From assembly GCA_938049385.1 (NCBI GenBank), contig CALIBQ010000024.1, positions 1 to 55,423 of the forward strand: a DNA stretch of 55,423 nt. The letters are read 5' to 3'. This DNA is from an uncultured Anaerolineae bacterium. Lineage in GTDB: Bacteria; Chloroflexota; Anaerolineae; JACIWP01. The notes beneath the pieces were generated by a model. It searched no databases. It was not told the origin of the DNA and saw only the letters and a list, made by a program, of their open reading frames with translations. Below, one piece after another: positions 1 to 55,423 of the stretch (within the stretch, counting starts at the first letter, position 1; every line of letters begins with the position of its first letter). The translations under genes and the position numbers were made by a program.

Positions 1-48
1 GCCGGCCCGCAGTTTCAACTGCCAGGCTTACTCTCTCTGGTCAGGGAT

Positions 49-77
49 TTCTCACCTCCCACGTCATATGTTATAAT
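49..77 (+). promoter_or_regulatory. Probable promoter of tig
   Basis: An extended -10 element, TG then TATAAT (72-77), lies 17 bases after a weak -35-like TTCTCA (49-54). It is 38 bases upstream of the trigger factor start. The -10 is consensus; the -35 matches only four of six positions. Bases 1-48 show nothing recognisable. Confidence 0.5.
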
Positions 78-114
78 CCAACTCGCACTTACGGTCGGTG
101 AAAGGAGAAGACTC

Positions 115-1455
115 GTGAAAGTTGCGACCAAACGCTTGGAAAATTGTCAGACCGAGATGATTATCGAGGTGGAGCCGGAGCGCGTGGAAGAAGCCATGCG
201 CAAGGCGGCGCGTGCCATTTCCCAGCAGGCCAAGATTCCCGGCTTTCGTCCCGGGAAAGCCCCATATCATGTTGTCCTGCAGACGTTCGGCCGGCAGACG
301 GTGCTGGAAGAGGCGCTGGAAGACCTGGGACAAGAGCTGTATTCGCAGGCCCTGGATGAGGCCCGCATTGACCCCTACGGCCCGGGTAAGCTGGTGAATA
401 TCCAATGGGAACCCCTGGTGCTGACCTTCCATGTGCCCATGCCGCCGGAAATCGATCTGGGCGATTACCGCCGTCTGCGACTGGATGTGCCGCCGGTCGA
501 GGTAACCGACGAAGAGGTGGAGAAAGAGCTGGAAGAAGCCCGCAAGGCGCATGCGGTCTGGATCCCTGTGGATCGCGAGGCCCAGACGGGTGACCAGGTC
601 GTCTTTCAGTTCACGTTCGCGGATGAAGAGGGCTCTCCGGAGACGAGCGAGACCGTGCTGGGCGAAGACTCCACTCTTCTGCCTGGTCTTGCGGAGAAGC
701 TGGTAGGGATGCGCGCCGGCGAGACGCGCGCCTTCGAGGTAACCTTCCCCGAGGATTGGGGTAATGAGGAGCTGGCCGGCCAGACCCGCACCATGACCGT
801 CACGGTGCAGGAGGTGAAGGAGCGGGAGCTCCCGGACTTGGATGAACTGCCGGCGCTGATGGGCGACTTCCAAGACCTGGAAGCCCTGAAAGCCCATTTC
901 CGCTCCCGGCTTCTGCAGGCCAAGGAGAAAGAGCGCGATAGAGAGCTTATTGACAAAGCGCTCACCATCCTGACCGAGCAGGCGAAAATCTCGTACCCGG
1001 ATTTCATGCTGGAAGATGCGGTGGATGACATCCTTGCGGACCACGACAGCATCCTGCGCCGGCAGGGCTTCACCCTGGACGATTATCTGCGGGTACTGCA
1101 CATCGAACGAGAGGCCTATCGCCAACAGCAGAAACCGGAGGCGGAGCAAAGACTGCGCCGCACGCTGGTGCTGACCAAGCTGGCGGAGCTGGAAAAACTG
1201 GCCGTGGAAGACCAGGAAGTGCAGGCGGAGGCGGATGCACAGGCCCAGTCCTCTGGCAACCCGGAAATGATGCGGCAGTTGTATCAGATGCCGGAGGTAC
1301 GGCGCTACCTGCGCAACCAGCTCTTGGTGGAAAAGGTGCAACAGCGGGTGCTGGAGATTGTCACCGGACGGGCGCCGGAACTGCCGGCGGAAGAGCATGC
1401 TGAAACGACGATTGCGGAAGAGCCGTCGGGCGAGCCGGCCGGCGGCGCCGAATAA
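115..1455 (+). CDS. tig: Trigger factor (ribosome-associated peptidyl-prolyl isomerase)
   Basis: This is the chaperone that docks at the ribosomal exit tunnel and shields nascent chains. The N-terminal ribosome-binding domain carries the signature GFRPGKAP at about residues 43-50. The middle part fits the FKBP-like PPIase domain (about 150-245), and the long charged, helical C-terminal region fits the substrate cradle. At 446 aa it has normal family length. The GTG start at 115 is preceded by AAAGGAG with suitable spacing. The tail ends in an Ala/Glu/Gly-rich low-complexity stretch. It sits just upstream of clpP-clpX, the classic tig-clpP-clpX order, although clpP has its own probable promoter. 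Confidence 0.96.
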   Translation: MKVATKRLENCQTEMIIEVEPERVEEAMRKAARAISQQAKIPGFRPGKAPYHVVLQTFGRQTVLEEALEDLGQELYSQALDEARIDPYGPGKLVNIQWEPLVLTFHVPMPPEIDLGDYRRLRLDVPPVEVTDEEVEKELEEARKAHAVWIPVDREAQTGDQVVFQFTFADEEGSPETSETVLGEDSTLLPGLAEKLVGMRAGETRAFEVTFPEDWGNEELAGQTRTMTVTVQEVKERELPDLDELPALMGDFQDLEALKAHFRSRLLQAKEKERDRELIDKALTILTEQAKISYPDFMLEDAVDDILADHDSILRRQGFTLDDYLRVLHIEREAYRQQQKPEAEQRLRRTLVLTKLAELEKLAVEDQEVQAEADAQAQSSGNPEMMRQLYQMPEVRRYLRNQLLVEKVQQRVLEIVTGRAPELPAEEHAETTIAEEPSGEPAGGAE

Positions 1456-1478
1456 AAGCTTGGTATGAGAGCGGCCGT

Positions 1479-1507
1479 TTGACAAGTTGGCGATGATAGG
1501 GTAGCAT
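1479..1507 (+). promoter_or_regulatory. Probable promoter of clpP-clpX
   Basis: A perfect TTGACA (1479-1484) is followed after 17 bases by TAGCAT (1502-1507). It lies in the 92-base spacer between tig and clpP and would give clpPX a start independent of tig. No heat-shock operator such as CIRCE is visible. Confidence 0.5.
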
Positions 1508-1547
1508 TTATTATCAAGTATGGTGTGCAACAGATGGGAGAAATGTG

Positions 1548-2210
1548 ATGGAACCTATGAACGCTGTCATTCCGATGGTGATTGAGTCGTCGGGCCGCGG
1601 CGAGCGGGCGTACGATATTTATTCGCTACTGCTCAAAGAGCGGGTGGTCTTCCTGGGCACGCCGATCAACGACCAGGTGGCCAACCTGATTGTGGCACAG
1701 TTGCTGTACCTAGACCGGGAGGACCCGGAGAAAGAGATTTCCATGTACATCAACTGCCCGGGCGGGGAGATTTACCCCGGCCTGGCCATTTACGATACTA
1801 TGCAGTTGATCCGGGCGCCGGTCTCCACCATCGCGGTGGGGTGGACGGCCAGCATGGGCACGGTGCTGTTGGCCGCCGGCCGCAAGGGCCGGCGCTATGC
1901 CCTGCCCCACGCCACTATCCACATGCATCCCGCCGGCGGTGGGGCGCGCGGCTATGCCCCCGACGTGGAGATCCAGGTGCGGGAACTCCTGCGCATGCAG
2001 GAGCTGATCAAGCGCCTGCTCTCCAAGCATACCGGCCAGCCCATCGAACGCATATCGAAGGATTTCGATCGCGATTACTTCATGAACGCCATCCAAGCCC
2101 AGGAATACGGCATCATTGACGAAGTGCTGGGCGACGCCAGCGACGTTCCCACCACTGCCGCCTTCTTCGAGGCCATGGAAAAAGCCGCTGTCGCGTCAGG
2201 TGGTTCGTGA
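1548..2210 (+). CDS. clpP: ATP-dependent Clp protease proteolytic subunit ClpP
   Basis: Serine peptidase of family S14 that forms the barrel-shaped proteolytic chamber used by ClpX. The nucleophile is in the motif TASMG (Ser about 102). The histidine lies in the following segment IHMHPAGG, and the acidic residue fits the C-terminal DRDYFM segment. The 220 aa length is normal, with a few extra residues (GAR) around the His motif compared with the usual HQPxGG. ATG 1548 is preferred over the overlapping GTG at 1545 because GGGAG at 1536-1540 is seven bases before it. It is followed by clpX with 28 bases between them. Confidence 0.95.
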
Positions 2211-2238
2211 AGCCATGGGCATGACAAAGGAGCCTGAT

Positions 2239-3591
2239 GTGACCAGGACGGGTAGCAGTGCCTTGCAGAGGTGTTCTTTCTGCCGGCGCAGTCAGGAAGA
2301 GGTGCACCGCCTGATTGCCGGCCCGGACAATGTCTTCATCTGCGACGAGTGCGTTGCCCTCTGCCAGGAAATCCTGGACGAGGAACCGCGCCCCAGCGAG
2401 GTGGACTTTGCCCTGGAAGCCATCCCCACCCCCTCCGAAATCTTCGAGAGGCTCAATGAGTACGTGGTGGGGCAGGAGCGGGCGAAAAAGGTCCTCTCGG
2501 TGGCGGTGTACAACCACTACAAGCGCATTCGCTCGCAGGCACGTTCCTCCGATGTGGAGCTTCAGAAGAGCAATATCCTGCTGATCGGGCCGACCGGGTG
2601 CGGCAAAACCCTCCTGGCACAAACCCTGGCAAAGATTCTGAACGTGCCCTTCACCATCGCCGACGCCACATCGCTGACCGAGGCCGGCTACGTGGGCGAG
2701 GATGTCGAGAACATCCTCCTGCACCTGATCCAGGCGGCGGATTACGACATCGCGCGGGCGGAGAAAGGCATCGTCTATATTGACGAGATCGACAAGATCG
2801 CCCGCAAAAGCGGCGACAATCCTTCCATCACGCGCGATGTCTCTGGCGAAGGTGTCCAGCAGGCCCTGCTGAAAATCATCGAGGGGACCGTCGCCAACGT
2901 CCCGCCGCAGGGCGGTCGAAAGCACCCGCATCAGGAATTCATCCAGATCAACACCACCAATATCCTCTTTATCTGCGGCGGTGCCTTTGATAATCTGGAG
3001 GATATCATCGCCAAGCGGGTGGAGGAGAAGAGCCGCATCGGGTTCGCCGGCGTGCGCGAAATGGCGGACACGGCGTCGGGGCCGGCGCGCGTGGACCCGG
3101 ACGACAAGAACGAGCGCGAACTCCTGCGCGTGGAGCGGGAAATGCGGCGCAAGGCCCGCCTGCTCCAGGAAGTGACGCCGGATGACCTGCTCAAGTACGG
3201 CATGATCCCGGAGTTCGTGGGCCGCATCCCAGTGGTGGTCAGCCTGGAGCCGCTGGACCGCGAGATGATGAAGCGCATCCTGATCGAGCCGAAGAACGCC
3301 CTGACCAAGCAGTTCCAGCGGCTGTTCGCCCTGGACAACGTCGAGCTGGTATTCACGGAGGATGCGCTGGACGCGGCGGCGACCGAGGCGTTCAAGCGCA
3401 AGACCGGTGCGCGCGGCCTGCGCACCATCCTGGAAGAGGCTTTGCTGGACGTGATGTACGAGATTCCATCGCGGCCGGAGATCAAGAAGTGCATCGTGGA
3501 TGCGGATGCCATCCTCGGCCGGCGCGCTCCCCTGCTCCTGACGCAGGCCGACCATGTGGTCCCGCCCAGCGATTTGAAAGAGACCGCCTGA
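2239..3591 (+). CDS. clpX: ATP-dependent Clp protease ATP-binding subunit ClpX
   Basis: AAA+ unfoldase that feeds substrates into ClpP. An N-terminal zinc-binding domain is visible (CSFC near residue 12, then CDEC). It is followed by Walker A GPTGCGKT, Walker [10 protein letters not shown] and the ClpP-docking loop motif RIGFAG. From GTG 2239 the protein is 450 aa, a little longer than typical because of an insertion after the docking loop. GTG 2239 is chosen because AAAGGAG stands 6-7 bases upstream; in-frame ATGs at 2215 and 2221 are alternatives. The reading frame stays open further upstream inside clpP, but that part is not ClpX-like. Confidence 0.95.
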
Positions 3592-3612
3592 AGCAGTTCA
3601 TCTGCATACGCG

Positions 3613-3649
3613 AAAAAGGGGCGCCGCGCGGCGCCCCTTATTTTATTTT
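3613..3649 (+). terminator. Rho-independent terminator after clpX
   Basis: A perfect 8-bp GC stem (3618-3625 with 3630-3637, loop GCGC) is preceded by five A and followed by a T-rich tract. It lies 26 bases past the clpX stop. The A-run before the stem means it may also serve the convergent gene on the minus strand. Confidence 0.9.
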
Positions 3650-3683
3650 CTTGCCTAGCTGACCGTCACCCGCATAATCTTTG

Positions 3684-4322
3684 TCAGGATTTTTCCAGGA
3701 TGACCGTTTCCACCGGGCAAGCCTGCGCGAAGCGCTGGGCATCGGAAAGGCCGCCCACAATGGCGCCGTAGTGCATCGGGATGGCAAGCTTGGGCTTGAT
3801 GGTGCCGGCGGCCTGCACCGCCTCATCCGCCGTCATGACATAGGTCCCACTGACGGGGAGCAGGGCGATATCCACGCGCAAGTCTTTCATCTCGGGGATG
3901 AAATCGGTGTCGCCGGCGTGGTAGATGCGCACGCCGTCCACCGTGACAATGAACCCCACATGGCCGGCGGACTTGGGATGAAACTGCTTGTTCACGTTGT
4001 AGGCCGGCACCGCCTCGAGAGCAAACCCCTGCACCGTGACCTTGTCGCCAGGCTTGACCGTCTCCACCGCCGCGCCCCGCACCTTTTTGGTAACCGCGGC
4101 GATGCTGACCACCGTGGTGCCGGGCTTGAGCAGTTTCTTCACGTCGTCCGGGGAATAGTGGTCAAAATGGTCGTGGGTGATGAGGATGATATCGGCTTTG
4201 GGTTCGCCGGCCTCAAGCTGATAGGGATCAATGTAGATGACCTTGTCGGCATCAATGCGGAACGCGTCATGCCCCAGCCAGTGGATCTTCTTCAGCACTT
4301 TCTGAACAGCTTCGTCCACCAT
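3684..4322 (-). CDS. Metallo-beta-lactamase-fold hydrolase, YtkL/UPF0173-like
   Basis: A predicted cytoplasmic metal-dependent hydrolase of the MBL superfamily, 212 aa. The metal-binding signature THDHFDHYS (HxHxDH) is clear near residue 50, with further His and Asp motifs such as HAGDTD and PMHYG later. This small subgroup is widespread, and its substrate is generally unknown. The ATG at 4322 has AAGGAGGTG upstream. The gene stands alone, convergent with clpX, with its own promoter about 50 bases upstream. Confidence 0.85.
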   Translation of the reverse strand: MVDEAVQKVLKKIHWLGHDAFRIDADKVIYIDPYQLEAGEPKADIILITHDHFDHYSPDDVKKLLKPGTTVVSIAAVTKKVRGAAVETVKPGDKVTVQGFALEAVPAYNVNKQFHPKSAGHVGFIVTVDGVRIYHAGDTDFIPEMKDLRVDIALLPVSGTYVMTADEAVQAAGTIKPKLAIPMHYGAIVGGLSDAQRFAQACPVETVILEKS

Positions 4323-4372
4323 CTTGGCACCTCCTTCGCGATGCGTAACAGCAAACCCTGAATCCTATTTCC

Positions 4373-4401
4373 ATTATACCAGCGTTAGGATGCGGGGACA
4401 A
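4373..4401 (-). promoter_or_regulatory. Promoter of the MBL-fold hydrolase gene
   Basis: On the minus strand TTGTCC (4401-4396) is followed after 17 bases by a consensus TATAAT (4378-4373). It stands 51 bases before the start codon, and there is no competing gene. Confidence 0.6.
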
Positions 4402-4420
4402 GAGGGAGCACAATTCCCTC

Positions 4421-4484
4421 TTGACAAACAATTGGTTTTATGCTATTATATGCATAGTGCATATAGAAGCGAAGCATATATGCA
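4421..4484 (+). promoter_or_regulatory. Strong promoter with overlapping operator-like half-sites
   Basis: A perfect TTGACA (4421-4426), a 17-base spacer and TATTAT (4444-4449) form a near-consensus sigma-70 promoter. Three copies of an 8-base half-site follow: TATATGCA (4447-4454), its inverse TGCATATA (4458-4465), and TATATGCA again (4477-4484). The first pair is a palindrome with a 3-base centre covering the -10 and the likely start point, which is a classic repressor position. The third copy overlaps a perfect 10-base palindrome GCATATATGC (4474-4483). The AT-rich half-sites stand out in GC-rich DNA. The regulator is unknown. Confidence 0.75.
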
Positions 4485-4514
4485 CACATCAACTTGTAGA
4501 TAGGAGGTGGTACT

Positions 4515-4871
4515 ATGCCACGAGGAGATTGCACCGGACCCTTTGGGATGGGGCCGCGCACCGGAAGAGGTATGGGATACTGGACCGGTCATCCGTATCC
4601 GGGATTCATGTATCCCGCCGGCGGCGGGTGTCACCCGGGCGGGCATGGCTACCGGCACATGTTCTACGCCACGAGCATGCCCGGCTGGATGCGGCCAAGC
4701 TGGTTAGGGGGTTGGGCGGATGTGCCACCGGCTCCCTGCGCGCCTCCTGCCGAGGTCGAGGAAGGGTTCCTGCGCCGGCAGGCGGAATGGCTCCGCTCGG
4801 CGCTGGAGCAGGTCGAGCGCCGGCTGGAGGAGCTGACCGGGCGCAAATCCACGGATGAGCCAGCCCCGTAA
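4515..4871 (+). CDS. DUF5320-type small protein
   Basis: A 118-aa protein. Its N-terminus MPRGDCTGPFGMGPRTGRG matches the signature of DUF5320 proteins, small proteins found mostly in anaerobes beside metal-cluster or NifX/MTH1175-type genes. The middle is rich in Gly, Pro, His, Tyr and Trp with scattered Cys (residues near 6, 36 and 73), possibly metal-binding. The last 40 residues form a charged amphipathic helix (EQVERRLEEL). AGGAGGTGG precedes the start with good spacing. It is a single gene behind a strong, apparently repressible promoter, which suggests tight inducible expression. The function is not known. Confidence 0.7.
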   Translation: MPRGDCTGPFGMGPRTGRGMGYWTGHPYPGFMYPAGGGCHPGGHGYRHMFYATSMPGWMRPSWLGGWADVPPAPCAPPAEVEEGFLRRQAEWLRSALEQVERRLEELTGRKSTDEPAP

Positions 4872-4972
4872 GCGGAGGGTGCAGGCCGCCGACGGGTGGT
4901 GTGCCGTGCACTATCCCGCCGGCGGCTCCGATACCCAATGGGAAGGCTGGCGGCGGTTTATAGGCGCTGGGA

Positions 4973-5470
4973 TCAGGTGCCTTTGCGCTGGGCCAGATAG
5001 CGCACCGCCATGCCAAGCGCGGCCTCCGCCGTGAGGCGCTTGTTGGTCTCGCGGTCGCCGGCCCACTGATGCCGCTCGCACCATTCCCCATCGGGCGCCG
5101 CCAGCGCCACATACACCAGGCCCACCGGCTTCTCAGGCGTGCCCCCTGTTGGGCCGGCGATACCGGTGGCGGAGATGGCGATGTCGGAATGGAAGAGCCG
5201 GCGTGCCCCGCGCGCCATTTCTACGGCGACCGGCTCGCTGACCGCGCCGTACAGTTCCAAGGAGCGGCGCGCTACCCCCAGGATGCGCGCTTTGGCCTCG
5301 TTGGAATACGAGACCACGCCGCCGAGAAAATAGTTGGAACTGCCCGGTATATTCGTGATGCGGTGGCTGATGAGGCCGCCGGTGCAGGATTCGGCGGTGG
5401 CAATGGTGAGGCCGGCCTCTGTCAACAGCCGGCCGAGCTGTTCCTCCAGAAGCTCATCGGTCTCTCCCAT
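4973..5470 (-). CDS. pncC: PncC/CinA-C nicotinamide-nucleotide amidase
   Basis: A stand-alone CinA C-terminal domain, 165 aa, the usual PncC length. It carries the catalytic-serine motif ESCTGG near residue 28 and the conserved motifs GGVVSYSN and SATGIAGPTGG. Family members deamidate NMN to nicotinate mononucleotide in the pyridine nucleotide cycle. The start codon lies inside the 3' end of the upstream antiporter gene (49-base overlap), so the two are surely co-transcribed and perhaps translationally coupled. Confidence 0.88.
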   Translation of the reverse strand: MGETDELLEEQLGRLLTEAGLTIATAESCTGGLISHRITNIPGSSNYFLGGVVSYSNEAKARILGVARRSLELYGAVSEPVAVEMARGARRLFHSDIAISATGIAGPTGGTPEKPVGLVYVALAAPDGEWCERHQWAGDRETNKRLTAEAALGMAVRYLAQRKGT

Positions 5471-6522
5471 GGTTCGTCCCTCATCATGGCCGGCAAGAAG
5501 AAGAACGCCAAACCGACAATGAAATAGACCACCAGAAGCTGGGCGCCCTCCAACCAGTTGGATTCGCCGTCCAGCGCTACCAGCGTGGTGATGAGCGATG
5601 CGGCGATCAGTGCGATCAGCTCGAACTGGTTGAAGACCAGCGTCAGCGGATTCCCCATCAGCAGGCTGACGAACACCAGGAGCGGCGCGACCAGCAAAGC
5701 AATTTGCAGGCTGGAGCCGAAAGAGATGGTCAGGCTCAGCTCGATGCGGTTTTTCCAGGCCATCTCCACGGCTACCAGGTGTTCCGCCACATTTCCGACC
5801 AGGGGGATGACGATGATGCCCAGGAAGAACTCGGTGACGCCCAGAGAGGCGATGACTGGCTCAACAGCGCCCACCAGGATTTCGCTGAGCCAGGCGATGA
5901 GGCCGGCAGAGCCGGCCAGCAGGGCCAAGGTGACGCCAAGGGATTGATGAGGGGTGTTCCTGCTGACCATCTCAGCGTGGGCACCGCGCAGGGCGAAGGC
6001 CACACTGCTGGCGTAAATGAGGATCATGGCGCCGGCCACCCCCAGGCTAAGGTACTCCACCGCCATATGGCTGGTAGCCTCGATGGAGTGGCTGAAGAGC
6101 GAGGGGATGCTCAAGGCGATGATGGCTAGGATGGACATGGTGGCGTTGGTGCCGGCGTGGGCGCGGTCGAAGCGCTGTACCCCATTGCGCCAGCCGCCCA
6201 GCAGGATGCTGGCGCCGGTGATAAGCAGTAGGTTGCCCAGGATAGAGCCGGTGATGGACGCCTTGACCAGCTCCAGCAGTCCTTCCTTTATAGCGAAGAT
6301 GGTGATGATAAGTTCCGCGGCGTTGCCCATGGTAGCGTTGAGGAGACCGCCGACGCGCGGGCCGGCCCGCTCCGCCAACTGTTCGGTCGCTTCCCCGAGG
6401 ATGCTGGCCAGCGGCACCACGCCGAGGGCGGCGCAGAAGAATATCAGCACCGGGTTCCAGCGTAAGAACCACCCCACAATGGTCAATGGGACAAGGACGA
6501 GGAGCAGGTACAGGTAGTTCAT
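5422..6522 (-). CDS. Calcium/cation:proton antiporter (CaCA family)
   Basis: A 366-aa integral membrane protein with about ten or eleven hydrophobic segments in two similar halves. Each half carries the CaCA alpha repeat: GNAAELIITIFAIKEG in the first, and GNVAEHLVAVEMAWKNRIE followed by FGSSLQIAL in the second. The acidic residues in these repeats bind Ca2+. This matches VCX1/ChaA-type Ca2+/H+ exchangers. The ATG at 6522 overlaps the stop of the lipid kinase gene by four bases (ATGA). The frame is open further upstream but there overlaps the kinase. Confidence 0.9.
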   Translation of the reverse strand: MNYLYLLLVLVPLTIVGWFLRWNPVLIFFCAALGVVPLASILGEATEQLAERAGPRVGGLLNATMGNAAELIITIFAIKEGLLELVKASITGSILGNLLLITGASILLGGWRNGVQRFDRAHAGTNATMSILAIIALSIPSLFSHSIEATSHMAVEYLSLGVAGAMILIYASSVAFALRGAHAEMVSRNTPHQSLGVTLALLAGSAGLIAWLSEILVGAVEPVIASLGVTEFFLGIIVIPLVGNVAEHLVAVEMAWKNRIELSLTISFGSSLQIALLVAPLLVFVSLLMGNPLTLVFNQFELIALIAASLITTLVALDGESNWLEGAQLLVVYFIVGLAFFFLPAMMRDEPWERPMSFWRNSSAGC

Positions 6523-7496
6523 CGGCGAAAATGCTCCCAGAAGTGGGCCGGCGCCGGCGTTGATCCTGCGGCGTGCAGGGCCGGCGAGGCGGTGTGCTTG
6601 GGAACGATGACGCGCAAACACTGCGGGATAACCTCGATCTCGACCGGGGCATAGCCGGCCAGGTCGCCGTCCACCTGAATGGAGAGCGGCCGGGCCGGCC
6701 GCACCACCAAATGCCGCACCTGATGGTAGGTTACCTCCGGGTTGCGGGTGTGCAGACCTAACAGGATGCTGAAAAAGTGAAGATAGGCGGATAAGCCGGT
6801 GTACCCCTGGAAGATGCAGACATCCAGCAAGCCGTCGGTCAGGCTGGCCATAGGGGCAATGCGCAGGAAGCCGGCGTAAAGCTGGATATTGCTGGCCACC
6901 AGCAGGAGCGCGCGCCGTTCCAGCTTCCGACCGTCCATCTCGATATACATCTTCGTGCCGGTGAGGGAGAGGGTCTGAGCGACTGCGGCAATGGCGAAGG
7001 CCAGCATGCCCAGCCGGCGCTTCTGTTCCGGCCGGCTTTCCACCTGCGCCGTCACCGCGGCGTCCATCCCTACCCCGACCCACATCAGGAAATAGCGGTC
7101 GTTGACGCGGCCGACATCCACGACGCGCCATTCCCCCTCGACCATCATGCGGGCGGCTTCCTGTACCGCATTCGGGTGGAGGGGGGTCATCAGAGGAAGG
7201 CCAATTTCACGCGCCCAGACGTTGGTGGTGCCGACCGGCAGGACGCCCAGCGCGGTATCGGTGCCGGCGATGCCGTTAACCACCTGTCCGATGGTGCCGT
7301 CGCCGCCGGCGGCGATAGCCACGTCATAGCCCTGCAGGGCCGCCTCGCGTGCGAACAGCATGGCGTCGAAGCGCCCATGGGTAACCCGCCAGCTAACTTC
7401 CCAGCCGCAGGCCTCGAGCTCACGCACCGCGTCGCGGAGTTCGTCCTGCGCCTGGTGGGGGCCGGCCGATGGGTTGTATATCAGCATGGCCCGCAT
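6519..7496 (-). CDS. Diacylglycerol/lipid kinase of the YegS/BmrU family
   Basis: The protein begins MRAMLIYNPSAG, has the DAGK catalytic motif GGDGTIGQVVNGI at about residue 64, then GVLPVGTTNVWARE. These are hallmarks of bacterial diacylglycerol- or sphingosine-type lipid kinases. Length is 325 aa. The ATG at 7496 is chosen because AGGAG lies nine bases upstream. It is the first gene of a three-gene minus-strand operon with the antiporter and pncC. Its true lipid substrate (diacylglycerol, phosphatidylglycerol or another) cannot be told from sequence. Confidence 0.88.
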   Translation of the reverse strand: MRAMLIYNPSAGPHQAQDELRDAVRELEACGWEVSWRVTHGRFDAMLFAREAALQGYDVAIAAGGDGTIGQVVNGIAGTDTALGVLPVGTTNVWAREIGLPLMTPLHPNAVQEAARMMVEGEWRVVDVGRVNDRYFLMWVGVGMDAAVTAQVESRPEQKRRLGMLAFAIAAVAQTLSLTGTKMYIEMDGRKLERRALLLVASNIQLYAGFLRIAPMASLTDGLLDVCIFQGYTGLSAYLHFFSILLGLHTRNPEVTYHQVRHLVVRPARPLSIQVDGDLAGYAPVEIEVIPQCLRVIVPKHTASPALHAAGSTPAPAHFWEHFRR

Positions 7497-7533
7497 GGGG
7501 ACAATCTCCTGTGGAATGATGACTGGCAGGGTC

Positions 7534-7562
7534 ATTATACGCGTTCCGCGCTTTCCTCACAA
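7534..7562 (-). promoter_or_regulatory. Promoter of the lipid kinase-antiporter-pncC operon
   Basis: On the minus strand TTGTGA (7562-7557) and TATAAT (7539-7534) are 17 bases apart. The pair lies 37 bases before the kinase start, the only (-) gene downstream. Confidence 0.55.
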
Positions 7563-7641
7563 GTCCGCGGCGAAGCTGGCGCCGCATCTCCACCCGGATG
7601 ATCGCCTGCCATTGACCATGACCTTTGCAACATCTGCAGTT

Positions 7642-7684
7642 TGTGACTTTTGTCATGGATTCCAGCGGGCATTGGGGATACGAT
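7642..7684 (+). promoter_or_regulatory. CRP/FNR-like site and promoter of the hemerythrin gene
   Basis: TGTGA-CTTTTG-TCATG (7642-7657) resembles a CRP/FNR-superfamily box and has a perfect inner palindrome TGAC-TTTT-GTCA. A -10-like TACGAT lies at 7679-7684. If transcription starts about seven bases after it (near 7691), the box centre (7649.5) is at -41.5, the standard class II activator position. There is no good -35, as expected for an activated promoter. Seen by eye only. Confidence 0.45.
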
Positions 7685-7728
7685 AGGGCTGTCCGGTTCG
7701 AGATGCACACCGGGTACGGAGGACAGGA

Positions 7729-8286
7729 ATGCGACCTACCGAACTGTTGATGGAAGAGCACCGCGCCATTGAGCGCATGCTGCGCATCGTGGAGGAAGTG
7801 TGCCGCCGGCTGGAAGCCGGCCAGGATGTCCCTGCCGGCGACCTGGAAGAGATCGTCGAGTTCATCCAGGTCTTCGCTGACCGCTGTCATCACGGCAAGG
7901 AAGAGGACCTGCTTTTTGCTGAGATGGAAAAGGCCGGCATCCCCCGCCAGGGCGGCCCCATCGGCGTCATGCTGGTAGAGCACGAGCAGGGCCGCGCCCA
8001 TGTGCGTGCGGTGAAAGAGGCAGTGGCGAAGTACAAAGCCGGCGATCGTTCCGTCATCCCCACCATTGTCCGCAACGCGCTGGGTTATGTCTCCCTGCTC
8101 CAACAGCATATTTACAAAGAGGACAACATCCTCTACCGCATGGCGGACATGCACCTGTCAGAAGAACAGGAGCGTCAACTGCTGGAAGGGTTTGAGCGGG
8201 TCGAGCAAGAGCGCATCGGGCCAGGCCGGCATGAGGCCTTCCATGCACTGCTGGACCGCCTAGAGCAAACATACGTACATCATTAA
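7729..8286 (+). CDS. Hemerythrin HHE-domain protein
   Basis: A 185-aa all-helical protein with spaced His/Glu positions of the HHE cation-binding fold. These include LLMEEHRAIERML at the start, DRCHHGKEEDLLF at about residue 50, MLVEHEQGRAHV at about 82 and LQQHIYKEDNILY at about 125. Such proteins hold a di-iron centre that binds O2 or NO. GGAGG stands six bases before the ATG. It is directly upstream of, and co-oriented with, an unusual heme-copper enzyme, so a role in NO or O2 handling is a reasonable inference. Confidence 0.88.
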   Translation: MRPTELLMEEHRAIERMLRIVEEVCRRLEAGQDVPAGDLEEIVEFIQVFADRCHHGKEEDLLFAEMEKAGIPRQGGPIGVMLVEHEQGRAHVRAVKEAVAKYKAGDRSVIPTIVRNALGYVSLLQQHIYKEDNILYRMADMHLSEEQERQLLEGFERVEQERIGPGRHEAFHALLDRLEQTYVHH

Positions 8287-8290
8287 TGTC

Positions 8291-8337
8291 GTCATGACAC
8301 ATTCGGTGCGCGAAAAGGCCTCTTGGTATGGTATACT
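8291..8337 (+). promoter_or_regulatory. Possible promoter of the heme-copper operon
   Basis: The 211-base spacer between the hemerythrin gene and the subunit IIa gene holds a good -10, TATACT (8332-8337), but no convincing -35. An 8-base palindrome GTCATGAC lies at 8291-8298, centred near -49.5 if transcription starts near 8344. A GAAGGAGGTGA stretch at 8371-8381 looks like a ribosome site, but no plausible coding start goes with it except a GTG overlapping it (8378). The rest of the spacer shows nothing clear. Confidence 0.3.
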
Positions 8338-8497
8338 ATTATCAGGAGCCTCTGCGCGGCTGTGAATAGGGAAGGAGGTGAACTGCCCTGGCCGGCTGGG
8401 GTGGGCTCCCCGTACGCGCCGTACTGCCATTCCGTATTTCTCTCCGATCACAACCTTCGTCTTTCCAACCATTTGTCAGCAGAAAGGAGTGGAACCG

Positions 8498-8602
8498 ATG
8501 CATCCGACCGATGTCGTCTGGTGGGGGTATACCGCGTTCCTGGTGTGCGTCGTTGCCTTCATGGTGTTCTTCGCCGGCAAAGTGCGCGCCAGAGGAGGGT
8601 AA
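8498..8602 (+). CDS. 34-residue heme-copper oxidase subunit IIa-like protein
   Basis: A tiny ORF, 34 codons, encoding one transmembrane helix (about residues 7-26) ended by basic residues (KVRAR). AAAGGAG lies nine bases before the ATG, and the next gene starts three bases after its stop. The ba3 oxidase of Thermus has a subunit IIa of the same length and topology encoded at the same place, just before subunit II. The order IIa-II-I here is the same. Identification rests on size, topology and position, because the sequence is too short for a firm homology claim. Start alternative: GTG 8378 would add 40 unlikely residues. Confidence 0.7.
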   Translation: MHPTDVVWWGYTAFLVCVVAFMVFFAGKVRARGG

Positions 8603-8604
8603 TC

Positions 8605-9027
8605 ATGGACAGGGAAGAACGCATCTGGCTGGGTGTGCTGGTGGCGGTGTTCCTGATTTTCAACGCCGTGACGTTATCCCCGCTGGTGCCCTGGCAGTCA
8701 TGGATGATCTGGTCGCGGCCGGCGCCGGCGCGCGTTGTGCAGATTGACATCGCCAATTACCAGATGAACCTGCCGGCCGGCGGCATCGAGGTGAAGGCCG
8801 GCGAGTTCGTCGAGTTCGTCGCCACCTCTCGCGACGTGACATACGGCTTCGGCGTCTTCCGCAAGGACGGCACCATGGTCTTCCAGATGCAGGTGCTCCC
8901 CAAGTATCAGAACCGCATCGTCTGGAAGTTCGACAAGCCGGGCACCTACGACGTGCGCTCGACCGAATATTCCGGGCCTAAACACCCTGGGATGTTCATC
9001 CCTGACGCCATCCGCGTGGTTCCGTGA
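8605..9027 (+). CDS. Heme-copper oxidase subunit II-like cupredoxin lacking CuA
   Basis: 140 aa: one N-terminal membrane anchor (about residues 8-28), then a short cupredoxin domain as in ba3 oxidases. The C-terminal motif STEYSGPKHPGMF aligns with the CuA motif CxxxCxxxHxxM, but both cysteines are serine (119 and 123). The upstream CuA histidine of DVxHGF is tyrosine (Tyr80, DVTYGF). His127 and Met130 remain. A binuclear CuA centre therefore cannot form, and the subunit cannot accept electrons from cytochrome c in the usual way. The start is the ATG at 8605 after GAGGAGG. The next gene follows by 14 bases. Confidence 0.85.
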   Translation: MDREERIWLGVLVAVFLIFNAVTLSPLVPWQSWMIWSRPAPARVVQIDIANYQMNLPAGGIEVKAGEFVEFVATSRDVTYGFGVFRKDGTMVFQMQVLPKYQNRIVWKFDKPGTYDVRSTEYSGPKHPGMFIPDAIRVVP

Positions 9028-9041
9028 GAGGAGGAACAGAC

Positions 9042-10703
9042 ATGGCACGCATCGGCTGGATCGAGAAATGGACCCTACGCTTCGCCGTCGTCGGACTGCT
9101 TTTCCTGGCCCTGAGCGGGTTTGAGGGCATCCTCATGCGCTTCCAGCTTGCCGCACCAGGCTCACTGCACGGTATGGAAGCCGCGCTGAACACCATCCGC
9201 CCGGTAGGCTATGAGCCGACTTCGGAGGAGCTGTACTACAGCATGCTTACCGCCCATCCCATCGTGGGCATTTACGGCTTCGCTTATATGTGCGTCATAG
9301 GTGCCTTTTATTTCCTGGTGCCGTTCCTGCTGGGCAAGCAGATACGGCACAAGCGGCTGGTGCCGGTGAACTTCTGGCTGCAAATTATCGGTGTGTTGAT
9401 CTGCTGGGGCGCCGGCTTCTTCGCCCTCTTCAACGCCCTCTACACCCTGTACTGGCCCCTGCCGGTGGCTTATGACCGTGTGCCGCTGGCCGGCAGTATC
9501 ATCTATTCCATCGGCCTCCTGCTCATCGAGGCCAACGTCCTGCTCTTCGCTTTCAACTTGTTCAGTACCGTGTTGAGCAAAAGCAACCCGCGCTCCTACA
9601 GCTTCGGCCAGTTCCTTGCCTCTGCTTTCGGCATCTCGCGGCTCCTGCGCTGGCTGGGCCTGAAAAAGAAAGAGGACGAGTTCGAGCCGATCTACAACGA
9701 ACTGCCGGTGTTTCTGGTGGCGGTCGGGCGCGGTTCCATTGATACCGTCATCAACGCTATCGTACTGCTGACGGCGGCGGTGCTCATTCTGGTCTACGGC
9801 CTGCCGGCCCTGCTGGCTGGCATCCGCCTGGACCCTATGGTGGTGGACCCGCTCATTTACAAAAACTGGTTCTGGTGGGGCCTCGATATGGTGGCCGACG
9901 GCAACGTGCTGATGTACACCGCCGGCGTCTGGTACCTCTTGATACCCCTCCTAGTAGGCCGCAAGCTCTACGGCGAGAAGGTGGTGCGCACCGTTATCTT
10001 GGCAGACCTGCTGGTTTCCATGTTCGTCTGGAGCCATCACCTGCTGGGCGATCGGCCCCAGCCCTTCGGTCTCAAGCTCCTTTCCGGACAGTTTGTTACC
10101 TGGGGCGAGTTCTTCACCATGGGGCTGACCATCTTTGCCTCCCTGATGACCATCTGGCTGGCGCGGCCGGTCAAGTTCTCGCCGGCGCTGAAGTTCGTGC
10201 TGGGCTCCATCTTCGGCTTCGTGATGGGCGGCGCGGCCGGCCTCATCCAGGCCAACGTCGGGCTGAACCTCATCTTCCACAACACGCAGTGGGTCGTCTC
10301 CTTACACGCCCATACCTTCCTGTTGACCGGCCTGGGGACGCTCATCTTCGCCGTCATCTATGCCCTGGTACCGATGCTGACCAAGCTCGAAATCCGCAGT
10401 CAGAAGCTGGTGAACTTCCACTTCTGGGCTTGGATGATCGGCAGTGTCACCATGACGTATTTCATGGGCCGCGCCGGCGCGCTGGGCATGCTCCGCCGCA
10501 CCCTGTACCCGGTCCCCAACCCCTACCAGCCGTACATGACCATCGCCATCATCGGCGCTGTCATCATGGCGCTGGGGTTCCTGGCCTTCCTGGTGAACAT
10601 CATCAGCACGTTGGGGTTGAAGGCGGTGCTGGGCTTGGCCCTGCCGGAGCGCTCGCTGGAACAGCCGGCCGCTACCGGTGCCGCGGCAGTCGCCGAGAGC
10701 TAA
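9042..10703 (+). CDS. Divergent heme-copper enzyme subunit I, NO-reductase-like
   Basis: A 553-aa polytopic protein related to B-family (ba3) oxidase subunit I. Low-spin heme ligands fit His72 (TAHPIVG) and His424; the high-spin heme ligand fits His422 (LHAHTF). The CuB histidine pair is present (His332-His333, WSHHLLGD). The helix VI motif WWxGHPxVY reads WWGLDMVAD: Asp282 stands where the third CuB histidine belongs, and Asp286 where the cross-linked tyrosine belongs. Loss of that tyrosine argues against O2 reduction. Substituted active sites of this sort are described for non-canonical NO-reductase families of this superfamily. ATG 9042 has GAGGAGG upstream. A terminator follows at once. 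Confidence 0.85.
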   Translation: MARIGWIEKWTLRFAVVGLLFLALSGFEGILMRFQLAAPGSLHGMEAALNTIRPVGYEPTSEELYYSMLTAHPIVGIYGFAYMCVIGAFYFLVPFLLGKQIRHKRLVPVNFWLQIIGVLICWGAGFFALFNALYTLYWPLPVAYDRVPLAGSIIYSIGLLLIEANVLLFAFNLFSTVLSKSNPRSYSFGQFLASAFGISRLLRWLGLKKKEDEFEPIYNELPVFLVAVGRGSIDTVINAIVLLTAAVLILVYGLPALLAGIRLDPMVVDPLIYKNWFWWGLDMVADGNVLMYTAGVWYLLIPLLVGRKLYGEKVVRTVILADLLVSMFVWSHHLLGDRPQPFGLKLLSGQFVTWGEFFTMGLTIFASLMTIWLARPVKFSPALKFVLGSIFGFVMGGAAGLIQANVGLNLIFHNTQWVVSLHAHTFLLTGLGTLIFAVIYALVPMLTKLEIRSQKLVNFHFWAWMIGSVTMTYFMGRAGALGMLRRTLYPVPNPYQPYMTIAIIGAVIMALGFLAFLVNIISTLGLKAVLGLALPERSLEQPAATGAAAVAES

Positions 10704-10715
10704 CAACCAGGAGCA

Positions 10716-10752
10716 AACTCCCGCGGGGCAATCCCGCGGGAGTTTTTATTTT
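10716..10752 (+). terminator. Rho-independent terminator after heme-copper operon
   Basis: A perfect 12-bp stem (10716-10727 with 10733-10744, loop GCAAT) is followed by a T-rich tract. The trpA stop codon, on the other strand, lies inside this T tract, so the hairpin separates two convergent operons. Confidence 0.92.
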
Positions 10753-11564
10753 CTTAAGGCGGCGCGCAGGCCGGCCGCGAATTCCCGCAGGGCCGCCGGC
10801 CCCTGCATCGCGCGCTCCACGACGGCACTGCCCACAATCACTCCATCGGCCAGCCCGGCCAGCGCACGCGCCTGCTCCGCCGTGGACACGCCAAAGCCCA
10901 CCGCCACCGGCACGGGGGAAAGCCGGCGCACCAGCTCCAGCCGCCGGCGCAGTTCCCCCGCGTCAAAGCCTGCATCCGCCCCTGTAGTGCCCAGGCGCGA
11001 GACAAGGTACAGGAAGCCCGTGCTCCGCTGTGCAATTTCCTGCAGACGATCCATACCGGTGGTGGGCGCGACCAGGAACACCATCGCCAAAGCCTCCCGC
11101 CGGCAGGCTTCCACCAACCCATCGGCCTCCTCCAGCGGCAGGTCCGGCACGATCAGCCCATCGGCACCGGCCCGCCGGCAGTCCCGCACGTACTCCTGCG
11201 GGCCGTAATGATAGATAGGGTTGTAATAGCCCATCAACAGCAGGGGCGCCTGGATGCCGGCCTGCCGGAGCTGTGCCACCTGTTCCAGACACAGCGCCGG
11301 CGTCATGCCGGCCTGCAAAGCCTGGTAGCTGGCACGCTGGATGGCCGGCCCATCCGCCACTGGGTCAGAAAAGGGCACGCCCAACTCGATGATATCCGCG
11401 CCGCCGGCCTCCAGCGCCGGCACCAGCTCCAGCGCGGCATCGCGCGCTGGATAGCCCATCGTCAGGTAAGTGATGAACGCTGTCCGGCCCTCTGCCCCTG
11501 CCCGGCGAAAAGCATCCGCAACCGCCCTGACCCCCTGCTTGGCCGCCGTAATGTCTTCTTTCAT
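10746..11564 (-). CDS. trpA: Tryptophan synthase alpha chain
   Basis: Cleaves indole-3-glycerol phosphate to indole, which is channelled to TrpB. TIM-barrel protein of 272 aa, normal length. The catalytic glutamate and aspartate are in [15 protein letters not shown] at about residues 59-73, and the phosphate-binding glycine segments VGFGVST and GVIVGSA follow. The start overlaps the trpB stop by four bases. It is the last gene of the trp operon. Confidence 0.97.
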
Positions 11565-12781
11565 GCGCCCCGTTCCTCCTGGAGTGCCTGGGTTACCGTG
11601 TCCAGGTCTTTATCCCCCCGCCCGGAGAGGTTTACCAGGATGATATGCTCCGCCGGCCGTTCGGCGGCTAGACGCATAGCCTCTGCCAGCGCGTGCGCCG
11701 ACTCCAGCGCAGGCAGGATGCCCTCCAGCCGCGCCAGAGCACGAAAAGCGCCCAGCGCTTCGCGGTCACTGACATGGGTATAGCGCACCCGCCCGACATC
11801 ATGCAGGAGCGCATGCTCCGGCCCTACCGCCGGGTAGTCCAGGCCGGCGGAGATGGAATGGGTGTTCAGTATCTGCCCTTGGGCATCCTGAAGCACATAG
11901 GTCTTTACACCGTGCAGTATCCCGACGCGACCGCGCAGGGGGTCGGCAAAGCGCGCCGCATGCCGGCCGCCGGCGATATCCATGCCGCCGGCCTCCACAC
12001 CGACCATTTCCACCGGGTCCTCTAGAAAGGCATGGAACAGCCCGATGGCATTGGAGCCGCCGCCGACACAGGCGATCAGCGTATCGGGAAGCCGGCCGGC
12101 CTGCGCCAGCATCTGGGCGCGCGCCTCCTCGCCGATAACCCGCTGGAAATCGCGCACCATCATCGGATACGGATGCGGCCCCAGCGCGGACCCCAGCAAG
12201 TAATGGCTGTGGCGCACGGTAAAGGCCCAATCGCGCAGGGCCTCGTTGATGGCGTCCTTCAGGGTTTGACTGCCGGCATCCACGGGCCGCACCTCCGCCC
12301 CCAGCAGGCGCATGCGCAGGACATTCGGACCCTGCCGGCGCATGTCCTCACACCCCATATAAATGGTGCATCCCAGGCCCAGCAGGGCCGCGGCGGTGGC
12401 GACCGCCACACCATGCTGGCCGGCGCCGGTCTCCGCAATCAGACGGGTCTTGCCCATGCGTTTGGCCAGCAGGGCTTGGCCTAACGCGTTGTTGATCTTA
12501 TGGGCGCCGGTATGGGCCAGGTCCTCCCGCTTCAGCCAGATTTGGGCGCCGCCGCAGGCATCCGTCAGGCGCGCCGCAAAGGTTACCGGCGTCGGCCGGC
12601 CCACGTAATCGCGCAGTAGCCCTCGATATTCCTCCCAGAACGCCGCATCCTCTTTCGCCTGGCAGTAGGCCTCCTCCAGCTCCTGCAGGGGCGTGATCAG
12701 CGTCTCGGGGACAAAACGCCCGCCGTAGGGGCCGAAATAGCCGCGCGCATCAGGCAGTCGCTCAATCTCCAGCTTCAGCAT
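11561..12781 (-). CDS. trpB: Tryptophan synthase beta chain
   Basis: PLP enzyme joining indole and serine to make tryptophan. It is 406 aa, TrpB1 type. The PLP lysine lies in [13 protein letters not shown] at about residue 95, the phosphate cup in [10 protein letters not shown], and the family signature in [11 protein letters not shown]. The N-terminus [15 protein letters not shown] is typical of subunits that pair with TrpA. The start lies inside the end of trpF (20-base overlap), and the stop overlaps trpA by four bases. Confidence 0.97.
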
Positions 12782-13415
12782 CCTCGCCTCCGTTCGAAAC
12801 AGCTTTTGCCTGCCGGATGAAATCGCGCACCTTGGCAGGGTCCTTTTTCCCCGGCCGGCTCTCCACCCCCGAGGAAACGTCCACCCCCCAGGGCTTCAGC
12901 CGGCGCACCGCTTCCGCCACGTTCTCCGACGTCAGCCCGCCGGCGACGATAAGCCGCACCGCCGGCACAGCCCCTTCCAGCACCTCCCATGCCCAAGCCT
13001 GCCCCGTTCCGCCGGCGCTCTGCGGATGGAAGCTGTCCAGCAAATAGGCCCAGGCGGGATAAGCCAGCAGTTCCTCCCAGGACACAGGGCCGCGCACGCG
13101 GTGCGCCCGGATGACCGGACAGGGCATTTGCCGGGCATAGGCCGGCGGCTCCGACCCATGCAGTTGCACCAGGTCCAGCCGGCACTGAGCCGCAGTCTCC
13201 TGCACCGCGGACGCCGGCGCATCAGCAAACACCCCGACGCACCGCGCCTGACAGCCCTCCGCCCGCAGAGCCTCGATGATGGCCGCCGCCTGCGCCGGCA
13301 AGATATTCCGGGGACTGGTCGGCACAAAGATGAAACCCAGCAAATCCGCCCCCTGCTGGCACGCCCAGCGGGCATCTTCCAGGTTCGTCAAACCGCATAT
13401 CTTGACCTTCACCAT
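12762..13415 (-). CDS. trpF: Phosphoribosylanthranilate isomerase
   Basis: Amadori isomerase, the third step of Trp synthesis. 217 aa starting [11 protein letters not shown], with the catalytic Cys7 in KICGLT, then [16 protein letters not shown] and, near the C-terminus, GVDVSSGVE with the catalytic Asp and phosphate loop. The ATG at 13415 overlaps the trpC end by seven bases. The frame opens slightly further upstream, but those residues are not family-like. Confidence 0.95.
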
Positions 13416-14206
13416 CGGCCGGCCTCCACCAGCTCGCACAGTAATTCCCCGGGGTCTGACGCCGTGACCAGCGCCTCGCCCACCAGAACGGCCTGCACCC
13501 CGGCCTCTGTCAGCCAGCGCACATCCGCCGGCGAGCGGATCCCGCTCTCCGCGACGACCACCACATCGGGAGGTATCATCGGGCGCAGTCGCAGGGTGGT
13601 CATCAGGTCCACCTGGAACGTGCGCAGATCGCGGTTGTTGATGCCCACCACCATCGGGTTCACCCCCAAGACGCGTTGGAGTTCATTTTCATCATGCACT
13701 TCCATGAGCGGGGTCATCCCCAGCTCCAGCGCCTGATGATAGAGCTGATAAAGCTCCTCGTCCGAGAGGGCGGCGGCAATCAACAGGACGGCATCAGCGC
13801 CGGCCGCGCGCGCCTCGAGGAGCTGATAGGGATCAACGATGAAGTCCTTGCGCAACAGCGGGACAGCCAAGCCGGCGGTATCGAGCGCCGAACGCACCCG
13901 CTGTACATCCTCCAGCGCGCCATTGAAATAATGCGGCTCGGTCAGCACCGAGATGGCGGCCGCGCCGGCGCGAGCGTATAACTGGGCCAGCTCCGCCGGC
14001 TGAAGGCCCATATTGAGCGCGCCGCGTGAGGGCGAAGCGCGTTTGATCTCGGCGATGACGCGTACCCCGATGCCCCGCAGGGCCGCCGCGAAGTCCCTCG
14101 CCGGCGGCGCTTCGGGCAGTTTTTCCCGCAGTACCTCTATCGGGACGCGTTCCTGACGCGCACCCAGGTCCCGCCGGGTATCTTCCAAGATACGATCCAG
14201 CATCAT
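13409..14206 (-). CDS. trpC: Indole-3-glycerol phosphate synthase
   Basis: Ring-closing decarboxylase of Trp synthesis, a TIM barrel of 265 aa. Conserved motifs are EIKRASPSRG (catalytic Lys), RKDFIVDPYQ, LMEVHDENEL, VGINNRDL and VAESGI, in the expected order. It is not fused to trpF, unlike in enterobacteria. It overlaps trpGD by four bases. Confidence 0.97.
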   Translation of the reverse strand: MMLDRILEDTRRDLGARQERVPIEVLREKLPEAPPARDFAAALRGIGVRVIAEIKRASPSRGALNMGLQPAELAQLYARAGAAAISVLTEPHYFNGALEDVQRVRSALDTAGLAVPLLRKDFIVDPYQLLEARAAGADAVLLIAAALSDEELYQLYHQALELGMTPLMEVHDENELQRVLGVNPMVVGINNRDLRTFQVDLMTTLRLRPMIPPDVVVVAESGIRSPADVRWLTEAGVQAVLVGEALVTASDPGELLCELVEAGRW

Positions 14207-15819
14207 GCGAGGCCTCCAGTAAAGCGCACCAGGTGCTCCAGCACCGCGGCCGCGCGGCCGGCGTCAATGGACTCGGCGGCCATGGCAATGCCTTCCCTGA
14301 GATCACGCGCTGCGCCGGCCACGTGCAGGGCCGCGCCGGCGTTCAACAGCACCACATCGCGCCGCGGCCCACGCTCGCCGGCCAGGATGGCACGCGTGAT
14401 GCGGGCATTCTCTTCCGGGTCGCCGCCGCGCAGGGCCTCCAGGGGCGCCGGCATCAAGCCCAGCGCCTCGCCGGGTATTTCGTACGTGCGCACTATCCCA
14501 TCCTGCAGGCAGGCGATGAAATTGGTGCCGGCGGTACACAGCTCATCCATGCCCTGGGAATTGTGCACCACATAGGCCGCGCTGGCGCCCAGCTCCCGCA
14601 GAACATGGGCGATCACCTCCACCAGCTCTGCGGCGTACACCCCGATAATCTGCAGGGATGCGCCGGCGGGATTGGTCAGCGGCCCCAGGATGTTGAAGAC
14701 CGTGCGCACGCCCATCTCCCGGCGCGGCCCGATGGCATGCTTCATGGCGGGGTGCAGGAGCGGCGCAAACAGGAACCCGAACCCCACCTCGTCAATACAG
14801 CGCGCCGCCATCTCCGGGCTGAGCTCCAGGTTGACGCCCAAGGCCTTCAGCACATCCGCACTGCCGCACCGGCTGGATACAGAGCGGTTGCCGTGTTTGG
14901 CCACGGCGACGCCGGCGCCGGCCACCACAAATGCCGCCGTCGTGGAGATGTTAAAGGTGTCCGCGCCATCCCCGCCCGTGCCGCAGGTGTCGATCAGCGG
15001 CCGGCGCTGGGGCTGAACGCGCGTCGCATAACCGCGCATGGCGCGGGCGAAGCCGGCGATCTCGGCGATGGTCTCCCCTTTGGCGCGCAGGCCGGCCAAG
15101 AATGCGCCGATCTGCGCCGGCGTGGCCTGGCCGGCCATAATGATGCCCATCACCTGCTCCGCCTCCTCACCGCTGAGATGCTCCCCGCGCAGGACCCGTT
15201 CGATGGCCGCCGGCATGGTAATGGGGGCCGGCGCACCCTGTCTCTCCGTCACGTCGGAAAGCGTCAGGAAATTGCGCAGGATGCGTTTCCCGAAGGGAGT
15301 CAAGATCGACTCCGGATGGAACTGCACGCCGAAGGTGGCCCCCTTTTCATGTTGAACGGCCATAATTTCCCCTTCCTCGGAGCGGGCGGTCACGCGCAGT
15401 TCCGCCGGCAGGGGCTCTTCCACGATAAGGGAGTGGTAGCGCGTGGCCTCAAAGCTGGTGGGCACGCCGGCGAACAGTGGGCCGCCGTAGTGGATGATGC
15501 GCGAGACCTTGCCGTGCATCAGGCGCGGCGCCGGCCCCACCTTCCCGCCGAAGACATGGGCGATGCATTGATGGCCCAGGCATACCCCCAGTATGGGAAT
15601 ATGGCCGTGAAAACGGCGGATGGCGTCGTTGGAGATGCCGGCGTCGCTCTCCGGCCGGCCAGGCCCCGGCGAAATCACCAGATGGCTGGGCGCCAACCGC
15701 TCCAGCTCCTCCAGGGTCACTTGGTCGTTGCGGAAGACCCTGACTTCCGCCCCCAGCTCGCCCAGGTACTGGACGATATTGTACGTGAACGAATCATAGT
15801 TATCGATCACCGCGATCAT
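14203..15819 (-). CDS. trpGD: Fused anthranilate synthase glutaminase and anthranilate phosphoribosyltransferase
   Basis: A 538-aa two-domain protein. Residues 1 to about 190 are a class I glutamine amidotransferase starting DNYDSFTYN, with the nucleophile in GVCLGHQC and the His/Glu in FHPES. After a short linker, residues about 200-538 are anthranilate phosphoribosyltransferase with the PRPP motif DTCGTGGDG and KHGNRSVSS. The same GD fusion order occurs in E. coli. It supplies ammonia to TrpE and then carries out the second pathway step. It lies 12 bases after trpE and overlaps trpC by four bases. Confidence 0.96.
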   Translation of the reverse strand: MIAVIDNYDSFTYNIVQYLGELGAEVRVFRNDQVTLEELERLAPSHLVISPGPGRPESDAGISNDAIRRFHGHIPILGVCLGHQCIAHVFGGKVGPAPRLMHGKVSRIIHYGGPLFAGVPTSFEATRYHSLIVEEPLPAELRVTARSEEGEIMAVQHEKGATFGVQFHPESILTPFGKRILRNFLTLSDVTERQGAPAPITMPAAIERVLRGEHLSGEEAEQVMGIIMAGQATPAQIGAFLAGLRAKGETIAEIAGFARAMRGYATRVQPQRRPLIDTCGTGGDGADTFNISTTAAFVVAGAGVAVAKHGNRSVSSRCGSADVLKALGVNLELSPEMAARCIDEVGFGFLFAPLLHPAMKHAIGPRREMGVRTVFNILGPLTNPAGASLQIIGVYAAELVEVIAHVLRELGASAAYVVHNSQGMDELCTAGTNFIACLQDGIVRTYEIPGEALGLMPAPLEALRGGDPEENARITRAILAGERGPRRDVVLLNAGAALHVAGAARDLREGIAMAAESIDAGRAAAVLEHLVRFTGGLA

Positions 15820-15831
15820 GCTTCACCTCCC

Positions 15832-17301
15832 TCACAACATCTGGCCCCTTTCGGCGGCGTGCAGGGCACGCGCCAGGGCACGCAGTTTATTCTCCGTCTC
15901 CTCAAATTCCCGCGCTGGGTCCGAATCGGCCACGATGCCGGCGCCGGCCTGGAGATAGACTCGCTGTCCTTTCATGACGAACGTGCGAATGGTAATGCAG
16001 GTGTCCATGTTGCCAGAATAGCCGAAGTAGCCCACCGCGCCGGCATACGGCCCGCGCTGCTCCGGCTCCAGCTCCTCGATGATCTCCATCGCCCGCACCT
16101 TGGGAGCGCCCGACACGGTGCCGGCAGGGAAGCAGGCCTGCAGGACATCATAGGCATCGCAGGCCGGGTCCAGCCGCCCCTGCACATGGGAGACGATGTG
16201 CATGACGTGGGAATAGCGCTCCACTTCCATCATGGTTGGGGTAGTAACTGTGCCGTACCGGCAGACGCGCCCCAGGTCGTTGCGCGCCAGGTCCACCAGC
16301 ATCACATGTTCGGCGCGCTCCTTGACATCGGTCAGCAGTTCCTGCTCCAGCGCCAGATCCTCCGCCGGCGCGGCGCCGCGCGGCCGCGTGCCGGCCAGCG
16401 GCCGCGTCTCCACGATTCCCTGGTCCACCCGCACCAGTACCTCCGGTGAGGAGCCGATCAGCCGCAGGCCGTCCGGCAGTTCCAGGTAAAACATGTACGG
16501 CGAGGGGTTAATGCGCCGCAGGGCGCGGTAGATGTCAAAGGGCTGGGCTGTGGTCAGCCGATGAATGCGGCGCGACAGCACCACCTGGAAAATATCGCCG
16601 GCGCGAATGTAGGCCTTGGCGCGCTCCACCGCCTCCTCAAAGGCCTCGCGCGGGAAAGCGGTTTCGAACGACCCATTATTCGCCTCGGCGGACAAAGAAG
16701 GGTATGAAGCGCCGTTCGGCAGAGGCCGGCGCAGTCGCGCCACCAGTTCCTCCACCGCCGCCTCCGCGTGTCCCTGGCTCCCCGCATCTTCGCCGGCGGC
16801 ATGAGCGATGACCAGCAGTCTCTGTTTGACATGGTCATACACCACCAACCGGTCGCATAGGAGAAAGAAAGCTTCCGGCAGGCCGAGGGTATCCGGCTTG
16901 ACGCTGGGCAGGCGCTCGAAGGAGCGCACCAGGTCATAACTCATGTAGCCCACCGCGCCGCCGGTGAAGCGCGGCAAGTCGGGTATGGGCGCGCCGGCAT
17001 ACGTCGGCAGGTATTCCCGCAGAACGTCCAGCACACCCCGGCCAGCCAGCGGCAGTTCCGCCCAGCGTCCCTCTTCTTCAATAATCACCCGGTCGCGCCA
17101 GGCCTTGATAGTGCCGCGCGGATGGGAACCGATGATCGAATAGCGCGCCAGGTGCTCGCCCCCTTCCACACTCTCCAGCAGGAAGGAGGGACCCAGCCCG
17201 CGCAGTTTCAGGTACACCGAGACCGGCGTCTCGATGTCTGCCGGCAGTTCCCGTACTACCGGGTTGAGCACCTGCCGGGCATGTGTGATGCTGGTTATCA
17301 T
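15832..17301 (-). CDS. trpE: Anthranilate synthase component I
   Basis: Commits chorismate to tryptophan. 489 aa, normal length. The N-terminal LLES element (SFLLESVEGGE, about residue 40) is the tryptophan feedback site. The chorismate-binding domain shows SPEVLVR, TRPLAGTRPRG, DLARNDLGR, GTVSGAPKVRA and GYFGYSG. The ATG at 17301 has AAGGAGGTG upstream. It is the first gene of the trp operon, downstream of a T-box. Confidence 0.97.
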   Translation of the reverse strand: MITSITHARQVLNPVVRELPADIETPVSVYLKLRGLGPSFLLESVEGGEHLARYSIIGSHPRGTIKAWRDRVIIEEEGRWAELPLAGRGVLDVLREYLPTYAGAPIPDLPRFTGGAVGYMSYDLVRSFERLPSVKPDTLGLPEAFFLLCDRLVVYDHVKQRLLVIAHAAGEDAGSQGHAEAAVEELVARLRRPLPNGASYPSLSAEANNGSFETAFPREAFEEAVERAKAYIRAGDIFQVVLSRRIHRLTTAQPFDIYRALRRINPSPYMFYLELPDGLRLIGSSPEVLVRVDQGIVETRPLAGTRPRGAAPAEDLALEQELLTDVKERAEHVMLVDLARNDLGRVCRYGTVTTPTMMEVERYSHVMHIVSHVQGRLDPACDAYDVLQACFPAGTVSGAPKVRAMEIIEELEPEQRGPYAGAVGYFGYSGNMDTCITIRTFVMKGQRVYLQAGAGIVADSDPAREFEETENKLRALARALHAAERGQML

Positions 17302-17331
17302 TCTTCACCTCCTTGCAAAAGCCGTATAATC

Positions 17332-17391
17332 AAAAAACCCCTCGTCCGTCGGACGCCCAGCGCACTGCTGGACGTATAACGGGACGAGGGG
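17332..17391 (-). terminator. Regulated terminator of the trp T-box
   Basis: On the minus strand CCCCTCGTCC (17391-17382) pairs with GGACGAGGGG (17347-17338), followed by six T (17337-17332). The 5' arm lies just after the T-box core and can alternatively join the antiterminator. It is 30 bases before trpE. Confidence 0.88.
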
Positions 17392-17445
17392 TTTGCAACC
17401 ACCCCGCGGTGCCACCCGAATTAGGCGGCCGGCGCAGGCCCGGAA

Positions 17446-17473
17446 ACAAAAAACCCGTCGAGAGACGGGTTTT
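17446..17473 (-). terminator. Second terminator-like hairpin (T-box stem III position)
   Basis: On the minus strand AAAACCCGTC-TCTC-GACGGGTTTT is a perfect 10-bp stem that runs directly into a T tract (six T from the stem end on). It occupies the place of stem III, between stem I/II and the T-box core. By itself it has the form of an intrinsic terminator, unusual inside a T-box. Confidence 0.6.
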
Positions 17474-17734
17474 CACAGGCCGGCCAACCTCTCTCAGCGG
17501 ATACGAGGCCTCGCCATCGCCTCATCGATGGGAGCCTGATATCCCGCGCTCTGATAACGGTAGCGTCTCCGGTGCGGACTACTCGGGCGGATTCGCCCTT
17601 TCGGCGCACGACTCGCAGGCCCATTCCGCCGCGTCGTGGACATCGGGCTCGCACCTTTCCCCGACTCTCTGGGTCCCGGTGCGCGGCGTACTCTTCCTGG
17701 TCATCGTCTTTGGCATATGCGGCTATCATCAAAT

Positions 17735-17762
17735 ATTATAGCCAGCCGGCGCCGGCTGTCAA
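17735..17762 (-). promoter_or_regulatory. Promoter of the trp operon
   Basis: Consensus TTGACA (17762-17757) and consensus TATAAT (17740-17735) on the minus strand, 16 bases apart. The spacer contains a perfect 14-base palindrome AGCCGGCGCCGGCT (17744-17757), made of two GCCGGC copies. The T-box starts just downstream. Confidence 0.85.
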
Positions 17763-18243
17763 ATGGGCGTTTTCCAGGGTACCGAAAAAGTGCTGTTCGC
17801 AAATCAGGTGCGAGACACCCCGACGATGGTGTTGAAAAAGTCTGGTGATTGAAACGGCGGCTGGGTTTGCGAAGTCGGCCGGCGCCGGCCGGCTTCGCAG
17901 ATGCTACCGCGGCTTATGAAAGTGCTGGGGTCCCACTCCATCTTGCACTTCGCCTGTTCGCCTGGCGCTGAAGCACCAGGCTTACGGTGCCAAGCCCCGT
18001 AGGGGCTTCGCTTCCTAAGCCGGCGGCTTCCAGCCGCCGGCGAACTTCCGACAAGCGTTGGCCGGCCTCCTGGGCCAAGTCGAGAGCGGCCAAGAAGGTG
18101 CTGAAACCCCGATCCTTGCCCCCTTCCCTGTGTACGGGGAAGGGGTGTAGGGGATGGGGCATTCTGGGCCATGGTCATCAACAGTTTTTTCAACACCCTC
18201 CTCAACCTTTCATGACCTTTCAGCACGCTTAGCGCCCTGCCGA
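17763..18243. other. Intergenic region without recognisable gene
   Basis: About 480 bases between the trp promoter (-) and the MATE promoter (+). It holds an inverted-repeat-bounded element (listed separately), GCCGGC-rich stretches near 17877-17896, a local hairpin near 18018-18042 (CCGGCGGCTTCCAGCCGCCGG) and a hairpin at 18119-18145. A reading frame is open on the minus strand, but its sequence is low-complexity and repeat-derived, so no gene is called. Confidence 0.6.
17828..18197. repeat. Possible MITE: 370-bp element with terminal inverted repeats
   Basis: The left end GGTGTTGAAAAAGTCTGGTG (17828-17847) and the right end, read on the other strand, GGTGTTGAAAAAACTGTTG (18197-18179) share 12 identical outer bases. 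They then share CTGnTGAT after a one-base shift. There is no transposase inside and no clear target-site duplication outside. It could be a miniature inverted-repeat element or the remnant of an insertion sequence. Confidence 0.45.
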
Positions 18244-18271
18244 TTGTCAGAACAATGGATTCCGGTATAAT
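18244..18271 (+). promoter_or_regulatory. Promoter of MATE-larEBC
   Basis: TTGTCA (18244-18249), a 16-base spacer and consensus TATAAT (18266-18271), located 54 bases before the MATE start codon. Confidence 0.6.
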
Positions 18272-18325
18272 GTGATGGTTGAACCCGCCTGACATGGAAG
18301 CTTCATCAAGGGGGAGAAAGCGATT

Positions 18326-19708
18326 ATGCGGCCATTTGCACTGGGGCATGTGCGCAGGGCACTGCCGGCTGCCGGCGAGTCGTCTCTTGCGCGCGTGCCC
18401 TTCGTACTCAAGCTGGCACTGCCGTCCGCCGGCGAGCAACTGCTCAGCATGCTGGTGGGGCTGGTGGATACCTTCCTGGTCGGACACCTGGGCGCCGCAC
18501 CGCTGGCGGCAGTCGGCCTGGCGAACCAGTGGATCATGTTTGCTATGGTGCTGTTCAGTGCGGTGGGCACCGGCGCCACCGCACTGATCGCCCGCATGGT
18601 CGGGGCAAGGGATATGGACACCGCTAACCGGGTCCTGCGGCAGGCCATGCTCCTGGCGCTGGCTTTCGGGGCGATGATGACGGCGGCCATCGAGATTTGG
18701 GCGGAGCCGGCCATGGTGCTCATGGGCGCGGACGCGGAGACGGTCGGCCTGGGCGTTACGTTCCTGACCATCGCCGGCTCAACGTATGTGTTCGCCTCGC
18801 TCATGTTCATCGGTAATGCCTGCCTGCGGGGGGCCGGCGATACCCGCACTCCCCTGTGGGTCATGCTCATCGTCAACGGCATCAACATCGTGGTGGCGTG
18901 GGTGCTGGTGAACGGTCTGCTGGGGTTCCCGCGCCTGGGGGTCGCCGGCTCTGCCGTAGGCGCCATGCTGGGCCGGCTGGTGGGCGGACTGCTGGTCATC
19001 TTCCTGCTGTGGCGCGGGCGCAGTGGGCTGTGCCTGCGTTCCGGCCGGCTGGCCCTCGACTTGTCACTGGTGCGGCGCATCCTGCGGGTGGGCATCCCCA
19101 CCGGCGTGGAACAGTTGATCTTCCGGCTTGGTATGATGTCCTACGTGCGCGTAGTGGCCGCGCTGGGCACCATTGCTTACGCCGCCCATCAGGTTGCCAT
19201 TAACGCCGAGTCCCTGTCATATATGCCGGGCTTCGGCTTTGCGGTGGCCGCCACCACCCTGGTGGGGCAGGGATTGGGGGCGAAAGACCCGGAGCGGTCC
19301 GAAAGGGATGGGTTCATCGCCTTTGCCATCGGCGCCGGCATCATGACCGTGATGGGCATCTGCTTCATCATCTTTGCCCGCCCCATCGTCAGCTTTTTCA
19401 CCAGCGAGGCGGAGGTGATCGCCGCCGGCGCGGGGCCTCTGCGGCTGGTGGGCTTTTCGCAGTTATTCCTGGCCTCGTCCATGATTTTCGCCGGCGCGCT
19501 GCGCGGGGCCGGCGATACCCGCGTCCCCATGCTCATCAACGGCGCCAGCGTGTGGGGAGTGCGCGTCCCGCTGGCTCTGCTCTTCACCCAGGTGCTGGGG
19601 ATGGGGTTGATCGGCGCCTGGATCGCTATGATCACTGACCTGGCTATCCGCGGCACCTTGATGTTCACCCGCTTCCAGGCGGGGAGATGGAAAACCGTGG
19701 AGGTGTGA
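18326..19708 (+). CDS. MATE-family efflux transporter
   Basis: A 460-aa membrane protein with about twelve hydrophobic helices in two related halves. MATE motifs are visible in both: VDTFLVGHLG and GTGATALIAR in the first, LSYMPGFGFAVAATTLVGQGLGA in the second, and RGAGDTRTPL and RGAGDTRVPM as a repeated pair. It exports organic cations or metabolites by Na+ or H+ antiport; the substrate is unknown. It is one base upstream of larE, so the operon combines an exporter with nickel-pincer cofactor genes. A GGGGGAG element precedes the ATG. Confidence 0.92.
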   Translation: MRPFALGHVRRALPAAGESSLARVPFVLKLALPSAGEQLLSMLVGLVDTFLVGHLGAAPLAAVGLANQWIMFAMVLFSAVGTGATALIARMVGARDMDTANRVLRQAMLLALAFGAMMTAAIEIWAEPAMVLMGADAETVGLGVTFLTIAGSTYVFASLMFIGNACLRGAGDTRTPLWVMLIVNGINIVVAWVLVNGLLGFPRLGVAGSAVGAMLGRLVGGLLVIFLLWRGRSGLCLRSGRLALDLSLVRRILRVGIPTGVEQLIFRLGMMSYVRVVAALGTIAYAAHQVAINAESLSYMPGFGFAVAATTLVGQGLGAKDPERSERDGFIAFAIGAGIMTVMGICFIIFARPIVSFFTSEAEVIAAGAGPLRLVGFSQLFLASSMIFAGALRGAGDTRVPMLINGASVWGVRVPLALLFTQVLGMGLIGAWIAMITDLAIRGTLMFTRFQAGRWKTVEV

Positions 19709-19709
19709 A

Positions 19710-20519
19710 ATGACCCTGGAGGAAAAGGAGCAGGCATTGAAGGGCCGGCTGGCCGAGTTCGGCTCGGTGGCGGTCGCCTTCTCCGGCGGCGTGGACAGCA
19801 CATACCTGCTGGCCGTGGCCGCCGAGACGCTGGGCAAGGAGAAGGTGCTGGCACTGACCGCGGATTCCGCCCTCATCCCGCGCCACGAGATCACCACATC
19901 GCGGGAGCTGGCGCGCCAGCTCGGCGTGGCGCACCGCGTCATCAAGCTGGATGTGCTGGGGCAAAGCGGCATCACAGCCAATCAGCCGGACCGCTGTTAT
20001 CACTGCAAGCAGGCGGTCTTCTCTCGACTGCTGGCAGAGGCGCGGGCCGCCGGCATCCCACACCTGGTGCACGGCGCCAATCGCGATGACCATCAGGACT
20101 ACCGGCCGGGCCAGCGGGCGGCAGAAGAGCTGGGCGTCCGTGCCCCACTCGATGAGGTGGGCCTGACCAAGGCGGAGATACGGGAGCTTTCGCGCCGGCG
20201 CGGCCTGCCCACATGGGACACGCCGGCGCTGGCTTGTCTGGCCTCGCGCATCCCCTACGGCACGGCGCTGGAGCCAGAAGCGCTGTCCCAGGTAGAGCGT
20301 GCTGAGGACTATCTGCGTCATGAATTGGGACTGCGCGCCCTGCGGGTGCGGCACCACGGCCCCATCGCGCGCATTGAACTGCCCCCAGAAGATTGGGACA
20401 AGGTGCTGGAGCCGGCGGCCCGCCAGAAGCTGGTGGCCGCCTTCCAGCAAATCGGCTTCACCTTCGTGACGCTGGACCTGCAGGGACTGCGCAGTGGAAG
20501 CATGAACGCGCTGTTGTAA
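19710..20519 (+). CDS. larE: LarE: ATP-dependent sacrificial sulfur transferase
   Basis: An ATP pyrophosphatase-fold enzyme (269 aa) with the PP-loop FSGGVDSTYLL at about residue 24. In LarE the conserved cysteine in the CLASRIPYG motif donates its sulfur to the nickel-pincer nucleotide precursor; here it is present at about residue 176 (ALACLASRIPYG). A further motif RCYHCK is at about residue 97. GGAGG precedes the ATG. It works with LarB and LarC, encoded next. Confidence 0.94.
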   Translation: MTLEEKEQALKGRLAEFGSVAVAFSGGVDSTYLLAVAAETLGKEKVLALTADSALIPRHEITTSRELARQLGVAHRVIKLDVLGQSGITANQPDRCYHCKQAVFSRLLAEARAAGIPHLVHGANRDDHQDYRPGQRAAEELGVRAPLDEVGLTKAEIRELSRRRGLPTWDTPALACLASRIPYGTALEPEALSQVERAEDYLRHELGLRALRVRHHGPIARIELPPEDWDKVLEPAARQKLVAAFQQIGFTFVTLDLQGLRSGSMNALL

Positions 20520-20552
20520 CCGCCCATCCGTCGAGACAGCGAGGGGGAGAGC

Positions 20553-21299
20553 ATGAGCCCAAAGCATTCCTGGCCCGATGACGATGTGCCGGTGTGTCGT
20601 CCCGATATGGAGCGCCAGCATCGCGCCGGCGTGCCGGAGGTGATCCTGGCCAACCGCAAGCCGGGTGACACGGTGCTGGAGATTGTGCGGAGGTTCATGG
20701 AACACGCCGGCCGCGCCCTCCTCAGCCGGGTGCCGCCGCGCCTGGAACAGCGGCTGAAAGAGGAATGGTCGCGCGCTGATGTGGTGCTCGACTGGTACCC
20801 CCATGCCCGCGCCATGGTGGTGCGGCGGGCGGATTTCGTCGTCCAGCCCAACGGCGGGCGCGTGGGGGTGATCACCGCCGGCACCGCCGACATCCCCATC
20901 GCCGAAGAGGCGGTCATGCTCCTCCGAGAAATGGGTTGCGAGGTCAGCACCGCCTTTGACGTTGGGGTAGCCGGCCTGCACCGCCTCTTCGAACCGCTTC
21001 AGCGCCTGATCAACGAGGCGGACGTGGATGTCATCATCGTGGCCGCCGGCATGGACGGCGCCCTCCCCTCGGTGGTCTCGGGCCTGGTGGATGTGCCGGT
21101 CATCGGCCTGCCCACCTCCGTGGGCTATGGGTTCGGCGGACGCGGCCACAGCGCGCTCCTTTCCATGCTCCAGACCTGCGCGCCCGGCCTGGCGGTGGTA
21201 AATATTGACAACGGCATCGGTGCGGCGGCGGTCGCCGGCCTTATCGCCATGCGGGCGGCACGGGCACGCGCCGGCCTGACACGCCCCTCCCAGGAGTAG
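20553..21299 (+). CDS. larB: LarB: pyridinium-3,5-biscarboxylate mononucleotide synthase
   Basis: First enzyme of nickel-pincer nucleotide synthesis: it carboxylates and hydrolyses nicotinate adenine dinucleotide. 248 aa, with a PurE/AIRC-like C-terminal domain showing VGVITAGTADIPIAEEA, DVGVAGLHR, VAAGMDGALPSVV and GLPTSVGYG. A leading segment of about 40 residues is typical of the family. It lies 33 bases after larE and four bases before larC. Confidence 0.95.
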   Translation: MSPKHSWPDDDVPVCRPDMERQHRAGVPEVILANRKPGDTVLEIVRRFMEHAGRALLSRVPPRLEQRLKEEWSRADVVLDWYPHARAMVVRRADFVVQPNGGRVGVITAGTADIPIAEEAVMLLREMGCEVSTAFDVGVAGLHRLFEPLQRLINEADVDVIIVAAGMDGALPSVVSGLVDVPVIGLPTSVGYGFGGRGHSALLSMLQTCAPGLAVVNIDNGIGAAAVAGLIAMRAARARAGLTRPSQE

Positions 21300-21303
21300 C
21301 ACC

Positions 21304-22509
21304 ATGAGCCAGCGCATCGCCTATTTCGACTGCTTCAGCGGCGCCAGCGGGGATATGCTGTTGGGGGCCATGCTGGACGCCGGCCTTTCGCTGGAAGCCC
21401 TGCAGGCTGAGCTGGCCAAAATCCCCCTGGCCGGTTACAGCGTGAGCTGTGAGCGGCGCGTCCAACAGCACCTGGCCGGCACGAAGTTCAGCGTTCATAT
21501 CACCCATGAGGAGCATCACCATCGGCATCTGGCGGACATCGAGGCCATCTTCGCCGCCTCCTCTCTGCCGGCGGGGGATATCGCTCGCATCCTGGCGGTG
21601 TTCCGCCGGCTGGCGCGCGCCGAGGCCAAGGTTCACGGCACCCGCATTGAAGAGGTCCATTTCCACGAGGTCGGGGCGGTGGACAGCATCGTGGATATCG
21701 CCGGCGCCGTCATCGGCCTGCGCCTGCTGGAGATAGGTACAGTGTACGCCTCATCCCTGCCTTTAGGCAGTGGTATGGTGCAAACCTCCCATGGCCCTCT
21801 GCCAGTACCGGTGCCGGCGACACTGGAACTGCTGGCCGAGGTCGGCGCGCCGACACGGCCCTGCGACGCCGGCACGGAGCTGGTAACGCCCACCGGCGCC
21901 GCCATCCTGTGCGAGCTGGCGGAGTTCCGCCAGCCGGCCATGCGCATTCAGCAGGTCGGCTACGGCTTCGGCACCAAGGTCCTCCCCTGGCCGAACGTCC
22001 TGCGGTTGTGGATCGGGGAGCCGTCCGATGTCTCCCATGCGGAGCCGGCGCTGGAGACGGTGGCAGAGCTGGCCTGCAACATTGACGATATGTCCGGACA
22101 GGGGTTGGGCTTTGCCATGGAGCGGCTGTTCGCCGCCGGCGCGCTGGACGTCTGGTTCACGCCGATTCAAATGAAGAAGGACCGGCCGGCGGTGCAGTTG
22201 GGGGTGCTGTGCCGGCCGGAGGATGCGGCGCGGCTGAGCCGGCTCCTGCTGGAGGAGACCACCACCTTCGGCGTGCGCCATCAACTATTGGTGCGCTATG
22301 TGGCGGGGCGCTCTTTCGTGGAGGTGAATACCCCTTGGGGGGCGGTGCGCGCCAAGGCCAAAATACTCGATGGGGAAGTGGTGGCGGTGGCGCCGGAATA
22401 TGAGTCCTGTGCGCAAGCGGCGCGCCAGGCCGGCGTGCCCTTGGCGCAGGTGTATGAGGCGGTGCTGGCCGGCTATCGCGCCGGCGCCCTGCGCCCGCTC
22501 GACAAATAA
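21304..22509 (+). CDS. larC: LarC: nickel insertion protein for the pincer cofactor
   Basis: CTP-dependent cyclometallase that inserts Ni into the pincer nucleotide. 401 aa in one uninterrupted frame; in Lactobacillus the gene is read through a programmed frameshift as larC1/larC2, which is not needed here. Motifs are YFDCFSGASGDMLLGA at the start, the His-rich metal region HEEHHHRHL (about residue 60), VHFHEVGAVDSIVD, CNIDDMSGQ and KKDRPA. Follows larB closely. No larA racemase is in the window, so the cofactor's client must be elsewhere. Confidence 0.95.
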   Translation: MSQRIAYFDCFSGASGDMLLGAMLDAGLSLEALQAELAKIPLAGYSVSCERRVQQHLAGTKFSVHITHEEHHHRHLADIEAIFAASSLPAGDIARILAVFRRLARAEAKVHGTRIEEVHFHEVGAVDSIVDIAGAVIGLRLLEIGTVYASSLPLGSGMVQTSHGPLPVPVPATLELLAEVGAPTRPCDAGTELVTPTGAAILCELAEFRQPAMRIQQVGYGFGTKVLPWPNVLRLWIGEPSDVSHAEPALETVAELACNIDDMSGQGLGFAMERLFAAGALDVWFTPIQMKKDRPAVQLGVLCRPEDAARLSRLLLEETTTFGVRHQLLVRYVAGRSFVEVNTPWGAVRAKAKILDGEVVAVAPEYESCAQAARQAGVPLAQVYEAVLAGYRAGALRPLDK

Positions 22510-22530
22510 CAGCTACGGTGATGACCTGAG

Positions 22531-24408
22531 ATGGTGAATCTTTCGCCCGAACTGCAGGAGCAACTGGACACACTGCCGCAGAAACCGGGCGTTTATATCA
22601 TGAAGGATGCCGCCGGCAAGGTCATTTACGTCGGCAAGGCGGTCAACCTGCGCAGTCGCGTGCGCTCATATTTTCATGAGTCCGCCCAGGGCAACATGAA
22701 GACGGCGCGGCTGGTCGGGGATATCGCCGGCATCGAGTTCATCGTCACCGCCTCCGAGCTGGAAGCCCTCGTGCTGGAAAACACCCTCATCAAGCGCTAC
22801 CGTCCGCGCTACAACGTGCGCCTGCGCGATGACAAGACCTATCCCTATATCCGAGTGACCTGGCACGAGCCTTTCCCGAAGGTCATGCTGACGCGGCATG
22901 TGGTGCGGGACGGCTCGCGTTACTTCGGGCCGTACACCTCGGTGCAGGCGGTGCATCAGACGCTGGATGTCCTGCGCCGGCTCTTCCCCTTCCGCACCTG
23001 CGATCGCGAGATCACCGGCCGGGACCCGCGCCCCTGTCTGTATTATCACATCAAACGCTGTGGCGGCCCCTGCATCGGTGCCATCTCCCAGGAAGAGTAT
23101 CGGGACAAGATCGCCCAGTTGATGCTCTTCCTGGAAGGGCAGACCGGGGAGGTGGTGCGCCGGCTGGAAGCCCAGATGAAAGAGGCCGCAGAGGCCCTGG
23201 AGTTCGAACGGGCGGCGCAGTTACGCGACCAAATCTGGGCCATCGAGAAGGTGGTGGAGGGGCAAAGGGTGGTCTCGCCGCACCTGCGCGACCACGATAT
23301 CGTCGCTTTCGCTCGCGACGACGGCAACGCCTGCGTGCAGGTGTTCTTTGTGCGCGGGGGCCGGCTCATCGGCCGCGAATACTTCTTCATGGAAGGGGCG
23401 GAAGGGGAGGACGCCGGCGCCATCCTCTCCTCGTTCCTGTCCCAGTTTTACGCCGAGGCCTCTTCCGTGCCGCCGGAGATCATCCTGCCGGCGGAGGCGG
23501 ACGAGGCCAATATTATCAAGCAGTGGCTGGCCAGCAAGCGCGGCGCTGATGTGGTGCTGATGGTGCCGCAGAACACCGAGCGGCAGAGCTTGCTCCAGAT
23601 GGCGCAGGAGAACGCGCGCGAGACGCTGGAGGCCATGCGCGCCCAGTGGCTGGCGGACCAGAGCAAACAAGCCGGCGCGGTCTCCGCCCTGCAGGAAGCG
23701 TTGATGCTGGCGAAGCCGCCGGCGCGCATCGAATGCTACGATATCTCGAACATCCAGGGCACCGCGGCGACCGGCAGTATGGTGGTGTTCGTCAACGGGG
23801 TCCCCCGCAAGAGCGATTACCGGCGCTTCCAGATTCGCACTGTGGAAGGCGCGGACGACTACGCCATGATGCGCGAGGTACTGCGCCGACGCTTCCTGCG
23901 CTATCAGCAGGCCCAGCAGGCGGTGGAAGAAGGACGCCAGTCCACAGCACGCAGTCTGCCCGACGCCTTTGCCCTCCTTCCCGACCTGCTCCTCGTGGAC
24001 GGCGGCAAGGGCCAGCTCCACGCGGCGCTGGAGGTGCTGGAGGAAATGGGCCTGCGGGAGAGCGTGCCGGCGGCGGCGCTGGCCAAGCAGGAGGAGGAGA
24101 TTTACCTACCGGAGGCGCCGGAACCCCTGCGCCTGCCGGCGGATTCGCCGGCCCTGCACCTGCTCCAGCACATTCGGGATGAGGCACACCGCTTCGCCGT
24201 GGGCTATCACCGCCGCGTGCGAGAGGCCGGCGCCCTGCGTTCCATGCTGGATGAAATCCCGGGCATCGGCCCGCGGCGCCGGCAGGCCTTGCTGAAGCAT
24301 TTCGGCTCGCTGGAGCGCATCCGCCAGGCCAGCGTGGAAGAGCTGGCCCAGGTGTCCGGCATGACCCGCCAGGCCGCCGAACGCCTCAAGGAATATCTCG
24401 CGGGATGA
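22531..24408 (+). CDS. uvrC: UvrABC excinuclease subunit C
   Basis: Makes the two incisions in nucleotide excision repair. 625 aa, normal length. The N-terminal GIY-YIG domain starts KPGVYIMKDAAGKVIYVGKA (3' incision), a UVR domain that contacts UvrB is near 205-240, and the RNase H-like 5' nuclease carries ECYDISNIQG and LLVDGGKGQL. The C-terminal helix-hairpin-helix includes IPGIGPRRRQALL. The start ATG at 22531 is 21 bases after larC, and the stop overlaps the next gene by four bases. Confidence 0.96.
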   Translation: MVNLSPELQEQLDTLPQKPGVYIMKDAAGKVIYVGKAVNLRSRVRSYFHESAQGNMKTARLVGDIAGIEFIVTASELEALVLENTLIKRYRPRYNVRLRDDKTYPYIRVTWHEPFPKVMLTRHVVRDGSRYFGPYTSVQAVHQTLDVLRRLFPFRTCDREITGRDPRPCLYYHIKRCGGPCIGAISQEEYRDKIAQLMLFLEGQTGEVVRRLEAQMKEAAEALEFERAAQLRDQIWAIEKVVEGQRVVSPHLRDHDIVAFARDDGNACVQVFFVRGGRLIGREYFFMEGAEGEDAGAILSSFLSQFYAEASSVPPEIILPAEADEANIIKQWLASKRGADVVLMVPQNTERQSLLQMAQENARETLEAMRAQWLADQSKQAGAVSALQEALMLAKPPARIECYDISNIQGTAATGSMVVFVNGVPRKSDYRRFQIRTVEGADDYAMMREVLRRRFLRYQQAQQAVEEGRQSTARSLPDAFALLPDLLLVDGGKGQLHAALEVLEEMGLRESVPAAALAKQEEEIYLPEAPEPLRLPADSPALHLLQHIRDEAHRFAVGYHRRVREAGALRSMLDEIPGIGPRRRQALLKHFGSLERIRQASVEELAQVSGMTRQAAERLKEYLAG

Positions 24409-26039
24409 GCGCCATGCGCATTCGCCTTTCCAGCGGCGGCCGCTGGTCCCGCCGGCTGACCCTCGCCTGGAACATCGCTGTGCTGGCAGTCACAGCTTTC
24501 GTCAGCGTCGTCTGGGCAAATATCTGGGTGGATTCCCTGCGCGACTACCGTCCCCCGCTGGCGCAGTCGGATGGGACGACCGCCGGCCGGCAGGCGGGAC
24601 ATGCGCTGACCGGGGGAGCCGTGCTGGTCCTGCTGGAGGGCGTGCCGGTGGATTACCTGGATACGACGCCGGCCCTGGCGGGAATATTTGCGGCGCGTGT
24701 CCGCATGGCTGGCCGGCTGAGTGCCTACAACCCGGCCAGCGGCTGGATCACCCTGGTCAGCGGCGCCTCCCCGCGGTTGGCCGGCGCGCCCCTGCAGGAC
24801 GCGGCCGGCGATGTATTATGGTACGCGCGGGCCGAGACCCTGTTTGACGTGATTGCGGACGCCGGCCGGCCAACAGCGCTCTACGGCCCAGTCTGGTGGC
24901 GCGGCATGGTTGCCGCGGAGAAGCGCACCTACAGCGTGCTGTTCGGCTCTGCCGGCGGGCCAGCCGCACTCTCGACGCTGGAGGAGGCCCGCCGGCAGTT
25001 GGTGGAAGCACCGCCGGCGCTGACCTTGGTGCATGTGCGCTGGCCGGCCGTCTCCCCCACCGCTTCCCTGGATACGGCACTGCGCCGGCTCATCGAGGCG
25101 GTGGACCTCTCCCGGCAGACGGTCCTGCTGGTGGCGGTGCCGGCGCGAAGGAGCGCCCGGCTGATGGCATTTGGCCGCGGCATTCGTCCGGGCGCCTACG
25201 CGGGTATACGGCCGGTGGATATTGCGCCTACAGCCGCGGCCCTGCTGGGAGTGCCGGCGCCGGCGCGGTCCGAGGGCACGATTTTCGGCGCTCTGTTGGA
25301 TGGGGATGCCGAAGCGTCCGCGCGCTCCCTGGCGTCGCTGGCGGAGGCTCGCTGGGGGCTGACAGAGGCGTATTTGGCCGGCATGGGCGCTTCCTTGGAC
25401 GTGAATACCCTGTCCGCCGAGCGGGAGGAACTGCGTCAGACGCTGGAGGCCGGCCGGTGGCCGGCGGCCGCGGCGCAGGCGGAGAAGCTCATCGCGAAGC
25501 TGGATGGGCTGATGCGGGAAGCGTACCGCCGGCGCGCCTGGGGTGATCGGCTCTGGCGGCTGTGGCTGCCGGCCGTGTATCTGATCGGCGCGGTGCTGAT
25601 GCAGGGGCGTGCCTGGCGGCGGAAGACACTGCCGCTGGCGCCGGCCCTGATGACGGTCGCTGTCGCCGGCCTGCCGGCCGTCTGGCTGGTCCTGTCGCGG
25701 GGCGTGCGTATCCTGGAATTCTTCGCCGGCTGGCTGTGGGTCCTGGCCGGCCTGGGGTTTCTGGGCATGCTTTCGGGCTTATGGGGAATGTGGACACTGC
25801 GGCAAGCGTCCTGGGATATCTGGGAGCGATGGCGCCGGGTGGTGGGCCTGGTTCAGCTCTTGCTGGCGATATGGGGCCTGCCGCTGGCGTTCCTGATGTG
25901 GTGGCAGGGGCTGGTGGTGTGGTGGGACCTGCCGTCAATGCTGGGGGCGGCCGCGCAGGCGGTGCTCCTGGCGCAGTTGGCCGGCCTATGCGCTGGCGGA
26001 TTGGCCGGCATGTTCACAGCGCCTTTCCTGAAAGAATAA
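24405..26039 (+). CDS. Degenerate alkaline-phosphatase-fold membrane protein
   Basis: A 544-aa protein with an N-terminal signal anchor (about residues 19-41), an extracytoplasmic domain to about 380 and five or so C-terminal transmembrane segments. The extracytoplasmic part recalls the alkaline phosphatase/phosphoglycerate mutase superfamily: a first strand VLVLLEGV and the late motif VDIAPTAAALLGVP followed by EGTIF. Metal ligands look lost, with Glu for Asp in the first strand and no DxxxH-type motif. It is probably a pseudoenzyme or a very divergent relative. It overlaps uvrC by four bases and precedes sugar-modifying genes, so a cell-envelope role is possible. Confidence 0.55.
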   Translation: MSAMRIRLSSGGRWSRRLTLAWNIAVLAVTAFVSVVWANIWVDSLRDYRPPLAQSDGTTAGRQAGHALTGGAVLVLLEGVPVDYLDTTPALAGIFAARVRMAGRLSAYNPASGWITLVSGASPRLAGAPLQDAAGDVLWYARAETLFDVIADAGRPTALYGPVWWRGMVAAEKRTYSVLFGSAGGPAALSTLEEARRQLVEAPPALTLVHVRWPAVSPTASLDTALRRLIEAVDLSRQTVLLVAVPARRSARLMAFGRGIRPGAYAGIRPVDIAPTAAALLGVPAPARSEGTIFGALLDGDAEASARSLASLAEARWGLTEAYLAGMGASLDVNTLSAEREELRQTLEAGRWPAAAAQAEKLIAKLDGLMREAYRRRAWGDRLWRLWLPAVYLIGAVLMQGRAWRRKTLPLAPALMTVAVAGLPAVWLVLSRGVRILEFFAGWLWVLAGLGFLGMLSGLWGMWTLRQASWDIWERWRRVVGLVQLLLAIWGLPLAFLMWWQGLVVWWDLPSMLGAAAQAVLLAQLAGLCAGGLAGMFTAPFLKE

Positions 26040-26057
26040 CCGATGGAGCGAAAGCGT

Positions 26058-26903
26058 ATGCGGATCGCCATCACGGGCTATCGGGGGCAGTTGGGCGAGT
26101 GGCTGGTGCGCCGGCTGGAGGACCATGAACTGTTGTTATTGGGCCGGCCGGAGCACGACATCACGCGGCCGGAGAGCATCGTGCCGGCCGTTGTCGGGTT
26201 CCGGCCGGAAGTGGTGATTCACTCCGCGGCCTTCACCAACGTGGACGGCTGTGCGCGCGACCCCGATACCGCCTATCTGGTCAACGCGCTGGGCACCCAG
26301 AATGTGGCGGTAGCCTGTCAGCGGGCCGGCGCCGCCCTGGTCTACATCAGCACCAACGAGGTGTTCGACGGCACGAAGGGCGCCCCATACCTGGAGCAGG
26401 ACGAGCGGCATCCCATCAATCCTTATGGCTGGTCCAAGTACGCCGGCGAACGCTTCGTGGAGACCCTGCTGGAGCGCTATTACATCGTGCGCATCGCTTG
26501 GCTGTTTGCCCCTGGGCGCACCAACTTCGTGAGCAAAATCTGTGCGCTGGCGCGGGAGCGCGGCCGGCTGGCGGTGGTCACGGACGAGGTCAGCTCCCCG
26601 ACATACGCACCGCACCTGGCGGACGCGCTGGCACGCTTGATCGAGACCGGGCACTACGGCGTCTATCACCTGACCAACGAAGGTTCCTGCTCGCGGTACG
26701 AGTTCGCGCGCTATTTCCTGCCGCTGGCCGGCCTGGGGCACGTGCCGGTGGAGCCCATCACTTCGGACCAGTTCCAGCGGCCCAGCAAGCCGCCCCTGCA
26801 CTGCATCCTGCGGAATTTCGCCGCCGCACATCTGTTGGGGATACAGCTACCCCATTGGGAGGAAGCGGTGCAGGATTATTTCCGCCGGCTGGAGGGCGCA
26901 TGA
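26058..26903 (+). CDS. dTDP-4-dehydrorhamnose reductase-like SDR protein
   Basis: An RmlD-family reductase of 281 aa: N-terminal Rossmann motif TGYRGQLG at about residue 7, HSAAFTNVDGC, YISTNEVFDG and the catalytic YGWSK at about 127, followed by the RmlD-type ending SRYEFARYF. It would make dTDP-L-rhamnose or a similar deoxysugar. No rmlA, B or C genes are in the window. The ATG at 26058 is preferred because GGAG lies nine bases before it; ATG 26043 in frame is an alternative. It overlaps the glycosyltransferase start by four bases. Confidence 0.88.
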   Translation: MRIAITGYRGQLGEWLVRRLEDHELLLLGRPEHDITRPESIVPAVVGFRPEVVIHSAAFTNVDGCARDPDTAYLVNALGTQNVAVACQRAGAALVYISTNEVFDGTKGAPYLEQDERHPINPYGWSKYAGERFVETLLERYYIVRIAWLFAPGRTNFVSKICALARERGRLAVVTDEVSSPTYAPHLADALARLIETGHYGVYHLTNEGSCSRYEFARYFLPLAGLGHVPVEPITSDQFQRPSKPPLHCILRNFAAAHLLGIQLPHWEEAVQDYFRRLEGA

Positions 26904-27850
26904 GCACAGACCCGCTGGTCAGCGTCGTCATTCCCAACTGGAACGGCGCGGCTTTACTGCCGGCATGCCTGGATTCCCTGCGCGCCCAGACGTACCCGCG
27001 CCTGGAAATCATCGTCGTGGACAATGCGTCCACCGACGATTCCGCGGCGCTGGTGCGCGAGCGGTATCCGGAGGTGCGGCTGGTGGTCCTGCCGGAGAAC
27101 CGGGGGCTGACGGGTGGGGTCAACGCCGGCATCCGCGCCGCGCAGGGCGAGATCATCGCCCTGCTGAACAACGACGCGGAGGCGGAACCGGCGTGGGTGG
27201 AGGCGCTGGTCCAGGCATTGGAAGCCCATCCTGAGGCCGGCTCGGCGGCCTCCAAAATGCTGTTGTACGACCGACGCGACGTATTGAATTCCGCCGGCGA
27301 CACTTACGGTTTAGACGGTATTCCCGGCAACCGGGGCGTCTGGGAACGCGATGTCGGACAGTACGATGCAGATATCGAGGTCTTTGGGGCGTGCGGCGGC
27401 GCGGCGGCGTACCGGCGCGCCATGCTGGACGAGATCGGGCTGTTCGACGAAGAGCTGTTCATGTACTGCGAGGATGTGGACCTGGCGTGGCGAGCACAGA
27501 TCGCCGGCTACCGCTGTGTCTTCGCGCCGGCGGCGCGGGTCTATCATCGGCTGAGCGCCACGGGCGGCGGGGCATTGGCCAGCTTCTACACGGGGCGCAA
27601 CACCTTGCTGGTGGTTGCCAAGGATTATCCGCCGGCACTCCTGCGGCGCTACTGGCCGCTGGTACTGCGCGCCCAACTGCGCATTGCCTGGGATGCCCTG
27701 CGTGCCTGGCGAGGGGAGGCGGCGCGGGCGCGACTGCGCGGACAGTTGACCGGCCTGCGCCTCTTCCGGCGCTGGACGCGCAAGCGAGCTGAGGTCTACC
27801 GTCTGCGGCGGACCAGCGATGCAGAGCTGGAGGCCCTGCTCCGGCGCTGA
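26900..27850 (+). CDS. Family 2 glycosyltransferase, rhamnosyltransferase-like
   Basis: 316 aa. GT-A fold signature VSVVIPNWNG at the start, VDNASTDDS, LLNNDAEAEP (DxD equivalent) at about residue 95 and the WbbL-type motif LFDEELFMYCEDVDLAWR at about 187, found in rhamnosyltransferases that build surface polysaccharide. The gene starts inside the end of the RmlD-like gene (ATGA), so donor synthesis and transfer are coupled. The C-terminus is basic and may be membrane-associated. Confidence 0.9.
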   Translation: MSTDPLVSVVIPNWNGAALLPACLDSLRAQTYPRLEIIVVDNASTDDSAALVRERYPEVRLVVLPENRGLTGGVNAGIRAAQGEIIALLNNDAEAEPAWVEALVQALEAHPEAGSAASKMLLYDRRDVLNSAGDTYGLDGIPGNRGVWERDVGQYDADIEVFGACGGAAAYRRAMLDEIGLFDEELFMYCEDVDLAWRAQIAGYRCVFAPAARVYHRLSATGGGALASFYTGRNTLLVVAKDYPPALLRRYWPLVLRAQLRIAWDALRAWRGEAARARLRGQLTGLRLFRRWTRKRAEVYRLRRTSDAELEALLRR

Positions 27851-27862
27851 TAGGCGCGCCGA

Positions 27863-27891
27863 TTGACGAAAGCCCGCCGGCAGGGTATGAT
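27863..27891 (+). promoter_or_regulatory. Probable promoter of the second glycosyltransferase gene
   Basis: TTGACG (27863-27868), a 17-base spacer and TATGAT (27886-27891) in the 102-base gap between two glycosyltransferase genes, 61 bases before the next start codon. Confidence 0.5.
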
Positions 27892-27952
27892 ATATCGCGC
27901 GTGCACGCGGGTGTGCGGGTTGGTCCATATTCACAATGGGGAAAACACTCTT

Positions 27953-28726
27953 ATGGAACGTGAGCCGTATTTATCGGTGGTGGTGCCGGCGTACAACGAG
28001 GAAAAACGCTTGCCCGGCACGCTGGAGCGCATCTGCGCCTACCTGGGGAAACAGACCTACCATTCCGAACTGATCGTGGTGGACGACGGCAGTGAGGATG
28101 CGACGGTGCGGGTGGCCCGCGAGGTGTTGGAGCGGTCCGCGCCGGCACAGAGCACCTGGCGCGTCATCGAGAACGATCACCGCGGCAAGGGGTACACGGT
28201 CCGCACAGGCATGCTGGCCGCCCAAGGGCAGTACATCCTTTTCACCGACGCCGATTTAGCGACGCCCATTGAGGAAGTCGAGAAACTGCTGGCCCCCCTG
28301 CAGGCCGGCTATCAGGTAGCCATCGGCTCGCGGGAAGGGGTGGGGGCCCTGCGCCTGGAAGAACCCTGGTACCGCCACTTCATGGGGCGGGTGTTCAACC
28401 TGCTGGTGCGCATTGTCGCCGGCACCCACTATGAAGACACCCAGTGCGGTTTCAAGGCGTTCCAGCGGGAGGCGGCGCATGACCTGTTCAACCGACTGCA
28501 TATCTACGGCGCGCAGGCCAAGGTCATCAAAGGGGGCGCGGTAACCGCCTTCGATGTGGAGGTCCTGTTCCTGGCCGGCAAGCGCGGCTACCGCGTGAAA
28601 GAGGTGCCGGTAGTTTGGCGCTACGGCGAGAACACCAAGGTCAACCCCCTGCGTGATTCGGTGCGCATGTTCCGCGATATCGTGCGGGTGCGCTTGAACG
28701 ATTGGCGCGGCTGTTATCGTGATTGA
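27953..28726 (+). CDS. Family 2 glycosyltransferase, dolichyl-phosphate glucosyltransferase-like
   Basis: 257 aa, single GT-A domain. Motifs are LSVVVPAYNEEKRLP at the start, VVDDGSEDAT at about residue 41, RGKGYTVRTGM and FTDADLATPIEE at about 98, then EDTQCGFKAFQREAA. The last two are typical of dolichyl- or undecaprenyl-phosphate glucose/mannose synthases, which load sugars on a lipid carrier at the membrane. No C-terminal membrane domain is present. The ATG at 27953 has only a weak GGGG ribosome site; the frame is open upstream to 27863. Confidence 0.87.
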   Translation: MEREPYLSVVVPAYNEEKRLPGTLERICAYLGKQTYHSELIVVDDGSEDATVRVAREVLERSAPAQSTWRVIENDHRGKGYTVRTGMLAAQGQYILFTDADLATPIEEVEKLLAPLQAGYQVAIGSREGVGALRLEEPWYRHFMGRVFNLLVRIVAGTHYEDTQCGFKAFQREAAHDLFNRLHIYGAQAKVIKGGAVTAFDVEVLFLAGKRGYRVKEVPVVWRYGENTKVNPLRDSVRMFRDIVRVRLNDWRGCYRD

Positions 28727-28750
28727 TCTATTACCAGGAGCGTAACCCCT

Positions 28751-30192
28751 ATGGCATCCCCCGAACTGCGTCTGCAGATCCTATCGGAAGCGCAGGTGGC
28801 GCGCATCGAGGACACCGCTTACCGCCTGCTGGAGGAGGTGGGCATCTTGCTCCAGCACCCCGAGGCGCGCGAGCGCCTGCACGGCATGGGCTGTCAGGTG
28901 GAGGGGAGCGCGTGTTCATCCCCTGCCACGTGGTGGATAAGGCGCTGAGCACCCTGCGGCCTCACACCACGTTCTACAGCGTAGATGGGGCGCGCTCCCT
29001 GACGCTGGGGAATGGACGGGTGCGCTTCCACAACGCCGGCGGCCCGCCTTTCATCTATGACCCGGAGACGGGACAGCGCCGGCCGGCCGCCCTGCAGGAC
29101 GTGGCGGATGCGGCGCGCCTGCTGGACGCCCTGCCGCAGGTGGATGTGGTGATGCCGCTGTGCGGAGCCCAGGACGTGCCGGCGCCGCTGATGGTGGTGG
29201 CCTCGGCGGAAATCGCCATGCGCCAAACCCGCAAGCCCTTCCATGCCGGCTACGTCGAAAAGCCGGAAGAGGTGCACTACCTTGTAGAGCTGGCAAAGGC
29301 CTGCTGTGGCGGCGAGGAGGCATACCGCCGGCGGCCGACCATCGCCATCATGGCCTCACCGGTCAGTCCCCTGACCTTCACCTACAATGTCACGGCGGCC
29401 ATCATGGCCATTGCGGAATCCGGCACGCCGTACCATTCCCTGCCGGCCCCGTCCCTGGGGGCCACCAGCCCGGTGACTATGGCCGGCGCGCTGGCCCAAC
29501 AACATGCCGAGGTGCTGGCCAGCTTCGTCATCGCCGCCTCGGTGCGGCCGGACCTGCCGGTGCTGTACTGTTCGCGCATTAACGGGCTGGACCCGCGCAC
29601 CGCCATCTCGACCTGGGGAAGCCCGGAGGTTGGCATCACTGGCGCCGGCGCGACCGCTTTGGCCCATCACCGCGGCTTCCTGTGCGACTGCTACGGATTC
29701 TGCACCAGCGCCTCTCTGCTGGACCCCCAGTTCGCCTACGAGCGCTATAACAACGCCTTCCTGCCGGCACTGGCCGGCGCCGATATCCTCTCCGGCGTCG
29801 GCGTGCTGGAGAACAATATGGCGGTCAGCCTGGAGGCGGCGGTCATTGACGATGAGCTGATCAGCCTTCTGCGGCACACCCTGCGCGGGCTGGAGGTGAC
29901 GGACGAGACGCTGGCCTTTGACGTAATGCGGGAAGCCATACCGGCCGGCGGCATGTTCCTGGACCAGCTCCACACCGTGCGGCAGATTCGCGCCGGCGCC
30001 ATCTGGCTGCCGACCGTGAGCGAGCGTCCCAGCGGCGCCGCGGACGAGCGGCACGCCGGCGTGGTGGAGCGGGCGCGCGCACGGGCCAGGGAACTGCTGA
30101 GCACCCATCACGTGGAACCTCTGCCGGAGGGCGTTCTCCGGCAGATGGACGAAATCATGCAGGAGGCCAAACGCCGCCTGTTGGAGGAGTAA
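28751..30192 (+). pseudogene. MttB-family methyltransferase, interrupted by a one-base frameshift
   Basis: Corrinoid methyltransferase family that includes trimethylamine and glycine betaine methyltransferases. The N-terminus (MASPELRLQI, with CCAGGAGCG upstream) is in one frame up to GCQVEG near 28903. The rest, from ERVFIPCHVVDKAL on, is in the next frame. Adding one G to the run of four G at 28903-28906 would join them into a protein of about 480 aa, normal length. No in-frame TAG is seen, so it is the non-pyrrolysine type. It is either a sequencing error in a G run or a recent pseudogene. xdhC follows. Confidence 0.85.
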
Positions 30193-30195
30193 GAC

Positions 30196-30969
30196 GTGGA
30201 AGAACAGTTGGCAGTACTGCGAGCGTTAGAGGAGGCCATTGCCCGGCGCGAGCCGGCGGTGCTGGCCACAGTGGTGGAGGTGCGCGGTGCTTCGCCGGCC
30301 CAGCCAGGATTCAAACTGCTGTTGCGGGCGGATGGGAGCCATATTGGCAATGTGGGCGGGGGCGCGCTGGAACAGGAGGTCCTGCGCCAGGCCGGTGAGG
30401 TCCTGCGCCAGGGACAGGCGCGGCTGGTGCATTACAGCCTGCGCGAAGAGGGCGAGGATGCCCTGGGGATGCTGTGCGGAGGGGACGTGACCGTCTTCCT
30501 GGAACCCTTTCTGCCCAAGCCGGTCCTGCTGATCGTGGGCGGCGGGCATATCGGCCGGCCGCTGGCCGAGATGGCGCGCATCGTGGGCTATGAGGTGCAG
30601 GTGGTGGACGTGCGGCCGGAGCGGGGCGACCGCAAGCAGTTGGACCCGGCCGCGATCACCGCAGACACCTACGTGGTGCTGATCACGGAGAACCACGAGA
30701 CGGACGAGGCGGCCCTGCGGCAGGTGCTGGCCACGCCGGCGGCCTATATCGGCATGATCGGCTCACGCCGCAAAGTGCGCACCATCTTCGAACATCTGCG
30801 AGCGGACGGCTTCCACGAGGAGGACCTGCGGCGCGTGCGGGCGCCCATTGGCCTGGACCTGGGGGGCAGACAGCCGGCGGAGATCGCGCTGGCCATCCTG
30901 GCGGAGATCGAATGCGTGCGTCACGGCGGGAGCGGCCGGCCGCGCTCAGAGCCGGCGGAGGCCGCGTAG
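30196..30969 (+). CDS. XdhC/CoxI-family molybdoenzyme maturation protein
   Basis: 257 aa. The N-terminal XdhC/CoxI domain shows ATVVEVRGASPAQPG, GGGALEQEV and the cysteine motif GMLCGGDVTVF. The C-terminal Rossmann domain starts LLIVGGGHIGRPLAEMA and ends YIGMIGSRRK plus GLDLGGRQPAEIA. Members handle sulfuration or insertion of the molybdenum cofactor for xanthine dehydrogenase or CO dehydrogenase-type enzymes. No such enzyme is in the window. The GTG start is three bases after the mttB stop, with GGAGG inside the end of that gene, so the two are co-transcribed. Confidence 0.9.
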   Translation: MEEQLAVLRALEEAIARREPAVLATVVEVRGASPAQPGFKLLLRADGSHIGNVGGGALEQEVLRQAGEVLRQGQARLVHYSLREEGEDALGMLCGGDVTVFLEPFLPKPVLLIVGGGHIGRPLAEMARIVGYEVQVVDVRPERGDRKQLDPAAITADTYVVLITENHETDEAALRQVLATPAAYIGMIGSRRKVRTIFEHLRADGFHEEDLRRVRAPIGLDLGGRQPAEIALAILAEIECVRHGGSGRPRSEPAEAA

Positions 30970-31014
30970 GAGCGCCGTCGCGCCGCCCCGGCCCAATAAC
31001 CTCGGCCCAGGGTT

Positions 31015-31061
31015 TTGAGGATGGGCCTTTCCTGTGCTATAATCCTGCGGGTTAGCACAGG
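31015..31061 (+). promoter_or_regulatory. Promoter of the mreBCD cluster with an inverted repeat at the start point
   Basis: TTGAGG (31015-31020), a 17-base spacer and consensus TATAAT (31038-31043). Perfect 8-base arms CCTGTGCT (31031-31038) and AGCACAGG (31054-31061) flank the -10 and the likely start point. They could be an operator or form a 5' hairpin in the transcript. Confidence 0.6.
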
Positions 31062-31105
31062 CACTTGCGCCTGGGGAAAGCATATCGGGTACAGAGGAGT
31101 TCGGG

Positions 31106-32167
31106 GTGATCAGTCCACTGAACGCGTTGATGGGGCTATTCTCACTGGATATCGGTATTGACCTGGGCACGGCCAATACCCTGGTGAATGTGCGCGGCAA
31201 GGGCATCGTCATCAATGAGCCCTCGGTGGTGGCGATTGACAAGAAGACCAAGAAGGCACTGGCCATCGGCCTGGAAGCCAAGGAGATGATCGGCCGCACG
31301 CCGGGCAACATTATCGCAGTGCGGCCCCTGCGCGACGGCGTCATTTCCGATTTCGACATGACGGAGCGCATGCTCCATTATTTTATCCATAAAGTGCATG
31401 AGCAGATGGTCCTGCGCATCCCGCGCCCGCGGGTGGTGGTAGGGATACCGAGCGGCGTCACGGAGGTGGAGAAGCGCGCAGTGTACGATGCGACGCTGAG
31501 CGCCGGCGCACGGGAAGCCTACCTCATTGAGGAACCGATGGCCGCGGCGATCGGTGCCGGCCTGCCGGTCACGGAATCGGTGGGCAGTATGATTGTGGAC
31601 ATTGGCGGCGGCACCACCGAAGTAGCGGTCATCTCCCTGGGCGGCATCGTCACCAGCCGGTCCATCCGCGTCGCCGGCGATGAGATGGACGAGGCTATCA
31701 TCCAGTACGCGCGCCAGAAGTACAACCTCTTCATCGGCGAGCGCATGGCGGAGAAGTGCAAGATCACCATCGGCTCCGCATACCCCATGGAGCGCGAGCA
31801 GACCATGACCCTGCGCGGCCGCAACCTTATCACCGGCCTGCCCGAATCCGTCGAGGTCAGCAGTGTGGAAATCCGCGAGGCGCTCTCCGACTGCGTACAG
31901 ATGATCGTGGACACGGTGCGGGAGGCGCTGGATGAGACGCCTCCCGAGCTGGTGGCGGACCTGATGGAGCAGGGGATTGCGCTGGCCGGCGGCGGCGCGC
32001 TCCTGCACGGCATTGCCCAGCGCCTATCTGAGGAGACGAAGATGCGCGTCTACGTGGCGGATGACCCGATGACCTGCGTGGCGCGCGGCGCCGGCAAAGT
32101 GCTGGAATCGCTGGACGTACTGCGCAAAGTCCTGGTCAGCACCCAGCGCGGCAGTACCGCCCATTAA
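31106..32167 (+). CDS. mreB: Rod shape-determining protein MreB
   Basis: Bacterial actin that organises lateral wall synthesis. 353 aa. Phosphate 1 motif DIGIDLGTANT near residue 12, phosphate 2 motif MIVDIGGGTTEVAVISLGG at about 155 and the adenosine motif ALAGGGALLHG at about 292 are all intact. It starts with GTG after AGAGGAGTTCGG. It is the first gene of the shape cluster mreB-mreC-mreD-PBP2-min-rodA. Confidence 0.97.
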   Translation: MISPLNALMGLFSLDIGIDLGTANTLVNVRGKGIVINEPSVVAIDKKTKKALAIGLEAKEMIGRTPGNIIAVRPLRDGVISDFDMTERMLHYFIHKVHEQMVLRIPRPRVVVGIPSGVTEVEKRAVYDATLSAGAREAYLIEEPMAAAIGAGLPVTESVGSMIVDIGGGTTEVAVISLGGIVTSRSIRVAGDEMDEAIIQYARQKYNLFIGERMAEKCKITIGSAYPMEREQTMTLRGRNLITGLPESVEVSSVEIREALSDCVQMIVDTVREALDETPPELVADLMEQGIALAGGGALLHGIAQRLSEETKMRVYVADDPMTCVARGAGKVLESLDVLRKVLVSTQRGSTAH

Positions 32168-32212
32168 GCGGCAGTGCAGTGAAAGCAGGGCGTATTCCGG
32201 GAGCAATACCTG

Positions 32213-33082
32213 TTGAAGCGGTGGCGAGGCTACAGCCTCTGGATGATTGTTCTGGGCAGTCTGCTGATCCTGGGCATCGTGCTGGACCGCATCGGTCTGC
32301 TGAACCCGGCCGAAGGAGGAATCTTCCGGATATTTGAGCCCGTCCAGTCAGCCTTCGTGAGGATTGGGCAGGGGGCTTCGGACCTGGTGCAGACGGCGCG
32401 CGATCTGGGGGACCTGCGACAGCGCAACCAACAGCTTGTCGAACTAGTGAACCAGCTCGCGGTGGAGAATGTGCGTCTGAAAGAGGTGGAGGCGGAGAAC
32501 GAGATCCTTCGCCGGCTGTTGGACTTCGCCCAATCCAGCCCGGGGCATACGTTCAAAGCCGCCGAGGTACGCACCCGCGTGATCGGCCGCCAGCCGGATA
32601 ACATCTCGCAGTTCATCCTGATCGCGGCCGGCTCTAACGACGGCATTCAGGCCGGCATGCCCGTGGTCACCGAACGCGGCCTGGTGGGGCGGGTGGAGAC
32701 GGTCTATCCCACGCTTTCCAAAGTGCGGCTCATCATTGATACCAACAGTGCGGTCAGCGCGCTGGTACAGCGCACCCGCGCCACCGGTGTAGTGAAGGGC
32801 CAGCCGGGCGGCGAGCTGGTGCTGGATTATCTCCCGCAGGGCCAGGACGTGGTGGCAGTCGGCGACGTGGTGCTGACCTCTGGGGCCGGCGGAGGATTTC
32901 CACGTCAACTAGTCATCGGCCAGGTCATCGAGATTCGCCAGAAGGACTACGAGATGTTTCAGCAGGCGGTCCTGCGCCCCACGGTGGACTTCGACCGGTT
33001 GGAAGTGGTGCTGATCATCACCAACTTTGTGCCGCTGAGCCTGGAGGGGCTGGAGCCGGCGCCCGGCACGTCCGGGCCGTAG
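32213..33082 (+). CDS. mreC: Rod shape-determining protein MreC
   Basis: 289 aa: a short cytoplasmic start (KRWRGYS), one transmembrane helix (about 9-27), a coiled coil (about 65-100, ending EAENEILRRLL), then the beta-rich extracytoplasmic domain with AGSNDGIQAGMPVV and GLVGRV. It bridges MreB and the wall enzymes. The start codon is probably TTG at 32213, with CGGGAG ten bases before it. Confidence 0.93.
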   Translation: MKRWRGYSLWMIVLGSLLILGIVLDRIGLLNPAEGGIFRIFEPVQSAFVRIGQGASDLVQTARDLGDLRQRNQQLVELVNQLAVENVRLKEVEAENEILRRLLDFAQSSPGHTFKAAEVRTRVIGRQPDNISQFILIAAGSNDGIQAGMPVVTERGLVGRVETVYPTLSKVRLIIDTNSAVSALVQRTRATGVVKGQPGGELVLDYLPQGQDVVAVGDVVLTSGAGGGFPRQLVIGQVIEIRQKDYEMFQQAVLRPTVDFDRLEVVLIITNFVPLSLEGLEPAPGTSGP

Positions 33083-33096
33083 GTGGGAGTACCCCG

Positions 33097-33603
33097 ATGA
33101 GCCCCTGGTATTATCTGCTGGTTCCCGTGCTGATACTGTTGGGCATTGCCCAATCCACCTTGGCTCCCTTCCTGCGCATTGCCGGCCTGCATCCCGACCT
33201 CATCCTGATTTTGGTGGCCATCTGGAGCGTTCTGCGCGGCTATCATGAGGGCACCATTTGGGCGCTGGTCTGCGGCCTGGTGATGGACATGCTGTCGGGC
33301 GTGTCCTTTGGGGCACACACCCTGGCACTGCTGGCAGTGAGCCTGTTGATGCATGCTGTCCGCCGGCGGGTGTACCGGCTGAGCTTCGGCTCGGTGCTGT
33401 TGCTGGTGGCGCTGGCAACCCCCATCTATTATGGGACCATGATGTTCGCGGCCTGGGCCATGGCCGGGGAGGCGTTTGCAGGGAGTTTGGTCTCGCGGGT
33501 TATCCTGCCGGCGGCTTTGCTGAACGCCGCGGTCGCGGCAGTGGTGTTCTGGCCTCTGCGCTGGCTCCACCAGATGACGGGCGAACAGGAGATGGGCTGG
33601 TGA
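33097..33603 (+). CDS. mreD: Rod shape-determining protein MreD
   Basis: 168-aa membrane protein with five or six hydrophobic segments and the family motifs HPDLILILVAIWSVLRG and GLVMDMLSG. It follows mreC by 14 bases. Its stop overlaps the GTG start of the PBP2 gene (GTGA), so translation is coupled. Confidence 0.9.
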   Translation: MSPWYYLLVPVLILLGIAQSTLAPFLRIAGLHPDLILILVAIWSVLRGYHEGTIWALVCGLVMDMLSGVSFGAHTLALLAVSLLMHAVRRRVYRLSFGSVLLLVALATPIYYGTMMFAAWAMAGEAFAGSLVSRVILPAALLNAAVAAVVFWPLRWLHQMTGEQEMGW

Positions 33604-35630
33604 AAGACCCTCTGGCCAAGGTGAACGGCCTCTCCGGGACGCCTGTGCATACCGTACTGCGCATCCGCATCCTGCAGATAGCGGCTGTACTGCTTTTCGC
33701 TGTTCTGCTGGTGCAGGTGGGGCGGATGCAGATTTTCCAGCGGGACTATTATGCGCAGTTGGCCAACCGCATGCGCTTCCGCGAGATCGCCCTGCCGGCC
33801 CAGCGCGGCGTGATGTACGACCGCAGCGGCGAACTGCTGGTGCGCAACGTGCCCAGCTTTGCCGTGACGGTGGTGCCGGCGGACCTGCCGGACGACCCCG
33901 ATGCGCGGGCCAGGGTCATCCGCCGGCTGGTCGAACTGCTGAAGGTGCAGGATTACTCCTGGATCATCTCCCCGTACCGCCAGAGCGGCGCCGGCAGTAC
34001 CGCCAATTGGGAAGCGCAGGCCCTGGCGGAGAGCCTGCGCCGGCGCGAAACGCGCCGCGACCCTGTCACATATCTGAGCGAACTGCTTCAGGAAGCCGAG
34101 GCCTTTGCCCCCTACCAGCCGGTGGTCATCCGCAGTGGGGTGGACCGCGATACCGCTTTCACCATTGAGGAAGAGCGCCTGTATCTGCCGGGGGTGCAGG
34201 TGACGGTCCAGCCCCGGCGATCTTATCCGGCCGGCGAGCTAATGGCGCATCTGTTGGGGTATATGGGCCCTATCCCGCGCGAATTGCGCGAGTCCTATAT
34301 TTCCCAGGGGTACGCGCCTACCGACCAGGTGGGGCTGGCCGGCCTGGAGTATCAGTACGAGGCCCAACTGCGCGGGGTCAAGGGACGCAAGACCATCGAA
34401 GTGGACGTTGCCGGTCGCGAAATCCGCACCATCGGGGAGATCGCGCCGCCAACGCCGGGCAACAATCTGGTGCTGAGCATTGACCTGGCGCTCCAGCATA
34501 CCACGGAACAGCTTCTGGCGAAAGCCCTTCAGGAGGCCAAATCCCCCTCAGGGGTGGCCATCGCCATGAACCCCCAGAACGGGGAAGTGCTGGCAATGGT
34601 CTCCCTGCCGGGGTATGATAACAACCTTTTCGCCGGCGGCATCAAGCCCGAGGACTACGAGCGCCTGAACTCCGATGAGCGCCGGCCGCTGGTGAACCAT
34701 GCCATCATGGGACAGTATCCACCCGGCTCCACGTTCAAGATTGTGCCGGCCGCCGGCGGCTTGCAGGAAGGAGTCATCACCCCTCGCACGCTCATCCGCT
34801 GTGACGGCATCATGTACGTGCCGAACCAATACTTCCCGGACGATCCGACCAAGGCCCAGCCCTTTTACTGCTGGATTCATAAGTACGGATACGGCCACGG
34901 CCCGATTGCGCTGGAAGAGGCCATTGTTCAGTCCTGCGACATCTACTTTTACCAGGTGGCCGGCGGGTTCCGGGACTTTGCCGGCTTGGGACTGGATCGT
35001 CTGGCGAATTATGCCCACGCCTTCGGATTCGGGGGGCTCACGGGTATCGATCTGCCCGGCGAGGTGAAGGGCCTGATCCCGACCGCCCAGTGGAAGCGCT
35101 TGAACTACGGCGAGAGTTGGGTCAAAGGTGATACCTATAACATGGCTATCGGGCAGGGTTTTGTGCTGGCCACGCCGCTACAGGTGGTAAACGCTTTCGC
35201 GGCTGTGGCCAACGGCGGCTCCCTGTACCAGCCGCATGTGGTGCGGCAGATTGTGGATGCAGAGGGCAAAGTGGTGCAGGAGATTGGCCCCCAGTTGATT
35301 CGCCGCTTGCCGGTGGGCGAGTCGTACATCCGGGAGATTCAGAGGGGGCTGGAGCAGGTAGTGGAGCGGGGCACCGGCCGGCAGGCGGCCCTACGGGGCA
35401 TCCGGGTGGCCGGCAAGACCGGCACGGCGGAGTATCCCGGCAAGCGCGATGCAAAGGGAAATCTGCCCACCCATGCCTGGTTCGCGGCCTACGCGCCGGC
35501 AGAAAATCCGGAGATCGCTGTGGTGGTCTTCATTTACGGCGGCGGAGAGGGTTCATCGGTGGCGGCCCCGGTGGCCGGGGAAATCCTGAGCGCCTATTTC
35601 GGCGTGCCAAGGCTGTACAGCGGGGAATAA
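33600..35630 (+). CDS. mrdA: Penicillin-binding protein 2
   Basis: Class B transpeptidase of the elongasome, 676 aa. An N-terminal membrane anchor (about residues 17-40) is followed by a dimerisation domain (ALPAQRGVMYDRSGELLV). The transpeptidase carries SxxK as PPGSTFK, the SxN-equivalent as QSCD and the KTGT box as GKTGTAEY. The SxN motif reading Ser-Cys-Asp is common in PBP2. The GTG at 33600 overlaps mreD, although the frame is open further upstream through mreD. It partners RodA, encoded 2 kb downstream. Confidence 0.94.
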   Translation: MKDPLAKVNGLSGTPVHTVLRIRILQIAAVLLFAVLLVQVGRMQIFQRDYYAQLANRMRFREIALPAQRGVMYDRSGELLVRNVPSFAVTVVPADLPDDPDARARVIRRLVELLKVQDYSWIISPYRQSGAGSTANWEAQALAESLRRRETRRDPVTYLSELLQEAEAFAPYQPVVIRSGVDRDTAFTIEEERLYLPGVQVTVQPRRSYPAGELMAHLLGYMGPIPRELRESYISQGYAPTDQVGLAGLEYQYEAQLRGVKGRKTIEVDVAGREIRTIGEIAPPTPGNNLVLSIDLALQHTTEQLLAKALQEAKSPSGVAIAMNPQNGEVLAMVSLPGYDNNLFAGGIKPEDYERLNSDERRPLVNHAIMGQYPPGSTFKIVPAAGGLQEGVITPRTLIRCDGIMYVPNQYFPDDPTKAQPFYCWIHKYGYGHGPIALEEAIVQSCDIYFYQVAGGFRDFAGLGLDRLANYAHAFGFGGLTGIDLPGEVKGLIPTAQWKRLNYGESWVKGDTYNMAIGQGFVLATPLQVVNAFAAVANGGSLYQPHVVRQIVDAEGKVVQEIGPQLIRRLPVGESYIREIQRGLEQVVERGTGRQAALRGIRVAGKTGTAEYPGKRDAKGNLPTHAWFAAYAPAENPEIAVVVFIYGGGEGSSVAAPVAGEILSAYFGVPRLYSGE

Positions 35631-35633
35631 GGT

Positions 35634-36419
35634 ATGGCATCGCCTGTGGTCATCAAAGGCACCAGCGAGGGCCTCATTATCGAGTTGGGTCAGGGGGACC
35701 TGCAGACCATCCTGCGCGAGCTGGATCAGAAGCTGGGTCAGTCCGCCCGCTTTTTCCGGGGTGGGCGTGTGGCCCTGCGGGTGGGTTCACGACTGCTCAA
35801 CCGCGATGAAATTGAGGCTTTGGGCAATGTATTGTATAAATGGGAGGTGACGCTCTGGGCGGTGGAGGCTGATCTGCCGGAGACGCGCGCCGCGGCGGAC
35901 AGCCTGGGGCTGGAGACGAGCATCCGGCCGGCCAGCCGCCCCCCCGTAGTTTCACGCGAGGCGCGCGAGGAGCCGTCGGAGGAGAAAGAGCCGGCCGGCG
36001 GCTGGGTGGCCAGCGAGGGACTGCTGGTGCGGCGCACCCTGCGGAGCGGCGCATCGCTGGTGCACCGGGGACATATTGTGGTAGTTGGAGATGTGAACCC
36101 CGGCGCGGAGGTGATCGCCGGCGGGGATATCGTCATCTGGGGAACCCTGCGCGGGCTGGCGCATGCCGGCGCCGGCGGGGATGAGGGAGCGGTCATCTGT
36201 GCTCTGCGCTTTCGACCGGAGCAGGTGCGCATCGCCGACGTCGTTGCGACACATGCCCAAGAGCCGGGGGTATCCGCCGGCCTGCCGCACATGGCCGTAC
36301 TGCGCGATGGGCATATTGTCCTGGAACCCTGGGTCGAAGGTGTGGGAGCGGCGGGCCGGCATCCCAGGGTTGTTTCCAGCCGCTGGTCGGGTTTCTGGCG
36401 CTGGTTGCGCCGGCGCTGA
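35634..36419 (+). CDS. minC: Septum site-determining protein MinC
   Basis: Inhibitor of FtsZ ring assembly. 261 aa with an N-terminal domain (about 1-100, beginning VVIKGTSEGLIIEL), a charged Pro/Glu-rich linker (about 105-130) and the C-terminal beta-helix domain with LRSGASLVHRGHIVVVGDVNPGAEV and the conserved DIVIWGTLRGLAHAG. It binds MinD. It starts three bases after the PBP2 stop. Confidence 0.94.
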   Translation: MASPVVIKGTSEGLIIELGQGDLQTILRELDQKLGQSARFFRGGRVALRVGSRLLNRDEIEALGNVLYKWEVTLWAVEADLPETRAAADSLGLETSIRPASRPPVVSREAREEPSEEKEPAGGWVASEGLLVRRTLRSGASLVHRGHIVVVGDVNPGAEVIAGGDIVIWGTLRGLAHAGAGGDEGAVICALRFRPEQVRIADVVATHAQEPGVSAGLPHMAVLRDGHIVLEPWVEGVGAAGRHPRVVSSRWSGFWRWLRRR

Positions 36420-36458
36420 TGGGGAGATGCGTTTCCACCAGAACGGAGGCGGTACCAT

Positions 36459-37262
36459 ATGGCAGGCAGGATCATTACAATCACTTCTGGCAAGGGCGGC
36501 GTGGGGAAGACCACTACCACAGCCAATATCGGCGTCGGGCTGGCACTGCTGGGCAAGAGCGTGGTCTGCGTGGACACCGATATCGGCCTGCGCAATCTTG
36601 ACCTGGTCATGGGGCTGGACAACCGCATTGTCTATGACCTGGTGGACGTGGTGGAAGGGCGCTGTCGGCTGAAGCAGGCACTGGTACGGGACCGACACCT
36701 GTCCGAGCTGTATCTACTGCCGGCGGCCCAGACGCGCGACAAAACCGCCGTCTCCGCGGCACAAATGCAGGCGCTGTGCGACGAACTGCGCAAGGAGTTT
36801 GACTTCATCCTGCTGGACTCGCCGGCCGGTATCGAGACGGGCTTCCACAACGCGCTGGCGCCGGCGGACGAGGTCATCATCGTCACCACGCCGGATGTCT
36901 CGGCAGTGCGGGATGCCGACCGTGCCATCGGATTTGTGGAGGCGCAGGAAAAGGGGCCGGCGCGGCTGGTGATCAACCGCATCAAATCGGACCTGGTGCG
37001 CAAGGGCGAGATGCTCACCATCGAGGACGTGGTGGAACTCCTGGCGATCGAGCTGATCGGCATCGTGCCGGAGGATGAGACGATCATCATGTCCACCAAC
37101 CGCGGCACGCCGGCGGCGATGGACCGCAAGTCGCTGGCCGGCCAGGCCTTCCGCAACATCGCCAAACGCCTGACAGGCCAGGAGGTGCCGTTCATGCCCC
37201 TGCCGTCCGATGACGGATGGCTGAAGCGGCTGACGCGCCTTGTACGCCCCACTTCTTCGTGA
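36459..37262 (+). CDS. minD: Septum site-determining ATPase MinD
   Basis: ParA/MinD-type ATPase, 267 aa. The deviant Walker A motif SGKGGVGKTTTT starts at about residue 10, then VDTDIGLRNLDLVMG and LLDSPAGIE. The C-terminal amphipathic membrane-targeting helix is recognisable (WLKRLTRLVRP). It recruits MinC to the membrane and is released by MinE. Confidence 0.96.
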   Translation: MAGRIITITSGKGGVGKTTTTANIGVGLALLGKSVVCVDTDIGLRNLDLVMGLDNRIVYDLVDVVEGRCRLKQALVRDRHLSELYLLPAAQTRDKTAVSAAQMQALCDELRKEFDFILLDSPAGIETGFHNALAPADEVIIVTTPDVSAVRDADRAIGFVEAQEKGPARLVINRIKSDLVRKGEMLTIEDVVELLAIELIGIVPEDETIIMSTNRGTPAAMDRKSLAGQAFRNIAKRLTGQEVPFMPLPSDDGWLKRLTRLVRPTSS

Positions 37263-37340
37263 GAGCAGATAACCGTTCGGGCGAGGGGGAACGAACCGAT
37301 GGCAGAAGGTGCCGCCAGGGGTTCAGAAGGGAGAGATGGC

Positions 37341-37610
37341 ATGGGAATCTTGGACAAGCTGACAAGCCGCCGCCAACCTTCCAGCCGAGCGGTGGCGAAG
37401 GAACGGCTTCAACTGGTGCTGGTGCAGGACCGGGTACAGCTCTCGCCCCATGTGCTCCAGGCCCTGAAAGATGACCTGATTGACACTATCTCCCGCTATG
37501 TGGAGATTGACCGGGAGGCAGTGGAAATCACCATTTCCCAGAATCAGCGTGAGAGCTGGCTGGTGGCGAACATCCCGCTTTCCCGCGGGCGCGCCGGCTC
37601 TCGCCGGTAA
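37341..37610 (+). CDS. minE: Cell division topological specificity factor MinE
   Basis: 89 aa starting MGILDKLTSRRQPSS, with the MinD-contact segment AKERLQLVLVQDR at about residue 22 and the dimer domain EIDREAVEITI. It stimulates MinD ATPase and sets up pole-to-pole oscillation. ATG 37341 is chosen, with AAGGGAGA upstream; an in-frame ATG at 37299 would add 14 residues that are not family-like. Confidence 0.92.
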   Translation: MGILDKLTSRRQPSSRAVAKERLQLVLVQDRVQLSPHVLQALKDDLIDTISRYVEIDREAVEITISQNQRESWLVANIPLSRGRAGSRR

Positions 37611-37629
37611 TTGGGCGGCTTGAAGAGAT

Positions 37630-38754
37630 ATGCGCAAGGTCAATTGGCGCCATTTTGACCTGCTGTTACTGCTGGCAACCGCTCTCCTGGTTGGATACGG
37701 CGTGCTGATGATATCCAGCGCGGTATCGGATTCGCCTGGCCTGCAGGAGCTTCCGCGACGCCAGGCGGTGTATGCCGGCATCGGCGCGGCGCTGATGCTG
37801 GCGGCCACGGTCATTGACTACCGTCATCTGCGCGACTTCCGCTATCCGATATATTTCCTGGCGCTGGGACTGCTGGTGCTGGTGCTGGCAGTAGGCGAGG
37901 AGAGCTACGGCGCCCAGCGGTGGGTCAATTTGCGCTTCTTCCCCATCCAGCCGTCGGAGATCGCCAAGATACTGCTCATCATTTTCCTAGCGGCATACTT
38001 CGACAGCCGGCAGGAGGAGATCGCCTCGTTCCGCACCTTTCTCTTCTCGTTGCTGTTTGTCCTGCCGGCGGTGGCGCTGATCATGGCCCAGCCCAACCTG
38101 AGCACCGCCATCTCTCTGCTGGTGTTGTGGGGGGTGATGGCCTTCGTGGCCGGCGTGCGCCTGCGCTACCTGTTCGGATTGCTGGCGGCCGGCGTGCTGG
38201 CCTCGCCGGCGCTGTGGGCACTGCTGGCGGACTATCAGCGCCAGCGCATCCTCATGTTCCTGAACCCTTCCAGCGACAGCATGGCCAATTACAACGTGTG
38301 GCAGGCCATGATCGGCATCGGATCGGGCGGTCTGCTGGGCAAAGGGTTCGCCATGGGCAGTCAAAGCCAACTGCGCTTTCTGCGGGTACGCTGGTCGGAC
38401 TTCATCTTTGCGGTGATCGGGGAGGAGCTGGGCTTCGTCGGCGTGCTGATCTTGGTGGGCCTGCTCATGCTGGTGGTCCTGCGGTTACTGCGCGGCGCCA
38501 TGCGGGCACGCGATATGATGGGACAGTTGATCGCGGTGGGCGTGGCGGCGCTCATCCTCTTCCAGAGCGCCGTGAATATCGGGATGAACATTGGGATGCT
38601 GCCGGCCACCGGCGTGCCGCTCCCCTTTGTCAGCAGCGGCGGCAGTTCGCTTATCGCCTTCCTGGTAGCAGAAGGTCTGGTGCAGAGCGTGAATCTGCGC
38701 CGGCTGAAAGTCGAATATCCCCTGGCCAGCCGGGTCGGGGGTTCTATGCCGTAA
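37630..38754 (+). CDS. rodA: Rod shape-determining glycosyltransferase RodA
   Basis: SEDS-family peptidoglycan polymerase, 374 aa with about ten membrane helices. Motifs are GAQRWVNLRFFPIQPSEIAK at about residue 95, VAGVRLRYLFG, WQAMIGIGSGGLLGKG and the C-terminal GMLPATGVPLPFVSSGGSS. RodA rather than FtsW is chosen from the company of mreBCD and PBP2. It follows minE by 19 bases. Confidence 0.94.
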   Translation: MRKVNWRHFDLLLLLATALLVGYGVLMISSAVSDSPGLQELPRRQAVYAGIGAALMLAATVIDYRHLRDFRYPIYFLALGLLVLVLAVGEESYGAQRWVNLRFFPIQPSEIAKILLIIFLAAYFDSRQEEIASFRTFLFSLLFVLPAVALIMAQPNLSTAISLLVLWGVMAFVAGVRLRYLFGLLAAGVLASPALWALLADYQRQRILMFLNPSSDSMANYNVWQAMIGIGSGGLLGKGFAMGSQSQLRFLRVRWSDFIFAVIGEELGFVGVLILVGLLMLVVLRLLRGAMRARDMMGQLIAVGVAALILFQSAVNIGMNIGMLPATGVPLPFVSSGGSSLIAFLVAEGLVQSVNLRRLKVEYPLASRVGGSMP

Positions 38755-38783
38755 TCATCCGATATTGGAGGAACAGGGAGATC

Positions 38784-40286
38784 ATGTCATCGGTACCGGT
38801 ACGCGTGCGCTTTGCCCCCAGCCCCACGGGCTATCTGCATGTGGGCGGGGCGCGCACGGCTTTATTCAACTGGCTGTTCGCGCGCCGGCATAACGGCGTC
38901 TTCATCCTGCGCATCGAAGATACCGACCGCACCCGCTATCAGGAGGACGCGCTGGAAGACCTGATGGCGATGCTCCGCTGGCTCGGCCTGGATTGGGATG
39001 AAGGGCCGGATGTCGGCGGCCCTTACGGCCCCTATTTCCAATCCCAGCGCCTGCACATTTACCAGGAATATGCGGAGAAGTTGGTGCGCGAGGGCCATGC
39101 GTACTACTGCTACTGCTCGCCGGAGCGCTTAGAGGCCATGCGGGAGGAACAGCGCAAGCGCGGCGAGCCGCCCGGCTATGATCGCCACTGCCGCTATCTG
39201 ACCGCCAAACAGCGCGCCGATTACGAGGCCCAGGGCATCCAGCCGGTCATCCGGCTGGCGGTGCCGCTGGAGGGACAGACTTCGTTCAACGATGTCATCC
39301 GCGGCACCATCACGGTGGACAACCGCAGTCTGGATGACCTGATCTTGCTGAAGTCGGATGGCTACCCCACCTATCATCTCGCCAATGTCATTGATGACCA
39401 TCTGATGCGCATCAGCCATATCATGCGGGCCGATGAGTGGTTGCCCAGCGTGCCCAAGCATGTCCTGCTGTATCAGGCGTTCGGCTGGGAGCCGCCGGTC
39501 TTCGCCCATCTGCCGGTTATCCTGGACCCGAGCGGGCAGGGCAAGATGAGCAAGCGCCGGCAGAGGGTGGGGGACAAGGAGCATTACGTGCTGGTGCGGG
39601 AGTTCAAGGAGGCCGGCTATCTGCCGGAGGCCATGTTCAACTTCCTCACCCTCGTCGGCTGGTCCCTGGACGACAAAACGCAGATCATGCCGAAGGAGCT
39701 GGCCATCCAGCACTTTGACCTGGAGCGCATCAACAAGGCGCCGGCGGCCTTCTCCTACGACAAGCTGGAGTGGATGAACGGCTATTATATCCGCCAGCTT
39801 TCGCCAGATGAGCTGGCGGAGCGGCTGGTGCCCTTCCTGGCCAAGGGGCTGGGGATAAGCGAGGAGGAAGTGCGCCGCCGGCCGGAGACCCGCCGGCTCG
39901 CGCCGCTGGTGCAGGAGCGCATCAAGGTGCTGAGCGAGGCGGTGGAGATGATGGATTTCGCCTTCCGCGACCATCTGGACTACCCGACGGAACAGCTTAT
40001 CGGCGAGAAAATGAGCGCCGAGGCATCCCTGGAGGCGCTGAGGCGCGCCCGGCAGGCTGTGGCGGCGCTGGAAACCTTCGATGCGCCGGCCATCGAGGCG
40101 GCTCTGCGCCCGCTGGTGGACGAGCTGGGCGTCAAGGCGCGCCAGCTTTTCGGCATTATCCGCATCGCCATCACCGGCAAGCCGGTGTCGCCCCCGCTGT
40201 TCGATTCTATGGCGGTGTTGGGCCAGGAGCGCTGTCTGCGCCGGCTGGATGAGGCCATCGAGCGCCTGGGACGGCTGGTGAAGTAG
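38784..40286 (+). CDS. gltX: Glutamate--tRNA ligase
   Basis: Class I aminoacyl-tRNA synthetase, 500 aa. The HIGH motif appears as PSPTGYLHVGGARTALFN near residue 10, and the KMSKR motif as GKMSKR at about residue 250. The C-terminal anticodon domain is present. It may be non-discriminating, since no separate Gln-tRNA synthetase is seen, but this is only a possibility. ATG 38784 with CAGGGAG upstream is the start; the frame runs open through rodA, which is not GltX-like. Confidence 0.96.
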   Translation: MSSVPVRVRFAPSPTGYLHVGGARTALFNWLFARRHNGVFILRIEDTDRTRYQEDALEDLMAMLRWLGLDWDEGPDVGGPYGPYFQSQRLHIYQEYAEKLVREGHAYYCYCSPERLEAMREEQRKRGEPPGYDRHCRYLTAKQRADYEAQGIQPVIRLAVPLEGQTSFNDVIRGTITVDNRSLDDLILLKSDGYPTYHLANVIDDHLMRISHIMRADEWLPSVPKHVLLYQAFGWEPPVFAHLPVILDPSGQGKMSKRRQRVGDKEHYVLVREFKEAGYLPEAMFNFLTLVGWSLDDKTQIMPKELAIQHFDLERINKAPAAFSYDKLEWMNGYYIRQLSPDELAERLVPFLAKGLGISEEEVRRRPETRRLAPLVQERIKVLSEAVEMMDFAFRDHLDYPTEQLIGEKMSAEASLEALRRARQAVAALETFDAPAIEAALRPLVDELGVKARQLFGIIRIAITGKPVSPPLFDSMAVLGQERCLRRLDEAIERLGRLVK

Positions 40287-40338
40287 GGGCAGGCCTCGTG
40301 TCTGCCCACGTAAGGGCAGGTACAAGACCTGCCCCTAC
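40283..40338. repeat. Palindromic intergenic hairpin overlapping the gltX stop
   Basis: Outer arms GTAGGGGCAGG (40283-40293) and CCTGCCCCTAC (40328-40338), and inner arms CTGCCC (40302-40307) and GGGCAG (40314-40319). It looks like a dispersed REP-type palindrome and may also act as a transcription brake. There is no T tract. Confidence 0.6.
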
Positions 40339-40353
40339 CGGAGGTTGCGGGAT

Positions 40354-41082
40354 ATGTCGTCTGACCGTCTGCAAGCTGTGTTCTTCGACCTGGGGTATAC
40401 CCTGATGTATTTCGACCCTCCTGTGGAGGAGCTGACACTGCGGGCACTGCGGGAAGCCGGCCTCCCTGTTGGGCCGGAGCAGGCCCTGCCGGCCCTGGGC
40501 CGGGTCTGGAAGGCCTACGCGCAGGAAGGTATCCAAAATCCCTTCCCGCCCACGCCGGAATATGATGCGGCCCGTGAGCTGGAGATGGAGCGCCAGCTCC
40601 TGCGCCATCTGGGCTGTGAGGATGAGGAAATTCGCCGGCGCTATCACGAGCGGCTGGAAGCGCTCTTTGCCCAACCGGGTGTGATGCGCCTGTACGATGA
40701 TGCCCTGCCGGCCCTGGAAAGGCTCAAGACACGGGGGTACCGCCTGGGCATTATCTCGAACTGGAGCTGGAACCTGGTGGACCGCTGTCGATACCTGGGC
40801 ATTGATGGATATTTCGACACCATCACCGCCTCGGCCTACGTGGGGTACAACAAGCCGCACCCGGCCATTTTTCAGCACGCGCTGGCGCAGGTGGGGGTCC
40901 CGCCGGCCGCGGCCGTGCATGTGGGCGATCAGTACGAGGCGGATGTGCGCGGGGCGCAGGCCGCCGGCATGACCGGCATCCTGCTCGACCGCGATGGGAA
41001 GGCGCCGGCCGCTCCCTGCCCGGTTATCCGCAACTTGGAGGAACTGCTTCGCTGGTTGGAAGACAAAGGGGCAAGCCGTTAA
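40354..41082 (+). CDS. HAD-superfamily hydrolase
   Basis: 242 aa, HAD type with a four-helix cap. Motif I reads FFDLGYTLMYF (nucleophile Asp near residue 11; the usual second Asp of DxD is Gly). Motif II is GIISNWSWN, the Lys of motif III lies in GYNKPHPAIF, and motif IV is VGDQYEADVRGA. The missing acid/base Asp occurs in some subgroups, so activity on an unusual substrate is possible. GGAGG lies before the ATG. Its stop overlaps that of thiN on the other strand by four bases. Confidence 0.85.
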   Translation: MSSDRLQAVFFDLGYTLMYFDPPVEELTLRALREAGLPVGPEQALPALGRVWKAYAQEGIQNPFPPTPEYDAARELEMERQLLRHLGCEDEEIRRRYHERLEALFAQPGVMRLYDDALPALERLKTRGYRLGIISNWSWNLVDRCRYLGIDGYFDTITASAYVGYNKPHPAIFQHALAQVGVPPAAAVHVGDQYEADVRGAQAAGMTGILLDRDGKAPAAPCPVIRNLEELLRWLEDKGASR

Positions 41083-41729
41083 GGATTCCCGCCGGCGCTC
41101 CGCCGGTGCACGACGAGGAGCCAGCCAGACGCGATTGTGACATTCGCTTCTGGCCCCAGCATGACGTTGCTCACCCCACGGCTGGGGCCCATGTACAGCG
41201 GCTCCCCCCGCAGGGGATATTCCAACCCATTGGTGACGATGCCCTCCACCACCGGGGATAGGGGAAGCAGGGAGACGATATCGCCGGCCGCGCCGCGCAG
41301 GATAACCTGCCGGTGCACCAGGAACAGCCGTTCCTGGCCGGCGATAATCTGCACCTCGCGATCCTCCAGCCGCGACCAGGTCAACAGCAGGATGTTGGCC
41401 ACGGTGTGATCCCACCGCCCGCCCAGCGCTCCCAGGATGAGGATTTCATCCGCCCCCTGGCGGACGGCATAATCCAGGGCCAGCTCTAAATCGGTCTCGT
41501 CCTTGCGGCTGGGATAGCGCAGGAGCACCGCGCCGGCCGCCTCCAGCCGATGCAGTGCCTCCTCGTCCAGCGAGTCCATATCCCCAATCACCACATGGGG
41601 CCGCAGGCCCCAGCGCAGGACGTGATGGGCGCCTCCGTCGGCGCAGATCAACAGGGGCGCGCCGGCGGCAGTTGCCTTTGCTCCTTCCTCATCCTCAATC
41701 ACGCCGTTCGCCACAATCACAGCCCGCAT
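41079..41729 (-). CDS. thiN: Thiamine pyrophosphokinase
   Basis: Converts thiamine to thiamine diphosphate with ATP. 216 aa with the family motifs LICADGGAHH, VIGDMDS, KDETDLELAL and LGALGGRWDHTVANI, then a C-terminal beta domain with PLSPVVEGIVTNGLEYPL. It is the last gene of the long minus-strand block, ten bases after the alpha/beta hydrolase gene. Its metabolic role seems unrelated to the others. Confidence 0.93.
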   Translation of the reverse strand: MRAVIVANGVIEDEEGAKATAAGAPLLICADGGAHHVLRWGLRPHVVIGDMDSLDEEALHRLEAAGAVLLRYPSRKDETDLELALDYAVRQGADEILILGALGGRWDHTVANILLLTWSRLEDREVQIIAGQERLFLVHRQVILRGAAGDIVSLLPLSPVVEGIVTNGLEYPLRGEPLYMGPSRGVSNVMLGPEANVTIASGWLLVVHRRSAGGNP

Positions 41730-41739
41730 GACTGCGCTC

Positions 41740-42522
41740 CTATCGGGTGCGCCGGCGCCATTCCTGCTTCAGCTCCAGACTGCGCAGGTCATCGCCGGCC
41801 TCGAAAAAGTCTTTCATTAGGCGGATGAACTTACTGCGCTCTTCCAGCATAGGGAAGTGCCGTGCCGCTTCGAAGTGGATCACCCGCGTGTTATAGCGCT
41901 CCGGGTGGATCAACGCTTCGTCCAGCGGTTTGACCATCGGGTCCTTGCGGCCGTAGACCAGGAGCACCGGCATATCCAGCAGGGACAGGGCGGCCGGGAT
42001 GTCCACATCCTCCACCGCATCCAAGGTCTGCTCGATGGCCTGCGGGTCGGTCTTGCCCAGCTCGCCGGCCAGCTCCGGGTACTCGTTCCAGCGGTAGCCG
42101 AAGAGGCCGAATACGCCCCTGCCGCCGCTGACCAGCGCTTTGCGGTTGAGCATGGCCGGCGCGATGGGGAGGCTGACCGCCATGAAGCGCTCGATGCGTT
42201 GGGGGAACAGGCCGGCGAAGCGCGCCCCCACCACCGCCCCCAACCCGTGGGAGATGAGGCTGAAACGCCAGATACCCATGTCTTCCAGGAAGGCGTCCAA
42301 CTGCATGACGAAATCGTTGAGGTCGGTGTACGGCGGCCGGCGCTCCGTATCCCCGAACCCCCAGAAGTCAAAGGCGTAACAGCGACAGCGGCTGGACAGC
42401 TCTTCCATGGTGTGCATCCAGTAACGCCATGAGCCGAGCCAGCCGTGCAGAAAGACGACCGGCCTGCCGCGTCCCACCGCCTCATAATGTACGAGCTTGC
42501 CGTCAATGACGATTGCGCTCAT
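41740..42522 (-). CDS. Alpha/beta hydrolase lacking the nucleophile serine
   Basis: 260 aa, alpha/beta-hydrolase fold (oxyanion motif VVFLHGWLGSW at about residue 22). The nucleophile elbow reads SHGLG (residues 91-95) where its paralogue in the same block has GHSMG, so Gly93 replaces the catalytic Ser. The acid (GRKDPMV) and the histidine (AARHFPML) are kept. It is probably non-hydrolytic, perhaps a ligand-binding or partner subunit. The ATG at 42522 makes it the same length as its paralogue; a TTG at 42543 is possible. It follows the CheY-like gene by 30 bases. Confidence 0.85.
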   Translation of the reverse strand: MSAIVIDGKLVHYEAVGRGRPVVFLHGWLGSWRYWMHTMEELSSRCRCYAFDFWGFGDTERRPPYTDLNDFVMQLDAFLEDMGIWRFSLISHGLGAVVGARFAGLFPQRIERFMAVSLPIAPAMLNRKALVSGGRGVFGLFGYRWNEYPELAGELGKTDPQAIEQTLDAVEDVDIPAALSLLDMPVLLVYGRKDPMVKPLDEALIHPERYNTRVIHFEAARHFPMLEERSKFIRLMKDFFEAGDDLRSLELKQEWRRRTR

Positions 42523-42552
42523 GACATCCCAGACATTTCCCAATAGGCCGGC

Positions 42553-42939
42553 CTATTCTGCCGGCGCACCCAGCTTCGCCAGCAAATCCTTGACCTGCTG
42601 GAGCAGTTCGTCCGGCGCGAAGGGCTTCAGGATATAGGCCACTGCCCCCAGCTCCATCCCACGCTGTATCTCAGCCGCCTGCCCCTTGGCCGAAAGGAAC
42701 ACGATGGGGATATCGCGCGTCTCGGGATACGCCTTCAGCTTCTCACAGGCCTCGAAGCCCGTCATGCGGGGCATGCGCACATCCATCAGGATGAGGCGCG
42801 GCTGTAGGGCACGCGCCTTGGCGATGCCGCTCTCCCCATCGTTCGCCTCTTCGACGTTCAGCCCGCCGAAGCGCAGGGTGAAAGCGATCAGCTCGCGGAT
42901 GTCCCGCTCATCCTCGACGACCAGAATCACATCACTCAT
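42553..42939 (-). CDS. CheY-like single-domain response regulator
   Basis: 128-aa receiver domain without output domain. Acidic pocket VVEDERD near residue 8, phospho-acceptor Asp53 in LMDVRMP, the Thr/Ser position in FLSAKG and the conserved Lys in LKPF. It overlaps the histidine kinase stop by four bases and is very likely its direct target. With no output domain, it must act by protein contact. Confidence 0.93.
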   Translation of the reverse strand: MSDVILVVEDERDIRELIAFTLRFGGLNVEEANDGESGIAKARALQPRLILMDVRMPRMTGFEACEKLKAYPETRDIPIVFLSAKGQAAEIQRGMELGAVAYILKPFAPDELLQQVKDLLAKLGAPAE

Positions 42940-45900
42940 GATGCCTCCTCCGGACGCCCCATGTCCCCGGGGGATGACGATAGGCTGTGCGCCGGCGGCT
43001 TTGTCTCCACCGCGCGCATCGGTAGGGTGAAGGTGAACGTACTGCCGCGGCCCGGCTCGCTCTCCACCCAGATGCGGCCGCCGTGCATCTCCACGAACGA
43101 TTTCACAATGGCCAGCCCGAGGCCGGTGCCCTGGCACTGCTGGACACGCTCCGACTCGCCCCGGTAAAAACGGTCGAAAATCTTGCCCAGGTCCTCTTTG
43201 GGGATGCCGATACCGGTGTCCGCCACTTCCACGACGACGGCGGATTCCACAGGACGGGCGCGAATATCCACGCGTCCGCCGGCATCCGTGTAGAGTATCG
43301 CGTTCCCCACCAAGTTGACCAGCACCTGCGTCAAGCGATCCTTATCCGCCGTAATGAGGGGCAGTTCCTTATCCACGTGCACTTCCAGGGTCAGGCCGTT
43401 CTCGGCAGCCTGGCCGGCCATGGAGGCGGCCACCGAACGGATCAGCTCGCCCAGGTCCACCGGCATCATGTTCAGTTCAATGCGCCCCGTCTCAATGCGG
43501 CTGATGTCCAGCAAGTCGTTAATCAGAGACGTCAGCCGGTTGGCGTTCTCCTGGATGATCTTCAGAAAACGCTGTTGCGTCTCGTTCAGCTCTCCCACCG
43601 CGCCCATGACCAGCAGGTCGGTGTAACCCTTGATGGAGGTCATGGGGGTGCGCAGTTCATGCGAAACCGTTGAGACAAACTCGCTCTTGGCGCGGTCGGC
43701 TTCCACCTCGCGGGTGATATCGCGCAGGACCGTGACCAGGCCCAACAGTTCGTTCTGCTCGGTAAGCACCGGCGCGATGCTGGTGCTGATGATGCGTCCG
43801 CCGATTTCCAATTGGGTCTGCACCACCTGTGGGGGCTGGCCGGCCGCCAGCATGGCGTTCACTGCCTGGATGGCCCTCTGCCGGCCTTCCGGCTCTGCCG
43901 CGGCGAAGAAGTTGCGCACATCCTGCCCCAGCGCCGAAGAGGCCCTGGCCTCCAGTATGCGTTCCGCGGCGGTATTCATCAGGATCACCCGCCCATGCAT
44001 ATCGTTGACCAGGACGCCGTCGGCGATGGAGCGCAGGATGGCCTCGTTGCGCGAGGCCTCTTCCCTTTGCTGGCGCCACATAGCACCAAGGCGTTCCGCC
44101 TGTTCCGTGATAAGGCGGTACAGCGTGGCATTGTTAATGGCGGAAGCTACCTGCGACGCGGCCGCCGTCACCAAGGTCAGATGGCTTTCGTTGAAATAGT
44201 CCAACTGGTCGTGGAACAGGAAGAGAGCACCCAGGACATCCTCGCCGGCCAGTAGAGGAACGGCCAGCGCGCTTCTCGGCGGATTCGGCGTCCCTTCCAG
44301 CATCACCCAGCGCTCATCGCGCGTCGTATCGGGCACGATGGTGGGCTTGCGCTGGGTGATGACCCAGCCGGCCAGCCCCTGGTCGCGCCGCAGTTGGGTA
44401 ACCTGGCCCTCGCGCGGGATGGGGGTCGGCCGGCCGATGGCCGCCCGAATGACCAAGTACGGGGTGCGCTCATCCACCAGCATGATGAGACCCTCGGTGG
44501 CGCCTACCGCCTCCTGAAGGAGCTTGAGCGCCTGGTGCATGACACGATGCAGGTCCAGGCTGGAGCTCAGCTCGCGAGCGATGCGGTAGAGCGCCTGCAC
44601 CCGGTCGCGTTCCCTCCGCAGTTCGCGGGTGCGCTCCTCCACGCGCAGTTCCAACTGCCGGCTGAACGCCCACACCTCATCGTACAGCCGGGCGTTCTCA
44701 ATGGCCGTGGCCGCCATATTGGCGATCAGTTGACACTGCTGGATCTCCTCCTGGGAAAAGCGCCGGCGCTCCACCAGGCTCTCCAGCGTGATAACTCCTG
44801 TCACCTCATCCCGCACAATCAGCGGCACCACCAGCACGGAGCGCGGCCGGCGCACCTTCCAGAGCGCGCCCAGCTCGCGCTTCTCCTGCTCTGCCGGCAT
44901 ATCCTCGACCAAGATCACGCCTTTCTCTTCCATCACGCGGGACAGCACCGCATCGCCATCCAGCGGCACGCGGAAGATAGGGGCCGGCTCCTGGCCCGGC
45001 CGGTAATGTTCCGCCGCAATACGGCCGAACTCCCGCTCGGCATCGAACAGCAGGACAGCACTGCGCTCCACCTGGAAGAGGCGTGCCACCTCGTCCACCA
45101 CGGTCTGCAGGATGCGGCGCGGTTCCAGGGAGGAGCTGATAGCCTGGCCCACCTGGAGCATGGTCTCGGCCGCCTCGGCGCGCCGGCGCTCCAGCTCAAA
45201 CAGCCGGCGGTTCTCGATGGCGATGGCGGCCTGGCCGGCAAAGGTCTCCAGCGCCTCGATCGCGGCGGCGTCGGGAAGCCGGCGCTCGCGCGGGTCATCC
45301 ACGCTCAAGATGCCCAGCAGTTGCTGATTCTTGCCCCACAGCGGCACGATCAGCATATCGTTGGGATGCCATTCCCCCTCAGCAGTGGGCAGGCCGGCGC
45401 GGGGAGAGGTATACACATGCAGTTCCGCCCCCCACTCCCGGAAGCGCTGATGAGGGAAGAAATAGGTCTGGTTTCCAATGCGGTATTCGTCCTTCAGCAG
45501 GGCGAGGATTCTGGCCAAGGGTTGGCGCACCTTCTTCAGCTCTTCAAAGACCCTGATGGGCAGGCCGGCCGCGGCGACGCGCTCCAGCACCGGCGGGTCG
45601 CCGGCCGCCACGCTGAACATGACGATATTGAAGCCCACCGACTCCTGGATGGCATAGGCGGCGTCCTCCAACAGCTCTTCCAGCGGCCGGTCACTGCGGG
45701 CTTCCTGGGCGATATGGAAGAGGTGAGAGAGCTGTTCGGCCCGCCGGCGCAGGGTCTCGCGCTGACGCACCAGTTCCTCATAGCGCCAGGCGTTGCCGAC
45801 CGCGATGGAGGCCTGAGCGGCCAGCATGCCGGCAAACTCCACCTCGCCCTCGGCGAACACGGGCGGCATGGCGCGCGCTAGGAACAGCACACCCACCACC

Positions 45901-46292
45901 TGACCGGCGTAATCAATGGGGACAGCAAGGGCCGTCATGCCGTCCGCATCCTCCCCTGTCTGGGAACTGCCGGCGTGCAGGGCTTCAGCCAGCACGGGAT
46001 GCTGGGGCAGTTCCTGGGCCAGCGCCGGCAGGGCCTCTTCCTCCCAGCCGGCATGCGACAGGAGATGATAGGCCATGCCGGCGGGGTCCCTCAGCAAGAT
46101 ACAGCCGCGCCGTGCTCCCAGCGTCAGCACCGCCTCCTCCAGCACCTTATCCAGCAGGTGCTGGAGGTCCAGCGTACTGCTCAGCTCCTTGCTGATGCGC
46201 TGGATCGCCTCTAGTTGGATGATTCTCTGACGCAGTTCCGCGTCCGCCGGCGCCTGCGCCCCCGCTTTCTGCCGGATCACCGCACCCCTCAC
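42936..46292 (-). CDS. Large multi-GAF/PAS sensor histidine kinase
   Basis: 1118 aa without clear transmembrane segments, so probably cytoplasmic. From the N-terminus: four GAF-like domains (about 38-185, 195-375, 383-540 and 590-740), the last preceded by a coiled coil, then a PAS domain (about 765-870). The HisKA domain has the phospho-acceptor His878 in VSHELRTP, and the HATPase domain carries the N box (NLVGNAILYT), DTGIGIP and GTGLGLAIVK. It overlaps genes on both sides by four bases. Several GAF domains suggest integration of several small ligands or redox cues. Confidence 0.93.
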   Translation of the reverse strand: MRGAVIRQKAGAQAPADAELRQRIIQLEAIQRISKELSSTLDLQHLLDKVLEEAVLTLGARRGCILLRDPAGMAYHLLSHAGWEEEALPALAQELPQHPVLAEALHAGSSQTGEDADGMTALAVPIDYAGQVVGVLFLARAMPPVFAEGEVEFAGMLAAQASIAVGNAWRYEELVRQRETLRRRAEQLSHLFHIAQEARSDRPLEELLEDAAYAIQESVGFNIVMFSVAAGDPPVLERVAAAGLPIRVFEELKKVRQPLARILALLKDEYRIGNQTYFFPHQRFREWGAELHVYTSPRAGLPTAEGEWHPNDMLIVPLWGKNQQLLGILSVDDPRERRLPDAAAIEALETFAGQAAIAIENRRLFELERRRAEAAETMLQVGQAISSSLEPRRILQTVVDEVARLFQVERSAVLLFDAEREFGRIAAEHYRPGQEPAPIFRVPLDGDAVLSRVMEEKGVILVEDMPAEQEKRELGALWKVRRPRSVLVVPLIVRDEVTGVITLESLVERRRFSQEEIQQCQLIANMAATAIENARLYDEVWAFSRQLELRVEERTRELRRERDRVQALYRIARELSSSLDLHRVMHQALKLLQEAVGATEGLIMLVDERTPYLVIRAAIGRPTPIPREGQVTQLRRDQGLAGWVITQRKPTIVPDTTRDERWVMLEGTPNPPRSALAVPLLAGEDVLGALFLFHDQLDYFNESHLTLVTAAASQVASAINNATLYRLITEQAERLGAMWRQQREEASRNEAILRSIADGVLVNDMHGRVILMNTAAERILEARASSALGQDVRNFFAAAEPEGRQRAIQAVNAMLAAGQPPQVVQTQLEIGGRIISTSIAPVLTEQNELLGLVTVLRDITREVEADRAKSEFVSTVSHELRTPMTSIKGYTDLLVMGAVGELNETQQRFLKIIQENANRLTSLINDLLDISRIETGRIELNMMPVDLGELIRSVAASMAGQAAENGLTLEVHVDKELPLITADKDRLTQVLVNLVGNAILYTDAGGRVDIRARPVESAVVVEVADTGIGIPKEDLGKIFDRFYRGESERVQQCQGTGLGLAIVKSFVEMHGGRIWVESEPGRGSTFTFTLPMRAVETKPPAHSLSSSPGDMGRPEEAS

Positions 46293-47185
46293 GCAGATTC
46301 TGACGCTTTACGCCGCGCCTCGGCGGCCGCCTCCGTGATCTCGCGAATATCGGAGAAAGGCAGGGTCTTGTCGGTGATGACGCCGATCGCCAGCGACATG
46401 AGCGGTTCCTGGCGCCGGCGTCCTTCCGCATCCTCCACCAGGAGACAGCCGCGCTCACGGTCCTGGAAGGAATAGAAGGAACCGATGCCCTCGGTGAAGC
46501 GAGCGCTGAGCTGTTCGGCCAGGAGGGCCGGCCGGCCGCCGAAGGTCACCACGATGAAATCGCTCCCGCCCACGTGCCCAACGAAGTCCTGCGGGGTGCC
46601 GTGTTCGTTGATGACCTCGGTGATGACCATGGCGGTGAAGCGGAGCACGTCGTCGCCGGCGACAAACCCGTAGACGTCGGTGAACGGCGCAAAGGACTTG
46701 ATGCCGATGTACAGCACCGCCCAATCCTGCAGGCGCAGGAGCTTCTTCAACTGGTCCTCAATGAGGCGACTGCTCGGCAGACCGGTGACCGGGCTGGTCA
46801 AGCTCTCGTAGGTCGCGCGGCGCAGGGCGTTCTGCAGGCGGAGCCGCAGTTCCTCGATGTCAAAGGGTTTGGTGATGTAATCGTCGGCGCCCAGCTCCAG
46901 GCCGGCGATCTTGTCACTGCGGTCGTCCTTCTGGGTCAGGAACAATATGGGGATGTGGCTGGTGCGCAGGTTGGCGCGCAACTGCCGGCATACCTCATAG
47001 CCGTCAATGTCCGGCAGACGGATATCGAGGATGACCACATTCGGGATATGCCGCCGGCCCAGCTCCAGCGCGTCCCGGCCGCGGCTGGCGGTAAGAATCT
47101 CGTACCCCTGCGCCTCGAAGTAAATCTTCAGCATATTGGCGATGTCCACATCGTCTTCCACGATCAGGATGCGTCCCTTACTCAT
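46289..47185 (-). CDS. Response regulator with degenerate GGDEF domain
   Basis: 298 aa. Receiver domain (1 to about 122) with acidic pair EDD near residue 11, phospho-acceptor Asp54 (ILDIRLP) and KPF. The C-terminal domain (about 130-295) has the GGDEF fold, but the signature is GGSDF (206-210) and the metal-binding aspartates of the first strand are absent (VLYIGIKSF). Diguanylate cyclase activity is therefore unlikely; a GTP- or partner-sensing role is more plausible. Its stop overlaps the kinase start. Confidence 0.87.
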   Translation of the reverse strand: MSKGRILIVEDDVDIANMLKIYFEAQGYEILTASRGRDALELGRRHIPNVVILDIRLPDIDGYEVCRQLRANLRTSHIPILFLTQKDDRSDKIAGLELGADDYITKPFDIEELRLRLQNALRRATYESLTSPVTGLPSSRLIEDQLKKLLRLQDWAVLYIGIKSFAPFTDVYGFVAGDDVLRFTAMVITEVINEHGTPQDFVGHVGGSDFIVVTFGGRPALLAEQLSARFTEGIGSFYSFQDRERGCLLVEDAEGRRRQEPLMSLAIGVITDKTLPFSDIREITEAAAEARRKASESA

Positions 47186-47212
47186 GCGCTTCCTCCCCCA
47201 AAGGATAGCCTG

Positions 47213-48331
47213 TCACGGATACTGCGACTGCTGCCGGCGGCGGGCACGCACGCGGGCGATCTGCTCCTCCGTCAGCGGGCGGTCAAAGGCCCGCAGGCCA
47301 GCCAGCCGAAAGCCGTGCTGTTGGCCCAGCCGGGCGATAGTCTGCACCTGTTCCACCGTGATATCGCGGCCGAGGGTGTAGCTCTCCAGCCGGCCCTCCA
47401 GCGCCAAAATCATCACCTCCGCCATGCAGGCATACGCCGTGTGCGGCGGAAACCCGAAATCAAAGCCGAAATCTACTTCGCCGGGCACCTGCACCATTCC
47501 GCCGTCAATCACCAGCACATCATCGCGCTCCTGGGCGACGCGCGCCGAGACATCGCGCGGCCGGGCGATGTCGCACATCACCGCCCCACTGCGCAGATGA
47601 TGCGGCTCGATGATCGCTCCGATGGCCGAGCTGACGGTCAGCACCAGCTCCGCCCGCGCCACGTCATCCAGCCGCGTGGAGCCGACGAGGCGGGCGCGGG
47701 AAGCCGGCCGGAGCGCATCCAGCACTGCCTCGACCCGCGAGACATCGCGGCCGATGAGGATCAGCTCCTGCACCTCGCCGGCCAGGATATGCGCCGCCGC
47801 CCGCCCGATGGCGCCGGTGGCGCCCACCACCGCCGCGGTAGCGCGCTCTACCTCGATATCCATTTGTCTGGCGCCTTCGCGCACCGCCTCCAGCGCCACC
47901 GCCACAGTGTAGCTGTCGCCGGTGGTGACGGGGATGGAGAGATGGCGCGAAACGGTGATGCCGGCATCCCCCACCACCGAGGTGTATGCCCCCAGGCCCA
48001 GCAGTCTGGCGCCCAGCCTCTCCGCCAGCCGGCCGGTCTGGATAATCTTGCGGTACACCCGCTCCACCGGCAGGGACAGCATGCGCTCGGGCGTCAGTGG
48101 GCAGGCCACGAACCAACCTCCGACGGTGCGGCCGGTGCTCTCCGAGCGCACCCCTTCGATGCGGGAGATATACACCGGCGGGAAGAACTGGGAGAAGAAG
48201 TGGATGGCCGGCACCGGCAGGAGCGTGCCCAAGAGCGGATATTTGCGCTTCACATCCGCCTTTGGGTCCAGCGGATGGATGATGAAGGCAAAGTCATAGG
48301 GACCGGGTTCCCCATGTGTCTGCCCGCTCAT
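47213..48331 (-). CDS. Acyl-ACP reductase-like (AAR family) NAD(P)-dependent enzyme
   Basis: 372 aa resembling cyanobacterial long-chain acyl-ACP reductase. Shared features are the N-terminal domain with LGLGAYTSVV (AAR: ALGGFSSI), the Rossmann motif VVGATGAIG at about residue 168 and the late segment ACMAEVMILALEG. Cys302 sits where the AAR active-site cysteine does (ACFAES), and TLGRDITVEQV aligns with WGRNQITVDKM. AAR makes fatty aldehydes from acyl-ACP. No aldehyde deformylating oxygenase is in the window, and the substrate is not proven. It overlaps the upstream beta-helix gene by four bases. Confidence 0.75.
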   Translation of the reverse strand: MSGQTHGEPGPYDFAFIIHPLDPKADVKRKYPLLGTLLPVPAIHFFSQFFPPVYISRIEGVRSESTGRTVGGWFVACPLTPERMLSLPVERVYRKIIQTGRLAERLGARLLGLGAYTSVVGDAGITVSRHLSIPVTTGDSYTVAVALEAVREGARQMDIEVERATAAVVGATGAIGRAAAHILAGEVQELILIGRDVSRVEAVLDALRPASRARLVGSTRLDDVARAELVLTVSSAIGAIIEPHHLRSGAVMCDIARPRDVSARVAQERDDVLVIDGGMVQVPGEVDFGFDFGFPPHTAYACMAEVMILALEGRLESYTLGRDITVEQVQTIARLGQQHGFRLAGLRAFDRPLTEEQIARVRARRRQQSQYP

Positions 48332-49594
48332 GGCACTTCATCCTCCGGGTCGCGCGGATACAGACGCTGGTGCCGCTCGGCCCCGGGCAGGTCGAAATGA
48401 TAGCTGTCCTCGTAGCGGATATTTTTGGTGATAATGTTCTTGCCCGGCAGGGCGAAGACGACGGAATCGGACTCGATGGTGCGGGCGGGATAGATGATCA
48501 TGCCGGCGCCGATGCGGCAGTGATGGCCGACGCATCCGCCCAGCACTGGCAGGTTGATGGGTTCCAGCCGGCCGCGATGCCAGACCCGGATAGGCCGCTC
48601 CAACAAGTTGAAGTCGGTGAAGGTCGTGCCGGCGCCGATGAAGGTGTCCCGCCCCACCACGCACATCTGCAGGCAGGCGTTCTGCGCCACCATCGAGTTC
48701 TCCATCAACGTCGTCATAAACAGGGCCGCCCGGAAAGGCAGGTAGCACCCATCACTGACCACGCTCAGCATAAGCTGACAGCCTTCCATAAATATTGACA
48801 TGATTGCCGATGATGGAGTTGGTGATGACCACCCCGTTGCCGATGGTGCAGTTGTCCCCGATGTAGGTCGGCCCTTCGATGATGGCGTTGGGGTCAATGT
48901 AGGTATTGCGGCCTACTTTGACCAGCGCGGAGCTGGAGAGGAACTGCCGGCGCTCCACCAGCGAACGGAAGAGGATGCGCAGGCGGGTGGAGAGTTTGGA
49001 GAGGCCGGCCTCCATGCGCGCTCCCTCGGCGAAAATGCCGAACGGGGAGTTCGCAATGAAAAGATGCACCCAGTGCTCGATGGAGAGGAACGCCCGCAGA
49101 GGCACGAAAAAGGTCAAATCCCCCGTCTCGCGCGCCATATAGGTCGGGATGTGATAATAGCCGATCTCGCGCGCCATGGTGTCAATCACCAGTGGGCGCA
49201 CCAGCGGCTCCGGCCCGTGCGGGAAATAGAACATGTTGGCGATGTACACATTCCCTTCCCGCCGGATGCCGCTCTGTAGCGGCAGGGCATGGGTGGTGAT
49301 GGCCTTGTCATCCAGGGAGAAGGCGACGCGGCAGGCCTTGCCCAGTGCCCGAGCACCCTTGATGAACGCCTCCACAAAGGGGGCGTCGAAGAAGAGGTTG
49401 TCTTGGTAGGCCAGGGTTTCCTCGCCGTCCGGCGGGATTTCTTCCAGCGAATCCACGACGATCTCATGCGTGCAGTAGGGCGCCAGGACGTCGCGCTGCC
49501 AGAGCCAGAGGGGTTTGTTCATCACCCGCAGGTCGCGCGCCGGCTCATTGAAAGGAGCGATTTTCCGCCGATCGCGAATGATGACCTTTCTCAT
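48328..49594 (-). pseudogene. Left-handed beta-helix (hexapeptide repeat) protein, frameshifted
   Basis: The gene starts MRKVIIRDRRK (ATG 49594 with GGGGGAGAA upstream). An N-terminal domain of about 230 residues precedes hexapeptide repeats (ALVKVGRNTYIDPNAIIEG, IGDNCTIGNGVVI) typical of acyltransferases and sugar nucleotidyltransferases. The frame breaks near 48790-48794. Removing one T from the run of three (A on the given strand, 48790-48792) joins it to the rest (MEGCQLMLSVV through IIYPARTIESDSVV) for a protein of about 420 aa. The intact N- and C-termini suggest an assembly error or a very recent mutation. Function unknown; an O- or N-acyltransferase is possible. Confidence 0.8.
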
Positions 49595-49632
49595 TTCTCC
49601 CCCACCTGAACACCCGCCGCCATGCCGGCCGC

Positions 49633-50283
49633 TCAGCGCGCCGGCTTCTTCGGGATATAGAACCGACAGGCCGGGTCGCCCCGGGCAATGCAGGCAATCT
49701 CCTCCACGCGAAAGTCCTGCCCGCCGCTGACCCAATGCAGGCCTTCCTCCAAGATGCCCACCGCCACATCACAGCAGGGATCCTGACTGTGCCGGCCCCA
49801 GCAGACCGCACAGCGCTCGTTGCTCCAGATGTAATGGTCCTCGTGCTCCTCCAGCACCACAATCTGATCGCTGAAGCGGTTGAAGATGCTGGCAAAGGTC
49901 TCGGCGCCGATCTTGAGCTTCAGCCCCAGCGGTATCAGGCGCAGGGCCAGGTCGGCGATGCCGATAACCCCCTCGAACTCCCGCAGGCCGTACTTGAAGG
50001 TGGCGCGGCCGGCGCGTTTGGCCAACGCCCGGCCGCCGCGCCGGCCGTACATCTCCTCGAGCGCCTGTTGAATGCCAGAGAACTCGGCGAATTCGAACCC
50101 CAGCGCCAGGTCATTGGGCGGATAATTGTTGACGCGGTGGCGCAGGCCGGCGTAATTGAGCAGAGCATGGACGCCGTTCTTCCCCAGCACCTCTTCCAGG
50201 CCCAGCAGATAGGCCCGCGCCATGCGGTTGGAATAATAGTACCGCGGGGCCTCCGGCTCCAGCTTCAGTAAAGGTCCAGTCAT
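49633..50283 (-). CDS. V4R-domain ligand-binding protein
   Basis: 216 aa. The C-terminal half matches V4R (4-vinyl reductase) domains, small-molecule and hydrocarbon sensors also found in XylR-type regulators. It has the Cys-rich part CAVCWGRHSQDPCCDVAVG, then GLHWVSGGQDFRVEE and the ending CIARGDPACRF. The cysteines may bind metal. The N-terminal half contains an RRGGRALAKRAGR-type basic segment. It lies between the alpha/beta hydrolase and beta-helix genes. Binding of a lipid-like ligand is an inference from the family. Confidence 0.82.
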   Translation of the reverse strand: MTGPLLKLEPEAPRYYYSNRMARAYLLGLEEVLGKNGVHALLNYAGLRHRVNNYPPNDLALGFEFAEFSGIQQALEEMYGRRGGRALAKRAGRATFKYGLREFEGVIGIADLALRLIPLGLKLKIGAETFASIFNRFSDQIVVLEEHEDHYIWSNERCAVCWGRHSQDPCCDVAVGILEEGLHWVSGGQDFRVEEIACIARGDPACRFYIPKKPAR

Positions 50284-50357
50284 GTCAGCACCATTTCATC
50301 CATGATTTCCCAGGCGCGTCCCCGCGATCAGCCCCAGAGGCACGTGCGGAACTGCCT

Positions 50358-51143
50358 TCACGCCGGCGCCTGCAGGAACTCGAGCAGGACCTGGTGGAAG
50401 CGCTCGCTCTCGTCCAGCATGGGGTAATGGCGCGAATGCTCGAAGATGACACTGCGGCCGCGCGGCATCTGCTCCACCAGCTCGGCCTGGTTCGGGTTGA
50501 CGATGTTGTCATGCCGGCCGAAAATGCCCAGCACCGGCATAGTGAACTGATGCAGATAGGGCCGCAGGTCCATCTTCGCCAGCGAGCCGATGCTGTACGA
50601 GAAGGCCTGCATGGTGGTGCGGTTGATGTCCTGGATGAACATGCGGTACCAGCGCCGGTGATCGCGCGCGATCCAAGGGGCGTACAGCCGCATCACCGCC
50701 GGCAGGAAAAAGGGCACGTTCCACGCCAGCCAGCCGAAAGGCTGTTTGCCGGCGACCTTCAGCCAGAAGGAAAGGGATGATCCCACCACCGGGGAACCAA
50801 CAATGGCGGCCCGGCTCACCCGATGAGGGTATTTCAGCGCCACACAGAGCGATACACTGCCGCCCATGGAGTGGCCAAAGACCGGGGCCGATTCGATGCC
50901 CAGCCGGTCCATGAAGGTCTCCACCATGGAGACGTAATCGCTGATCTCGTAGTGCGGCTGTTTGGAAGATTCGCCGAAGCCCCAGAAATCAAGGGCATGC
51001 ACCCGGAAACTGCGCGACAGCACCTCCATCGTATCCCGCCAGTTGTTCCAGGAACCCAACCAGCAGTGCAGGAGGATGACCGGCCGGCCGCGCCCCACCG
51101 TCTCATAGTGTACGACGCCGCGCTCCGTGACGATGGAGGGCAT
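50358..51143 (-). CDS. Alpha/beta hydrolase with intact triad
   Basis: 261 aa. Oxyanion motif VILLHCWLGSW at about residue 22, nucleophile Ser92 in FGHSMGG, acid in GRHDNIV and the histidine in HSRHYPML. It is a close paralogue of the gene at 41740-42522, which has lost the serine. It is likely an esterase or acyl hydrolase. It is four bases downstream of the GTPase gene and 74 bases upstream of V4R, and that gap shows no clear promoter. Confidence 0.88.
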   Translation of the reverse strand: MPSIVTERGVVHYETVGRGRPVILLHCWLGSWNNWRDTMEVLSRSFRVHALDFWGFGESSKQPHYEISDYVSMVETFMDRLGIESAPVFGHSMGGSVSLCVALKYPHRVSRAAIVGSPVVGSSLSFWLKVAGKQPFGWLAWNVPFFLPAVMRLYAPWIARDHRRWYRMFIQDINRTTMQAFSYSIGSLAKMDLRPYLHQFTMPVLGIFGRHDNIVNPNQAELVEQMPRGRSVIFEHSRHYPMLDESERFHQVLLEFLQAPA

Positions 51144-51147
51144 ACCC

Positions 51148-51687
51148 TCAGCTCACCCCCTCCTCCAGGGTTTCCAGGATGGTGTACAGCAGTTCCAGCA
51201 GTACGTGCTTCACGCTCTCCTTATCCCGCGCCACGCAGGGCAAGACCTTGACGTCGCTGTTGATGCGCAGGGCAATGCGCAGGTCCTCCGGGCTCCAGGC
51301 GTCGGGCAGGTCCTGCTTGTTGGCGGCCACCACGAAGGGGACGCCGGCGTACTTCTTGAACACATCCAGGATCTGGCGCGCCTCGCGGAAGGTCTCCGAC
51401 TTCGTGCTGTCCACCATCAGCACGAACCCCAGCATACCCTCCGAAAGAATCTCCCACATGAAATCGAAGCGCTTCTGGCCGGGTGTGCCGAACAGGTACA
51501 GCACCAGGTCCTGGTCAATGGTGATGCGGCCAAAGTCCATGGCCACCGTCGTCTCTTCCTTGACTACCCGGCTGTTATCAGAGATGCGCCGTTCCGTGGA
51601 GACGACATCAATCTCGCTGATACTGCGGATGAATTCGGTTTTGCCGGCGGCAAACGGTCCGGTGATGACGATTTTGACGTTCTGCAT
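51148..51687 (-). CDS. CvnD/MglA-like small GTPase
   Basis: 179 aa. P-loop GPFAAGKTEF at about residue 10, then the segment TTVAMDFGRI with LVLYLFGTPGQKRFDFMWE, and NKQD for guanine specificity. This segment is typical of CvnD, the GTPase of actinobacterial conservons, and is related to MglA. Conservons pair it with a histidine kinase-like protein, a roadblock protein and DUF742. Here roadblock and DUF742 are absent, and a DUF4388 protein is encoded 28 bases upstream. ATG 51687 is chosen because the preceding in-frame residues are not family-like. Confidence 0.92.
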   Translation of the reverse strand: MQNVKIVITGPFAAGKTEFIRSISEIDVVSTERRISDNSRVVKEETTVAMDFGRITIDQDLVLYLFGTPGQKRFDFMWEILSEGMLGFVLMVDSTKSETFREARQILDVFKKYAGVPFVVAANKQDLPDAWSPEDLRIALRINSDVKVLPCVARDKESVKHVLLELLYTILETLEEGVS

Positions 51688-51715
51688 GATGATACCCCGT
51701 GTGCGAATATGGGTG

Positions 51716-52543
51716 CTATATGCGGCGGATGCGGTCAATGATGCGCATGATGACGTTGCGCTTCACCGGCGGCTTGGCCGGCTGTGCCGGCCCGCCCGCC
51801 GGCACCGCCTCCGCCCTGCGCTTCTGCTCCGCCGGCTCCACCAGCTCCACCAGGCCGGCCGCCAGCAGGCCGTATACGATTTTGCGAATCTGGAACTCGC
51901 CCATGCCGTTGTGCTGGGCGATCTGGCGGATGGTGTTGCGGCCGTTGATAAAGGAAATGACGCGCCATTCATCCACGTTCAGGTTGATATGACGCAGAGG
52001 GGTCCGGGGGCGCTCCGCAAATTTCAGCGCCACATCCAGGTCGGGCAGTTCCTCGTGAAGGCGCTCCCATTCCTTGATGCGCCGGCTCCCTTCCATAATA
52101 ATACTCTCCAGGTCCAGCGAGACGGTGATGCGGTCCGCCGGCGGGAGCTGGTCCGGCTCAAAATGGAAGCGGCCCTCAGCAAAGGGGAACAGGTAGTAGA
52201 CGACATCCAGGACATGCTGTTTGACGCTGGAGAGGATGTCGTCCTGGGAGAGGTAGCCGGCGTTGATGAGAAGCAGGCCAAGCTCCTTGTCGGTATGCAC
52301 CTGGGAGCGGGTGCGGATAATCTGGGCCTGTTCGGGGGTGATTTTGCCGGCTTTCTGCAGGATGGCGGTAAGCTGATCATCCTGGCCGGCGATGGAAGCG
52401 TGCAGTAACCTGCCCTCCCGGAAATACATACGCGCCGTCGTCCCATCCGATTCGATGGTCAGCACGCCCGTCTTGCGTGCCAGATTGATGAGGTTCAGCA
52501 GTTGGGTAACGCTGAAGTCCCGCAGGTTTCCCTTCAGTGCCAT
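51716..52543 (-). CDS. DUF4388 (PATAN-like) domain protein
   Basis: 275 aa. The N-terminal DUF4388 domain begins MALKGNLRDFSVTQLLNLI and continues GVLTIESDGTTARMYFREGRLLHA. The middle (about 85-175) resembles a second regulatory helical region, followed by a winged-helix-like segment (NTIRQIAQHNGMGEFQIRKIVYGLL, about 205-235) and a basic tail. Such proteins accompany small GTPases and two-component systems. As first gene of the block, it is probably the GTPase partner that replaces roadblock/DUF742. Confidence 0.85.
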   Translation of the reverse strand: MALKGNLRDFSVTQLLNLINLARKTGVLTIESDGTTARMYFREGRLLHASIAGQDDQLTAILQKAGKITPEQAQIIRTRSQVHTDKELGLLLINAGYLSQDDILSSVKQHVLDVVYYLFPFAEGRFHFEPDQLPPADRITVSLDLESIIMEGSRRIKEWERLHEELPDLDVALKFAERPRTPLRHINLNVDEWRVISFINGRNTIRQIAQHNGMGEFQIRKIVYGLLAAGLVELVEPAEQKRRAEAVPAGGPAQPAKPPVKRNVIMRIIDRIRRI

Positions 52544-53089
52544 GTGCCCCTATCCTTTGCGGTTGAGAAAATGCGGCGCCGATATCCCACCCGGCGGCCT
52601 GCCCCGTCCGGAACGACCGGAATGCCGGCGCGCCCCTTTCCGGATGCGCGATGATACAGAGAGCATCCCAGCGCTTTCATTATACTTTTGCTGATACGTA
52701 AAGTCAATTTGATTTTGGTACTACCTGGTCTTTTTAACCTTGAAATGAACAGGACGATATGGAGCACGGGCCTTTGCGATACCCCCGCACACGGCCGTTT
52801 CAGCTTTTCACGCGGTTGTGGTAAAATAACCAGTGGTGCAGTCGCCGTCACCGGGCCGTGCGGCGCCCGGCTTCGCGAGAGTGCCCTCCGGCGTACCCGC
52901 CTTGTCCCATTCATTTTATCCCCCTGTCCGGCCTGTTTCGCGCGGATGGGACGCGGTCCGCCGGCATCAATCAGAGACAGCCCCATCCCCCGCTCCCTTC
53001 CCTGCCCGCCGGGAAGGGGTGCAGAGGAGGGGTTTTCGGGCACGGATGCGCCGAGACGACCATCTACACTCTCATCAAAGGAGCAAATT
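52544..53089. other. Intergenic region between divergent operons
   Basis: 546 bases without a supported gene. It contains the (-) promoter of the signalling block, a weak (+) promoter candidate (TTTCAG 52798-52803, TAAAAT 52822-52827) and a repeat hairpin with arms CCCTTCCC (52995-53002) and GGGAAGGG (53011-53018) resembling the one at 18119-18145. The frame open upstream of the homoserine dehydrogenase start lies here, but is Pro/Arg-rich and not family-like. Confidence 0.6.
52679..52707 (-). promoter_or_regulatory. Promoter of the DUF4388-GTPase-kinase block
   Basis: On the minus strand TTGACT (52707-52702) and consensus TATAAT (52684-52679) are 17 bases apart, 136 bases before the first gene. 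No comparable promoter is seen in the short gaps further downstream. Confidence 0.75.
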
Positions 53090-54187
53090 ATGCGCAGTAT
53101 CGCCTTCGGCCTGTTGGGTGTGGGCGGCGTCGGCTCCACCCTGCTGAACCTCCTGAACGACGAGATTGTCCGGACTGAGATCGCGGCGCGTGCCGGCGTC
53201 CTCTTCCAGCCGCATCTGCTGGCCGACCGGCGCGGCATCTTGGTCTCCCCCCACGGCCTGGATGCATCCCGGGTACGCCAGGCCCTGGAGGCGAAGGCCG
53301 CCGGCGGCTCTGTGGGGGAAGCCCCTGGCGGAGGGTCAGCCTCCTCCTTCGACGACGTGTGGGCCGCCCTGCAGGAGATGGGCAGTTTACACGGCTTCAT
53401 CCTGGTGGATGCCACGGCCAGCGACGGTACCGTGCCGCTCCTCCTGCGGGTGCTGGACGCCGGCGGATGCGTCGTGCTGGCTAATAAGCGGCCGCTCACC
53501 GGCGAATGGGGCGATTTCCTGCGGCTCACCGCCAGCCGGCGCTGTCGCTTCGAAGCCACAGTGGGCGCCGGCCTGCCTGTTATCCGCACGCTCCAGTCCC
53601 TGCTGGACACCGGCGACCGCGTGCTTTCCATCCAGGGGGTATTCAGCGGCACGCTGGCGTACATCTGCACGGCGCTGAACCGGGGAGAGCGCTATTCCGA
53701 CGCCGTGCGCGCCGCCATGCAGGCCGGCTATACCGAGCCGGACCCGCGCGATGACCTGGGCGGCATTGACGTGGCGCGCAAGGCGCTCATCCTCTGCCGC
53801 ATGATGGGCCAATCCCTCGAACTGCGCGATGTGCACGTCACCTCCATGATTCCCAGCGCGCTGGAAGGGTTAGACCTGCCGGCCTTCCTGGAACGCCTGC
53901 CGGAGGGCGATGCCGAGGTAAACGCTGTTGTGCAGGATGCGGCCTCGCGCGGCGTGCGGCTGAGCTATGTGGCCAATATCGGCGGGGAGGTGCCGGTGGT
54001 GGGACTGCATGAGGTGCTCCCCGACAGCCCCATCGGCCGGCTGGCCGGCACGGACAACATCGTGGTCTTCCGCACCGCCCGCTATCGGAATTCACCCATG
54101 GTCATCCAGGGGCCGGGTGCCGGCCGCGAGGTCACCGCCGGCGGTATCCTGGCCGATATGGTTGACCTGGCCCTTTCCATGCCCTGA
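53090..54187 (+). CDS. hom: Homoserine dehydrogenase
   Basis: NAD(P)-dependent reduction of aspartate semialdehyde to homoserine. 365 aa without aspartokinase or ACT regulatory domains. Rossmann motif GLLGVGGVGSTLL at about residue 7, ANKRPLTG at about 132 (family lysine), and the signature GVFSGTLAYICTAL followed by YTEPDPRDDLGGIDVARKALIL. ATG 53090 has AAAGGAG upstream. It stands beside asd, its substrate supplier. Confidence 0.93.
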   Translation: MRSIAFGLLGVGGVGSTLLNLLNDEIVRTEIAARAGVLFQPHLLADRRGILVSPHGLDASRVRQALEAKAAGGSVGEAPGGGSASSFDDVWAALQEMGSLHGFILVDATASDGTVPLLLRVLDAGGCVVLANKRPLTGEWGDFLRLTASRRCRFEATVGAGLPVIRTLQSLLDTGDRVLSIQGVFSGTLAYICTALNRGERYSDAVRAAMQAGYTEPDPRDDLGGIDVARKALILCRMMGQSLELRDVHVTSMIPSALEGLDLPAFLERLPEGDAEVNAVVQDAASRGVRLSYVANIGGEVPVVGLHEVLPDSPIGRLAGTDNIVVFRTARYRNSPMVIQGPGAGREVTAGGILADMVDLALSMP

Positions 54188-54237
54188 GACCTGCGCCCTA
54201 TCCAGGGAAGATATCTTCGTGTTCATGGGGGAAAGAG

Positions 54238-55287
54238 ATGAAGAGGATTCCAGTCAGTATCCTGGGCGCCACAGGCGCCGTAGGCCAGCGCTTCGTCTCC
54301 CTGCTGGCAGAGCATCCGTGGTTCGAGCTGGTTGGGCTGGCTGCGTCGGAGCGCTCCGCCGGCCAGCGCTACGGGGAGGTATGCCGGTGGACGCTGGACA
54401 TGCCGATGCCGGCGGAGGTGCGCGATATGCCGGTGCGCCCCATTGACACCCACCTGCCCGGCCGCATCCTTTTCTCCGCCCTGCCCGGCGAGCTGGCCGG
54501 CCCGGTCGAGGAGGAGATGGCGCGTGCCGGCTACATCGTCTGCTCCAACGCCTCCGCCCACCGCATGGATCCCGAGGTGCCGCTGGTCATCCCAGAGGTC
54601 AACCCGGACCATATCGGGCTGATCCCGATACAGCGCCGGCGGCGCGGCTGGAAAGGCTGTATCGCCACCAACCCCAACTGCACCACCACCATCATGGTCA
54701 TGGCCCTGGCACCGCTGGCCCGGCGCTTCGGCCTCCGGCGGGTGCATGCGGTATCACTGCAGGCGCTTTCCGGCGCCGGCTATCCCGGCGTGCCCTCGAT
54801 GGACATTGTGGACAACGTGCTGCCCTACATCGGCGGCGAAGAGGACAAGGTGCAGAGCGAACCGCAGAAACTGCTGGGGACGCTGGAAGGGGATGTGGTC
54901 GTGCCGGCCGGCTTCGCCATCAGCGCGCAGTGCAACCGCGTGCCGGTGCTGGAGGGACACATGGTCTGCGTCTCGCTGGAGCTGGCGCAGGACGCCTCGC
55001 TGGAGGAAATCCGCCAGGCCTGGGAGACGTTCCGTGGGGAGCCGCAGGAGCTGGGACTGCCCAGCGCGCCGGCCCAGCCCCTCATCTATCGGCATGAGCC
55101 GGACCGACCCCAGCCGCGCAAGGATCGCGACGCCGGCGCCGGCATGGCGGTAACGGTAGGGCGACTGCAGGAATGCCCTGTGCTGGGGAAGAAATTTGTC
55201 GTCCTCGGCCACAACACAGTGCGGGGGGCCGCCGGCGGCTCCCTCGTGCTGGCCGAACTCCTGGTCGCAAAAGGCCTGGTGGACTAG
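54238..55287 (+). CDS. asd: Aspartate-semialdehyde dehydrogenase
   Basis: Reduces aspartyl phosphate to the semialdehyde, shared by Lys, Thr and Met synthesis. 349 aa of the archaeal/fungal-like subtype. N-terminal GATGAVGQRFV at about residue 10, the active-site cysteine in TNPNCTTT at about 144, QALSGAGYPG and the catalytic His in the segment CNRVPVLEGH. GGGGAAAGAG precedes the ATG. It lies 50 bases after hom. Confidence 0.95.
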   Translation: MKRIPVSILGATGAVGQRFVSLLAEHPWFELVGLAASERSAGQRYGEVCRWTLDMPMPAEVRDMPVRPIDTHLPGRILFSALPGELAGPVEEEMARAGYIVCSNASAHRMDPEVPLVIPEVNPDHIGLIPIQRRRRGWKGCIATNPNCTTTIMVMALAPLARRFGLRRVHAVSLQALSGAGYPGVPSMDIVDNVLPYIGGEEDKVQSEPQKLLGTLEGDVVVPAGFAISAQCNRVPVLEGHMVCVSLELAQDASLEEIRQAWETFRGEPQELGLPSAPAQPLIYRHEPDRPQPRKDRDAGAGMAVTVGRLQECPVLGKKFVVLGHNTVRGAAGGSLVLAELLVAKGLVD

Positions 55288-55290
55288 AAC

Positions 55291-55422
55291 CTATTTCATA
55301 ATTCGATCGATGCACCATAGAATGATGGCAATCAAGCAAAAGGCTTTATACATATGCACATCACGGTCATAGCGAACTACCAAACGACGGCAGTTGTCCA
55401 TCCAAGCAAAACAGCGCTCCAC
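55291..55422 (-). mobile_element. C-terminal fragment of an IS5-type transposase, cut by the window edge
   Basis: On the minus strand the last 43 codons of a reading frame begin VERCFAWMDNCRRLVVRYDR and end with TAG (55293-55291). VERxFAW followed by xxxRRLVxRYD is the C-terminal E-motif region of IS5/IS1031-type DDE transposases, supplying the third catalytic acid. The AT content is higher than in neighbouring genes. It ends only four bases from asd. Whether the element is complete lies outside the window. Confidence 0.75.
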
Positions 55423-55423
55423 A

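Follow-up and report, generated by a model that had tools for sequence, protein, structure and literature searches.

A probable gNOR-type nitric oxide reductase with an aspartate at a CuB histidine position in Chloroflexota and Bacteroidota

The window analyzed here, a 55,423-nucleotide stretch of DNA from an uncultured Anaerolineae bacterium, carries a set of three consecutive genes on its forward strand. The last of these, located at 9042..10703, is a 553-aa ORF with an ATG start preceded by GGAGGA, and its match to the Pfam COX1 domain (E=7e-65, residues 11-508) confirmed the preliminary description of this gene as encoding a heme-copper enzyme. Based on the ORF, the COX1 match, residue conservation and the phylogenetic trees, we annotate it as the predicted subunit I of a gNOR-type heme-copper NO reductase with an aspartate ligand. 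It is preceded by a gene for a 140-aa membrane-anchored cupredoxin lacking CuA (subunit II, 8605..9027, + strand) and by a gene for a 34-aa peptide with a single transmembrane segment (MHPTDVVWWGYTAFLVCVVAFMVFFAGKVRARGG, subunit IIa-like, 8498..8602, + strand). Further upstream, on the same strand, a gene at 7729..8286 encodes a 185-aa YtfE-like protein with an HHE domain (Pfam Hemerythrin, 3e-21), whose match to the NCBIfam YtfE model, 4.8e-7, is under the cut-off of that model; given the 211-bp gap that follows it, this gene possibly belongs to a separate transcript. Directly 3′ of the subunit I stop codon, an intrinsic terminator was located at 10715..10745 (+ strand), with a 14-bp stem including 9 G-C pairs and a T-rich tail. 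The terminator search returned 3 sites in the region compared with 2.4 expected by chance, and we accepted this site because of its stem length and position. The genes beyond it lie on the opposite strand and, from our reading of their sequences, presumably correspond to trpA/B/F/C; thus, the three-gene unit is self-contained.

The NCBIfam CoxB model matched the ORF 8323-9024 with 1.2e-5, and this match, together with profile matches to CuA subunits, identifies subunit II as a cupredoxin and not a heme c protein. In its CuA site, the first histidine is replaced by tyrosine and both cysteines are replaced by serine (DVTYGF...STEYSGPKHPGM). Both serines (STEYSG) are present in 17/17 subunits II, and the tyrosine (D[VL]TYG) is present in the members inspected. 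A profile built from the subunits II of the family scored 58-78 bits against those of sNOR-type enzymes (5/5), at most 43.5 bits against the B-family and at most 25 bits against the A-family; judged by these profile scores, subunit II is nearest to that of the sNOR-type NO reductases. A peptide like the 34-aa one is located upstream of subunit II in most of the Chloroflexota relatives, while in Bacteroidota subunit II carries a membrane segment resembling it as an N-terminal fusion; we take the small peptide to be similar to subunit IIa of the three-part I/II/IIa gene set of the ba3-type oxidases. Additionally, in three Bacteroidota (L103:9534-9995, - strand, L100 and L102), a gene immediately preceding that of subunit II encodes a 154-aa protein with four membrane spans, which resembles the first part of COX1 with an E-value of 1.3e-7, below the cut-off.

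The window protein carries the helix VI motif KNWFWWGLDMVADGN, and the consensus of this motif in both phyla is YKN[WFI][FY]WWGLD[ML][IV]ADG. In this motif, Asp282 (codon 9885..9887, + strand) replaces the CuB/FeB histidine, which is kept by every other family examined. The assignment of Asp282 to the CuB histidine position, already made in the preliminary description, is sustained by the anchor residues that precede helix VI and fix the register: the two-residue anchor (K-N in this family and in the sNOR types, R-T or Q-H elsewhere) lies six residues from the ligand across the families compared. Furthermore, in the MAFFT alignment, the column of Asp282 is occupied by histidine in each of the 25 sequences from the sNOR types and the A and B families used for comparison. 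The HMMER pairwise alignment against A-type oxidases slips by one residue and places Leu281 at the CuB histidine position. We propose Asp282 as a putative third ligand of the second metal, beside His332 and His333.

The five other ligand histidines are kept, as previously described: His72 in helix II (codon 9255..9257), a low-spin heme ligand conserved without exception in the family and the heme-copper oxidases (HCOs) compared; His332-His333 in helix VII (codons 10035..10040), the CuB/FeB ligands; and His422 and His424 in helix X (codons 10305..10313 for His422-Ala-His424), ligands of the catalytic and low-spin hemes, all on the + strand. Together with Asp282 and Asp286, they are invariant in 13/13 Chloroflexota sequences and, with Glu356, in 20/20 sequences from Chloroflexota and Bacteroidota. 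Glu356 (codon 10107..10109, + strand) is a helix VIII carboxylate peculiar to the family, since the other families compared have A, S, V, I or L at this position; Thr363, also in helix VIII of the window protein, is alanine in the Bacteroidota members.

The catalytic position lacks a tyrosine. Asp286 (codon 9897..9899, + strand) had been aligned with the catalytic tyrosine, an assignment that stands by the +4 spacing from the helix VI ligand and fails in the MAFFT alignment, which places Gly287 there; the alignment is therefore uncertain by one residue, and Asp286 is at the tyrosine position or adjoins it. Under either alignment, the earlier observation that the cross-linked tyrosine is absent holds. 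Asp282 and His332 are 50 residues apart, a spacing that is 49 throughout the measured sNOR, A-family and B-family sequences, and Trp297-Tyr298 is back in register with the B-family W-Y pair; therefore, one extra residue is located within helix VI, after Asp282. One more extra residue is found in helix X, between H413-N-T and the H422-x-H424 pair.

Scanning of the named genomes identified 13 family loci (the window and 12 others), all in Chloroflexota-labelled MAGs and 66-95% identical, including Anaerolineae, Thermoflexia, a Juan de Fuca MAG and a sulfidic-cave MAG, as well as one distant Bacteroidota oxidase. Only 2 of the 301 genomes sampled from the phylum carried the family. A profile search of 296 Bacteroidota genomes retrieved clear homologues (WWGLD..AD) in 8: seven were full length (464-489 bits), and the eighth was divided between two contigs. 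The next protein scored 77 bits. The search of viral contigs found no relative of subunit I. Among plasmids, window subunit I retrieved only distant O2 reductases and no Campylobacterota or Aquificota gNOR, and a Bacteroidota member retrieved two weak A-type matches from Haladaptatus; the plasmids supplied the sNOR reference sequences used for comparison. In G301 (L032/L062 and L043/L066), the MAG with the closest homologue, the gene also occurs in truncated form on a different contig, with 94% identity to the window gene; this second copy reflects either a strain mixture or a duplication.

Between the window gene and the closest homologue (L032), dN is 0.029 and dS is 0.41, for a dN/dS of 0.07; the family is under strong purifying selection, in agreement with the earlier statement that the protein is under selection. 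This value also bears on the idea that the protein is a heme-copper paralogue with a sensory or another non-NOR role, as the altered second-metal site and the loss of CuA might suggest. With the same dN/dS, and with all the heme ligands, two histidines of the second metal and the two-subunit organisation kept across two phyla, we regard such a role as scarcely plausible.

In the maximum likelihood trees, the family forms one clade with supports of 100/100 and 100/99, separated from the A family at 100/99 or better and from the B family at 100/100. It lies on the same side as the sNOR types with supports of 92/76, and 94/89 in the reduced set. The stem of the clade is about 1.45 changes/site, and all the stems in the trees are long. 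By itself, the subunit I profile gives the sNOR types no higher rank than the A and B oxidases, and neither a union of the clade with A (p=0.095) nor one with B (p=0.23) is rejected by the AU tests. It is firm that the clade does not nest within the sampled O2 reductases; its sister group is not firm. The preliminary description had named nesting among O2 reductases as an outcome contrary to NO reduction, and the trees place the clade outside the sampled A and B families. Its comparison with the B family was not borne out as a placement, since the clade falls outside B and its union with B is merely not rejected. Two long-branched Bacteroidota subunits I, L084 and L095, have asparagine at the tyrosine position (KNLTYWFGHMYIN and KNYVFFFGHTLVN, respectively) and are probably sNOR types.

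The AlphaFold model of subunit I (pLDDT 71, pTM 0.77, with low confidence at residues 275-281 and 330-340) matches HCO structures over residues 4-528, with Z scores of 33 for cbb3, about 31 for A-type and 30.6 for cNOR (4xyd). As modelled, the protein is confirmed to have the HCO fold; because these Z scores are nearly tied, the structure gives no family call.

The window genome is 98% complete, and the family gene is its sole COX1 gene; the same applies to the other Chloroflexota carriers, with two copies or pieces in G301. As the sole COX1 protein in these genomes, the enzyme could be a quinol oxidase that reduces O2 despite lacking the cross-linked tyrosine, in slow O2 scavenging in micro-aerobes, and the UbiA gene that adjoins the family gene in L042 and an NDH-2-like gene in G192 suggest a respiratory setting. 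Nevertheless, known O2 reductases keep the tyrosine (PMC8756737, Table A4), the clade lies outside the A and B families, and cytochrome bd, found above the cut-off in the window genome and six other Chloroflexota carriers, would serve for O2 in at least these genomes; we consider an O2-reducing function very unlikely. The ba3-type B-family O2 reductase of Thermus thermophilus shares with the family the HCO fold and the three-part I/II/IIa-like gene set, but the B family has the histidine and the tyrosine of helix VI and CuA in subunit II, and the clade falls outside B at 100%. We rejected a B-family O2 reductase on the missing tyrosine and on the monophyly of B without the clade at 100/100.

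Hemerythrin genes adjoin the family gene in the window, L032, L034 and several Bacteroidota, and weaker hemerythrin homologues are located within about 3 kb of it in L039 and L040. Crp/Fnr regulators are found near the family gene in L040, L042 and four Bacteroidota loci, and Rrf2 regulators in two more Bacteroidota loci. Hemerythrins and regulators of the Crp/Fnr and Rrf2 types are the usual company of NO-response genes, although they are not exclusive to NO: hemerythrins and Crp/Rrf2 regulators serve in O2 and Fe-S sensing as well. Two other neighbours were observed. A protein in which DUF6448 is fused to a hemerythrin domain is encoded upstream of the enzyme in Bacteroidota (L103:10417-11475, - strand). 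Downstream of the enzyme, L039:9741-11117 and L041:4102-5418 (+ strand) encode multi-membrane-span proteins of 459 and 439 aa, respectively, with no Pfam match and with many conserved histidines (71, 127, 209, 219, 221, 274, 364 and 366), which may bind heme.

Neither NirK nor NosZ was found in the Chloroflexota carriers, and no full NirS was found in them, the NirS matches being short fragments. In Bacteroidota, NosZ is not enriched among carriers (3/8 vs 10/34), and full-strength NrfA is present in five Bacteroidota carriers only. We counted these NirK, NosZ and NirS results, together with the AU tests, the subunit I profile and the O2 and Fe-S sensing roles of such neighbours, as points against a gNOR-type NO reductase. 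Nevertheless, NO reduction is favoured because the tyrosine is absent and aspartate replaces the histidine in 20/20 homologues from two phyla with a dN/dS of 0.07, and because the clade lies outside the O2 reductases of the A and B families, subunit II resembles that of the sNOR types and the neighbours include hemerythrin, Crp/Fnr and Rrf2 genes. The reduction of NO to N2O is thus the most likely function as judged from sequence, in agreement with the function preferred in the preliminary description.

To our knowledge, gNOR (NorGH) has never been purified. It was reportedly proposed from sequence by Hemp and Gennis in 2008, Sievert in 2008 and Murali in 2024. In certain NOR types, an aspartate replaces a CuB/FeB histidine (PMC3475470, citing Hemp and Gennis 2008 and Sievert 2008), a passage that does not name gNOR but cites Sievert 2008. 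For gNOR, listed in Sulfurimonas, Sulfurovum and Persephonella, aspartate is given as the active-site residue, along with a cupredoxin subunit II and no proton channel (PMC8756737). Additionally, gNOR is described as quinone-oxidising and non-electrogenic (PMC8906906) and is counted among the proposed, uncharacterised families (PMC11388526). The family described here has both the aspartate in place of one CuB/FeB histidine (Asp282 in 20/20, histidine in 25/25 comparators) and a cupredoxin, not heme c, as subunit II; with an aspartate at or next to the catalytic tyrosine position and quinol as the proposed donor, it may resemble gNOR, to which it is likened by description, in these respects as well. 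In contrast, the known gNOR hosts are Sulfurimonas, Sulfurovum, Persephonella and Methylomirabilis, while the present family is found in Chloroflexota and Bacteroidota. Based on these literature features, and not on gNOR sequences, we regard the enzyme as probably a gNOR-type nitric oxide reductase linked to quinol.

The alternative that the family is an NO reductase family distinct from gNOR with the same chemistry, a sister of sNOR/gNOR and possibly nNOR or an unnamed clade, finds some basis in the deep, isolated position of the clade on its stem of about 1.45 changes/site, in the one-residue insertions in helices VI and X, in the private Glu356 and in the fact that gNOR was compared by its literature description only. 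Nevertheless, as reported for gNOR or NORs of its kind, an aspartate stands in for a CuB histidine and another lies at or next to the active-site tyrosine position, and the literature portrays gNOR as quinol-using and without proton channels; we therefore consider a distinct family unlikely. We assign a similarly low probability to a separate NOR clade defined by a 2-His-1-carboxylate site like that of non-heme iron, by the additional residues found in helix VI and helix X and by a CuA-less subunit II, which would be the sole heme-copper enzyme of a thermal/subsurface Chloroflexota group.

The other NOR families were also compared. The sNOR (NorSY)/qCuANOR enzymes, such as those of Ruegeria (Silicibacter) pomeroyi (L096) and Thermomicrobium (L097), share the KN anchor before the helix VI ligand, have the closest subunit II by profile and are tree neighbours; an Rrf2 regulator is located beside the Ruegeria sNOR and two Bacteroidota family members. 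However, sNOR keeps three CuB histidines, asparagine at the tyrosine position, CuA and a spacing of 49 instead of 50; identity with sNOR was rejected based on Asp282 and the lack of asparagine at the tyrosine position. Identity with eNOR, which has glutamine at the tyrosine position (PMC8756737), was rejected since Asp286 or Gly287 occupies it here. With cNOR and qNOR, the family shares a carboxylate at +4 from the helix VI ligand, a glutamate in helix VIII and, for cNOR, the fold (Z=30.6). However, cNOR combines three histidine ligands with a heme c subunit, where this family has an aspartate for one histidine and a cupredoxin as subunit II; Asp282 and the CuA-subunit-like subunit II led us to reject cNOR.

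In the mechanism that we propose for the gNOR-type reading, electrons would reach subunit I independently of CuA, with quinol as their simplest source and probable donor; the loss of the CuA cysteines in 17/17 subunits II fits this choice. By sequence, His72 and His424 make up the low-spin heme site and His422 the high-spin heme site, and the second-metal site retains His332 and His333, with Asp282 in the place of the third histidine. At the second metal, iron would be favoured over copper because of 2-His-1-carboxylate chemistry. Two NO molecules would bind at the heme/non-heme metal pair and be reduced to N2O and water. In PaNOR, the +4 carboxylate of helix VI and the glutamate of helix VIII are represented by Glu211 and Glu280, and conserved glutamates in cNOR carry protons or stabilise the metal; by analogy, Asp286 and Glu356 may do the same. 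In these Chloroflexota, where neither NirK, NosZ nor a full NirS was found, the removal of NO, or the respiration of NO made by others, is a more likely role than full denitrification.

The substitution is less new than the preliminary description implied, since an aspartate for a CuB/FeB histidine has already been reported for certain NOR types (PMC3475470) and aspartate is given as the active-site residue of gNOR (PMC8756737); the family is therefore best filed as a probable gNOR type in Chloroflexota and Bacteroidota and, by its literature features, looks like a further branch of gNOR. Profile libraries label such genes as cytochrome c oxidase. Chloroflexota MAGs, some of them thermal or subsurface, that encode no other heme-copper enzyme and need just three genes for this one would open carboxylate-bearing heme/non-heme sites to direct study of their chemistry, and the annotation of N2O sources in these lineages would be corrected.
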